Of a stretch of DNA of 42,002 nt, positions 1 through 42,002 are shown piece after piece (positions within the stretch are counted from its first letter, which is position 1; each line of letters starts with the position of its first letter). Under the pieces are notes generated by a model, which worked only from the letters and a program-made list of their open reading frames with translations, was not told the DNA's origin and did not search any database. The DNA comes from Minisyncoccota bacterium (GTDB lineage Bacteria > Patescibacteriota > Minisyncoccia > Minisyncoccales > GWA2-38-27): positions 84,038 to 126,039 of the forward strand of contig JAQTZP010000002.1 of assembly GCA_028687715.1 (NCBI GenBank). Reading direction: 5' to 3'. A program made the translations under genes and the position numbers.

Positions 1-648
1 AGGATTTAAGGAATGGTCTGAAACTCCGACAAGAGTCCCAAAGGCCCTTTTTAGGGTCTCAATGACATTAAGATTGTAGTCTTCTTCTTTGGTAGGATAG
101 CCGCTTACGCAGTGAAGAACCACTATGTCGTTATTCCCTTGATTTTGTATTGTTTCTACTGATTCCTCAATATCTCTTAGTTTAGACAGGCCCGTAGAGA
201 TGATTATGGGCTTATTCTTCTTAGCAATATGCCTTAGAAGAGGTATGTGGTTTGATTCAGGAGAAGCAATCTTATAGGCTGAAACCCCTGCTTTTTCAAG
301 CTCATCAGCAGTTTCTTCGTCAAAAGGAGTGACGATAAAGACAAGTCCTTTATTTTCAGCATATTTCTTTAAACTACTAAGCCATTCATAAGGGACTTCC
401 ATTTGTCTGAAGAAATCATATAGGTCAAGCTCTCCAGTTAGGGTAGGTATCTTTCCGCAGTTGGGCGGATAAACCATAGAGGCTCTAAACAGCTGGAACT
501 TGACTGCATCGGCCTTAGATTCTGCTGCAACATCAATGAGTTGTTTAGCCTGCTCTAAACTGCCGTCATGATTTGAGGCGGCTTCGGCTATTACAAACAC
601 TGGGTTGTTATCTCCTAATAGTTTGTCAGATATTTTTATTTGAGGCAT
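1..648 (-). CDS. NeuB-family nonulosonic acid synthase, N-terminal part (cut by left edge), probably PseI-like
   Basis: The reading frame opens at the ATG at 648 and runs off the left edge, so only about 216 N-terminal residues of an expected ~340 are visible. The product should condense phosphoenolpyruvate with a 6-carbon amino sugar to make a 9-carbon nonulosonic acid. The NeuB TIM-barrel signatures are clear: IAEAASNHDGS near residue 20, ADAVKFQ near 45, TPFDEE near 105, YKIASPE near 120, IISTGLS near 140, LHCVSGYP near 165 and GVSDHS near 205. The stretch DLYDFFRQMEVPYEWL resembles the corresponding PseI segment more than the second synthase at 12534-13589, and pseB and pseC lie just upstream, so pseudaminate synthase is the preferred reading. 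The ATG overlaps the end of the preceding radical SAM gene by 23 bases, suggesting translational coupling. The C-terminal SAF domain cannot be checked. Confidence 0.88.
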   Translation of the reverse strand, partial: MPQIKISDKLLGDNNPVFVIAEAASNHDGSLEQAKQLIDVAAESKADAVKFQLFRASMVYPPNCGKIPTLTGELDLYDFFRQMEVPYEWLSSLKKYAENKGLVFIVTPFDEETADELEKAGVSAYKIASPESNHIPLLRHIAKKNKPIIISTGLSKLRDIEESVETIQNQGNNDIVVLHCVSGYPTKEEDYNLNVIETLKRAFGTLVGVSDHSLNP

Positions 649-1456
649 TTGTTTTTTTAATCTGTCTTTTAATTTGATTTTTAAATATGTATTTTTTCAA
701 TGGCCTTATATTCTGTTTTATAAATCTGCCTGTGCCAATCAGCGTTTTGTATAAAGCAATATTGAAATAGCTTGGAACTTTCACAAAACAGCGCCTGCAG
801 TAAGTTTCTATGTCAATTTTCTTTAAATTCTCACGCCAGTTCTCATCAGCTAAAACGCTGATATTATTTAAATCTATATTCTGCCTCATAGCCTGGCCGA
901 AGATATTGCAGCAGGGATAAATTCTGCCTCCGACTATATGGGTTACCTCTTTATAAATGCAGCGGTTATAGATATTCTTTTTATTAAGATTATTTTCCCG
1001 GTAGATGTCTTCCAACTCTGTATAGTCTTCTTTTCTAACAGGTATTACATTGGAAAGATTCATCTCAGCTATCTTATCAAAAACTTCATCATTTTTGCCC
1101 GGATACTGGCTTAATTCAATAGTGTCAAATACTTTTATCTCATCTAAAAAATTCTCTAATTTAAAGCCGTTTGTCGCTAAATAATAGCTTTTGGCTGGAA
1201 AAAGCCTTTTGAGATTCTGGCATATTTTGGAAAATTCAGGATGCATAGTCGGCTCCCCTCCCCCTATTTTAATAGTATTAAATTCATAGGGCTTTATAAT
1301 CTTAGAAATTTCTTCAATTTCATTATAATAAGTAAACCTTTTATCCTTTTGAAGAGGAATTCCCCTGGCGCATAAATCGCAGTTCAAGTTGCAGAAATCT
1401 AAAATATCAATCTCCAGCTTAAATTTATTTAATTTCCTGTTTTTATTGCTTTTCAT
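626..1456 (-). CDS. Radical SAM protein with SPASM-like C-terminal cysteines
   Basis: This 276-residue protein has the radical SAM cluster motif C-N-L-N-C-D-L-C with cysteines at 22, 26 and 29, and the SAM-binding GGGEPT motif at 65-70. A second set of cysteines (C166, C182/C183, C220, C223) looks like a short SPASM-type auxiliary cluster site. Such enzymes cleave S-adenosylmethionine to start radical chemistry; the substrate is not predictable here. It sits between pseC (4-base ATGA overlap) and a NeuB-family synthase (23-base overlap), so a role in modifying the nonulosonic acid, its precursor or the glycan is inferred from context. The C-terminal ~50 residues are very basic and rich in Lys and Asn and have no recognisable domain. 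PseG and PseH are absent from the visible part, but I have no evidence that this enzyme replaces them. Confidence 0.85.
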   Translation of the reverse strand: MKSNKNRKLNKFKLEIDILDFCNLNCDLCARGIPLQKDKRFTYYNEIEEISKIIKPYEFNTIKIGGGEPTMHPEFSKICQNLKRLFPAKSYYLATNGFKLENFLDEIKVFDTIELSQYPGKNDEVFDKIAEMNLSNVIPVRKEDYTELEDIYRENNLNKKNIYNRCIYKEVTHIVGGRIYPCCNIFGQAMRQNIDLNNISVLADENWRENLKKIDIETYCRRCFVKVPSYFNIALYKTLIGTGRFIKQNIRPLKKYIFKNQIKRQIKKTNASNKNI

Positions 1457-2571
1457 AATAGCTTTTTAACTGTTTTAATTACTCTTTCTACCTCGTAATC
1501 AGTCATTTTCGGGAAAAGGGGCAGAGTCAGAGCTTTTCTGTAATAATTTTCAGCAATTGGGAAGTCTCCTTCTCTAAAACCGAATCTCTTTTGATAAAAA
1601 GACAAAAGGTGGACTGGGATATAATGGACCTGAACCCCGATGCCTTGTTCTTTAAAACTTTCAAACAGCTCTTTTGTTCTTCCGGAGTTTATTTGGATTA
1701 TATAAAGATGCCAGGCTGATTTAGCATATTCTTTTTCCCGAGGCAGAGAAATGTTTTTAATATCTTTAAAGGCTTCATTGTAGCGGCCTGCAATATCTCT
1801 TCTTCTTTGGATAAATTTATCTATTTTTTTAAGCTGGCTTAGGCCTAAAGCGCATTGAAAATCGCTAATCCGGAAATTAGAGCTTGGTTCTTCTATATCA
1901 TAACACCAGCCGCCCTTTTCAGGTATTTTCACTATTTTATGATGCCTGAGAACTTTTAGCTTTTCATATAATTCTTTATTGTTTGTTAGAACCATGCCGC
2001 CCTCTCCAGTAGTGATATTTTTTACAGGATGGAAGCTGAAGACTGTGAGGTCTGACAATGAGCCTATTCTTTTATCTTTGTAAGAAGAGCCTATGGCATG
2101 AGAAGCATCTTCTACAATTAAAAGATTGTGCCTTTTAGCTATCTTTTTTATCTCATCAAAATCGCAAGGGTGTCCGGCAAAATCTATAACAGCTACTGCC
2201 TTTGTCTTTTTAGTAATCTTATTCTCTATTTCTTTCGGGTCTATATTCAAAGTATCTTTTTCAATATCTATGAAAACAGGTCTGGCGCCTAAATTGACAA
2301 AAGCGTTAGAAGTCGCTGAAAATGTCAAAGGGCTTGTTATAATCTCGTCAGAATCAGAAATCCCTATAACCTTATAAGCTAATTCTAAGGCAGCGGTTCC
2401 TGAGGAAACTGCGACTCCGTATTCTGCGCCGGTGTATTCGGCAACAGCTTTTTCAAATTCCTCAACCTTAGGGCCTTGAGTCAATAAATCTGAATTAAGA
2501 GATTTTACAACCTCTGATATATCGTCCTCATCTATCCATTGACGTCCGTATGGAATAAAGCTATTTTCCAT
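1453..2571 (-). CDS. pseC: DegT/DnrJ/EryC1 PLP-dependent sugar aminotransferase, PseC type
   Basis: The 372-residue protein has the fold and length of sugar aminotransferases. It shows SSGTAALELA near 56 (phosphate binding), VEDASHAIG near 153 and the internal-aldimine lysine K184 in HPVKNITTGEGG. That lysine context is the one typical of PseC, which aminates the 4-keto sugar made by PseB to give UDP-4-amino-4,6-dideoxy-N-acetyl-beta-L-altrosamine, the second step of pseudaminic acid synthesis. The gene overlaps the upstream pseB by 11 bases and the downstream radical SAM gene by 4, so the three are almost certainly co-translated. It is clearly distinct from the second DegT enzyme at 9833-10966, which has lysine context FCQTKVFTTGEGG. 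Confidence 0.93.
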   Translation of the reverse strand: MENSFIPYGRQWIDEDDISEVVKSLNSDLLTQGPKVEEFEKAVAEYTGAEYGVAVSSGTAALELAYKVIGISDSDEIITSPLTFSATSNAFVNLGARPVFIDIEKDTLNIDPKEIENKITKKTKAVAVIDFAGHPCDFDEIKKIAKRHNLLIVEDASHAIGSSYKDKRIGSLSDLTVFSFHPVKNITTGEGGMVLTNNKELYEKLKVLRHHKIVKIPEKGGWCYDIEEPSSNFRISDFQCALGLSQLKKIDKFIQRRRDIAGRYNEAFKDIKNISLPREKEYAKSAWHLYIIQINSGRTKELFESFKEQGIGVQVHYIPVHLLSFYQKRFGFREGDFPIAENYYRKALTLPLFPKMTDYEVERVIKTVKKLL

Positions 2572-3559
2572 TTTCTAATTTAAAATCTTGAATGATTTTT
2601 TTAATTTCTTCTTCTTTGAACCATCTGGGATTGTTATCGCTTGAATATCTAAATCCTTCAGACAAGGCTCTGCCCCCTGGAACTTCCTCCTTATTCCAAG
2701 AAGGATTCTCGGGTTTAACGATATAATAATTGTCGTATTCTAAAGCGTGTTTTGCCTCTTCTTCGGTTAAAAGCGTCTCATGAATCTTTTCTCCGGGCCT
2801 GATGCCTATTACTTTTATCTCCAACTCCGGATTAATTGCTTTGATTAAATCAATTATCTTAACGCTGGGCAGTTTAGGGATAAAAACCTCTCCGCCCTTC
2901 ATGATATCAATGGAATTAATTACAAAATCAACCCCTTGGTCTAAATTTATTAAAAATCTGCTCATCCTTTCGTCAGTAATTGTGAAAAATCCATTGCCGT
3001 TCTGCTCTAAAAATAACGGAATAACGCTTCCCCTTGAACCAATGACATTGCCGTATCTGCAGCAGCTGAAAATCGTATCTTTCTCGCCGACGTAAGAGTT
3101 TGCCTGAATGAAAAGCTTTTCAGCGCAGAGCTTTGTCGCTCCGTAAAGATTTGCGGGATTTACAGCTTTATCGGTTGAGATAAAAATTGCTTTTTTGATA
3201 TTTTTATTTATAGCGGCGTCAATGACATTGGTCGTGCCGAAGATGTTTGTCTTTATCGCTTCAATCGGATTATATTCTGCAATGGGAACATGTTTTAGAG
3301 CCGCTGCATGAATAACGATATCAACTCCGTCCATTGCCCTTAGAACTCTGTCTTTGTCTCTTACGTCTCCGATAAAAAACCTGACTCTTGGGTCATTGAA
3401 TTTTTTAGCCATTTCCCATTGGAGATATTCTCCTCTGGAAAATATCCTAATTGATTTAGGATTGTATTTCTTAAGAGCCGTCTCGACAAACTTTTGGCCG
3501 AAAGAACCGGTTCCTCCTGTTAATAATATTGTTTTATTCTCAAGTGGCATATTTGTCAT
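2561..3559 (-). CDS. pseB: UDP-N-acetylglucosamine 4,6-dehydratase (inverting), PseB
   Basis: This 332-residue extended short-chain dehydrogenase has the nucleotide-binding motif TGGTGSFGQ near 14-22, AALKHVPIAEYNP near 86-98, the Thr-Asp-Lys triad (T129, D130, K131) and YGATK (Y139, K143). These are hallmarks of PseB/FlaA1, which dehydrates UDP-GlcNAc and inverts C5 to start pseudaminic acid synthesis. Length matches the family. The first ATG at 3559 is used; a second Met at residue 4 is an equally possible start. The gene lies 3 bases after the preceding glycosyltransferase-like gene and overlaps pseC. It is the only 4,6-dehydratase of the UDP-GlcNAc type in the window, so the legionaminic-type branch lacks an obvious dehydratase of its own here. 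Confidence 0.95.
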   Translation of the reverse strand: MTNMPLENKTILLTGGTGSFGQKFVETALKKYNPKSIRIFSRGEYLQWEMAKKFNDPRVRFFIGDVRDKDRVLRAMDGVDIVIHAAALKHVPIAEYNPIEAIKTNIFGTTNVIDAAINKNIKKAIFISTDKAVNPANLYGATKLCAEKLFIQANSYVGEKDTIFSCCRYGNVIGSRGSVIPLFLEQNGNGFFTITDERMSRFLINLDQGVDFVINSIDIMKGGEVFIPKLPSVKIIDLIKAINPELEIKVIGIRPGEKIHETLLTEEEAKHALEYDNYYIVKPENPSWNKEEVPGGRALSEGFRYSSDNNPRWFKEEEIKKIIQDFKLENGK

Positions 3560-3561
3560 AG

Positions 3562-4749
3562 TTAAACATTTAATATTTTCTGATATATCTTCAAATCAAA
3601 ATTATTGGCGCTTTTTAAATTATCTATCTTCCCTATTTCTTCTATAGAAAAGATGTGGAAAAGGAAATCTGACTTTATATTCTCATGGTCATACATATTA
3701 TCAAACCTTTTAACCCCGTCAGAATTATAGATATAGCGGTAGAAAGTGTATGATGGTATAGAATAGAAAGAAGAAAAGACAGCAGAAGTTGATAAAAAGG
3801 TATAAACAGCCTTGATTCTATCGCTGTATTTATCAATAAGATATTGAGCGCTGGCGCTGTTATCAAAAAGCCTGTATTTCTTTATGTCAATTCCGGCGAT
3901 AAACACCCCCCTTTCATCCTGGGGATGGGGTTTATAGTATAATTTATATCTTTTATATCTTTTTTCAAGAGCCTTAAAGAATTTCTCCATTTTCTCAAGA
4001 AAGACCTTCTGCTCGGACATATATTCAGGATAACAGCTGAATATGTCTCCTAAGCCGAAAACTACAACCATATCTTTTTTTGCCTTTTTTCTAAGCCGTA
4101 TATTTTTAGAAAAAATCGGATAAGGAAGGAAATATTCTTCTTTATTTGATGATATTTTTTTAAGAAACTCTCCTTTAGGGTTGGCTATCTTTATTATTCT
4201 GCCAATAGGATTTTCGCTGTATACAAAATTTGAAAAAGTTCCTTTGGTGCTGGTAATAACTTTAACTTTATAGCAGTTAAAAGGCAGACTGTACAAACTG
4301 CAGAGGAAAGTCTTCATTCTGCTTACTTTCGTTTCAGCGTCTTCAGGCTCTATATACGAAAATCTATTTATATTCTTAACTTTTTTAAACCGAGAAAGGT
4401 TATAAAGTATGATATTTAAAGGAAGCCAGGCGGAATTGTCTAAAAATAAGTCTATTTCATCAAAGCTGTTTTCAAAGCTCTTCATTGCTTTTCTGAATCT
4501 GCTTAAAAACTTGAATATCTTATACCAGCTGGAAATAATATTTTTAGAATAAGTTATAAAATCAAATTCCAGAATTTCATCAAAATGCTTCAGATAGGGA
4601 CCCAAATCAAAATCCTTATAATAAACATGGTTTATCTTAAATAAGACGGCTTTTGTATCTTTATCCAGCCTCTTTGCCATATAAGACATATTTCTATAAA
4701 GCAGAAGATTTGAAGGATGATGGGAAATAAATATCTTTAATTTCTTCAT
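3562..4749 (-). CDS. Putative GT-B glycosyltransferase, sialyltransferase/polysialyltransferase-like
   Basis: I do not recognise this 395-residue protein firmly. It has no signal peptide or membrane segment. Two features resemble bacterial GT-B sialyltransferases (GT52/GT38-type): a YYKPHP motif with His-Pro at 275-276, and a downstream Ser/Thr-rich STSAVFSSFYSIPSY stretch near 320-335, where those enzymes bind the CMP-sugar. An IEPEDAE stretch sits near 133-139. It lies immediately upstream of pseB in a cluster making CMP-activated nonulosonic acids, so a transferase adding pseudaminic or legionaminic acid to the glycan is a sensible hypothesis. The spacing is 6 bases from the preceding methyltransferase and 2 bases to pseB. 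The family call is inference from short motifs. Confidence 0.55.
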   Translation of the reverse strand: MKKLKIFISHHPSNLLLYRNMSYMAKRLDKDTKAVLFKINHVYYKDFDLGPYLKHFDEILEFDFITYSKNIISSWYKIFKFLSRFRKAMKSFENSFDEIDLFLDNSAWLPLNIILYNLSRFKKVKNINRFSYIEPEDAETKVSRMKTFLCSLYSLPFNCYKVKVITSTKGTFSNFVYSENPIGRIIKIANPKGEFLKKISSNKEEYFLPYPIFSKNIRLRKKAKKDMVVVFGLGDIFSCYPEYMSEQKVFLEKMEKFFKALEKRYKRYKLYYKPHPQDERGVFIAGIDIKKYRLFDNSASAQYLIDKYSDRIKAVYTFLSTSAVFSSFYSIPSYTFYRYIYNSDGVKRFDNMYDHENIKSDFLFHIFSIEEIGKIDNLKSANNFDLKIYQKILNV

Positions 4750-4755
4750 AACTAA

Positions 4756-5403
4756 TTACTTAACAGCCTCTATATTTAAACTAATAGGCCATTCTTTATT
4801 ATAAAGATTGATTTTTCTTTTAGACCAATCGTCAAAGCTGTGAAAAGACGCATTTTGAGGGTCCCACTTTCTAACTTCTTTAAACCCGACGGAAATTAAA
4901 AGGTTTCTGAGATATTCTTCGTCAAAAACAGAAAAATGAAAGTTGCCGGGATATCCCTGGCCGCCCATAAGCGGAGCAATAATACCTGATACAGAGCTTT
5001 TTTCTTGATACATTCCGACTATGGTTTCAAAGTCAGGAACCGAAAGGCGCAAAATACCGCCTTTTTTTAAGCAGACATAAAGCCCTTTTAAAGTTTGGGT
5101 AAGCTTAAGATGAGAAACATGCTCTAAGACATGACATCCATATATTAAGTCTGCGTAATTTTGAGGAAATAACTTGGATATATTTTCAATTGTATCAACA
5201 TAATGAATATGCAGGCCCTTGCGGGAATCAACATTGATATACCGCTTGTCATTGAATTCCCCGCATCCTATATGAATTAAAATAGGACCGTCTTTGGGCA
5301 CAGATGCTTTTTTGAAGTGACTTAAAAAAGCTCCTATTTTAAATAGATAAAAATTGCGCATTACTCTGACTATTTTATTATTTATTTTTTTAATAATCTC
5401 CAT
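4756..5403 (-). CDS. Class I SAM-dependent methyltransferase
   Basis: The 215-residue protein carries the class I methyltransferase nucleotide-binding motif I as LIHIGCGEF near 42-50, an acidic residue after the next strand (NVDSR), the post-motif stretch GCHVLEHV and the motif-III-like KKGGILRLSVPDFE. This matches small methyltransferases of polysaccharide clusters (Methyltransf_11-like). It probably O- or N-methylates a sugar of the surface glycan; the acceptor is unknown. It is an independent cytoplasmic enzyme without membrane segments, placed between two glycosyltransferase-like genes with gaps of about 10 and 6 bases, inside the operon. The first Met at 5403 is well placed ahead of the basic N-terminal helix. 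Confidence 0.8.
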   Translation of the reverse strand: MEIIKKINNKIVRVMRNFYLFKIGAFLSHFKKASVPKDGPILIHIGCGEFNDKRYINVDSRKGLHIHYVDTIENISKLFPQNYADLIYGCHVLEHVSHLKLTQTLKGLYVCLKKGGILRLSVPDFETIVGMYQEKSSVSGIIAPLMGGQGYPGNFHFSVFDEEYLRNLLISVGFKEVRKWDPQNASFHSFDDWSKRKINLYNKEWPISLNIEAVK

Positions 5404-5413
5404 AGAAAGTATA

Positions 5414-7042
5414 TTATAAGGGATTAAAAATATCTTCTCTATTTATAATTCTCCTGCAAATCTTCATCAAGTCGCTCTTGTCGCTGAACAGCTCTTTGTG
5501 ATTAAATATCTTGTTCCAGCAAATCTTAGCCCATTTCTTGTCATCGTAAAAAGGCACTCTGACAACTGATTTGATAAAATAAAAATAGGCATATTTTTCC
5601 GCTATCTCAATGTTGTTTTCTGCAAAAGAAATAATCTTTTGAGGGTTATCTATCAAATTAAAATATTCGTCTTTAGTTTTAATATCATAGACAACGTCTG
5701 CATCCTTATAATGAGCCTGAGCGACTACCAGCGCCGGATAGCCTAAGGCCGCTGACTCAAATCCCACAGAGCCGTTAAAAGTCAAAGAAATGGTTTTATT
5801 ATCAAAAAAATCATAAGCGCTGTAAGGAGCATCTGCTGACAGAACTATAATATTTTCAGGCAAATCTTTGTGCTTTTCTTTTATATACTCGGCAATACTC
5901 CTGCTGGAACCTTCAAAAACCAGTTCCGCCGGATGAGGCTTTATGATGAGCTGGTAATCTTTTTTGTTTTTAAAGAAATCTATTGTATTGTCGAGCCACT
6001 CAAAAACATCTTCAAAGATATCGGATATCTGTCCTTTTATTGCGGCATCCCAGGCTAAATTAGGATACATTACATATCTCCTTTTATAACCCTTAAAATC
6101 TAAATCTTTTTTATTTCCATTATCAAAATTGCTGCGGTACATCATCTGGTCCCCTGTTTTCCCTTTTATTCTTTTATCTAAATAATCCCTTATTTCTCTC
6201 TGTTGGTCTTTATCAAGAGGAATATCTCTAAGGCGGCTCCATTCTTTTTTTGAAACTATGGCATTGGTCTCATCATTTCTATTAAACATAAAATAACCGA
6301 TTCTTGGGGTCATTCCTCCGTAAATTATAGTATCAATGCCCTTGGTTCTGAAATATTCATAAAAGGGTCCCCAGCTGGAATAAATTCCGTGAAGCATAAA
6401 AACTGCATCCGGCTTCTCCATAGTGCGGAAATTCTCTGCAATTTTAGTCATAACCATGGCGTAGAAAAGCTTTTTTCTAAAAACTCTTATTTCATTTTCA
6501 TCTTCTAAATTCAATTTTCCGAACAGAAAATATCTTATTGCCGAGGCTCGAGCCTGCTTTCCGACATCAACCCCGAGATATCTAAGGCTTGAAGCTTCGC
6601 TAATATCTATATTCTCTGAAATCTTTTTTATCTCTTCCATTTCCGAAAAAGATATGTATTGATTATAGGATGCGCAGTCTAAGTTCAATGATTTTTTAAC
6701 CAAGGGTCCGAATTTCTGACATATAAAGCATTGGGGGTCCTGGCCTCTGAAAACTATATCAGCATCGCAGGAATCCAGAAGGCCGTCGCAGTAAAGCATT
6801 TTTACAGAAGCTCCAAGCTTCTCGAAAGCATGTCCAAAAACCGCATCAAAATAAACAAAATTGGTGGTTGGGATGCTTCTTACAGCTAATATCACAACCT
6901 TGAAATTAATTTTCTGATTATTCTTTTTAATTCTTTTAAAAATAATTCTTGCTCTAAGAATCCAAAAAACAGCCCAGAAAGAAAATATCATCTTCTCTAA
7001 GTTCTTATGCTTATGGATAAAGTCTTTTATCTTTTTAATCAT
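5414..7042 (-). CDS. Capsule-type GT-B glycosyltransferase (KpsC/KpsS or CDP-glycerol transferase-like) with a four-Cys motif
   Basis: About 542 residues from the ATG at 7042. The frame is open to 7090, but that longer start would lie 44 bases inside the previous gene, whereas 7042 falls 4 bases after its stop. The C-terminal half has the GT-B pattern of capsule polysaccharide transferases: IIKPHP at about 366-371 and FNGSVGFESAALGYP at 422-436, the nucleotide-sugar site seen in Kdo transferases. The N-terminal half has four cysteines, C-x6-C-x12-C-x2-C, at about 85, 92, 105 and 108, which look able to hold a metal or cluster. The basic, partly hydrophobic N-terminus (IFSFWAVFWILRARIIF) may associate with the membrane. 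Donor and acceptor are unknown; a CMP-nonulosonic acid or CMP-Kdo-like donor is inferred from family resemblance and context. Confidence 0.65.
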   Translation of the reverse strand: MIKKIKDFIHKHKNLEKMIFSFWAVFWILRARIIFKRIKKNNQKINFKVVILAVRSIPTTNFVYFDAVFGHAFEKLGASVKMLYCDGLLDSCDADIVFRGQDPQCFICQKFGPLVKKSLNLDCASYNQYISFSEMEEIKKISENIDISEASSLRYLGVDVGKQARASAIRYFLFGKLNLEDENEIRVFRKKLFYAMVMTKIAENFRTMEKPDAVFMLHGIYSSWGPFYEYFRTKGIDTIIYGGMTPRIGYFMFNRNDETNAIVSKKEWSRLRDIPLDKDQQREIRDYLDKRIKGKTGDQMMYRSNFDNGNKKDLDFKGYKRRYVMYPNLAWDAAIKGQISDIFEDVFEWLDNTIDFFKNKKDYQLIIKPHPAELVFEGSSRSIAEYIKEKHKDLPENIIVLSADAPYSAYDFFDNKTISLTFNGSVGFESAALGYPALVVAQAHYKDADVVYDIKTKDEYFNLIDNPQKIISFAENNIEIAEKYAYFYFIKSVVRVPFYDDKKWAKICWNKIFNHKELFSDKSDLMKICRRIINREDIFNPL

Positions 7043-7046
7043 AATA

Positions 7047-8423
7047 TTATTTTTGCCTGTAGTGTCCGGTTTTAATAAGGTTCTCGTCATTTAATCCTAA
7101 CTTCATCTTTTCAGAAATCCTTTTTAAATGATATTTTACCAAGCCTTCTATTTTATCCTGGTCCATACTGGTAAGGTTTATCCTGAAATCCTGCCTATCC
7201 CCCATTTTCATTAAATAATCCTCTTCGTCTGAAATCTTTCCAGCGCTTTTCGCGTAATCATACATTGGAGTGCCCGGCTGAGGAAGCAGATAGCCGGCGC
7301 TGGGATAGATATCGTTTTCATAACAGCAGTCAAATGTTTTCTTAATCGTTTCTTCGGTCTCATTGGGGTAGCCTATCACCAAACTGGTATTGGGATAAAT
7401 TCCTGCTTTTTTTAATACTTTTGACTGAACGATAAAATCACTGACGCTTATATTCTTATTCATTGCCTTAAGTATCTCCTTATCGGCTGACTCCAAAGAA
7501 TAACCCAATGTCATGCATCCTGATTCTTTCAGCTTTATGGCAAGGTCTATATCATTTTCAGAAAATAATCCCGCCCTGCAGTCAGCTGACCAGAATATCC
7601 CAAGATTCTCTTTTAAGATATAATCGGCGAATTGGCTTGTCTGTTCTTTTGAAAAAAGAGTCAACTCGTCAAAAAACTGAACATAGTTAATGCCGTATCT
7701 CTCACGAAGGAGCTTTATTTCCTCTACAATGTTTTCTATTGATCTGGTTCTGTATCTTTTATTCTTAAAAACATGATAGCAGAAAGTGCAGTTATAAGGA
7801 CATCCTCTTGCCGTATTTATAGGCAAAGCTCTCAACGAATCAAACGGAACCGGATAAGGTTCAGTGATATTATAGCGGCAGCCTCTTAGATAAGTATTAA
7901 TATCAAAAAGAGCGTAATCTATAAAAGGAAGGGTATCAATGTCGGAAATAAGCCCCCTTTCAGGAGTAAAGAAAACCTCTTTATCTTTTAAAAAAGCAAT
8001 GCCTTTTACTTTCTCTAAAGAAGCCCTGGTCTCAAGCGCTTTTAACAATTCCACTATTGTTATGTCCCCTTCACCGATAACAGCTATATCAACCTTTGTT
8101 TTTTCAAGAAGGGTTTCAGGGATAGAAGTGGCAACTGAATTCCCAGCTATTATTGGAACTTCTTTATATCTTTTAATCAACTCTGATAATTTTTTAACAT
8201 ATTTGTAGCCGGTAACGATGCAGCCCATTAAAACAACATCAAAATCAGCTTCTTTTATATATCTTTCAATTTCTTCATCCGAAAGCCTTTTTGCGTCCAA
8301 GTCTAAAATCTCAAAGTTAAAGCCAGCTCTTGAAACAGCTGTTGCGATATATCCCAGGCCTATTGGGAAAATTGTCTTCTCGCTGTTAGGCCTTAAACAG
8401 ATGTTTATTATAAGTGATTTCAT
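7047..8423 (-). CDS. B12-binding-domain radical SAM protein (first copy)
   Basis: The 458-residue protein has an N-terminal Rossmann-like cobalamin-binding domain (about 1-150, with VLMGCIVTG and IAGNSVAT strands and VIGEGD at 115-120) but no canonical DxHxxG cobalt-ligand motif. A radical SAM core follows with C208, C212 and C215 in ARGCPYNCTFCYHVF. The rest looks like a complete partial TIM barrel (WSADCRAGL, GYSLESAD, VIGYPNETEE). Families with this architecture include methyltransferases and other carbon-radical enzymes; the substrate here is unknown. It is a clear paralogue of 14324-15754, sharing IPE-LL-KTKVDI near 101-113 and the C-terminal EEDY-MGDR-DFRINLT block. It overlaps the upstream CBS-SDR gene by 38 bases. 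Confidence 0.87.
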   Translation of the reverse strand: MKSLIINICLRPNSEKTIFPIGLGYIATAVSRAGFNFEILDLDAKRLSDEEIERYIKEADFDVVLMGCIVTGYKYVKKLSELIKRYKEVPIIAGNSVATSIPETLLEKTKVDIAVIGEGDITIVELLKALETRASLEKVKGIAFLKDKEVFFTPERGLISDIDTLPFIDYALFDINTYLRGCRYNITEPYPVPFDSLRALPINTARGCPYNCTFCYHVFKNKRYRTRSIENIVEEIKLLRERYGINYVQFFDELTLFSKEQTSQFADYILKENLGIFWSADCRAGLFSENDIDLAIKLKESGCMTLGYSLESADKEILKAMNKNISVSDFIVQSKVLKKAGIYPNTSLVIGYPNETEETIKKTFDCCYENDIYPSAGYLLPQPGTPMYDYAKSAGKISDEEDYLMKMGDRQDFRINLTSMDQDKIEGLVKYHLKRISEKMKLGLNDENLIKTGHYRQK

Positions 8424-9840
8424 AATTTTCCTTCATTAAAAATCTGTAATTATTGTATTTTGGATTTTTAAAATCCTTTATATTCTTTTCTTCTATGAAA
8501 TTCTTTATTTCAATCACAGCTTCTTCTATTGTTTTATTAGGAGAAAAACCCAATGATTTATTAATTTTATCAAAAGAAACATTGTAATTTCTTAAATCTT
8601 GTTTTTCTTCTTTAATCTCTACATTTATATCTGGAATAATCTTTTTAATAATATCTCCGATTTCAGATATCTGATGGTTAAAAAGATTCCCTCCGACGTT
8701 AAAAATACGGCCGCCGGTGATATCAATTGAAGACTCAAGCCAATTAATGCAGGCCGAAGCCGCATCAGAAACATCCAGATTAGGCCTCCATTGGCTGCCT
8801 CCGAAAATAGTAATTCTTTTCTCTGACGCCGCCTGAGCAGTAAGCAGGTTAACAAACAAGTCAAAACGCATTCTTGGAGAAATCCCGTACAAGGTGGCAA
8901 AACGAAATATCGTTGGCAGAAAATTATTGTCTATAAGCTCAATTATTCCCTCTTCTGATCTGATTTTTGTCTTGGCGTACAAAGATATCGGATTAAGAGG
9001 TGAGTTCTCGTCAAGCAGTTTATCGGGATTTTCATTTGCGCCGTAGACGCTGCAGGTTGAAGCGAACAGGAACTTATTAACCTGGTTGAACTTGCATATT
9101 TCAGCAATCATCTTTGTTGACAGATAGTTTATCTCCTGGGTCCTTTCAGCATCAATCTGACAGGCCGGATCTCCGACAATTGCCGCTAAATGAATCACTG
9201 CATCTGTCCCTTTTATCGCTTCTAATACATTTGAAACATTTCTGATATCTCCTTTTAAAAACTCAAAGTTCTCATTGCTTAGAATCCCCTTAATCCCTTC
9301 ATCTCCATAAGTTAAATTATCTAAAACCCTTACTTCATATCCTTTATCTAAGAGCTTTAAAGACAGAACCGAACCTAAATATCCTGCTCCCCCGACAACT
9401 AAAACTTTCTTTATTCCGTCTTTTCTGTAAACCTGTTTCTTCCTTCTTTCAATAATCCTTTTCTGGCTGTCTATGTAAAGACAGGCTATATCTCTTAAGA
9501 AGCCTTCTTTGTCTAAAACAGGTATCTTCAAAGTGCTTCCAGCCGGCATTATTCTTTTTATCTTAAAATCATTTTTCAATTCAGATATCTCCTTATCTTT
9601 CAATTTTTCATTGATGATTATTGGCCTTTGGTTGGCAATTTCTTTTATCTTTAAATTGATATCTTTTCCTTCAAGAATCGCTCTCCTTATGTCTCCGTCT
9701 GTCACCAACCCGAAAAACTTCCCGGTTCCTTCATCAATAATAAAGGCTATGCCGGAGCCCTCTCTATCTATTACTTTCATTGTTTCTTCAAGCGAAGAAT
9801 CCTTATTCACTATTAATTTTTTGAATATCTCATTATCCAT
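8386..9840 (-). CDS. CBS-domain pair fused to an NAD(P)-dependent sugar epimerase/reductase (extended SDR)
   Basis: About 484 residues. Residues ~5-115 form two CBS motifs (GLVTDGDIRRAIL is the diagnostic end of the first; IPVLDKEGFLRDIA lies in the second). From ~145 an extended SDR begins: VVGGAGYLG at 149-156, HLAAIVGDP near 217, ASTCSVYG near 260, catalytic Y288 and K292 in YAKTK, and WRPNLDVSDAA in the sugar-binding half. The STCSVYG motif is of epimerase type and lacks the Asp-Glu/Lys of 4,6-dehydratases. In legionaminic pathways a CBS pair is known fused to a nucleotidyltransferase (PtmE); fusion to an SDR is unusual. CBS pairs usually bind adenosine nucleotides, so allosteric control is inferred. 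The ATG at 9840 overlaps the upstream stop by 8 bases and is preferred to an in-frame TTG at 9864. Confidence 0.8.
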   Translation of the reverse strand: MDNEIFKKLIVNKDSSLEETMKVIDREGSGIAFIIDEGTGKFFGLVTDGDIRRAILEGKDINLKIKEIANQRPIIINEKLKDKEISELKNDFKIKRIMPAGSTLKIPVLDKEGFLRDIACLYIDSQKRIIERRKKQVYRKDGIKKVLVVGGAGYLGSVLSLKLLDKGYEVRVLDNLTYGDEGIKGILSNENFEFLKGDIRNVSNVLEAIKGTDAVIHLAAIVGDPACQIDAERTQEINYLSTKMIAEICKFNQVNKFLFASTCSVYGANENPDKLLDENSPLNPISLYAKTKIRSEEGIIELIDNNFLPTIFRFATLYGISPRMRFDLFVNLLTAQAASEKRITIFGGSQWRPNLDVSDAASACINWLESSIDITGGRIFNVGGNLFNHQISEIGDIIKKIIPDINVEIKEEKQDLRNYNVSFDKINKSLGFSPNKTIEEAVIEIKNFIEEKNIKDFKNPKYNNYRFLMKENYEITYNKHLFKA

Positions 9841-10966
9841 AAAAGTTTTTAATCTCTTGGGCAATGTAATTTATCTCTTTGATAGTCAGATCAGGATAGA
9901 TAGGCAGACTGAGAGCTTCTCTGCTTACTTTCTCTGTAACTTCCAGTTTGCCGCTATAGCCTAAGACATTTTTATAAAAATGGGTCAAATGAATCGGCTT
10001 GAAGCTTATCCTGGTGCCAATCCCCTTCCGGCTAAGATATTTTTTAAGAGAATCTCTTTTTTCCTCCCCTGATTTAACTCTTATCGGATACTCCTGATAA
10101 ACATGATAAAGCTCTGCCGGAAAGTCATAAATAAATATATCATTTAGCATTAATCCCGAAAGGGCTTTTGTCAGATATTGCGCTTTTTCCCTTCTTTTCT
10201 CTATAAGCTTATCAACCTTTTTGATTTGAGAAACCCCCAGTGCGGCAGATATATCAGCCATTCTGAAATTATAGCCCAAAGAAACATAATCCATATATTC
10301 TCCAGTTGAAAAATAATTAGAATCCTCTGCCCTGCCGTGAGCCCTTATTAGCTTAAGTTTTTCAAAGATATCTTTTGAATCCGTTACGATAGAGCCGCCC
10401 TCTCCTGTTGTAAAAACTTTTGTCTGGCAGAAGCTGAACATAGCGGAATCGCCGAAGGTTCCGACTTTCTGGTCGTTAAGCCTGGCTCCGAAAGATTCAG
10501 CGGCATCTTCAATTAAAAGCAGGTTGTTCTCTTTTGCTATTTTCTTTAACTCTCTAATTTCCTTAGAAACAGCGCCGCCGTAATGCATTGCTATAACAGC
10601 TTTAGTTTTAGGAGTTATTTTCTTTCTGACATCTTCTGAATTAAGTCCGCAGGTTTCTTCTTCAATATCGGCAAATACCGGCTTAGCCGAGACAAACAAG
10701 ACGGGGTTTGAAGTGGCGATAAAGCTGAAAGAAGGGACTATCACTTCATCGCCCTTGCCTATTCCATAAGCTAAAAGCAAAGCGTGCAAAGCCGATGTAC
10801 CCGAATTAAAAACAACTGCGTATTTTCTGCCTGTATATTTTGATATCAAATTCTCAAATTCTAAAATACTTGGACCGGCTGCCCAGTTCATTCCTCTTTT
10901 GATAGAATCTGAAACTGCTTTTAAATCATCATCATCCCAATAAATTTTAAATAAAGGTATATCCAT
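9833..10966 (-). CDS. DegT/DnrJ/EryC1 PLP-dependent sugar aminotransferase, LegC-like by context
   Basis: The 377-residue protein has FNSGTSALHALLL near 53, EDAAESFGA near 153, the PLP lysine K183 in FCQTKVFTTGEGG and the family's C-terminal segment contacting the sugar (FKPIHLTHFYKN). This type of enzyme adds an amino group to a 4-keto-6-deoxy or 3-keto sugar nucleotide. It is followed at 2 bases by no-nonsense partners of the legionaminic route: a hexapeptide acyltransferase, LegG, LegI and LegF lie directly upstream in the same operon. A LegC role (making the UDP-4-amino sugar that is then acetylated to diacetylbacillosamine) is therefore the likely one, but sequence alone does not exclude another sugar. 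The gene overlaps the downstream CBS-SDR gene by 8 bases. Confidence 0.88.
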   Translation of the reverse strand: MDIPLFKIYWDDDDLKAVSDSIKRGMNWAAGPSILEFENLISKYTGRKYAVVFNSGTSALHALLLAYGIGKGDEVIVPSFSFIATSNPVLFVSAKPVFADIEEETCGLNSEDVRKKITPKTKAVIAMHYGGAVSKEIRELKKIAKENNLLLIEDAAESFGARLNDQKVGTFGDSAMFSFCQTKVFTTGEGGSIVTDSKDIFEKLKLIRAHGRAEDSNYFSTGEYMDYVSLGYNFRMADISAALGVSQIKKVDKLIEKRREKAQYLTKALSGLMLNDIFIYDFPAELYHVYQEYPIRVKSGEEKRDSLKKYLSRKGIGTRISFKPIHLTHFYKNVLGYSGKLEVTEKVSREALSLPIYPDLTIKEINYIAQEIKNFYG

Positions 10967-10968
10967 AT

Positions 10969-11391
10969 TTAATAATGCCTTTTGCCGTCTATTATCTGAC
11001 CTATTTTACGAGCAGGTCTGCCCGCCCAGATTTCGTTTGCAGGAATTTCTGTATTGCTTTTAACCACGGAACAGGCTCCGACAACAGAGTTTTCGCCGAC
11101 TATGACATTAGGCAGAATCACTGAATTAGCTCCTATTTTAGAATTCTTTTTCAGAACAATCTTCCCCTGGGTCTCATCTATTGTATTTACTGAATAAATC
11201 TTTACTCCGCCTCCAATCTGAACGTAATCCTCAATTACAACTTCGTTTTTGGCATTGATATAAGTAAAGGCACCGATGTCAGTAAATCTGCCTAAACTCA
11301 ACCCTTCTTTGTTCTTTATAAGCCAATAATATTTTGTTAATTTTCCTTCTTCAATTTCAGGATACTGCCAATTTTCAAATCTATTTTCCAT
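10969..11391 (-). CDS. Left-handed beta-helix (hexapeptide) acyltransferase
   Basis: The 140-residue protein is dominated by hexapeptide repeats: SLGRFTDIGAFTYI, VVIEDYVQIGGGVKI, IVLKKNSKIGANSVILPNVIVGENSVVGACSVV. It ends with the usual acetyltransferase closing motif IPANEIWAGRPARKIG. Such trimeric enzymes transfer acetyl from acetyl-CoA to an amino or hydroxyl group of a nucleotide sugar. Between the DegT aminotransferase (gap 2 bases) and LegG (gap 6 bases), it is the natural candidate for the 4-N-acetylation that gives UDP-diacetylbacillosamine (LegH role). It lacks the N-terminal Rossmann domain found in PglD and NeuD, so it is a minimal form and may instead O-acetylate the finished sugar. 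Confidence 0.85.
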   Translation of the reverse strand: MENRFENWQYPEIEEGKLTKYYWLIKNKEGLSLGRFTDIGAFTYINAKNEVVIEDYVQIGGGVKIYSVNTIDETQGKIVLKKNSKIGANSVILPNVIVGENSVVGACSVVKSNTEIPANEIWAGRPARKIGQIIDGKRHY

Positions 11392-11397
11392 AATGTT

Positions 11398-12531
11398 TTA
11401 ATAAGCCAACTTTTTATCTAATAATTTCTTATCTATTTTTATGCCAGATAAAAGCTCACTAATCTTTTTAGCGGTTCCCTCTTTGTAATAAGGGTTCTTT
11501 ATTTCCTTAAACTTATGTTTTACAGCTTTCTCAATAGCTTCTTTTATTTGTTTTTTATCATAATCTGATTCAATGATATTTGACGCTTTTTCCCTGCCCT
11601 TTTGTCTTGTTCCGATATTTACAACTCCCAAACCAAAACAAGGCGCCTCAATAACTCCAGAGCTTGAATTGCCGATTAAGGCGCTTGAGACCTTCAATAA
11701 GCTCAGATAGTCTCTCCTTTCCATATTTTTATATATTCTAATGAAAGGGTATTTTCTGTATTTTTCAATAACTTTTATCATCTTCCTTGAGCCTGGATCC
11801 GAATTCGGATAGATGACTACTGCAGGCCAGCCTGTTTCTTTTACTGCTTCCATAGTTTGCTTTATCTGAAAAGAAGCATTGTCTGATTCTAAGCTAACCG
11901 GATGCTGAACCACAATAATAATCGGTTTTTCATCTTCCAATTTATACTTCTTAATTATTTCTTCTTTAGATAAAAGCTTTTCTTTTAGAATTCCATCAAG
12001 ACCTGGCGCTCCAAATTCTTTTATTCTCCATTTATCTTCGCCCATTCTTATCAATCTTTTTTTAGACTTATCCGTTGCTGGAAAATGAAAATGGGAAAGC
12101 TTGGATATGGCATGCCTTGAGACTTCGTCAACAGTAGAGCTTACTTCTCCGCCGTGGCTGTGGACCACCAAGATATTTAGGTAAGCTCCGACAATTGCCG
12201 CAGAAAGCATTTCAGCCCTGTCTCCTTGGATAAAAATCACATCTGGTTTTACTTTTTTTACCATCTTTAAGAAATTCAAAATAAAGGCTCCGATAAACTC
12301 CACAGAAGAGCTTTTCTCATCATTTCCGTAAACAGCTCTGACAGGAAAAACTTTAAATCCGTCCTTTCTAATCTCAGCTATTGTTTTCCCAAATTCAGGC
12401 ATCAAATGCATTCCAGAAGCAGCTATTACAATATCAAGCCTTGGATTTTTCTTGATTTCTTTTAATGTCTTTTTCATAAGCCCGTAATCAGCTCTGGTTC
12501 CTGATACGTATATTATCTTTCTTTTTTTCAT
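11398..12531 (-). CDS. legG: Hydrolysing UDP-sugar 2-epimerase, LegG/NeuC family
   Basis: About 377 residues from the ATG at 12531, two bases after the preceding stop; an in-frame TTG at 12552 would start inside the previous gene and is rejected. The GT-B-like fold of UDP-GlcNAc 2-epimerases is shown by VSGTRADYG near the N-terminus, IFIQGDRAEMLSAA near 100, VVHSHGGEVSSTVDE near 125, VVQHPVS near 205 and GNSSSGVIEAPCFG near 285. NeuC and LegG invert C2 and release UDP, giving the free hexosamine used by the next enzyme. With an aminotransferase and an acyltransferase next door, the substrate is more likely UDP-diacetylbacillosamine (LegG) than UDP-GlcNAc (NeuC). The synthase upstream at 12534-13589 completes the pair. 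Confidence 0.9.
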   Translation of the reverse strand: MKKRKIIYVSGTRADYGLMKKTLKEIKKNPRLDIVIAASGMHLMPEFGKTIAEIRKDGFKVFPVRAVYGNDEKSSSVEFIGAFILNFLKMVKKVKPDVIFIQGDRAEMLSAAIVGAYLNILVVHSHGGEVSSTVDEVSRHAISKLSHFHFPATDKSKKRLIRMGEDKWRIKEFGAPGLDGILKEKLLSKEEIIKKYKLEDEKPIIIVVQHPVSLESDNASFQIKQTMEAVKETGWPAVVIYPNSDPGSRKMIKVIEKYRKYPFIRIYKNMERRDYLSLLKVSSALIGNSSSGVIEAPCFGLGVVNIGTRQKGREKASNIIESDYDKKQIKEAIEKAVKHKFKEIKNPYYKEGTAKKISELLSGIKIDKKLLDKKLAY

Positions 12532-12533
12532 AA

Positions 12534-13589
12534 TTAATATATGTTTTTCCAAGATATTAATTCGTCCTTTTTAATATTCTTTTTGGCAAATTTCCCAATA
12601 ATCTTGTTTAAGTATTTTGGCTCGATACCGGTGCCCGGTCTTTTTACATCAAGCATATCTTTTGTAATTCTTAATCCCTTTATAATGTCTTTTTTAGCAA
12701 CAATGCTTTTTCTGACAATCTTCTTTATTACTTGTTCAGAGGAATAAGGCTTTTTTATCCCGTCTCCCATCGCCTTTTCAGCCTCTCTTATAAGTTTTAT
12801 CGCTGTCTTTAATTCTTTTGGCTCAAGGCTTGATTTATGGTCAGGACCAATCATATTTTTATTTAAAGTGAAGTGCTTCTCTATAACCTTGGCGCCCAAA
12901 GCTGCTGCTAATTGAGGAATAGTGGTTGTTAAAGTGTGGTCGGAATAACCCACCATCAAACCAAATTCTCTTCTTAACGTTTCCATTGCCCTTAAGTTAA
13001 CTTTATCAATCGGGCAGGGATAGCTGGTAGTGCAGTGAAGAATAATTATCCTGTTGTTTTTTGCTTTCTTTAATACGCTTAATGCGCTTTTAATCTCTTT
13101 TAAATCCCCCATGCCGGTAGAAAGTATTATCGGCTTTTTCTTTTCAGCAACTTTCATCAAGAAACTATAATTATTCAAATCTCCAGAGCCTATTTTATAC
13201 AAAGGAACAAGAGGCTCTAAAAAATCAATGGCATCTTCAGTGTGAGGAGCGGAAAGAAAAATTATCCCTTTTTTATCGCAGTATTTCTTTAATTCTTTAA
13301 AGCTCTGATAGCTTAATTCTAAACTTTTCAGAAACTCAAGCTGAGTCTCTTTCTTCCCTTTTTTCTTTTGATGCTTGGCAGTTGATGAATTAAAAGTAAC
13401 GAGATTCTCCGACTTAAAGGTCTGAAATTTAACAGCATCGGCACCGGCGTATTTCGCCGCATCAACCAACTTTTTTGCCAAGACTAAGCTCTTATTATGG
13501 TTTACTCCTGCTTCTGCGATTACAAAGCAAGGGTCGCTGATGCCGATATACCTTTTTTTAGATACTTTAATTCTTTTAGATCTCTTCAT
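12534..13589 (-). CDS. legI: NeuB-family nonulosonic acid synthase, probably N,N'-diacetyllegionaminate synthase
   Basis: The complete 351-residue protein shows the NeuB barrel (VIAEAGVNHNKSL near 24, ADAVKFQTFK near 50, SAPHTEDAIDFL near 113, YKIGSGDLNN near 130, ILSTGMGD near 153, LHCTTSYP near 184, GYSDHT near 214, EKHFTL near 235). A C-terminal antifreeze-like SAF domain runs from about 290 (RKSIVAKKDIIKG to GKFAKKNI). It condenses phosphoenolpyruvate with the sugar released by LegG. It is a different subtype from the partial synthase at 1-648: EAGVNHN here, EAASNHD there. That supports two separate nonulosonic acids rather than a duplication. It overlaps the upstream CMP-sugar synthetase by 14 bases and ends 2 bases before legG. 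Confidence 0.93.
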   Translation of the reverse strand: MKRSKRIKVSKKRYIGISDPCFVIAEAGVNHNKSLVLAKKLVDAAKYAGADAVKFQTFKSENLVTFNSSTAKHQKKKGKKETQLEFLKSLELSYQSFKELKKYCDKKGIIFLSAPHTEDAIDFLEPLVPLYKIGSGDLNNYSFLMKVAEKKKPIILSTGMGDLKEIKSALSVLKKAKNNRIIILHCTTSYPCPIDKVNLRAMETLRREFGLMVGYSDHTLTTTIPQLAAALGAKVIEKHFTLNKNMIGPDHKSSLEPKELKTAIKLIREAEKAMGDGIKKPYSSEQVIKKIVRKSIVAKKDIIKGLRITKDMLDVKRPGTGIEPKYLNKIIGKFAKKNIKKDELISWKNIY

Positions 13590-14292
13590 TTTTTCCTCTT
13601 GTATTTAGTATTGATTCAGCTAGAAAATAATCATATTCGTTATCTATTTCAATTGTTTCGTGCTGAGACTGGATTATAGCCCTTATATCCTTTCCAAAAG
13701 CCGGATAAAGAGAAATCCCGTCATTTTTCATCAGCGCTTCTTTCTTAACCGCAACAACCGAGCCGTCATTATAATAATACTTTGGCAGGTCCTGCCTTCT
13801 GTATATCGTTGTCGGAGAATAAAGGTCTATTCTTTTCTCGTCTTCTACTTTTAAAAGCCAATTAGGATGAAACTGACCGATATCAGACACCGTCATTACG
13901 CAGTCAGGATTAAATTTAATAAATTCAGATATAGTCTTATCAATTATTCCCTCTTTTCTGATAGGGATATTAGCGTAAAGCAGAACTACAATATCTGTTG
14001 TGAATTTATCTCTTTTTTCTAAAAACTTTACAGTATGCCTTAAAACATCATCAATTCTTGCCGTGTCGCAAGCCAATGCTTTAGGTCTTTTGATAACTTC
14101 TACGCCGTAACTTTTCGTTATTTCCGCTATCTTGGAATCTTCGGTAGAGCATACAAGCCTTGTTAGAAGCTTGGATTTCTTAGCCGCTTCAATCGTATAA
14201 TATATTGTCGGTTTGCCGGCTAGAGGCTTGATATTTTTATTTTTAACCCCTTTGCTGTTGCCTCTGGCTGTGATAACCCCTAAGATATTCAT
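13576..14292 (-). CDS. legF: CMP-nonulosonic acid cytidylyltransferase (NeuA/LegF family)
   Basis: This 238-residue GT-A-fold nucleotidyltransferase starts with the CTP-binding signature ITARGNSKGVKNKNIKPLAGKP (residues ~7-28). It continues with STEDSKIAEI, VIKRPKALACDTA (substrate loop) and VLLYANIPIRK, then DNEYDYFLAE near the C-terminus. It activates a nonulosonic acid as its CMP derivative, the form used by glycosyltransferases. It overlaps legI by 14 bases, a strong sign that the two work on the same sugar. No second CMP-synthetase (PseF) is visible; one may lie beyond the left edge, or this enzyme may serve both acids. A gap of about 30 bases separates it from the upstream radical SAM gene, one of the larger gaps in this operon. 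Confidence 0.9.
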   Translation of the reverse strand: MNILGVITARGNSKGVKNKNIKPLAGKPTIYYTIEAAKKSKLLTRLVCSTEDSKIAEITKSYGVEVIKRPKALACDTARIDDVLRHTVKFLEKRDKFTTDIVVLLYANIPIRKEGIIDKTISEFIKFNPDCVMTVSDIGQFHPNWLLKVEDEKRIDLYSPTTIYRRQDLPKYYYNDGSVVAVKKEALMKNDGISLYPAFGKDIRAIIQSQHETIEIDNEYDYFLAESILNTRGKNEEI

Positions 14293-14323
14293 AAATTTAT
14301 GTATTATTTATTATTTTATTATT

Positions 14324-15754
14324 TTAAAGTTCATTAAACCCATGAAGCTCTCTGTGTTTTTTAAAGACAGGGTCTTTCAAGTTATCTATATATTTCTGCC
14401 ATAAGTGTTCGCCGTAAAGCTCTTTATAATATTTCTCAATCTCTTCTTTAGGCATCGGCTTAAAGCCCTTTCTAACTTCTTCTATCATCTTTTCTTTTAA
14501 AGAAACAAGCTCTTGGTCTGTAAACTTCTTGGTTAAATTAATCGTAAAATCAACGGCATCTCCCAGGCTTAATATGAAATCTTCTTCATTTTCAGAATTA
14601 ATGATTCCGCGGTTTTTCGCGTCTTTGTATAAATCAGTGCCCGGATAAGGAACAGCGAACATCAGCGCCTGAAGAGGAACATTGACATCCAAACAGAACT
14701 TAACGGTCTCAAAAGCTGTTTCATACGTTTCCTCGGGCGTACCTAAAATGAAAGAAGTAGGATGCCTTATCTTTAATTTCTGGCTTATTAGTATTGCTTC
14801 TTTTGCCTTTTCAATATCTACATCTTTTTTAATTGAATTAAGAATCTTCTGGCTTCCTGATTCAATCCCGTAACTTACCGAAATACATCCTGAATCTTTC
14901 ATAGCCTTCAATAAATCTTCACTTATCAAGTTAACTCTGCCGGTGCAGGACCATTTTATATCCAGACCGCTCTTTCTAAACGATTCGCAGAATTCTAAGA
15001 CGCGATTTCTGTCCGCCATAAACTCATCGTCTTGAAAAGACACAAAATCAATCTGATAATGCTTCTTTAAATACTTAAGCGCCTCCATGATATAGCCTAC
15101 TGAATGGGCCCTGTATCCTCTTCCAAAAGCCCTAAAACAGAAAGTACACCTGTAGGGACATCCTCTGCTTGAGATAAAATCAATATCTCTACCTGCTCCA
15201 ACCTTAGGGTTGTTAAGATAAACCTCCATGGGCAATAAATCCCAGGCAGGCAGAGGAATTGAATCTAGGTCAGATATCAGCGGCCGAGGCTCTGTCTGAA
15301 TTATTTGATTGTCTTTTTTAAACCATATCCCTTTAACATTGCTTAAATCAGCTTTGCTCTCTAATGCTTCTAAAATATCGCACAAGGTTTCTTCCCCTTC
15401 CTGATTGCAAACTATATCAACCTTAGTTTTATTAAGCACGATCTCTGGAATGGAAAAAGCAACGCTCCCTCCAGCAATAATAGGCATTTTAGGCTTTATC
15501 TCTTTTATGGTGCCTGAAAGCCATTTTAAATAACGATATACAGGAATCAGCCCTCCGATTCCAACTGCATCAAAATCATATGACTTTATAATAGAAATGA
15601 CTTTCTCGTTTGAATACCTGTTTCCGTTAATGTCTAAAAACAGCACTTGATGGCCTTTATTTCTCAGGACATTTGCTAATATGGCGGTGCCGTGAGGTAT
15701 GTGTCTGGGGCTGTCATTTTCCCTAATCGGCGGATTGATTAATAAAATCTTCAT
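14324..15754 (-). CDS. B12-binding-domain radical SAM protein (second copy)
   Basis: The 476-residue protein begins with MKILLINPP, the typical first strand of the cobalamin-binding domain in this family. It has IIAGGSVAFSIPE near 92-104 and a core cluster motif SRGCPYRCTFCFRAFG with C199, C203 and C206. The C-terminal half has YGIESGSQKILNSI, ILGTPEETYE and VPYPGTDLY, as in oxygen-independent surface-carbohydrate radical SAM enzymes such as the BchE/P-methylase-like group. The substrate is unknown. It is paralogous along its whole length to 7047-8423. It ends about 30 bases before legF, and the next radical SAM gene lies 4 bases upstream, so two such enzymes precede the legionaminic block directly. 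Confidence 0.87.
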   Translation of the reverse strand: MKILLINPPIRENDSPRHIPHGTAILANVLRNKGHQVLFLDINGNRYSNEKVISIIKSYDFDAVGIGGLIPVYRYLKWLSGTIKEIKPKMPIIAGGSVAFSIPEIVLNKTKVDIVCNQEGEETLCDILEALESKADLSNVKGIWFKKDNQIIQTEPRPLISDLDSIPLPAWDLLPMEVYLNNPKVGAGRDIDFISSRGCPYRCTFCFRAFGRGYRAHSVGYIMEALKYLKKHYQIDFVSFQDDEFMADRNRVLEFCESFRKSGLDIKWSCTGRVNLISEDLLKAMKDSGCISVSYGIESGSQKILNSIKKDVDIEKAKEAILISQKLKIRHPTSFILGTPEETYETAFETVKFCLDVNVPLQALMFAVPYPGTDLYKDAKNRGIINSENEEDFILSLGDAVDFTINLTKKFTDQELVSLKEKMIEEVRKGFKPMPKEEIEKYYKELYGEHLWQKYIDNLKDPVFKKHRELHGFNEL

Positions 15755-15758
15755 ATTT

Positions 15759-17768
15759 TTAATTAGCTAAACCCACTTTATAGAAAAAGTCTCTAATATC
15801 CATATATTCGCTCATTTTCCTTAAAGTAACATTTCTGTTTGGATGCCTATACTGTTTAAATAATAATTCCAATGATTTCTTCTGCTGTAAGGGAAGATAA
15901 AACTGAAGATTCTCATCTTTAGACCGGCATAATTCTTCTAAGTTTTTGGAATAACCTAATTCCCTCCATTTCAAAACATCGTACTTGGATAAAACACTTT
16001 TCTCTTTTAGGAATTCGCCTTCGTCTAATGTAAAATCAATAATTGAAGCAGAGAGCATATTCAATATTTCCTTAAAAACTTGTTTCTTGGATTCAAAGAG
16101 CTCAACAGCAGTATTGTATAAATAAGCCTCAAAATCTTCTTTAGTCTCTACCAAAGTTTTAAATATGTATTTATTGTTCATCTTCCCGTAATTGCCCTTT
16201 TCAAGCTCTTCAAAATGAAAAGGACTGCTCCAGTATTTTATCAAATCTTCATGAGAGTCAAACCATTCATTTTCAGCTTCTTCTTTAAATTCCTGAAAGA
16301 TTCTCTTAATTTTCTCAGGCGCCTTTTGTTCGGCATCGTCTATAAGCTTAATTATATAATCCAAAGGGTTTATTTTTAAAAACTGAATATATTTAAGCAA
16401 ATCGTAATAGAATCTGTAGTTCCATAAAAACTGAATAAGCCAATGAACGGGCCTGAAATAAAGAATATCTTCTTCTGACATAGTCGGGCTCGTTCTGATG
16501 CTTTCTTCTGATTCAAAAGAAATTATACTGCCGTATCTGCCGAAAGCATTGTCAACCAAGCGGAACTTAGTCTTACAGTTAAATTCTCCTCTCTCTCTTA
16601 AAAGCGACATTTCTGAACCTTCTAAGATAAAACAGTTGTAGCAGATTATATAGGAAACATTCCAGTCAAACAATTTTCTGATTGAATCAAGATGGCTTTT
16701 TTTAGTCTCATTTGGCAGAGCTAAAATAATTTCAGTGCCTGATATTGCATTCTCTTTATTGATTTTTTCTATAATATCTTTGAAAAAGGATATCTGGATA
16801 TTCTGCCTTTTAATGGCTTTTAAAACCTGTTCGTCAAGAGATTGAAGAGAAATTATCAAATTAATGTTATTTAGAATTTTAGCTATTTCAAATATCTTAG
16901 GCTGGTTCTTCGCCCAATTCATGCTTATTCTCCTGGGATAGCCCGTTTCTTTCATCAGTTCTGCGAGATGCTCTGCGATTTCTATATCCCTTTCTAATAT
17001 TCCAAAATTAGAATCAGCAAATATCAAGATATTGGTGTTTTTGACCTTTTTAGCGATATATGAAAGTTCTTGTTTTACTCTGTCAAAATTGAAAAATTCA
17101 ATCTGATTATACGAAGAAAGCCCCTGACAGCAGTAAGTGCAGGTATAAGGACAGCCTCTGTTTGTTTCAACAATTGGGATTAAATTTGTATCAAAGAACT
17201 TGTCTAATATGCCTGTTAGATAAGGAGAAGGAATGGAATCAACATCTTTAATCCTGGCTAAAAGCCCGCCTAAAATGATTTTATTATTCTTTTCAAAGAC
17301 AATGCCGTCAAGCGGTTCTGATTTTAAAATAGAGATATCTTTCCCTTTTTCAATAATGTTTTTTATGATGCTTATAAAAGCTCTTTCTCCCTGATAAAGA
17401 ATGTAGAAATCCACTGCCTTATATTTGCTGAAGAACCTTTGATACCCTATCTTTGAATAATTTATATTCGGACCGCCGAAAACGACAATAGTTTCAGGCG
17501 AGATTGACTTCACCCAAGAAGATATGCGGTTATTTAAATCTGCGCTCCAGGTATAATTTGAAAAACCAACCAAATCAGCTTTTTCTTCTTCAAACTTTTT
17601 CATAAAATCATCAGGATATTTAAACAATTCAACCTCAATGTCGTCTTTATAAAACTTATTGGCATAAGCAGCTAAATATCCGATGTTTAGCGGAAACATA
17701 TGAGTTCCGGTTCCAAGATAATTGTGCATAAAATCGCACAGATATATTTTAATCTTTCTCTTTGTCAT
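15759..17768 (-). CDS. Large B12-binding-domain radical SAM protein (third, divergent)
   Basis: At 669 residues this is about 200 longer than its two neighbours. The N-terminal ~150 residues are cobalamin-binding-like (MFPLNIGYLAAYANKFY, LVGFSNYTWSADLN, VVFGGPNIN, ILYQGERAF). The SAM cluster motif is NRGCPYTCTYCCQG with C206, C210 and C213; a fourth cysteine follows at 214. The barrel continues with IFADSNFGI, MNWAKNQPKI, ISLQSLDEQVLKAI and LALPNETKKSH. After about residue 430 comes a C-terminal extension of ~230 mostly helical residues rich in aromatic and charged residues and without cysteines, for which I see no known domain. It is probably a substrate-binding module. The gene lies between a PtmA-like SDR (gap 2) and the 476-residue radical SAM gene (gap 4). 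Confidence 0.83.
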   Translation of the reverse strand: MTKRKIKIYLCDFMHNYLGTGTHMFPLNIGYLAAYANKFYKDDIEVELFKYPDDFMKKFEEEKADLVGFSNYTWSADLNNRISSWVKSISPETIVVFGGPNINYSKIGYQRFFSKYKAVDFYILYQGERAFISIIKNIIEKGKDISILKSEPLDGIVFEKNNKIILGGLLARIKDVDSIPSPYLTGILDKFFDTNLIPIVETNRGCPYTCTYCCQGLSSYNQIEFFNFDRVKQELSYIAKKVKNTNILIFADSNFGILERDIEIAEHLAELMKETGYPRRISMNWAKNQPKIFEIAKILNNINLIISLQSLDEQVLKAIKRQNIQISFFKDIIEKINKENAISGTEIILALPNETKKSHLDSIRKLFDWNVSYIICYNCFILEGSEMSLLRERGEFNCKTKFRLVDNAFGRYGSIISFESEESIRTSPTMSEEDILYFRPVHWLIQFLWNYRFYYDLLKYIQFLKINPLDYIIKLIDDAEQKAPEKIKRIFQEFKEEAENEWFDSHEDLIKYWSSPFHFEELEKGNYGKMNNKYIFKTLVETKEDFEAYLYNTAVELFESKKQVFKEILNMLSASIIDFTLDEGEFLKEKSVLSKYDVLKWRELGYSKNLEELCRSKDENLQFYLPLQQKKSLELLFKQYRHPNRNVTLRKMSEYMDIRDFFYKVGLAN

Positions 17769-17770
17769 AT

Positions 17771-18550
17771 TTATAATGTAAAACCTCCATCTACTATAAT
17801 ATTCTGACCGGTAATGTATTTTGAGGCCTGGGAAATAAGGAATATCAAAACACCTGTTAAATCACTGCTCTCTGCCATTCTTTTTCCAAGAACAACTTTT
17901 TGACAATAATTTCTGACAAAGTTCTCTTCTTGATTGTCAAAAACTCCTCCCGGAGATATAGCATTGACTCTGATGTTGTATCTTCCTAAATATGAAGCTA
18001 AATATCTGGTAAAGTTTATTATCCCGCTCTTTATCGCTGAATACTCAACAGGCATTGTCTTTTCAGTATCTTTATAAATCTCAAACTTAGGGGCTGTAAA
18101 GCCGTAGATTGAGGCGATATTTATAATATTCCCGCAGTTTTGTTTAATCATTACCTTTGATATCTTCTGGCTTATTAGAAAATAACCTCCTAAATGCATA
18201 TTTATGTTCTGGCAGAAATCTTCATAAGAAACATCCTCAAACTTTCTGCCGTAATTCTTATTCTTAGGATAGGCGCTGTTAACCAAAGCGTCTATCCTTT
18301 TAAACCTGTCAAGCGTTAATTCTATCATATTTTCAACATCTTTTTCGCTTGTTATATCGCATTTTACAAAAACTACATTGTCATTTTTTGTTTTCTGCTT
18401 AATATCTTCTAAAAGCTTATTTCCTTTCTCTTCATTTATATCTATAATTACAACATTTGCGCCAAATTCAGCGCACGAGGCGGAAAAAGCAGAACCTATC
18501 AGTCCGCTTCCTCCTGTAATAACAATTGTTTTGTTTTTAATATCAAACAT
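17771..18550 (-). CDS. Classical short-chain dehydrogenase/reductase, PtmA-like
   Basis: The 259-residue protein is a classical SDR: cofactor motif TGGSGLIGS at 12-20, DITSEKDV near 65, NSAYPKN near 91, catalytic S147 (IINIAS), Y170 and K174 in YSAIK, and a C-terminal YITGQNIIVDGGFTL typical of the family. NSAYP in place of NNAG, together with the YSAIKSGI context, resembles PtmA of flagellin-glycosylation (legionaminic) clusters. That enzyme belongs to the branch preparing amino sugars. It likely oxidises or reduces a sugar or sugar phosphate with NAD(P). It forms a tight pair with the class III aminotransferase upstream (gap 5 bases), so a keto intermediate passed between them is a fair inference. 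Confidence 0.82.
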   Translation of the reverse strand: MFDIKNKTIVITGGSGLIGSAFSASCAEFGANVVIIDINEEKGNKLLEDIKQKTKNDNVVFVKCDITSEKDVENMIELTLDRFKRIDALVNSAYPKNKNYGRKFEDVSYEDFCQNINMHLGGYFLISQKISKVMIKQNCGNIINIASIYGFTAPKFEIYKDTEKTMPVEYSAIKSGIINFTRYLASYLGRYNIRVNAISPGGVFDNQEENFVRNYCQKVVLGKRMAESSDLTGVLIFLISQASKYITGQNIIVDGGFTL

Positions 18551-18555
18551 TTTGA

Positions 18556-19869
18556 TTAAGTTAATCTTTTAAATCCTGGATTGATAACCGGACCTTTCAA
18601 TAGATTATAAATATTGTTGGTTTCTAAAGCGTTTTTAATCAGGCTGAAAACTTCATCTGCGTTTTTAAGATAGTCCTCTATATGCTCTTTTGTATGAGCG
18701 TAAGAAAGATATACGCTCTTTGAAACCAAATATCCTCTTTTTAGCATTTCTTGGTTAAATAAAGTATGAACAGCCTGAGAATCCTTGCCGTAATTGAATT
18801 TAAAAGTAATTAGAGGAAGAATATTCATTATCTCTATATCTATATTGTGCTTCTCTGCCAGTCTCTCCCAGCCGTTTTTAATCAAACCCCCAAGCTCGCA
18901 CAAATGTAGAGGAACGTTATATCTCTTTAATTTATTAATTGTTGCAATAGCCGCAGCCGGTCCTATCCTCTCGGTCCAAAAAGCGCTGGAAATAAAGCTC
19001 TTGTCAGCAGCCTCCATAACCTCTTCTTTTCCAATAATCGCTGCCATAGGAAAACCATTGGCTATGGCCTTGGCAAAGACGCTAATATCAGGATATACGT
19101 TGTAAGTCATATGAATGCCGCCAACATTCATGCGCCAGCCTGAAGTCACTTCATCAAAGATTAAAACTGCGCCAATATCATCAGCAATCTTTCTGACATC
19201 GGCTAAAAAATTATCCTTTGGCTCATGCTCCCTTCTCGGCTCCATCACAATCACCCCTATATCATTTTCTTCTGCGATTTTCTTTAATTCTTCTATGCCA
19301 TTATATTTAAAAGGGAAAGAACTCCCTTTTAAAGAACTGGGCACGCCTAAGGGCTCAAGGCCCGGAAGAAGCAGTCCGTCTAAATTCCTTATATCATTTA
19401 AATTTGCTGATATATACCAATCGTGCCATCCGTGATACCCGCAAAAAGCTACTTTATCTTTTTTGGTATGGGCTCTGGCTATCCTTACAGCTACTGCTAT
19501 TGCCTCTCCTCCTGTTCTGGCATAGCGGACTTTCTTTGCCCATGGATGCAATTCAAGCAAAAGTTCGGCAAGCTCTACTTCTTCAAAAGAATTCAAGGTG
19601 CACATAGAGCCTTCTTTTATTACTTTCTCAACCGCCTGGTTTACATCTAAGTCAGCATAGCCCAATATGCAGGTTCCGATGCCCATATAAGACATATCAA
19701 TGAATTTGTTGCCGTCTAAATCCCAAACCTCTACGCCCTGGGCTTTTTTAAAATAAGAAGGCCAGCCATCGGGCAGAAACATTTCAGACCTTTTTGACAA
19801 CAGCTGAGTGCCCCCCGGGATAATTCTTTTTGCCTTATTCCATAATTCAATTCCTTTTTTTATTTCCAT
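18556..19869 (-). CDS. Class III PLP-dependent aminotransferase, glutamate-1-semialdehyde aminomutase-like
   Basis: This 437-residue fold-type I enzyme follows the glutamate-1-semialdehyde 2,1-aminomutase pattern: RIIPGGTQLLSKR near 15, GNKFIDM near 53, ARTGGEAIAVAVRIAR at 117-132, GYHGWHDW near 144-151, FDEVTSGWR near 238-246 and PLP lysine K267 in FAKAIANGFP. It is most unlikely to be the tetrapyrrole enzyme HemL, because no haem gene accompanies it and it is embedded among glycan genes next to an SDR. GSA-aminomutase homologues are known in O-antigen and flagellin-glycosylation loci, where their sugar or side-chain substrates are mostly undefined. A transamination or amino-migration on a keto-sugar or small acid made by the neighbouring SDR is the inferred role. 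Confidence 0.85.
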   Translation of the reverse strand: MEIKKGIELWNKAKRIIPGGTQLLSKRSEMFLPDGWPSYFKKAQGVEVWDLDGNKFIDMSYMGIGTCILGYADLDVNQAVEKVIKEGSMCTLNSFEEVELAELLLELHPWAKKVRYARTGGEAIAVAVRIARAHTKKDKVAFCGYHGWHDWYISANLNDIRNLDGLLLPGLEPLGVPSSLKGSSFPFKYNGIEELKKIAEENDIGVIVMEPRREHEPKDNFLADVRKIADDIGAVLIFDEVTSGWRMNVGGIHMTYNVYPDISVFAKAIANGFPMAAIIGKEEVMEAADKSFISSAFWTERIGPAAAIATINKLKRYNVPLHLCELGGLIKNGWERLAEKHNIDIEIMNILPLITFKFNYGKDSQAVHTLFNQEMLKRGYLVSKSVYLSYAHTKEHIEDYLKNADEVFSLIKNALETNNIYNLLKGPVINPGFKRLT

Positions 19870-19874
19870 AATTT

Positions 19875-20732
19875 TTATAACCTATTTTGGATTTCTCTTT
19901 TTAAATAAAGCAAATATCTAAAAAAATAAAAAGAAGAAAGCTTTGATAGAATATTTCTAAAAAAAGCTGGCTTCTTTAATCCTTCTTTTGTCAGAACCCA
20001 GTCCGCCTCTCTAATGGTAAGCATGTTTATAAGCCCTCCAGCCAGCCTTATATTCTTTTCAAACTCCGCCCCTTCTATCCTTTTCTTTTTTTCATTGGCA
20101 AAAGGAGAATGAGCGTAATTATGGTTCTGATGAACAATATCCACTGCTTCTGTTAAATCAATAACAGGAATCTTCAAAGATTTTGCTTTGTATATCAGCC
20201 AATTGTCCCAGCCGGGCCTGCCTACCGCAAAATCAGGAATCTCAAAAGGAAAAGGCTTTAAAAAAACAAAGTAATCAATCCCGGAATACCCGTGAAGCTC
20301 TCCTTTATCCTCTATCATCTTATAAAGCTCTTTATCCCAATCGCTTTTTTCAAAGTTAATTTCCTCTTTTATGTCTAAATCCCATCTTCTCCCATTTGCT
20401 AAAAAAACAGGATGATTAATTTTCTTTACTGCCTCAATTATATCTTTGGTGAAAATAATGTCGCAATTTACATAAGCTAAAATTCTATTTGAAGAGAACT
20501 GCTCGGCTGATTTAAAAATAGAGCTTATTAAAGGAACATTATATTCATTTCTGGCAATTTCCTTAATGTGCCTTATATTAAACTCAAAAGCTGTCTCCTT
20601 TATCCCTTCTTCGTCTCCCAATAGAATAACTTCAACAGAACCATCAAGCTTTAGCCAGCTTTTAATTGCATTTCTCTGAATTGTATTTATATGGCCTATG
20701 AAAGGCTTGGGCGCTGAAAAAATAGTCAACAT
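19875..20732 (-). CDS. Putative GT-A-like glycosyltransferase
   Basis: The 285-residue protein starts MLTIFSAPKPF and has a Rossmann-like first half. The stretch ILAYVNCDIIFT (residues ~84-95) is in the position and hydrophobic context of a DxD-type metal/nucleotide motif, here N-C-D. A second conserved-looking block, GYSGIDYFVFLKPFPF followed by VGRPGWDNWLIY, resembles acceptor-side regions of small uncharacterised glycosyltransferases. The C-terminus (SSFYFFRYLLYLKREIQ) is amphipathic and may touch the membrane. It lies between fcl (gap 6) and the aminotransferase (gap 5). Donor is unknown; GDP-fucose is an obvious candidate because the three GDP-sugar genes come directly before it. Confidence 0.6.
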   Translation of the reverse strand: MLTIFSAPKPFIGHINTIQRNAIKSWLKLDGSVEVILLGDEEGIKETAFEFNIRHIKEIARNEYNVPLISSIFKSAEQFSSNRILAYVNCDIIFTKDIIEAVKKINHPVFLANGRRWDLDIKEEINFEKSDWDKELYKMIEDKGELHGYSGIDYFVFLKPFPFEIPDFAVGRPGWDNWLIYKAKSLKIPVIDLTEAVDIVHQNHNYAHSPFANEKKKRIEGAEFEKNIRLAGGLINMLTIREADWVLTKEGLKKPAFFRNILSKLSSFYFFRYLLYLKREIQNRL

Positions 20733-20738
20733 AACAAA

Positions 20739-21680
20739 TTAAAGAGGATTATTTTTATACCAATCAACAGTATTTTTAAGGCCGTCTATGAAATTGGTTT
20801 TAGCCTTAAAGCCGAATTCTCTTTCTGCTTTTGAAATATCAAGACAGCGTCTCGGCTGGCCGTCAGGCTTTGAGCCGTCCCACCTTATCTCTCCTTTAAA
20901 ATCCATAATCTCAGACAGCATAGAGACTAAATCCTTTATGGTGATTTCCTTGCCGGAACCAAGATTTACAGGTTCGCCTTTGTCGTAATTTTCTGCGGCA
21001 AGTATTATTCCTTCAGCCCCGTCTTCAACATAGAGAAACTCCCTGCTTGCTTTCCCAGTGCCCCAAACTTCAATATAGTTCTTTTTGTCTCTTTTAGCCT
21101 CGTAAATCTTTTTTATCAAAGCTGCTATAACATGGGAAGATTCTGGATTAAAATTATCTGATGGACCGTACATATTCACCGGCAGAAGATAAACAGCGTT
21201 TAAGCCGTATTGGCTTCTGTAGGCTTGAGATTGAACCAAGAGCATTTTCTTTGCCAAACCATAAGGAGCATTTGTTTCTTCAGGATAGCCATCCCATAGG
21301 TTTTCTTCTTTAAAAGGAATAGGGCTGAATTTTGGATAAGCGCAGACAGTGCCTACTGCTATAAACTTTTCTGTTTTAGTTAAACGGGCAGCTTCCATCA
21401 TTTGAACTCCCATTATAATATTGTCATAGAAAAGCTCTCCCGGCTTTTCCCTGTTATACCCTATACCTCCTACTTTAGCCGCTAAATGAATAATAATATC
21501 TCTTCCTTCTGCGGCTTTTTGGCAGTTCTCCCATTTCTTTAAATCTAATTCTGATTCTTTGGGCAGATAAAGGTCTGATTCTAAAACTCCTCTTTTTTCA
21601 ATAAGGTTTTTTACCAAATGTTTTCCTAAAAAACCATTGCCTCCTGTTATTAAAATCTTTTTGCTTTTTAAATCCAGCAT
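20739..21680 (-). CDS. fcl: GDP-L-fucose synthase
   Basis: The 313-residue SDR carries TGGNGFLGKH at 12-21, HLAAKVGGIGYN near 65-76, FIAVGTVCAYPKF near 106, YGLAKK (catalytic Y140 and K144), NMYGP near 169, SSHVIAALI near 182 and the GTGKASREFLYVEDGAEG block. These are specific to GDP-4-keto-6-deoxy-mannose 3,5-epimerase/4-reductase. It works directly after Gmd, whose gene ends 4 bases upstream, to give GDP-L-fucose. The canonical GMER S-x-C epimerase pair appears as T-V-C (TVCAYP), a variant also found in other bacterial Fcl proteins as far as I recall. A related 6-deoxy-sugar reductase function cannot be excluded. Confidence 0.9.
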   Translation of the reverse strand: MLDLKSKKILITGGNGFLGKHLVKNLIEKRGVLESDLYLPKESELDLKKWENCQKAAEGRDIIIHLAAKVGGIGYNREKPGELFYDNIIMGVQMMEAARLTKTEKFIAVGTVCAYPKFSPIPFKEENLWDGYPEETNAPYGLAKKMLLVQSQAYRSQYGLNAVYLLPVNMYGPSDNFNPESSHVIAALIKKIYEAKRDKKNYIEVWGTGKASREFLYVEDGAEGIILAAENYDKGEPVNLGSGKEITIKDLVSMLSEIMDFKGEIRWDGSKPDGQPRRCLDISKAEREFGFKAKTNFIDGLKNTVDWYKNNPL

Positions 21681-21684
21681 ACAG

Positions 21685-22731
21685 CTAATCGTTCTTCCAC
21701 CAAACGTCTTTAAATTTATCTTTTAAAACTTTATCTCCATCGCCCAAAGGAGCAATGTTTAACTTTCTTAAGTCAGCATCAACCATTATTTTTACCAAAT
21801 CTTCAAACTTTACCTTAGGCTCCCACAATAACTCCCTTCTCGCCTTTGAAGTATCAGCCAGTAAATCATTAACTTCAGCAGGCCTTAAATAACGGGAGTC
21901 AATCTCAACATATTGTCTGTAATCTTTCAAGCCTGCGTAATCAAAAGCTCTTTCTAAAAATTCTCTTACGCTGTGGCTCTCGCCTGTGCCTATAACGTAA
22001 TCTGACGGATTTTCCTTCTGAAGCATCAAATACATAGCCTCTATGTACTCTGGAGTAAACCCCCAATCTCTTTTAGCATCAAGATTGCCGAGATATATCT
22101 TTTCATCCAAACCGGCTTTTATCCTGGCAATGCCCCTTGTTATTTTTCTGGTTACAAAAGTCTCCCCTCGCCTCGGGCTCTCGTGATTAAACAATATACC
22201 GTTACAGGCAAAAACTCCGTATGCTTCTCTGTAAAGCTTTGTAATATCAAAGGAAAAAACCTTAGAAACGGCATAGGGGCTCCTTGGATAAAAAGGGCTT
22301 TTTTCACTCTGGGGAGGAATACAGGAACCAAACATCTCGCTTGAAGCGGCGTTGTAGAATTTTATAGCCAATCCCGAATTATTTATTGCTTCTAAAATCC
22401 TTAAAGAACTCAAAGCAATAGTATTGGCGGTATATTCAGGCATATCAAAGCTTACTCTTACATGAGATTGGGCTCCTAAATGATAAACTTCATCGGGCTT
22501 GATTTTGTTTATAAGCTTCTCAATGTTCCCGGTATCAACCAAATCGCCATAATGAAGAAACATTCTATTGTCATTTACATGAGGATCCTTATAAAGATGA
22601 TCTATTCTATCAGTATGAAAAGTGCTGGCCCTCCTTATTATCCCATGAACTTCATATCCTTTGCTTAAAAGATATTCTGCCAAGTAAGAACCATCTTGGC
22701 CCGTTATTCCTGTAATTAATGCTTTTTTCAT
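21685..22731 (-). CDS. gmd: GDP-mannose 4,6-dehydratase
   Basis: About 348 residues from the ATG at 22731, which places [19 protein letters not shown] at the very N-terminus as in all Gmd proteins. A longer frame to 22860 would add 43 unrelated residues lying within the upstream gene, so it is rejected. Diagnostic blocks are [73 protein letters not shown] and [12 protein letters not shown]. It converts GDP-mannose to GDP-4-keto-6-deoxy-mannose, the shared precursor of GDP-fucose, GDP-rhamnose and GDP-perosamine; the next gene (fcl) points to fucose. It starts 4 bases after the nucleotidyltransferase stop. Confidence 0.95.
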
Positions 22732-22735
22732 ATTT

Positions 22736-23449
22736 TTAGCTCCATTGTTCAATGGCTTTTGAATATCTCTCAAATGTGCCGCAATCCATCCATTTGCCTG
22801 AGAATTTAAACCCGGCAAGCTTTCCTTCTTTTGCCAGTTTAGGAAAGATATCTTTTTCAACCATTAAAAATTTAGGACCTTTATGATAATTAAAAATATC
22901 AGAGGAAAATAAATAAAATCCAGAATTAATGTAATTTGAAGAAGGATTCTCCGGCTTCTCCAAAAACTCTTCAATTATATTATCCTTACAGACAGCTACT
23001 CCGTAATCCTGGGGATTAGAAACTTCAATCAAAGCAACCGTTGCGCAAGCTTCTGATTTTAAATGAAAATCAGCCATCTTTGACAGATTTATTTCTTTTA
23101 ACTCATCTCCATTGGTAAAAAAGAAAGGTTTCTTGCCTATCCATTCCTTTAAAAGAAACATTCCTCCGAAAGTTCCAAGAGGTTTTTCTTCTTCAAAGAA
23201 TATAATATTCTTTTTAGGAAAATATCTTTTTTTCCACCACTTGAATTCCTCTTTAAATTCTTTATTTATCAAAACAGCAACTTCAGATACTTTTTGATTG
23301 TAAAACAGCTCAACTAAATAATTTATAATCGGCTTCCTCTTTACCAAAAGAAGAGGCTTTGGAATCTCTTTTGTGATTGGATAAAGACGGGTTCCTTTGC
23401 CTCCCGCCAGTATCACCCCTTTATATCTTTTAATATTATTAAAATTCAT
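22736..23449 (-). CDS. Sugar-1-phosphate nucleotidyltransferase, probably GDP-mannose pyrophosphorylase-like
   Basis: This 237-residue GT-A-fold enzyme has the pyrophosphorylase signature [21 protein letters not shown] near 13-33, PLGTFGGM near 90, FFTNGDEL near 107-114 (metal-binding Asp), [15 protein letters not shown] near 140 and [18 protein letters not shown]. It ends [15 protein letters not shown] and lacks the C-terminal beta-helix of long ManC/GlmU enzymes. Short guanylyltransferases of the HddC/mannose-1-phosphate type look like this. Being directly upstream of gmd and fcl, it most likely supplies GDP-mannose from mannose-1-phosphate. The nucleotide specificity (GTP versus UTP or dTTP) is inferred from position only. 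Confidence 0.82.
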
Positions 23450-23451
23450 AT

Positions 23452-24939
23452 TTATCTTTTCTCTTTTGAGGTTAAATAATCAACAAATCCGGTAAGTAAA
23501 TAATTAAAGACAAAAAGCGCAAAGAAATAGACAAGAGAGCCCAAAAGAACTGATATCAAGATATTGGCGTAGTAAACCTTTGGATAGGCTATAACAAAAT
23601 ACATTACAAAGCCCGCTAAAACAGAGCCTAAAACCGCTAAAAAGGTGTCTTTTGACAAAATCTCAACAGAATCTGACTTTTTAACAAAGATTAAAGACAA
23701 AATCAGCATTATAATATAGGTAATCAGGCTGGCTAAAGCTGCCCCGTAAAAGCTGAATCTAAATATTAAAAAGATATTCAACACTATATTTGCAAGAGCT
23801 CCGATAAATGCCATCCAGAAAGTTTTCCATTCCTGATTTATTACAATTAAAAGCTGAGAAAAGGTATTCTGGATATAGAAAATGAAAACCATGATTAAAA
23901 GAATCTGAAAGGCAAAAGTTGAGGGATTATATGAAGGCCCGTAAACAAAATTTATAACCTGGGGAGCCAAAACCAATCCTCCTATCAAAATAGGAACTGC
24001 CAGAATAACCATCCAAGACATCTCTACGTCAAAAACTCTCTGGAATTTCCTTTTATCTTCTCTGTAAAAACGGCTGAGCAAAGGATAAAAGCTTAAAGTA
24101 ATTATTCCAGCAGGAAGAATAATGATATTTATAATCCTTAAAGCGGCATTATAATACCCTGTTTCAGCAACCTGATTGCTGATGCCTAAGATAGTTGAAT
24201 CAATATAGCCGAAAATCATTGCTGATACAGAGGTTAAGGCTAAGGGAAAAGACATTCTTAAAAAATCTTTAGCTGTTTTAAAATCAAAGACAAACTTCAA
24301 AGGAAAGAATTTATAGCTGAAAAAAACAAAAAGCATTATCAGAGGAATGAGTCCGGCTATAAAATAACTGATGCTGATATTTAAAAGATTGAAGAAATCA
24401 GAATGGGCTAAGAAATAAATAACTAAAACAAGTAAAACAGCCTGAAAGAGATTAATCAACGATTCATATTCCATTTTCTCCCTGCTTCTGAAAAAAGCAT
24501 AGAACAGCTCTGGAACCTGGTTTAAAAAGGTGACTAAAGCTAAAACCCAAATCACTATTTTAATTTCAGGGCTTGAACCGGCCAAAAAGGAAAACATTAA
24601 AATAAGCATTACTCCGGCTATCCCTAAAATAATCTTGAGCCAGAAAAGAGAATAAAAATCTTTAGGGTGTCTTTCTTTTTTAGCAAATTCCCTGGTAATT
24701 ATATTTGACAGGCCCATATCAAAGAAAGATACAAAAAGAGAGACAAAAGCCAAGGCAAAAGCGAACTTTCCGTAATCTGTAGGACCTAAGGCGCGGGCTA
24801 TATAGATGACAAGAAGGGCTCTTAAAGCCTTGCAGATTCCTCCAGAAATCCCAATCCAAAAACTATTCTTTAAAAGAGTCTGCTTTATCGTCTTGTTCTC
24901 AAAAAAAAGAGATCTTAGATTGATAATAAGTTCAGTCAT
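23452..24939 (-). CDS. wzx: Wzx-type oligosaccharide flippase (MOP superfamily)
   Basis: The 495-residue polytopic membrane protein shows roughly 12-14 hydrophobic segments spread over its whole length. It has the N-terminal pattern of the polysaccharide transport family: NSFWIGISGGICKALRALLVIYIARALGPTDYGKFAFALAF, followed by FDMGLSNIITREFAKK (residues ~25-90). Such proteins flip undecaprenyl-linked glycan repeat units across the cytoplasmic membrane. It is the only flippase in the operon and sits near its promoter-proximal end, with 1-2 base gaps to both neighbours. No ABC exporter genes (Wzm/Wzt) are visible, so a Wzx-dependent export route is implied, with the ligase/polymerase-like protein at 26053-28419 as the natural partner. 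Confidence 0.9.
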   Translation of the reverse strand: MTELIINLRSLFFENKTIKQTLLKNSFWIGISGGICKALRALLVIYIARALGPTDYGKFAFALAFVSLFVSFFDMGLSNIITREFAKKERHPKDFYSLFWLKIILGIAGVMLILMFSFLAGSSPEIKIVIWVLALVTFLNQVPELFYAFFRSREKMEYESLINLFQAVLLVLVIYFLAHSDFFNLLNISISYFIAGLIPLIMLFVFFSYKFFPLKFVFDFKTAKDFLRMSFPLALTSVSAMIFGYIDSTILGISNQVAETGYYNAALRIINIIILPAGIITLSFYPLLSRFYREDKRKFQRVFDVEMSWMVILAVPILIGGLVLAPQVINFVYGPSYNPSTFAFQILLIMVFIFYIQNTFSQLLIVINQEWKTFWMAFIGALANIVLNIFLIFRFSFYGAALASLITYIIMLILSLIFVKKSDSVEILSKDTFLAVLGSVLAGFVMYFVIAYPKVYYANILISVLLGSLVYFFALFVFNYLLTGFVDYLTSKEKR

Positions 24940-24940
24940 T

Positions 24941-25681
24941 TTATTTCTTTTTCGGCTGGTATTTTAAAATTAAATCAAGAGCCGGGCTATTGATATACTT
25001 CTTTAAGATTTTAGCATTGGAAATAATGCAGTGGCCCCCTATTCCGTTTTTAGAAGGATAAAGAACCGGCCTTATAACATTCTTTTTTCCTAATTTTAAA
25101 TATCCTTCATTGTAAGTCCTGTCAAAATCATTAACTGCTTTTATAAAATCAACTTCAGCCTTATCGCAGATTTTCTTTGCTTCAGAATGCCAGGTAATGC
25201 AAAAGCCATAATAAGATGTATCTAAGAGTTTTCCTATTTCTGTTGTAACCGAAGGTGAAAATACCTTTGTTTTAATCCCCAAAGCCTTTAAATGGTTTTT
25301 GGCTAAATTCCCCGCTTTCTTATTATCAGCCCCTATATATTTTATAAACGTTTTAATACCCTCATAAAGTTTCGGATGCACTCCTCTTATCGGACTGTGA
25401 ACCACCATTCCTTTAAAATCCTTTGCCAGCTTCTCGGTAGTATAAGGAAAAACCGTGGAATGAATAATCGTTAATTTAGGATTTATTCTTTTTATCTCTT
25501 TTTTTACCACAGCGGTGAAGCTATTATTGTAAGGAATGCAAATATGGAGGAATTCTACTCCTTCTAATCCATCATCTCTTTTTAAATCCTTTATCTTAGC
25601 CTTTCCCTTAAAAAACTTAGAAACAGCCTGTCCAACCTCTCCATAGCCTAAAATCCCGGCATTGTAATTATTTTTTGTCAT
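24941..25681 (-). CDS. Short UDP-glucose/GDP-mannose dehydrogenase-like protein lacking the C-terminal domain
   Basis: The 246-residue protein starts with an NAD-binding motif GILGYGEVGQAV, followed by IHSTVFPYTTEKLAKDF (the STVPPGTTE equivalent) and VHSPIRGVHPKLYEG. The middle TTEIGKLLDTSYYGFCITWHSE matches the family's central helix with its conserved lysine. Near the C-terminus NGIGGHCI corresponds to the catalytic GGHC/GGSC cysteine motif. Standard UDP-sugar dehydrogenases are ~430 residues and have a third domain that closes the nucleotide-sugar site; here the chain ends about 25 residues after the catalytic motif. The protein is therefore a compact catalytic core whose substrate, possibly not a UDP-sugar, I cannot name. 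It is the second gene of the operon. Confidence 0.65.
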   Translation of the reverse strand: MTKNNYNAGILGYGEVGQAVSKFFKGKAKIKDLKRDDGLEGVEFLHICIPYNNSFTAVVKKEIKRINPKLTIIHSTVFPYTTEKLAKDFKGMVVHSPIRGVHPKLYEGIKTFIKYIGADNKKAGNLAKNHLKALGIKTKVFSPSVTTEIGKLLDTSYYGFCITWHSEAKKICDKAEVDFIKAVNDFDRTYNEGYLKLGKKNVIRPVLYPSKNGIGGHCIISNAKILKKYINSPALDLILKYQPKKK

Positions 25682-25696
25682 TTTAAAATAAAAAAG

Positions 25697-25945
25697 CTAC
25701 CAGTTGTCGATAACTTTTTTGGTTTTATCTTTAATATTATAATAAAATCTCCTGGCTTTTGTCTCAACTTCAGGAGAAATTACGCGGAGCACTTCTCTTC
25801 CCAAAAACTTATACCTCCCCCCTACCTTATTGGCATTGATTATTCCTTTTTTAAGCCACCTTTTAATAGTGCTCTCGCTTATTTTTAAATAGGTCTGAAC
25901 TTCCTTGCTGTTATATATTTGATTCGGATCTATTTCTTCAGGCAT
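25697..25945 (-). CDS. Small excisionase/MerR-type helix-turn-helix DNA-binding protein
   Basis: The 82-residue protein carries the HTH_17/excisionase signature: IYNSKEVQTYLKISESTIKRWLKKGIINANKVGGRYKFLGREVL (residues ~9-54), a winged helix with WLKKG as the recognition-helix end and GGRYKF as the wing. The rest is basic (RRFYYNIKDKTKK). No recombinase lies nearby, so it is probably a transcription factor rather than a phage excisionase. It is the first gene of the ~26-kb glycan operon, and three 10-bp-spaced direct repeats overlap the -35 box just upstream (26003-26030). Proteins of this fold often bind direct repeats, so autoregulation and control of the operon is the inferred role. The ATG at 25945 lies about 30 bases below the predicted transcription start. 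Confidence 0.85.
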   Translation of the reverse strand: MPEEIDPNQIYNSKEVQTYLKISESTIKRWLKKGIINANKVGGRYKFLGREVLRVISPEVETKARRFYYNIKDKTKKVIDNW

Positions 25946-25981
25946 TTTTAAATTAAAGACTCTTATTAATTCTATAAATTA

Positions 25982-26010
25982 ATAATAGTCCTGATACAAT
26001 ATGATGTCAA
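25982..26010 (-). promoter_or_regulatory. Predicted sigma-70 promoter of the glycan operon
   Basis: On the minus strand TTGACA (26010-26005) is followed by exactly 17 bases and TATTAT (25987-25982). That is a perfect -35 and a 5/6 -10 at optimal spacing. Transcription would start near 25975, giving a ~30-base leader before the HTH gene. No other comparable promoter is visible in the tightly packed genes downstream. Confidence 0.8.
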
Positions 26011-26030
26011 GAGGTATCAAAAGATGTCAA
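26003..26030 (-). promoter_or_regulatory. Three 10-bp-phased direct repeats overlapping the -35 box (putative operator)
   Basis: Read on the plus strand the units are GATGTCAA (26003-26010), GGTATCAA (26013-26020) and GATGTCAA (26023-26030), each starting 10 bases after the last, so they lie on one face of the helix. The first unit contains the -35 hexamer of the operon promoter. A protein bound here would compete with or contact RNA polymerase. The adjacent HTH_17-type gene product is the obvious candidate. Confidence 0.65.
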
Positions 26031-26052
26031 TTCAATTCAAAACCAAGGGAAA

Positions 26053-28419
26053 TTAATCAGGCAGACTCTTTAAAAAGGCATCAACATTTGGTTTTGATTC
26101 AGGCGAAAGCTCTAAAACAATATATGCTTCTTTTCTGGCATTCTCATAATCCTCCAGCCTCATGTATATGAAGGCTAAGGATGCATGGTTTTGAAAATTA
26201 TTATAGTCATACTCAATCAAAGTCTTGTAAAGGTCAGCTAATATTTTAAAATACTTTAAGTCATTTGTTTCTTGAGCTATCTTTGTATAAGCGTTTATCA
26301 GTTGAGAGACTGATTTTTGAGAAGTAAGGCTGTAGCCTAACCTGGCAGCTTGGTCCAAGCTTTTAGCCGCCTCATCTGTTTTATTAAGCTCTATTTCAAC
26401 AAGAGCCTTCTGCCACCAGCAATCGCTTAAATCGGGATTAAGATTTACGCAGTTTAGCGCCTCTTTTTCCGCTTCTTCATACTTCCCGTTGATGAAGTTA
26501 ATCTTAGCCCAGGCTAAAGAAACCTCCTGGCGCTTGGGACTGAATTCATAAGCCTTCTCAATTGCAGAATAGGCTTTTTCAACAAGCTCTTCTTTTTTCT
26601 CTTTATTCAAGCTATTATCTTCGTTTGCCAATTGATTAAGAAAGCTTCCATAAAAAAGCCAGTTTCTTGTGTAATAAGGTCTTATCTCTATTGATTTTTC
26701 AAGAATATCAACTGTTTTTTTAATTAACTCCAATCTTTTTGAAGCATCCTGATTAGAAAGGTTTACCACTGAATAATTTAAAATATCAATATAATTAAGA
26801 TAAACATAGCTGTCTAAAATGCTTCTGCTGTCCAATATATTATTAATCATCATGAGTGATTGGTCGTATTTCTGTTGTGATTTCAATATATTCGCTATAT
26901 TTATCTTTTTATTTATCTCAAGCGGTTTAAGATTATAACTCCCAATAAATAATATTGTAATTACAGCTAAAATAGAGATAGCAACATAGCTTAGAGCAGA
27001 TGGTTTGTTGAAAAATCTTCTTTTCTCATTTATTTCTTCAATATTCTTATCCCCTTTAATTTTTTCATAAATTAAAGAAAGACAATAGGAAATTAAAAGA
27101 AAGAATACTAAATAAGTGGAAAAAACATCAAAGCTGAAGAAATCAGCTATAAGATAACCAATGAAAGTGGCTTGGATTCCATGCAGTATTATGTTATCTT
27201 GAGATGTTTTTTTAAGTTTCTGGAAGATAAAGAAAATAAACCCTATAATTAAAAGATATATTATTAAAGCTGGAATTCCTGCCGTGACGCTAATGTCTAA
27301 CATAAAGTTATGGGCTCTGTCCCACCAGCTTGTTCCTCCTGGTCCTTTTGATATCCCTGGCAATGAGGGGTCATAATATTTATCAAAGGCGATTGAAAAG
27401 TTTTCAGGTCCGTAGCCTAAAATAGGCCTTTCTTTTAGTCCGTTAAGCCCGACTATCCAGCCGGAAGCTCTGCTGGCTATGATCCTGTCAACAGAGAGAT
27501 TCCCAACAATATCCCAGCTCCTCTGAAATAGAACGCCAAACAGCTTATTATTTGAAAGATTTTCAACTGATTGAGGGCTGTTTCTAAGGGCCAAAACTGA
27601 AAGGATTATAAGGAATAAGATTAAAACAACAGAACCTCTAAGCCATAATCTTTTTTTAAAATCAGATGCTGGATAAAAAAATAGGTAAAAAAGAAGTCCT
27701 ATGGATAACCCAATGAAAGAAGCTCTATTTGCAGTAATTAAAATTGCAGAGATATAAACAATAAGGCAGAAAAAGTAGAAATATCTAAGTTTATTCTTCG
27801 TATTTAATCCAAAAGACAAGCAAAGAAATGATAAAAGAAGGAGGTAAAGAGCTAAGAATATAGGTCCGCCCATAGTTGAAACAGGCTGCCAGGAATAACT
27901 CATAATATATTTACTGAATAGGCCGAATTTCTGAATTATCCCGATGCTAGCCACTATCAAGCCTATTCCAAAGGAAAGGTTCCATAACCTAATCCAGTCT
28001 CTTTTATTGATAATGAAAAAGACTAAAACAGAAAATATGATATAAAAAGAGAATGTCAAAGAGCCCCCTCCCCTGTAAGGAGAGCCGAAAAAGCTGAATT
28101 GAGGCTCTAGGGAAAATAAAGTGGATAAGAGAATTATCAATCCGTACAAGACAAGAAGCCAGAAAGGAATAAAAACAAGGCTTTTCTTGTTAAGTATTTC
28201 CTTTTTTAATTCATCAAAGCCTCTGATTTGTTTTTTAAAGAGAATCTGATAAACAAAAACTAAAATCAAAACAGATAATATTATTCTAAAGACAATACTC
28301 TTGGCAAAAGAAGGAGGATGCATAAGAGGAGCAAATGAAGCCAAAGGAAGAACAAGGATTAAAAGAAATCCAATAAAATAAAACAGATAAAACTTATCTC
28401 TATAATAAACATTGTTCAT
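26053..28419 (-). CDS. O-antigen ligase/polymerase-family membrane protein with C-terminal TPR domain
   Basis: About 788 residues from the ATG at 28419. The frame extends to a TTG at 28479, but that codon lies in the predicted -35 box, so the ATG is preferred. The first ~490 residues hold about a dozen membrane segments. The Wzy_C/WaaL core is clear: SRASGWIVGLNGLKERPILGYGPENF near 316-342 and AHNFMLDISVTAGIPALI near 369-387, with the family's periplasmic histidine (H370). After a last membrane segment (SYVAISILAVITILFIGSY), tetratricopeptide repeats fill ~515-787 (KYEEAEKEALNCVNLNPD is one). The family transfers or polymerises undecaprenyl-linked glycans, including onto proteins (PglL type). 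Lying between the flippase-containing operon and a large secreted surface protein, it may glycosylate that protein; polymerisation is an alternative. Confidence 0.88.
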   Translation of the reverse strand: MNNVYYRDKFYLFYFIGFLLILVLPLASFAPLMHPPSFAKSIVFRIILSVLILVFVYQILFKKQIRGFDELKKEILNKKSLVFIPFWLLVLYGLIILLSTLFSLEPQFSFFGSPYRGGGSLTFSFYIIFSVLVFFIINKRDWIRLWNLSFGIGLIVASIGIIQKFGLFSKYIMSYSWQPVSTMGGPIFLALYLLLLSFLCLSFGLNTKNKLRYFYFFCLIVYISAILITANRASFIGLSIGLLFYLFFYPASDFKKRLWLRGSVVLILFLIILSVLALRNSPQSVENLSNNKLFGVLFQRSWDIVGNLSVDRIIASRASGWIVGLNGLKERPILGYGPENFSIAFDKYYDPSLPGISKGPGGTSWWDRAHNFMLDISVTAGIPALIIYLLIIGFIFFIFQKLKKTSQDNIILHGIQATFIGYLIADFFSFDVFSTYLVFFLLISYCLSLIYEKIKGDKNIEEINEKRRFFNKPSALSYVAISILAVITILFIGSYNLKPLEINKKINIANILKSQQKYDQSLMMINNILDSRSILDSYVYLNYIDILNYSVVNLSNQDASKRLELIKKTVDILEKSIEIRPYYTRNWLFYGSFLNQLANEDNSLNKEKKEELVEKAYSAIEKAYEFSPKRQEVSLAWAKINFINGKYEEAEKEALNCVNLNPDLSDCWWQKALVEIELNKTDEAAKSLDQAARLGYSLTSQKSVSQLINAYTKIAQETNDLKYFKILADLYKTLIEYDYNNFQNHASLAFIYMRLEDYENARKEAYIVLELSPESKPNVDAFLKSLPD

Positions 28420-28449
28420 AGAAATTAATAAAGTTAGTATTATAACTAT

Positions 28450-28479
28450 ATCATAGCAGAATAATAGTTTTAAAATCAA
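28450..28479 (-). promoter_or_regulatory. Predicted sigma-70 promoter of the O-antigen ligase/TPR gene
   Basis: Minus strand TTGATT (28479-28474), an 18-base spacer and TATGAT (28455-28450). The start would be near 28443, about 24 bases above the ATG at 28419. The promoter lies directly downstream of the terminator of the surface-protein gene, so the two genes appear to be separate transcription units. Confidence 0.55.
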
Positions 28480-28487
28480 ATCTCAAA

Positions 28488-28517
28488 CATAAAACCGCCC
28501 AAATGAGCGGCTTTATG
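28488..28517 (-). terminator. Strong stem-loop terminator after the surface-protein gene
   Basis: The 30 bases form a 13-bp stem (CATAAAGCCGCTC on the minus strand, paired with the complementary arm, two G-T wobbles) closed by the tetraloop ATTT. The arms carry A-rich and T-rich outer ends (CATAAA/TTTATG), so the structure could also stop transcription from the other side. It begins 57 bases after the stop codon of the 1138-residue surface protein. An imperfect second inverted repeat (CCTCTT at 28525-28530, AAGAGG at 28553-28558) lies between it and the stop. Confidence 0.85.
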
Positions 28518-28574
28518 CTTTTATCCTCTTCAGTGTCTCACAAGGAAAACACAAGAGGTTCTTATCAGCAATTA

Positions 28575-31500
28575 TTAGCTCGGGTTGGTAAAGAGACCAG
28601 CAATTACGTCTCCACGGAGAATAATATTGCCGAGGTTGAAGGAATTGCTTGAAGTAACTCCATCAATACCCCAATCAATGTTGTTTCCGCTGTTACCGTC
28701 GTCTAACCAAAGCTGAAGGAAGTCTCCATCACTATTAAAATCGGTACTAGTATCACAAGAAATTGAAATGGTCTTTGTACCTCCTGCTGGCACACTTAAT
28801 CCAGCAGCGTATTCGCTGAAGTCAAACGTTACATATGTGCTCATCAGATTAGTACTGTTTGAAGCAGCAGCATAGGCAGTATCTAATACATTATTCGCAT
28901 CATCTTTCAAAGTAAATGCCATTTGCTGGGTTGTAGTATCAGCCATATAGGCACTGATTTCGACTCTCAAACTATTTCCATCAGAATCCTTAAAGGTGAC
29001 GTTTTCTGTACTTTCAGCTCTGATATCGAATTTAGCTAAAGCACTTGCATATGGAAGAACACCCGAAGAAGGACTTGTGCTGTTAAGCGTAACATAAGGT
29101 CTGGTCTTGTAAATGTACATGGTATTACCCATGGCATTATCATCAGATGTGATTGATTGACCTGATGCAAGCCCTGTAGCTTGAACATTGCTTGAACCTT
29201 CAAGTCCTACCTTTATTGAACCGTTATTGGAAACCAAGCTTCCATCAACTGCCTGGGTATCAGCTTTTACAGTAAGAATTTTATTGCCGTCAGCTGGAAT
29301 AGTCAAGGTTCCGTCAGCAAGCACCCAAGTAATTGAAGGACCGCCAGGAGCTGAATCTAAGAGTGTACTTCCATCGTAGAAGTATACTGTGCTTAGGTAG
29401 TTGCCTCCTGTGACATGGACCAAAATCTGGTCTACATCAAGGTTTTCAACATTGTTGGCAGCTAATCTGAAAGCGCCCAATGTTACTCCAGTCTTGCTTC
29501 CAATCACAATATCAGAGATTGGGGTAGAAGCGTCAATGCTAACTGTCAAGGTACCATTTGCTACAGCACTGATTGTCTGCATGGCATCAGTAGTATAAGT
29601 TACAGTAGCAGTACTGCCGGTTGAGTCTCCATTAGCTGTTACACCGTCTGTAGTTATCTTGAAGGTATGATTTCCTATACCACCTCCAGAATTAAGGTCA
29701 GCAACTAAAGCAATTTTTCTGAATGTTCCTGCTGGAATAGTTAATGTCGGACTGATTGTAAATGCCTGAGTAGCAGTTGAGGCTGCCCATTGATAAGTTG
29801 AACTTATCTTTGTCTCGTAAATATCGCCTCGCGAGCTGTTGGCTGAAGTTAAATCAGCCCAAATCTCCGCATTATCAATATCCGCATTAGCTGCGCTGCC
29901 TCCCAAGGATTCAGTAATGGTGATTGAAGTTACCTGAATGCCTTCACCAGCTGAACTGGCATCTAAAGAGAAAGTAGCAAAGACAAAGTCATTGGTTCCC
30001 TTAGGAATGCTTCTTGATGCTGGGGTAGGAAGAGTGGTGGCAACTAAAGATGCTCCGGCAATTGTCAAAGTGTTACCGTTGACATTGCTTGAAGCAGGAG
30101 TGACAGTAATAGTGTTATTGCTGATCATTCCTGTAGCGGTAACATCCCCTGTTGTTATCCTTGCATATAATGAATTTCCAGTGTCAGCACTGTCTGCGAT
30201 ATTGGCTTTAACCGTATATTTATGAGTTCCTACTGGAACTATAAAGGTATCGGTTAAAGTAGAATAAGGAGAACTGGCAGCAGTGGGATCCATTGGTCCA
30301 GCAACTATTGTTCCATTTTCATCGTATAAAGAAATTCTTGTTACATCATTGTTAGTCAAGTAAGAACTGACAATAGTAACTTTAACCTGGGTAATCTTTG
30401 CCTCTTCACCTTTTGCTTCAAAATCAAACACTGCCAAAGTTACATCTGAACCAGCTGAAATATTTCCAGTAGCTGGAGTGGCTGATGATTTAGAAATGTT
30501 AAGCGAACCGTTCTGAATTGTCTGGTCTGAAGCACCTTTACCATTGTCACCATTGGTCCAGCTAGCAGTTCCGTTTGTAGGTGTTATATAGAATCCATAT
30601 GTATTACCTTTTACGGTAATTAAAACATCGGTTCCATCAATCAAGTCAGCGTTAACAGTCTTAGAACTGCCTGCGCCGTTGATTATATCCACCATTACTT
30701 TAAACCTAATAGTTTTTCCTTTGGCAACCTGTAAATTAAGGTTTGACCAGCTTGCCTTGTCAAAAGTATCCCAAGAAGCAACAGTGCCTAAGCTTACTCC
30801 ATTAGTAACATCATAAAGTTCGATATTGTTAACGTCAGTAATAGCAGCGCTTCCAGTTCTTTTAACTGTGATTGATTCAATTGTAACGTTTTCAGTAGAA
30901 CCAGCTGTGGCTTTAAACTGATTAACAATTACATCAGTATCTCCGACATCTGGCGCTGAATCAGCTACAGTTCCATCTTCATAAACAGTTAAAGATCCAA
31001 TCGTTAGAGAAACAACTGACATAGCGTTTCCTACGACTGGGAAGCTTCCAGTTACTGCTGAAGCATTAGACGTAATGTCGCTAGCAGCACTTATTCCAAA
31101 AGCTGCGGTTTTTCCAGCAGTGGCTGTGCTGATGACTCCAGCCCTGATGTAATAACTCTTTGATGTCCCTTTAGTAATTACCAAAGAAGGAACAAAAGTT
31201 ATCATTGCTCTGCTGTCAACATTCAGACTGCCAATGCTTCCTTTATAAACTCCAGTTTCCACATCAACAATCTTAATGTTCTGCAGATCTGAATCTGCTG
31301 AAAGTCCGCTTCTGGTTACATAAATCCTTGAAATACTTACATCAGCCTCAGGACCAGCAGTCAAGGTAAACTTTGTAAAGTTTCCATTAGCTCCGGTGGC
31401 AATTGTCCCAGCAGCAGGAGTATCAGAAGCTAAAACAACTGTTAAACCAGCAGCTGAAGGCGTAGTAGGAGTAGTAGGCTCGGTAGGGGTAGTAGGAGTA

Positions 31501-31991
31501 GTAGGAGTTCCTGAAGTCAAAACAGCATTTAATTTAGTCCTTGTTGAAGGACCAACATAGCCGGTGCCAGCAGTTAATCCCACTGGAGTTAAAATATCAG
31601 AAGCATATTTTTCCTGATACTTTACAGCAGCTGTTTTGGTCAAAGGACCAAAATATGTTGTCTCATTGCCTAATGAGCCAGGGCCTGAAGCAGCAACCTG
31701 GGTATCGGATGCTGTGTTGAATATTGCTTGTAAGCATTTAACATCATTTCCGCTGGAACCTACTGTTAGGTTGCGAGTAAATGTTACTCCAACGCAAGCA
31801 GCAGGAACTGTACCACTTACAGGACTGCCTCCTTGAAGCGCAGCCAGCTGATTCTGCAAAGTTGACAAGGTAGCCAACAAACTATTGATTTGAGCTTGAA
31901 GCTCTTCTGCAGTAACAGCCTGGGCTGTCTGAGGACCGCTCATCATTACGGCAACGGCAAACATTGTTGCAATCGCAATAATTTTTTTCAT
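28575..31991 (-). CDS. Secreted surface protein: peptidoglycan-binding-like head plus six beta-sandwich modules (S-layer-like)
   Basis: The 1138-residue protein starts with a signal peptide (cleavage likely after A25, QTAQA). A short coiled-coil stretch (EELQAQINSLLATLSTLQNQL, 29-49) follows, then a peptidoglycan-binding-like domain at ~64-158 (C66, DVKCLQ with C86, FGPLTKTAAVKYQ, GYVGPSTRTKLN). A Thr-Pro linker spans 161-179. The rest is a series of about six related beta-sandwich modules beginning near 182, 325, 494, 645, 811 and 963. Each opens with LxV--S--P-----I--G and contains F---A---E-V-I--I-V and a closing K---V-AD-like strand. The chain is Ser/Thr/Asn-rich, with only three cysteines and no C-terminal anchor or sorting motif. 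It has its own promoter and terminator. An S-layer or fibre-like surface protein, possibly glycosylated by the neighbouring system, is the inferred role. Confidence 0.85.
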   Translation of the reverse strand: MKKIIAIATMFAVAVMMSGPQTAQAVTAEELQAQINSLLATLSTLQNQLAALQGGSPVSGTVPAACVGVTFTRNLTVGSSGNDVKCLQAIFNTASDTQVAASGPGSLGNETTYFGPLTKTAAVKYQEKYASDILTPVGLTAGTGYVGPSTRTKLNAVLTSGTPTTPTTPTEPTTPTTPSAAGLTVVLASDTPAAGTIATGANGNFTKFTLTAGPEADVSISRIYVTRSGLSADSDLQNIKIVDVETGVYKGSIGSLNVDSRAMITFVPSLVITKGTSKSYYIRAGVISTATAGKTAAFGISAASDITSNASAVTGSFPVVGNAMSVVSLTIGSLTVYEDGTVADSAPDVGDTDVIVNQFKATAGSTENVTIESITVKRTGSAAITDVNNIELYDVTNGVSLGTVASWDTFDKASWSNLNLQVAKGKTIRFKVMVDIINGAGSSKTVNADLIDGTDVLITVKGNTYGFYITPTNGTASWTNGDNGKGASDQTIQNGSLNISKSSATPATGNISAGSDVTLAVFDFEAKGEEAKITQVKVTIVSSYLTNNDVTRISLYDENGTIVAGPMDPTAASSPYSTLTDTFIVPVGTHKYTVKANIADSADTGNSLYARITTGDVTATGMISNNTITVTPASSNVNGNTLTIAGASLVATTLPTPASRSIPKGTNDFVFATFSLDASSAGEGIQVTSITITESLGGSAANADIDNAEIWADLTSANSSRGDIYETKISSTYQWAASTATQAFTISPTLTIPAGTFRKIALVADLNSGGGIGNHTFKITTDGVTANGDSTGSTATVTYTTDAMQTISAVANGTLTVSIDASTPISDIVIGSKTGVTLGAFRLAANNVENLDVDQILVHVTGGNYLSTVYFYDGSTLLDSAPGGPSITWVLADGTLTIPADGNKILTVKADTQAVDGSLVSNNGSIKVGLEGSSNVQATGLASGQSITSDDNAMGNTMYIYKTRPYVTLNSTSPSSGVLPYASALAKFDIRAESTENVTFKDSDGNSLRVEISAYMADTTTQQMAFTLKDDANNVLDTAYAAASNSTNLMSTYVTFDFSEYAAGLSVPAGGTKTISISCDTSTDFNSDGDFLQLWLDDGNSGNNIDWGIDGVTSSNSFNLGNIILRGDVIAGLFTNPS
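31461..31509 (-). repeat. Low-complexity coding repeat for the Thr-Pro linker
   Basis: Plus-strand GTAGGAGTAGTAGG-type triplet and hexamer repeats fill this stretch and encode the TPTTPT-like linker between the peptidoglycan-binding-like domain and the first beta-sandwich. Such runs can change length by slippage. The linker is also a plausible O-glycosylation site. Confidence 0.7.
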
Positions 31992-32018
31992 TGTGTTTTT
32001 TATCTTTTTAATTTAATA

Positions 32019-32051
32019 ATCGACTTTTTAAATTTAATAACTATTATCGAC
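32019..32051 (-). repeat. Direct repeat with GTCGAT core in the surface-protein leader
   Basis: On the minus strand GTCGAT (32051-32046) and GTCGAT (32024-32019) are each followed by an AT-rich stretch containing TTAAATT and a run of A, with starts 27 bases apart. They lie between the predicted transcription start and the ATG, so they could be an operator or an element of the mRNA leader affecting stability of an abundant message. Confidence 0.45.
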
Positions 32052-32065
32052 CTTTTGGTTTTATG

Positions 32066-32094
32066 ATTATAAAATATTTTCAATACTCTCTAAA
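32066..32094 (-). promoter_or_regulatory. Predicted promoter of the surface-protein gene
   Basis: Minus strand TTTAGA (32094-32089), 17-base spacer, perfect TATAAT (32071-32066). The start would be near 32059, leaving a leader of about 68 bases. The -35 matches consensus at 4 of 6 positions. Confidence 0.6.
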
Positions 32095-32247
32095 TTATTA
32101 GAGATGGTACCAAACAATCATATGACCAAAAATAATAGTCATTTAAAATCTCTTTCGGCATCATTTTCATGAGGCCTCAAAGATGATTTTTAAAATAATT
32201 ATTCTATTATGATTTAAAAATGCTTATGATGTCAATCTGTGGAAAAC

Positions 32248-33000
32248 TTACTGATTATTAAGCCAAACCACTAAAGCATCTGTATATTTTTCTTCCGAGT
32301 AGTTTTCTTTCATCTCTTTGAGCATTTTCTGTTGTTTTTCAGTTAAATCCTTAGATTCTAATTCCATAATCTCCCTTTCTACAAGCTGAGCCAAAGCATC
32401 ATCTAATTCTTTGGTTTCTCCGATAATCACTCCCAAGCTTTCTATTTTCTGCTTATTTTCTTCAAGCTTTTTAACCTCCTGGGCAATTCTCTTTATATTA
32501 TCCTTTTTTGCAATTTCCTCTGTTTTTAAATCCTTTGCCACTGACAAGACGCTAGATTTATATTCACTAATCGCAGGAGCCAAGTTTTTAACCGAATTAA
32601 CCTCAGCAGCTTTAGCTAAATCTTCAAGTCTTTTATTCGCTGTTTCAAGGCCTAAAACCGAATAATCCTTGCCAGAAACAAAGACTGTTCTGACATCCTG
32701 GCTGAATTTTTTAGCTGGATAAAGAAAGTCTCCTGGCAAAGCCTTATCTAAAGCATTTACAGCAGTAAATATAAAAACTGCTATCAATGCCATAGAAAAA
32801 GCGTATTTGTGATGGAATATCATTCTTAATCCTTTGGTAAAATTGCTTATTCCAAATACAAAAAGCCGATCCTTGCTTGTTTCGGCTCTATAATCAAATT
32901 TATCGCTTAAAATCCTGTTTTTAGCTGATAAAACCCATTCATTTCTAGGTTTTATTCGGCTAAGCTTCTTGACTTCATTTATAACTTGATATTCCTGCAT
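32248..33000 (-). CDS. Single-pass membrane protein with DUF5667-like domain, putative anti-sigma factor
   Basis: The 250-residue protein has a cytoplasmic N-terminus of ~65 basic residues (VINEVKKLSRIKPRNEWVLSAKNRIL), one membrane helix (YAFSMALIAVFIFTAVNAL, about 66-85) and an extracytoplasmic part. That part begins ALPGDFLYPAKKFSQDVRTVF and continues as long charged helices with coiled-coil character (LETANKRLEDLAKAAE, VKKLEENKQKIESLG). The ALPGD-LYP-K segment is the DUF5667 signature. Proteins of this layout are usually encoded just after an ECF sigma factor, as here (66-base gap), and are thought to hold the sigma factor at the membrane. No zinc-finger anti-sigma (HxxxCxxC) motif is present, so the anti-sigma role rests on layout and neighbourhood. 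Confidence 0.72.
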   Translation of the reverse strand: MQEYQVINEVKKLSRIKPRNEWVLSAKNRILSDKFDYRAETSKDRLFVFGISNFTKGLRMIFHHKYAFSMALIAVFIFTAVNALDKALPGDFLYPAKKFSQDVRTVFVSGKDYSVLGLETANKRLEDLAKAAEVNSVKNLAPAISEYKSSVLSVAKDLKTEEIAKKDNIKRIAQEVKKLEENKQKIESLGVIIGETKELDDALAQLVEREIMELESKDLTEKQQKMLKEMKENYSEEKYTDALVVWLNNQ

Positions 33001-33066
33001 AATTTTATCTGATACTATATTATGAAGACGGAAAAACAGGCGCTTTATTACACCTCTATCGGATAG

Positions 33067-33588
33067 CTATATCGGTTCCGCTTTCTGGCTTTTTTCAAGC
33101 TCTTTTTTTAAGGATTTTAAAGCCCTTGAAAGCATTACCCTGACAGCGCCCTCTGATTTATGAATTAAGCCTGAAATCTCTGGGATTGAAAGTTCATCAA
33201 GATAGTGCCAGATAATAACATTCTGATAATCATCATTTATATTTGTCAAAGCTATTCTAATCTTATCAAAATCAGAGTTTAAAAGGGCTTTTTCTTCTAA
33301 ATCAGTATCTGGGTCGCTTACTGGCAGATAATCAGCTGAAATAATCTGGGCTTTTCCTTTTTCCCTGTAATAATCAGTAACTAAATTTCTGGCAACTTGG
33401 TATAAAAAGGCTTTAATATTTGAAATTCTCTGCGGGTTTTCTTTAAAGATTTTCCAGCATCTTGTAAAAGTTTCAGAGGTTAAATCTTCTGTAATGTCCT
33501 GATAATTTACTTTAATAAAAATAAACCTGTAGATTTTTTCTACATTATCATCGTATATTTTGCTGAAGTCTTCTTGGGGGTTATTCAT
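33067..33588 (-). CDS. ECF-type RNA polymerase sigma-70 factor
   Basis: The 173-residue protein has only the two essential sigma regions. Region 2 (~10-75) includes YDDNVEKIYRFIFIKV, DLTSETFTRCWKIF and IKAFLYQVARNLVTDYYR, which reads the -10 element and melts DNA. Region 4 (~110-162) includes LPVS-D linker residues before it, then YQNVIIWHYLDELSIPEISGLIHKSEGAVRVMLSRALKSL, a helix-turn-helix for the -35. Length and layout are those of an ECF factor. It is encoded directly before the DUF5667-type membrane protein, its likely regulator. No Shine-Dalgarno sequence is visible; the bases upstream of the ATG are occupied by a copy of the TGTCCTAT word followed by TATAAA-like sequence. Target promoters are unknown. 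Confidence 0.93.
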   Translation of the reverse strand: MNNPQEDFSKIYDDNVEKIYRFIFIKVNYQDITEDLTSETFTRCWKIFKENPQRISNIKAFLYQVARNLVTDYYREKGKAQIISADYLPVSDPDTDLEEKALLNSDFDKIRIALTNINDDYQNVIIWHYLDELSIPEISGLIHKSEGAVRVMLSRALKSLKKELEKSQKAEPI

Positions 33589-33594
33589 TGTTTT

Positions 33595-33753
33595 TATAGG
33601 ACATAGGTCATATTATTATAACCGATATATTATTGTCCTATATCTGATATCAGAATATAGTTAATACAATTATTTTAAATAATTATTACTAGGACAAATA
33701 AATAGGACATTATAATCATATTTCTGTCCTATCAAACTAAAATTATGTCCTAT
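33595..33753. promoter_or_regulatory. Cluster of six TGTCCTAT/ATAGGACA words upstream of the sigma-factor gene
   Basis: Plus-strand TAGGACA occurs at 33597, 33690 and 33703, and the reverse TGTCCTA at 33634, 33725 and 33746; several copies extend to the full 8-mer. They make inverted pairs: 33595-33603 with 33634-33642 is a perfect 9-bp match, and the other four nest as two arms. A near-copy, TAGGTCA, follows the first at 33604. The last copy overlaps the end of the winged-helix gene. This is far denser than chance and looks like a multi-site operator controlling the sigma gene. Confidence 0.65.
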
Positions 33754-34396
33754 CTAATTTCAACTTATAAAATGTTTCATTTTTCTCTCCAACTCTTTCA
33801 ATTAATCCTTTTTTTAATAAATCTACAAAATCTCTTCTTAGAGTCCTTTTAGAAACCTGTGGAAAAACCTTGCTTACCTCCCAAACCTGAATTCTTTGTC
33901 TTTGCTTTAAAATCTCTATAATCTTCCCTTTTCTCTTATCCAAACTATTTCCTTCCACTTCCTTTTCTCTCTCAATAAAATCTTTATTATTTAAATCCAA
34001 AGGAGCTGTTTTATCAAAAGATGATTCTAATTCATCTAACAAAGACTTTCTGGCTGTTAAAGCTTCTTCTTTTATCCCGCTGTATTCTTCTTCTATATCC
34101 AAGATATCGAAATAACTTACCCAATTCTGCCATTTAGCTATTGAGAAATAGGCTAAAATTATCTCTATATCGCTTTCCAGCAAAAAAAACAGCTCTTCTT
34201 TTTTCCTGATTAAAACTTGATTAGACTCCTCTTTAATAATAAAATGATTATTTTTAAAATTATCAAGATTAATTATATCATGCAAAATATCATTAGCTGA
34301 TTCCCTTATCTTATAGCGCAAAGGCTCTTTTTTAGGAAAAAGAACAGTTAATCGGTAAATTTTATTGGTAAGTTGAACGATTTTTTGCTTTTCCAC
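33743..34396 (-). CDS. Winged-helix (DeoR-like) transcriptional regulator with an N-terminal helical domain
   Basis: The 217-residue protein has a C-terminal winged helix (~160-212): GKIIEILKQRQRIQVWEVSKVFPQVSKRTLRRDFVDLLKKGLIERVGEKNETFYKL. This is the DeoR-type arrangement with SKRTLRRD as the recognition helix and RVG-KNETF as the wing. Residues 1-120 look like a helical bundle (LTNKIYRLTVLFPKKEPLRYKIRESANDILHDI), rich in charged and aromatic residues, which could sense a ligand or form dimers. The start is a GTG at 34396; no ATG occurs early in the frame. It lies immediately upstream of the sigma gene, and the TGTCCTAT word array begins at its stop, so it is the first candidate for the protein binding that array. 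Family beyond DeoR-like HTH is not recognised. Confidence 0.68.
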   Translation of the reverse strand: MEKQKIVQLTNKIYRLTVLFPKKEPLRYKIRESANDILHDIINLDNFKNNHFIIKEESNQVLIRKKEELFFLLESDIEIILAYFSIAKWQNWVSYFDILDIEEEYSGIKEEALTARKSLLDELESSFDKTAPLDLNNKDFIEREKEVEGNSLDKRKGKIIEILKQRQRIQVWEVSKVFPQVSKRTLRRDFVDLLKKGLIERVGEKNETFYKLKLDRT

Positions 34397-34448
34397 TATA
34401 ATTTATTATTTTAACAGAAAAATTATTAAGATTCAAAAATAAATATCT

Positions 34449-34484
34449 CCCAAAAGATTTGGGCTGAAACTCACCTTTTTTCAG
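34449..34484 (-). terminator. Pair of short stem-loops after the coiled-coil gene (weak terminator)
   Basis: Two adjacent hairpins follow the stop at 34488: CTGAAA (34464-34469) with TTTCAG (34479-34484), and CCCAAA (34449-34454) with TTTGGG (34458-34463). On the minus strand the second is followed by an AT-rich tail with a run of five T. The stems are only 6 bp, so termination would be partial. Confidence 0.4.
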
Positions 34485-34487
34485 AAT

Positions 34488-34985
34488 TTAGGATTTTTGG
34501 CTTAGGGTTTTTAAATTAAGCTCTAAGACTATTGCTTCAATTCTTTTACTTACCTGACTGATTTCTTTTTCAATATCCATTAAGATTGATAGTTTTTCCA
34601 CGTCTCTTTTAACCCTTTCTGTTTCAAGCTCAACCTCGCTTAATTTCTCCTTAATCTCAATCAAACTCATCTGTTTAGCGACAGAAACTTCTGCTATCCC
34701 TTCAAAAGGAATAATAGCTTCTTCCTGATCTGAAGTTATTTCTATTTTAGGGCTAGATACAAGATTTTCAGGATTAAAATTGGAAAAATCAATGCCTGTA
34801 TCAGTATTATTCTGGGATATATTCAAAAGCAAACCTGCTCTTAGAAAATTAACTTTGGATAACAAGGATATAAACCTGTCTCCTAAAATAGAGTTTTCCC
34901 AGAACAAGAAGATAACGACAACAAGGAAAACAATAGCTAAAATAAAGGTTCTTCTGCCTATTAAGTTAAAGCTTTTAAGCTCCAT
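34488..34985 (-). CDS. Small membrane-anchored coiled-coil protein, unknown function
   Basis: I do not recognise this 165-residue protein. It has a short basic N-terminus (NLIGRRT), one membrane helix at about 14-31 (FILAIVFLVVVIFLFW), a ~75-residue low-complexity extracytoplasmic stretch rich in Asn, Ile and Glu, and a C-terminal predicted coiled coil at ~105-158 (LIEIKEKLSEVELETERVKRDVEKLSILMDIEKEISQVSKRI). The layout suggests a type II membrane protein exposing a coiled coil outside the cytoplasm. It precedes the winged-helix regulator by about 90 bases. A TATAAT box at 35045-35050 on the minus strand, about 60 bases above the ATG, may be part of its promoter. Confidence 0.6.
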   Translation of the reverse strand: MELKSFNLIGRRTFILAIVFLVVVIFLFWENSILGDRFISLLSKVNFLRAGLLLNISQNNTDTGIDFSNFNPENLVSSPKIEITSDQEEAIIPFEGIAEVSVAKQMSLIEIKEKLSEVELETERVKRDVEKLSILMDIEKEISQVSKRIEAIVLELNLKTLSQKS

Positions 34986-35165
34986 GGTATTTTATGGTTA
35001 ATTTATTTTAAAAGATATAGCATTAAAGTGCCTATCTCTTAGATATTATATACTACCTAAAATACCAAAAATGTAAATACTTACTTGCTTTAATAGTCTA
35101 TTGAATATTCAATAGACAAAATTAGGTGTTCTTATAGATTATTAAAAAAGCATTCTCAAAACAAA
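34986..35165. other. 180-base intergenic region with a -10 box and a long palindrome
   Basis: The stretch between the coiled-coil gene and the 107-residue gene contains a perfect minus-strand TATAAT (35050-35045) without a good -35 at 16-18 bases, and a 22-bp perfect palindrome at 35096-35117. I see no ORF with coding character and no tRNA. Confidence 0.5.
35096..35117. promoter_or_regulatory. Perfect 22-bp palindrome (putative operator)
   Basis: The half-site GTCTATTGAAT is followed immediately by its exact reverse complement. It lies ~45 bases upstream of the TATAAT box of the coiled-coil gene and ~50 bases after the stop of the gene at 35166. There is no T-run after it on either strand, so an operator is more likely than a terminator. 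Confidence 0.55.
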
Positions 35166-35489
35166 TTATCTCTTTTTAGCTGCTTGTTGATATTCAAGTA
35201 TCTTTTCGGCTGGACAAAGACCATTTAAGGCTTTATGGGGGAAATGATTCCAAGCATCATTTACCAAATTCAGTATATTTTCGAGTTCTTCAAAACTGTG
35301 TCCAGTATCAAACATAGTAATAATATGAGTTAAATCATCAACATTTTCCTCATCATAAATAATTTCTTTAATATCTTCTAATCCAAAATCGCTTTTAGTT
35401 TTATTCAACATCTCTAAAAGTTCTTTTTCTATTTCTTTTCTTTTTTCAAGAATTTGTTGACGAGCAATAATAGCTTCGGTTTGTTTCAT
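35166..35489 (-). CDS. Hypothetical protein, 107 residues, helical
   Basis: The function is not recognised. From the ATG at 35489 (an in-frame GTG at 35507 would add six residues) the protein begins with a strongly charged helix (IIARQQILEKRKEIEKELLEML). An acidic middle follows (DIKEIIYDEENVDDLTHIITMFDTGHSFEELENIL). It ends AWNHFPHKALNGLCPAEKILEYQQAAKKR. The last block recalls the 'RPH-aL-g-tPae' tail of some integrase-core transposases, but no DDE catalytic domain is present or would fit, so this is noted only as a resemblance. It has no signal peptide or membrane helix. It lies 46 bases downstream of the AbiEii toxin gene and may be co-transcribed with it. Confidence 0.5.
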   Translation of the reverse strand: MKQTEAIIARQQILEKRKEIEKELLEMLNKTKSDFGLEDIKEIIYDEENVDDLTHIITMFDTGHSFEELENILNLVNDAWNHFPHKALNGLCPAEKILEYQQAAKKR

Positions 35490-35535
35490 TTTTATTATAA
35501 AAATCACGCAGAGATTTAGTGTTTTTTAATTATAG

Positions 35536-36264
35536 CTATTCCTTCAAATAGGTTAGGATTTTTTGTTCAAGGATTCCTTTAAAATTTCGTAGATGCATAG
35601 TATGGCTATACGGTAAAAACTCCCTTAATTCTGAACGCAAATCTATTCTTGTTTCTTTTAATAACTTAAGCGCTTTCTCCAAGTTATCTTTTTCTTTAAC
35701 TATTGGGTAATTACCAGACAGTAAAAAGAAATAGTCATAAAAATCTCTTGGTTTATAACGCTTAAAAAGCGCCTCTAGTTTTTCCCTGATAATATCTTCT
35801 TTAGAAAGGTGAATAAGAATGTAAGCAAGAATATAATCGTTCTCAATTAACGTTCTGACTATTTCCGGTTTTTTCCCGTTTCTTAATGAAATTTCAATAT
35901 GAACAGAAATTGTTTTTTTGTAAGCGTGGAATTTTATGATTCCAATATATCCGCCAGTAGTATTTTTAGCTTCCTCTAATTCAACGTCAATACCTGTTTT
36001 CTCTAAATCCAGTAAAGTATTTGTGAAGATTTCTTCAACCTCTGATTGTTTAATATTGGTACCGGTAAAATCTAAGTCTTCAGAATAACGAGGACTACGA
36101 AAGATAATTCGTAAGGCGGTACCTCCTTTAAATAGCAGTTTCTCAGCTCCTGGTTGTTTGTATAAACAAGATAAAAAAAGATGCTGGCAATATTCCCTGA
36201 TAATATTCTGAATAGATGTTTGAGCCTGATCAGTAAACTTTTCTAGGTTTTTTATATTCAGCAT
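35536..36264 (-). CDS. abiEii: AbiEii/AbiGii-family nucleotidyltransferase toxin
   Basis: About 242 residues from the ATG at 36264 (a TTG at 36276 is also in frame). The nucleotidyltransferase signature is intact: LLFKGGTALRIIF at ~43-55 (GG-T motif) and YSEDLDF at ~60-66 (the D-x-D metal-binding aspartates). The C-terminal IIREKLEALFKRYKPRDFYDYFFL has the conserved lysine/arginine and RD-YD residues of the family. AbiEii enzymes act as toxins of type IV toxin-antitoxin systems, and related enzymes add nucleotides to tRNA ends; the substrate here is not known. The gene overlaps the antitoxin gene by 35 bases, the usual coupled arrangement with antitoxin first. All catalytic residues I can identify are present, so the toxin appears functional. 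Confidence 0.88.
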   Translation of the reverse strand: MLNIKNLEKFTDQAQTSIQNIIREYCQHLFLSCLYKQPGAEKLLFKGGTALRIIFRSPRYSEDLDFTGTNIKQSEVEEIFTNTLLDLEKTGIDVELEEAKNTTGGYIGIIKFHAYKKTISVHIEISLRNGKKPEIVRTLIENDYILAYILIHLSKEDIIREKLEALFKRYKPRDFYDYFFLLSGNYPIVKEKDNLEKALKLLKETRIDLRSELREFLPYSHTMHLRNFKGILEQKILTYLKE

Positions 36265-36856
36265 ATATTTGATCAACTAATTTAAACATACTTTCATGTT
36301 TAAATAGCTTTACAAACTTAATAAGCTCATCTTTTTTGATTTTTTTTAACTCAAGCCTATCACTTAAAGATACTTTTTTGAGATCAACGAAGTATAAATA
36401 GTCTGCCAAGGCTTTTTCTGGTTCAGCAATTAAAACATTATCATTGTCAATTAATTTCAAGCCATATCCGGTGAATGCTTCTTTCTTAATTTTCTGATAT
36501 ATTAAACTGCCCTTAGGGGTATTAAATTCCCGAGACGCTTTAGTGGTTATTGAAGTTACAGCATAAACTACTTCAGGAATAATACCATAGTGCGATAAAG
36601 CCGTATTTAAAGAAACATAAGAAGGCTCATAAAGCTTATTGGCAATTAGATAAAGAGCTGGATTTGAATCTGATATCATATAAAAACCGCTTCTCAATTT
36701 TAAAAACAAACCGCTCTTAATATTCCTTTTAATAAATGCTGAAGCAGTATTGGGCGAAACGCCAAAAATATTCCGAAATTCAATCGGGCTAAAAATAGAG
36801 ATTCCCATTAATTTAAGTTTTTTTTCAACGTTAATACGATTTAGTTTTTGTATCAT
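36230..36856 (-). CDS. abiEi: AbiEi-type antitoxin/transcriptional repressor
   Basis: About 208 residues from the ATG at 36856; a TTG at 36865 lies in a TTGTACAA palindrome and is less likely. The N-terminal winged helix (~15-65) reads FSPIEFRNIFGVSPNTASAFIKRNIKSGLFLKLRSGFYMI. It is followed by the AbiEi core PSYVSLNTALSHYGIIPEVVYAVTSIT and a C-terminal domain with LIAEPEKALADYLYF. AbiEi neutralises its partner without direct binding in the studied systems and represses its own operon through inverted repeats. A near-consensus promoter lies immediately upstream (36886-36914), and the TTGTACAA palindrome at 36858-36865 falls between it and the start, a plausible part of the operator. Confidence 0.85.
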   Translation of the reverse strand: MIQKLNRINVEKKLKLMGISIFSPIEFRNIFGVSPNTASAFIKRNIKSGLFLKLRSGFYMISDSNPALYLIANKLYEPSYVSLNTALSHYGIIPEVVYAVTSITTKASREFNTPKGSLIYQKIKKEAFTGYGLKLIDNDNVLIAEPEKALADYLYFVDLKKVSLSDRLELKKIKKDELIKFVKLFKHESMFKLVDQIYAEYKKPRKVY

Positions 36857-36885
36857 ATTGTACAAAAAATGAAATAACTTATTCC

Positions 36886-36914
36886 AGTATATTCGAGGAG
36901 GTTAAAAAAGTCAA
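36886..36914 (-). promoter_or_regulatory. Near-consensus sigma-70 promoter of the abiE pair
   Basis: Minus strand TTGACT (36914-36909), 17-base spacer, TATACT (36891-36886), each 5/6 to consensus. The -35 overlaps the TGA stop of the upstream 1334-residue gene. Transcription would start near 36879, about 23 bases above the antitoxin ATG, with the palindrome TTGTACAA (36858-36865) in the leader. Confidence 0.75.
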
Positions 36915-39900
36915 TGTTTTATTATTATATACATCTTCTTTGCACCTGAAATAAATACGCTGCCATCTCCATTTAGAGCAACAGGACCTATTCTGTTGTC
37001 TTCAAGATTAATAGAGTGTTTCTCAACGCCTTTTGAATTAATAACTTTAAGTTTATTGTTAAATATTCCATAAATCAACTCGTCATTATCAATTGTTAGA
37101 AAATAATTTATACCCTCATAACCCAAGTTAAGAGGCCAATTAGATAAACTGCTGCCGTCTGGATTAAAACCAAATAGTTTAGTTATCCAAGAACCTGCGG
37201 GCGAATATCCGCCTGAAAAATAAATATTGCCGCTTGAAGAAACGGATATTGGACTAGAACCGAAAAACTTATCGCATAATTCAGGCCATTTCTCATCTTG
37301 GGTATCTGGATCAAGCGCATGAAGGCAGTTTTTCCAGCCTCCGTCTGTTAACGTCTGCCACTCTTTTTCCCTTCCAATTATTACATAAATCGTCCCGTCT
37401 AAACCTATGGTTGGAACTCCTACTAAAGAGTCTTTAGTTTCAGAACCATCAAGACGAATAGCCGGAAATTCTTTTCTCCATTTCTCGCTGCCGTCAGATG
37501 AAACAGCATAAAGAATATTATTAACTCCAAAATAAATAATATCATTTTGGGCAATTGTCGGAGGAAAATTTCCAGCACCTATTCTTGATCCTATTTCATA
37601 GCTCCAAATCATTTCTCCATTTAAAGAGTTTAAAGCAATCAAACTGGAACTATCCAAGCTGTCTGCAAAAAGATAAATTCTGTTATCTTTAAAATTAGGA
37701 TAAAGACGAGGGGTAAAATCAGAATAAACTTTTTCCCATCTAACCTTTCCTTCCCTATCAAGCGCTATTATCTTTTTATCAGAACAGGTATTAAAGATAT
37801 AAATTAGGTCATTGTCTAAACCTGCAACATACAAACAATGCAGAGCACCTTCAAAAAACCATTTCTTATAACCCTTTTGGTTAAAGGAATAAATTCCTTG
37901 TTTATCGTTAATCCGCGCTGAAAAATATAAATTAGAGTTTGAATCTATAAAGGGATTATAGAAGTAATCATTACTCTTTCCGCCGATAAATATCTCAGGC
38001 TTTGGATCCAAAGAATCTTTTAAACCGGTAAAAGGACTATTTAAATGGTTTTGACTATCATGTAAAAAAGCAGGCCAGGGATGTTCATTGTGAGAAGAAG
38101 GGATAAAATCTTCATTTTTTGAATTCAAGGGGCTGACTAAACCTGATTCAAAATCGCTCTTATTATTATCGGTATCCTGATAACCTTGTCCTTCTTTATT
38201 TATCTCCCTCTGTAAACTTTCACCCTCCTGCGGCAAATCAGCTGCTTCTTTTTCTTTTACGTTTATTCCTCCCCAGCCAACAGCGTCAATTCTCCCTAAA
38301 TTAGCTTCTTCTATTGTTTTATCTTCAGGGTCCCAAGGAAAAACAGCTACTGCCCCTAAATCGTTATTTAATTGGGCGTTTGAGTACGGCTGCCAGTCAG
38401 AATTAGGATTGCCATCTAGGACTGGATATCCTTTTAAACCTATAAGGTAATAGCTTTTTTTATTGATTATTGTGTTATCTGAAAACTTCTTTTTTCTCCA
38501 AGGATTATTCCAATCCCTATCAGAGGAAAAGTAAGAAAGATAGCAGTTTGAAACATTAATATCCTGTTCTCCGTAATTGTATAGTTCGATAAATTCGTCG
38601 TCTTTCAGCAGGATTTCAGTAATTATCAATGTTTTATCAATGCTGATTTCAATTAAAAAACCAGACTCTGGGAGCCAATCGCTTTCATTGCCAGCAATAT
38701 CTTTCGCTTTTATCTGAAAATAATATCCTTTTTCATCTAAACCAATAAATTCTTTATCGCCCAGATACGTTACCGGTCCGTCCTGAACTTCTTGGTATTC
38801 AAATTCAGTCCAGCTTTCATTATCTTTTTCTCTCCATCTCAAAGAAAATCCCGAAATGCCCGATGGCGTCTCAAATTCTCTAACGCCTTCTTTTATCTCA
38901 AAAGTTATATTAAATGTCAAAGAATCAGATGATGAAGAAAAATTAAAGAATGCTGTTGGAAAAGCACTATCCTCTTTACTTTCTTCAATAAAAGGCTGGC
39001 TATTTTCTGCTTTAGGCGTTCCCATTATAGAAAATTCTCCAAGGCCGGTATAACTATGCCAGGATAAATCTAAACCCCTCTCCATTGAGAGTTTCTCTTC
39101 TTTATCACCAGCAGGCCATTCTGGTTCAGCTGCTGTCTCATCTTCTAACCGGCATTCATTACCAAAAAGATAAAGAGCTTCATTTGAATCATTTAAAGCC
39201 CCGGTATATATAAAATTGGCGGGTGCTATTGGAACAGAATTATCATCTGTTCTTTCTAAAAGGTAAAAACCATTTGGGGCTATAACGTCGTTTTCACCAA
39301 AAACTATCTTTATCTGTTTTTCCCTATCAAGCAGCTGCCAGCCTGAAAGAGAAATAGGATTATCAGTAATATTTTTAAGCTCTATCCATTCATCACTTGA
39401 AGATTCTTCTGTTCCCATCCAAGAAACTTCATTAATCACCACTTTATCTCTGAAAGCTTGGTTTTGCTGGCTTTTCTCGCAATAACTTATTTCTTGTTTT
39501 GACCCGCCGCCGGTATATTTTTTGGTGGTTTTTGACTTTTGGCTTGATTCCTGATTTAAAACAATCTGATTATTTTGTTCCTCTTTATTATCTTCAATAT
39601 AGTCGTCTTTATCATCTTCATTTTCTTCATCGCTTTCTATGCTTAATTCTATGACAGATTCTTCTTCATTAGCTTCCTTAAAAGATAGGGAAGTTTCTAT
39701 CGTGTTTTCAGCCATTTGACCAAGTTTCTGGCTTAATATGTCAATTTTCTCAGAAATATCATCTACTATCTCTTGAGCTTTCTCTAAATTGAAAGAATCT
39801 TGTTCTTTATCTTGATAACCATATTCTGTATTTATAATCTCCTGTCTAAGATCAGCTGATTTATCAGTTATTTGTTCTATATCTTTAAAAACTATATTAT

Positions 39901-40915
39901 CAAAATTAATTTTAGCTAAATCTATCTCTGTTTCTTTGAGAACAGAATCAAAAGAAACTTGAGCCTTAAAAAGAGCTAAATTTTTGAAAATAGAGCCTAA
40001 TTTATTTAGAATATCATTAGTTTTTGCTCCAAAGATTTTAAGATTTTTTTTGCCGATATCCAATATCTGCTCTATTAAAGAAAAAGGCTCTTCTAATTTT
40101 TCTTTAATCTTAGAAGTAATTTTTTCAAAAAAAGTTAATTCTTTATACTCAACTTCTGGAACAGGCTCGTCAAATATAATGTCTATTGAGTAGGGCTTCT
40201 GCCAGCTGTAGCCGCCGCCCTCCCCTTTTATTGTTTTCCCCTTAATTCGGATTATAAAAGGAGGCAAGCTCTTTTTATTTAATCTCTGCCATTCCTCCTG
40301 GCTCCAATAAGTGCCGTACATTGTATAGGCCCCATTAGAATTAGGAGGATAAATTTCTTTTGGGGAATGAAACTCAATAGAAACATCTGCTTCTTTTTCA
40401 CTATTAGGATGATAAACAATATTATAGCCGATAATCGGCTTTTCTTCTGTTCCTTTATATGATTTATATGAATAATTGCTTAAAACACCTGAAGCTATTT
40501 TTATTTCTTTTTGAAGAAACCAGTCTTTTGCTATCTCAACCGCCTTCTTAACAGATTCTTTTTCTATTTCTTCTATTATAGTTTTAACCCCTTCATCTCC
40601 TAATGATAAGGCAAGAAGCAGTCCTGATTTTTTAACAAGAAGCAAGAGAATTTCCTGAGGCATTTCTACCATTGCGTAATTCCAACCCTCTTTTTCAAGC
40701 GCTTTTTTAATCAAAAGAGAGGCTATTTGTTTTTCTAAATCTGAAATATTATCCGTTATAAGGAGGTCTAAATACTTCTGGCTTACCACTTGTTGTCTTG
40801 CAGAACCCAATAAAAGCTGAATATCATTATTTTTTAATTCAACCTCAGAGAGGGCAATATTTGGTATAAAAAGAAAAAATATGCCTAAAGCAATAAAAAT
40901 TAAGCTCTTTTTCAT
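36911..40915 (-). CDS. Large secreted protein: two lamin-tail domains, a fibronectin-like domain and a C-terminal beta-propeller
   Basis: The 1334-residue protein has a signal peptide (cleavage likely after ALS, residue 23). A helical N-terminal region reaches ~145, a beta-rich part follows to ~255, and a long helical segment (~265-410) leads to an acidic Glu/Asp/Asn linker (~415-470). A first lamin-tail domain occupies ~490-635 (VVINEVSWMG, DEWIELKN, ISLSGWQLLD, FYLLER). A fibronectin-like sandwich occupies ~650-755 (GFSLRWRE, YYFQIKAKD) and a second lamin-tail domain ~763-925 (LIITEILL, DEFIELYN). A PQQ-type beta-propeller fills ~945-1334, with blades such as IIALDREGKVRWEKVY, LIALNSLNGEMIWSYEI and LYAVSSDGSEKWRKEF. 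No catalytic motif or membrane anchor is seen. It is probably a cell-surface or envelope binding protein. Its start lies 44 bases below the preceding gene. Confidence 0.82.
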   Translation of the reverse strand: MKKSLIFIALGIFFLFIPNIALSEVELKNNDIQLLLGSARQQVVSQKYLDLLITDNISDLEKQIASLLIKKALEKEGWNYAMVEMPQEILLLLVKKSGLLLALSLGDEGVKTIIEEIEKESVKKAVEIAKDWFLQKEIKIASGVLSNYSYKSYKGTEEKPIIGYNIVYHPNSEKEADVSIEFHSPKEIYPPNSNGAYTMYGTYWSQEEWQRLNKKSLPPFIIRIKGKTIKGEGGGYSWQKPYSIDIIFDEPVPEVEYKELTFFEKITSKIKEKLEEPFSLIEQILDIGKKNLKIFGAKTNDILNKLGSIFKNLALFKAQVSFDSVLKETEIDLAKINFDNIVFKDIEQITDKSADLRQEIINTEYGYQDKEQDSFNLEKAQEIVDDISEKIDILSQKLGQMAENTIETSLSFKEANEEESVIELSIESDEENEDDKDDYIEDNKEEQNNQIVLNQESSQKSKTTKKYTGGGSKQEISYCEKSQQNQAFRDKVVINEVSWMGTEESSSDEWIELKNITDNPISLSGWQLLDREKQIKIVFGENDVIAPNGFYLLERTDDNSVPIAPANFIYTGALNDSNEALYLFGNECRLEDETAAEPEWPAGDKEEKLSMERGLDLSWHSYTGLGEFSIMGTPKAENSQPFIEESKEDSAFPTAFFNFSSSSDSLTFNITFEIKEGVREFETPSGISGFSLRWREKDNESWTEFEYQEVQDGPVTYLGDKEFIGLDEKGYYFQIKAKDIAGNESDWLPESGFLIEISIDKTLIITEILLKDDEFIELYNYGEQDINVSNCYLSYFSSDRDWNNPWRKKKFSDNTIINKKSYYLIGLKGYPVLDGNPNSDWQPYSNAQLNNDLGAVAVFPWDPEDKTIEEANLGRIDAVGWGGINVKEKEAADLPQEGESLQREINKEGQGYQDTDNNKSDFESGLVSPLNSKNEDFIPSSHNEHPWPAFLHDSQNHLNSPFTGLKDSLDPKPEIFIGGKSNDYFYNPFIDSNSNLYFSARINDKQGIYSFNQKGYKKWFFEGALHCLYVAGLDNDLIYIFNTCSDKKIIALDREGKVRWEKVYSDFTPRLYPNFKDNRIYLFADSLDSSSLIALNSLNGEMIWSYEIGSRIGAGNFPPTIAQNDIIYFGVNNILYAVSSDGSEKWRKEFPAIRLDGSETKDSLVGVPTIGLDGTIYVIIGREKEWQTLTDGGWKNCLHALDPDTQDEKWPELCDKFFGSSPISVSSSGNIYFSGGYSPAGSWITKLFGFNPDGSSLSNWPLNLGYEGINYFLTIDNDELIYGIFNNKLKVINSKGVEKHSINLEDNRIGPVALNGDGSVFISGAKKMYIIIKH

Positions 40916-40959
40916 AAACTAATAATAAATTATTTAATTTTAAAGAGCCTTAAAAAGAG

Positions 40960-41589
40960 CTATTTATTAAATGAAATTTGTTCAACGAATTTATTAAATT
41001 CATCTAGACATTTTTCTTTATAATCTTCTCCTGAGTAAACTTCAAAGCCTTGTATCTTATTATCTGTTAAAACAAGCAAACCTTGATTATAGCCAAGCAT
41101 AGAAGATACAAAGCTGGTTTTTAAAGAATTATAGCTTTTTAATTCTACGTTCTCAAAATCAATCTCTCCCTCTAGTTCAAAAGATTCTGCCCCTTTTCTG
41201 ATTTCTTCCTTCAGCTTCTCTAAATCTGATATTTCTTTCTCTATCCCTAAAGAAATTAAACATCCCTCTTTAGAATTAAATATGTTTTCTTCCTGTTCTT
41301 CAATATAGTTTTTATATAATTCCGGACTCATTATCCAAACCGGAGTTGCTAAATATTTCCCTTCTTTTCTTAAAAACCATCCTTGAGGGACTTTAAAGGT
41401 CAGACTGCCGTCTTTTGTTGTTATAATCTTTCCGTCGGGCGTTTCCTCGACTATATAATCCGCTAAGTCCTCTATTGTCTTTTCATTATCCTCTTTTTTG
41501 TATTCCTTCCAATAAAAAAATAATCCTATAATAAAAATAATTAGAATTAAAATAAAAAGAGTTTTTCTTCTTAAAAATCTGAAATTCAT
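40960..41589 (-). CDS. Membrane-anchored hypothetical protein (PsbP/lipoprotein-like extracytoplasmic domain)
   Basis: The 209-residue protein has a basic start (MNFRFLRRKT), one membrane helix at ~10-28 (LFILILIIFIIGLFFYW) and an extracytoplasmic domain of ~170 residues. That domain contains TTKDGSLTFKVPQGWFLRKEG, WIMSPELYKNY, a mid-domain cysteine (GCLISLGIE) and a C-terminal YKEKCLDEFNKFVEQISF. The 'F-VP-GW' beginning and late 'F--I--SF' helix resemble the PsbP/DUF-type fold found in many small envelope proteins, but this is a weak similarity. The two cysteines might form a disulfide. It is 44 bases upstream of the large lamin-tail protein and probably co-transcribed. Its function is unknown. 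Confidence 0.65.
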   Translation of the reverse strand: MNFRFLRRKTLFILILIIFIIGLFFYWKEYKKEDNEKTIEDLADYIVEETPDGKIITTKDGSLTFKVPQGWFLRKEGKYLATPVWIMSPELYKNYIEEQEENIFNSKEGCLISLGIEKEISDLEKLKEEIRKGAESFELEGEIDFENVELKSYNSLKTSFVSSMLGYNQGLLVLTDNKIQGFEVYSGEDYKEKCLDEFNKFVEQISFNK

Positions 41590-41880
41590 ACCAATAGTCC
41601 GAAGAATATTAATTTTAATATTTTATAATTTTTAGAGAAATCAAGCTATCTAATATTGTGGAAAACTAAAAACTCACTCTGTTTATTATTCAACATTAGG
41701 TTTAAAAAAAGAGGTTTTTTAGAGTGCGGAATTATTAAGATATAATCACCTCTCTCCATATTTATACACTATATATTAGGTTTAACCTTATATCCAGTCT
41801 AAATTATAAAGAAAACAATATCAATGTCTTAGAATATTTTTGATATAAAACGAAAAGATTCTTTTATTTAAGAACAATTA
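41590..41880. other. 291-base AT-rich intergenic region with inverted and direct repeats
   Basis: This gap holds an 18-bp inverted repeat (AATATTAA, TT, TTAATATT at 41605-41622) just above the 209-residue gene, and ATTAGGTTTA twice (41695-41704 and 41775-41784). No strong promoter stands out; TTGATT-N18-TATTAA on the minus strand near 41611-41645 is a weak candidate. I see no convincing terminator for tpiA. Confidence 0.45.
41605..41622. repeat. Perfect 18-base inverted repeat upstream of the 209-residue protein gene
   Basis: AATATTAA and TTAATATT are separated by TT and lie 16 bases above the ATG at 41589. It could be an operator, but it is made only of A and T in an AT-rich gap, so chance is possible. 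Confidence 0.4.
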
Positions 41881-42002
41881 TTAAATAGATGATTTTACTA
41901 TTTTGACAAATTCTCTCTTATCTAAAGAAGCTCCTCCTACCAAAAGCCCGTTAAATCCTGCTTCTTTGATATATCCTCTTGCATTAGCGCTGTTTACGCT
42001 TC
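41881..42002 (-). CDS. tpiA: Triosephosphate isomerase, C-terminal part (cut by right edge)
   Basis: The last ~40 codons of a gene entering from the right edge read SVNSANARGYIKEAGFNGLL, then VGGASLDKREFVKIVKSSI and TAA. SVN near the start corresponds to the phosphate-binding loop GGSVN and VGGASL to the final conserved loop of triosephosphate isomerase. The enzyme interconverts dihydroxyacetone phosphate and glyceraldehyde 3-phosphate in glycolysis. Only the C-terminus is visible, so catalytic Lys, His and Glu cannot be checked. It is a core metabolic gene marking the chromosomal background of the region. Confidence 0.92.
   Translation of the reverse strand, partial: SVNSANARGYIKEAGFNGLLVGGASLDKREFVKIVKSSI

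Follow-up and report, generated by a model that had tools for sequence, protein, structure and literature searches.

Repeated-word operators are usual for regulators of the DeoR/GlpR type, and operators made of repeated half-sites are already known. DeoR/GlpR repressors (PF08220) carry a helix-turn-helix (HTH) at the N terminus and a sugar-phosphate-sensing domain at the C terminus. The S23/bAvd-like proteins, among them XCC0516, BT_0352 and Avd of diversity-generating retroelements, stand alone. In ECF sigma/membrane anti-sigma operons with an extra regulator, a sigma factor with regions 2 and 4 is followed by a single-pass membrane protein.

The locus studied here resembles each of these systems in part. 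Its regulator has a winged helix that matches HTH_DeoR, but the HTH is C-terminal, and an S23/bAvd-like bundle takes the place of the sugar-phosphate-sensing domain. With its domains in reverse order and no sensor domain, the protein is not a DeoR-family regulator in the usual sense. Its residues 3-128 share their predicted fold with the S23/bAvd-like proteins, whereas here a linker joins the bundle to a DNA-binding domain. The genes that follow resemble those of an ECF sigma/anti-sigma operon, except that the partner of the sigma factor is a DUF5667 protein without an anti-sigma domain match. In addition, a dedicated regulator heads the operon, and its putative operator lies behind its own gene.

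Results

Six copies of one word are clustered between a regulator gene and a sigma factor gene

The window (the whole 42-kb stretch of DNA that was analysed) contains the following features, listed by position.

28575..31991, minus strand: gene for a giant secreted surface protein of 1138 aa, S-layer-like with a PG_binding_1-like N-terminus; probable output of the module
32248..33000, minus strand: DUF5667 membrane protein gene; probable anti-sigma factor, judged by topology and gene order
33067..33588, minus strand: ECF sigma factor gene, with sigma regions 2 and 4; proposed main target
33596..33603, minus strand: array word 1, TGTCCTAT (ATAGGACA on the plus strand); the word closest to the sigma start codon
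33604..33610, no strand assigned: near-copy TAGGTCA
33634..33641, plus strand: array word 2, TGTCCTAT; pairs with word 1 as a 9-bp inverted pair
33690..33696, minus strand: array word 3, TGTCCTA
33702..33709, minus strand: array word 4, TGTCCTAT; 13 bp from word 3
33725..33732, plus strand: array word 5, TGTCCTAT
33746..33753, plus strand: array word 6, TGTCCTAT; 21 bp from word 5
33743..34396, minus strand: regulator gene, 217 aa; proposed binder of the array, from helix/word covariation

An exact word count located six copies of TGTCCTA/TAGGACA in the window, all within 157 bp (33597-33752), and five of the six extend to the 8-mer. A preliminary description of this DNA had reported six words plus a near-copy within 160 bases, confined to one spot in the window, and this was confirmed. 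The 13- and 21-base spacings and the perfect 9-bp inverted pair (TATAGGACA/TGTCCTATA, at 33595-33603 and 33634-33642) were likewise found as claimed. The same description placed the cluster between the winged-helix and sigma genes. The order stands, with the correction that the genes lie on the minus strand and that word 6 overlaps the last codons of the regulator gene (coding ..DRT-stop). Read in the direction of transcription, along the minus strand, the array comes after the regulator gene and ahead of the sigma gene.

In a search over all 7-mers, the commonest one reached six copies per 160 bp in the window. When the window was dinucleotide-shuffled 60 times, no 7-mer exceeded three copies per 160 bp in 58 shuffles or four in the other two. 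The 700-kb, nine-contig genome is that of a Patescibacterium of the Parcubacteria/Paceibacteria type, as it shares a genome family with loci recorded as Candidatus Nealsonbacteria. Across this genome, TGTCCTAT occurs 24 times, compared with 26 for the reversed control. Because the word is thus at background frequency genome-wide, the signal is the clustering and not the word itself, and the high density is special to the cluster. A second cluster in the genome (C2:153272-153389, L250) is located at the 3' end of a GreA-like gene and has three TGTCCTA words.

The gene order is conserved across much of the class

The sigma factor matches PF04542 (1.1e-8), PF08281 (4.1e-10) and TIGR02937 (4.3e-24, above the cut-off), and it has regions 2 and 4 without region 3, as expected of an ECF sigma factor. 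The DUF5667 protein has a short cytosolic N-terminus, a single membrane helix and a helical outer domain. Searches of this protein for an anti-sigma domain or an anti-sigma structural match found none; topology and gene order make it a probable anti-sigma factor.

The order regulator, sigma, DUF5667, surface protein is conserved across much of the class. The regulator was found in 47 of 60 relatives and is present in 179 of 247 genomes of the order and 252 of 384 genomes of the class; outside the class, matches were mostly to its winged HTH (wHTH) part only. In the closest 102 distinct loci, the sigma gene comes next in 98 and the DUF5667 gene after that in 84. In a class-wide sample of 223 distinct loci, sigma lies directly downstream of the regulator in 150, followed by DUF5667 in 129. 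Of the 59 loci whose sequence extends far enough, 50 have a giant surface-protein gene after DUF5667. Among class members that lack the sigma gene, many have the regulator gene directly ahead of a surface-protein gene or a sugar-nucleotide transferase-like gene.

Other genes of the window were also annotated. An AbiEii-like nucleotidyltransferase gene (PF08843, 2.2e-24) is preceded by a gene that weakly matches AbiEi-like antitoxins (35536-36865), and the two are probably a type IV toxin-antitoxin pair. The region 36911-40915 encodes a secreted protein of 1334 aa that has lamin-tail domains and a PQQ-like propeller. In about 29 relatives, similar large proteins are encoded upstream of the regulator.

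Arrays recur in relatives and are spaced like sites on duplex DNA

Word density was determined for the 78 relatives that have a canonical recognition helix and whose regulator-sigma gap is non-negative, using the same loci outside the gap as flank. The gaps hold 217 canonical words in 9.0 kb and the flanks 82 in 328 kb, showing a 96-fold higher density in the gap; at least two canonical words are present in 65 of the 78 relatives. The gap contains at least two TAGGACA/TGTCCTA words in 91 of 131 loci whose regulators have R184, R187 and R188. The remaining loci have them upstream of the regulator (2) or between sigma and DUF5667 (2), have a single site (14) or have none (22), and most of these last 22 bear a variant word. 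Canonical-helix relatives without an array are L037, L050, L054, L070, L100 and L361. The array lies upstream of the regulator in L046 and L080, where the genes touch, and behind sigma in L053 and L380. At 76 of 118 loci, the array begins so close to the regulator gene that its first word overlaps or adjoins the stop codon. In a number of sigma-less loci (L178, L185, L191, L195, L212 and others), no obvious array was seen between regulator and surface gene; this region often has a single TTATCCACA, which is DnaA-box-like, upstream of TATAAT.

The words are arranged with preferred spacings. Of 60 relative genomes, 32 have at least one TAGGACA...TGTCCTA pair within 30 bp; the reversed control yields very few. 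Spacing between same-strand neighbours peaks at 11 and 21 bp, with fewer near 32 and 42, and 82 same-strand pairs give a vector length of 0.72 at a period of 10.5 bp, uncorrected for shared ancestry. For divergent pairs the peaks are at 10 and 23-25 bp, again uncorrected for shared ancestry. Judged from sequence, spacing of 11 and 21 bp is the signature expected for protein sites that share one face of the DNA duplex.

This geometry bears on the folded RNA switch suggested in the preliminary description, in which the words would pair in the leader of the sigma mRNA. The window leader does fold well (z -5.0), the mean z over 101 loci is -2.3, and the divergent order prevails among pairs (53 -+ vs 11 +-). 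However, 24 of 112 arrays are of a single orientation, with up to 16 copies, and such arrays cannot pair; because of them, we regard the strong fold in the window as a by-product of mixed orientation, and not as the property under conservation. The phasing of the words to the DNA helical repeat, the array's occasional position upstream of the regulator gene and the way in which the words track a DNA-recognition helix (see below) also speak against a switch. A search of Rfam gave no match, and the orientations of the 112 arrays do not fit a conserved base-paired riboswitch or leader. An RNA switch is thus highly improbable.

The words follow the recognition helix of the regulator

The words differ between loci where the recognition helix of the regulator differs. 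Over sigma-linked loci, we counted residue 187 against the base N in NGACA. R187 goes with G in 474 of 524 words (131 loci), L187 with C in 8 of 14 (4 loci) and E187 with A in 10 of 12 (3 loci). Q187 goes with T (13) or C (7) in 21 words from 4 loci, and T was found with S187 (8 of 8 words) and I187 (3 of 3), each at 1 locus. Before GGACA, K183 goes with A in 309 of 357 words (112 loci), while P183 goes with T (56) or C (12) in 69 words (7 loci) and S183 with T (15) or C (14) in 30 words (6 loci). Residues 183 and 187 are both inside the recognition helix of the structural model (helix 183-195). A code of one residue was considered and rejected: K184/Q187 goes with GGACA and R184/Q187 with T/C-GACA, so residue 184 is part of the code too. 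Many K184/Q187 loci have no array at all.

To compare the recognition helix with other parts of the proteins, word sharing was correlated with distance, given N-domain distance. The partial r was -0.47 for the recognition helix and -0.26 to -0.35 for other wHTH parts. When pairs with distant N-domains were considered, the word was shared in 77% of those with the same helix residues and in 16% of those with different ones. In a joint regression over 116 loci, beta was -0.214 for the recognition helix, -0.096 for the other wHTH parts and 0.007 for the N-domain. Trees built from the sigma factor and from the N-domain of the regulator show between 5 and 8 independent helix changes. The word shifts with the helix in most of these changes and the opposite way in none; well-supported branches hold one change only, and since the independent changes are few and just one has a well-supported branch, they carry no formal phylogenetic significance.

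Under autoregulation, the words would be promoter elements that the neighbouring ECF sigma factor reads together with RNA polymerase. The sigma gene does follow the regulator and array region in 150 of the 223 distinct loci. Yet which word is present does not depend on sigma regions 2 and 4, whose betas in the same regression are about 0.01 (0.011 and 0.012), and related regulators without a sigma gene still have arrays (e.g., L166, L174, L193, L215 and L239). The two orientations and varying spacing of the words are also unlike a -35/-10 pair, and we consider such autoregulation barely credible. Because the words follow the recognition helix of the neighbouring winged-helix protein and not the DNA-binding regions of sigma, we take that protein to be the binder. 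The array is very probably an operator bound by the regulator next to it.

The regulator is predicted to join an S23/bAvd-like bundle to a winged helix

In an AlphaFold model of the regulator (mean pLDDT 89), residues 3-128 form a four-helix domain and residues 154-212 a winged helix with the recognition helix SKRTLRRDF (182-190); the linker between them (129-153) is weakly predicted. HTH_DeoR (PF08220) matches the window protein at 4.5e-9 and all 68 of 68 aligned members, and the HTH sits at residues 155-202 of 217. The best solved match of the bundle is XCC0516 (2gsc), with a TM score normalised to the target of 0.76-0.81, followed by the S23-family protein BT_0352 (2rld) with 0.71-0.78; both have a Foldseek probability of 1.00, at E-values of 0.0045 and above. 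The predicted structure places the bundle in the fold of the S23/bAvd-like family. At the sequence level, the bAvd family PF22296 matches 12 of 68 members (best 3.1e-6), and the window protein scores 13.5 bits, far under the cut-off of 40.

The crystals of both relatives contain five chains (2gsc, five chains; 2rld, chains A-E). By analogy with these solved relatives, the regulator is probably multivalent, a pentamer with flexible DNA-binding arms, and multivalency would suit an array as loose as this one.

The wHTH also resembles the archaeal centromere protein AspA, and the home array is the main one in its genome. Both observations would suit a regulator-array pair that serves as a centromere or nucleoid-organising site and merely lies beside the sigma gene. 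Among the listed neighbour genes, however, no ParA-like partner was recognised; the partners are sigma, DUF5667, sugar-nucleotide transferase-like or surface-protein genes. Clusters also precede other exported-protein genes (L247, L304, L312 and L313). A partition role is therefore very unlikely.

Position of the array and direction of the proposed control

Control of the sigma gene by the array is suggested by its conserved position, and repression is our default guess for the direction of the effect. A sigma-70 promoter inside the gap was considered and rejected, since -10 elements in the gap were not enriched over shuffles. TTGACT, a sigma-70 -35 element, is present in 10 gaps, so some gaps may have internal promoters. 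Without -10 enrichment, the array may act by promoter occlusion, by activation or by elongation block.

The regulator might accordingly bind the array but activate the sigma operon, or a filled array might block elongation between co-transcribed genes. The lack of -10 enrichment agrees with this, and so do gaps as short as 27 bp (L038), which leave scant room for a promoter, and arrays located upstream of the regulator or behind sigma in the four loci named above. The 10 gaps with TTGACT argue in the other direction. We regard activation or elongation block as possible, although less likely than not.

Clusters away from the home locus and the leader of the surface gene

Word clusters outside the home locus exceed controls. 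A defined regulon was nevertheless rejected, as the recurrent non-home clusters look like coding coincidence and the rest are too few. TAGGACA...TGTCCTA lies inside the tRNA nucleotidyltransferase gene in six relatives (L246, L260, L268, L294, L299 and L301), several of them with the same 9-bp spacing. Because a conserved RTxxRCP stretch is encoded there, these pairs are probably a coding coincidence. Other clusters lie before or near genes for exported proteins, a SipW-like signal peptidase and a TasA-like protein (L247, L278, L304, L312 and L313). Non-home clusters near exported-protein genes may possibly represent a small surface regulon.

The leader between DUF5667 and the surface gene (31992-32247, minus strand) is strongly conserved, with AGGTCG in 47 of 87 leaders where 2 are expected. 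Several relatives have in it a 10-bp stem capped by an invariant TTACGTAAG-type loop (CTCGTGGCTATTACGTAAGGCCGCGAG), with GGTCGACGCGAC after it; these leader observations come from the window and from L060, L070, L076, L087, L088, L089, L091 and L102. AAGGTCG...GTCG was considered as an ECF promoter before the surface gene and was rejected, since its spacing is inconstant and it looks like a structured leader. No Rfam family matches the surface-gene leader, which by its sequence is a candidate structured 5' leader RNA.

Discussion

Sequence statistics support the array itself, its conservation, the gene order and the agreement between words and recognition helix. We consider it likely, with some confidence, that the TGTCCTA array serves the adjoining winged-helix regulator as a multi-half-site operator, with sigma as the target. 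The undescribed multi-site operator proposed in the preliminary description is well supported in this respect, as the words follow the recognition helix of the regulator and not the DNA-binding regions of sigma.

From these observations we infer physical binding, assembly of a pentamer, regulation of sigma and a cascade to the surface protein, which could proceed as follows. Each word would be one half-site, read in the major groove by SKRTLRRDF; in TAGGACA, K183 would go with the A before GGACA and R187 with the first G. The S23/bAvd-like bundle at the N terminus would assemble several subunits, most likely five by analogy, and the long linkers would let the wHTH arms take words of either orientation near one and two helical turns apart. 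The regulator, made from its own promoter, would fill the array behind its own gene, and array occupancy would set expression of the ECF sigma-DUF5667 pair. The sigma factor would then probably drive the adjacent giant surface protein.

A wider reading may extend to the class. The regulators would form a class-wide, multivalent and probably pentameric family, each gene having a matched array at its 3' end. Helix and array would have diverged together into word types such as TAGGACA, GTATGACA, GCGACA, TAGACA, CGGCAA, GCGGTAA, GTGCAA, AGTTCGGAA and others, and the family would act as a master switch of the surface layer with or without a sigma gene between. We put this forward tentatively, as somewhat short of an even chance.

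A literature search, in which coverage of subscription journals was thin, found no description of the motif, the regulator architecture or the module. What is new is how the domains are combined, where the putative operator lies, after the gene of its own regulator, and the way in which helix and array have diverged as pairs throughout the class.

Patescibacteria are mostly uncultivated, and their gene regulation is scarcely known. This work yields a candidate regulator, its operator and a residue-to-base code that can be read from more than 100 natural pairs, with an ECF sigma system beside a giant surface protein as the likely output. The many word variants suggest mutually orthogonal regulator-operator pairs. 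If the proposal is true, one could test how loosely spaced half-sites are used by a multivalent regulator and how natural operators change in step with DNA-binding specificity. The same would apply to control of the surface in these cells, which is relevant to host contact.
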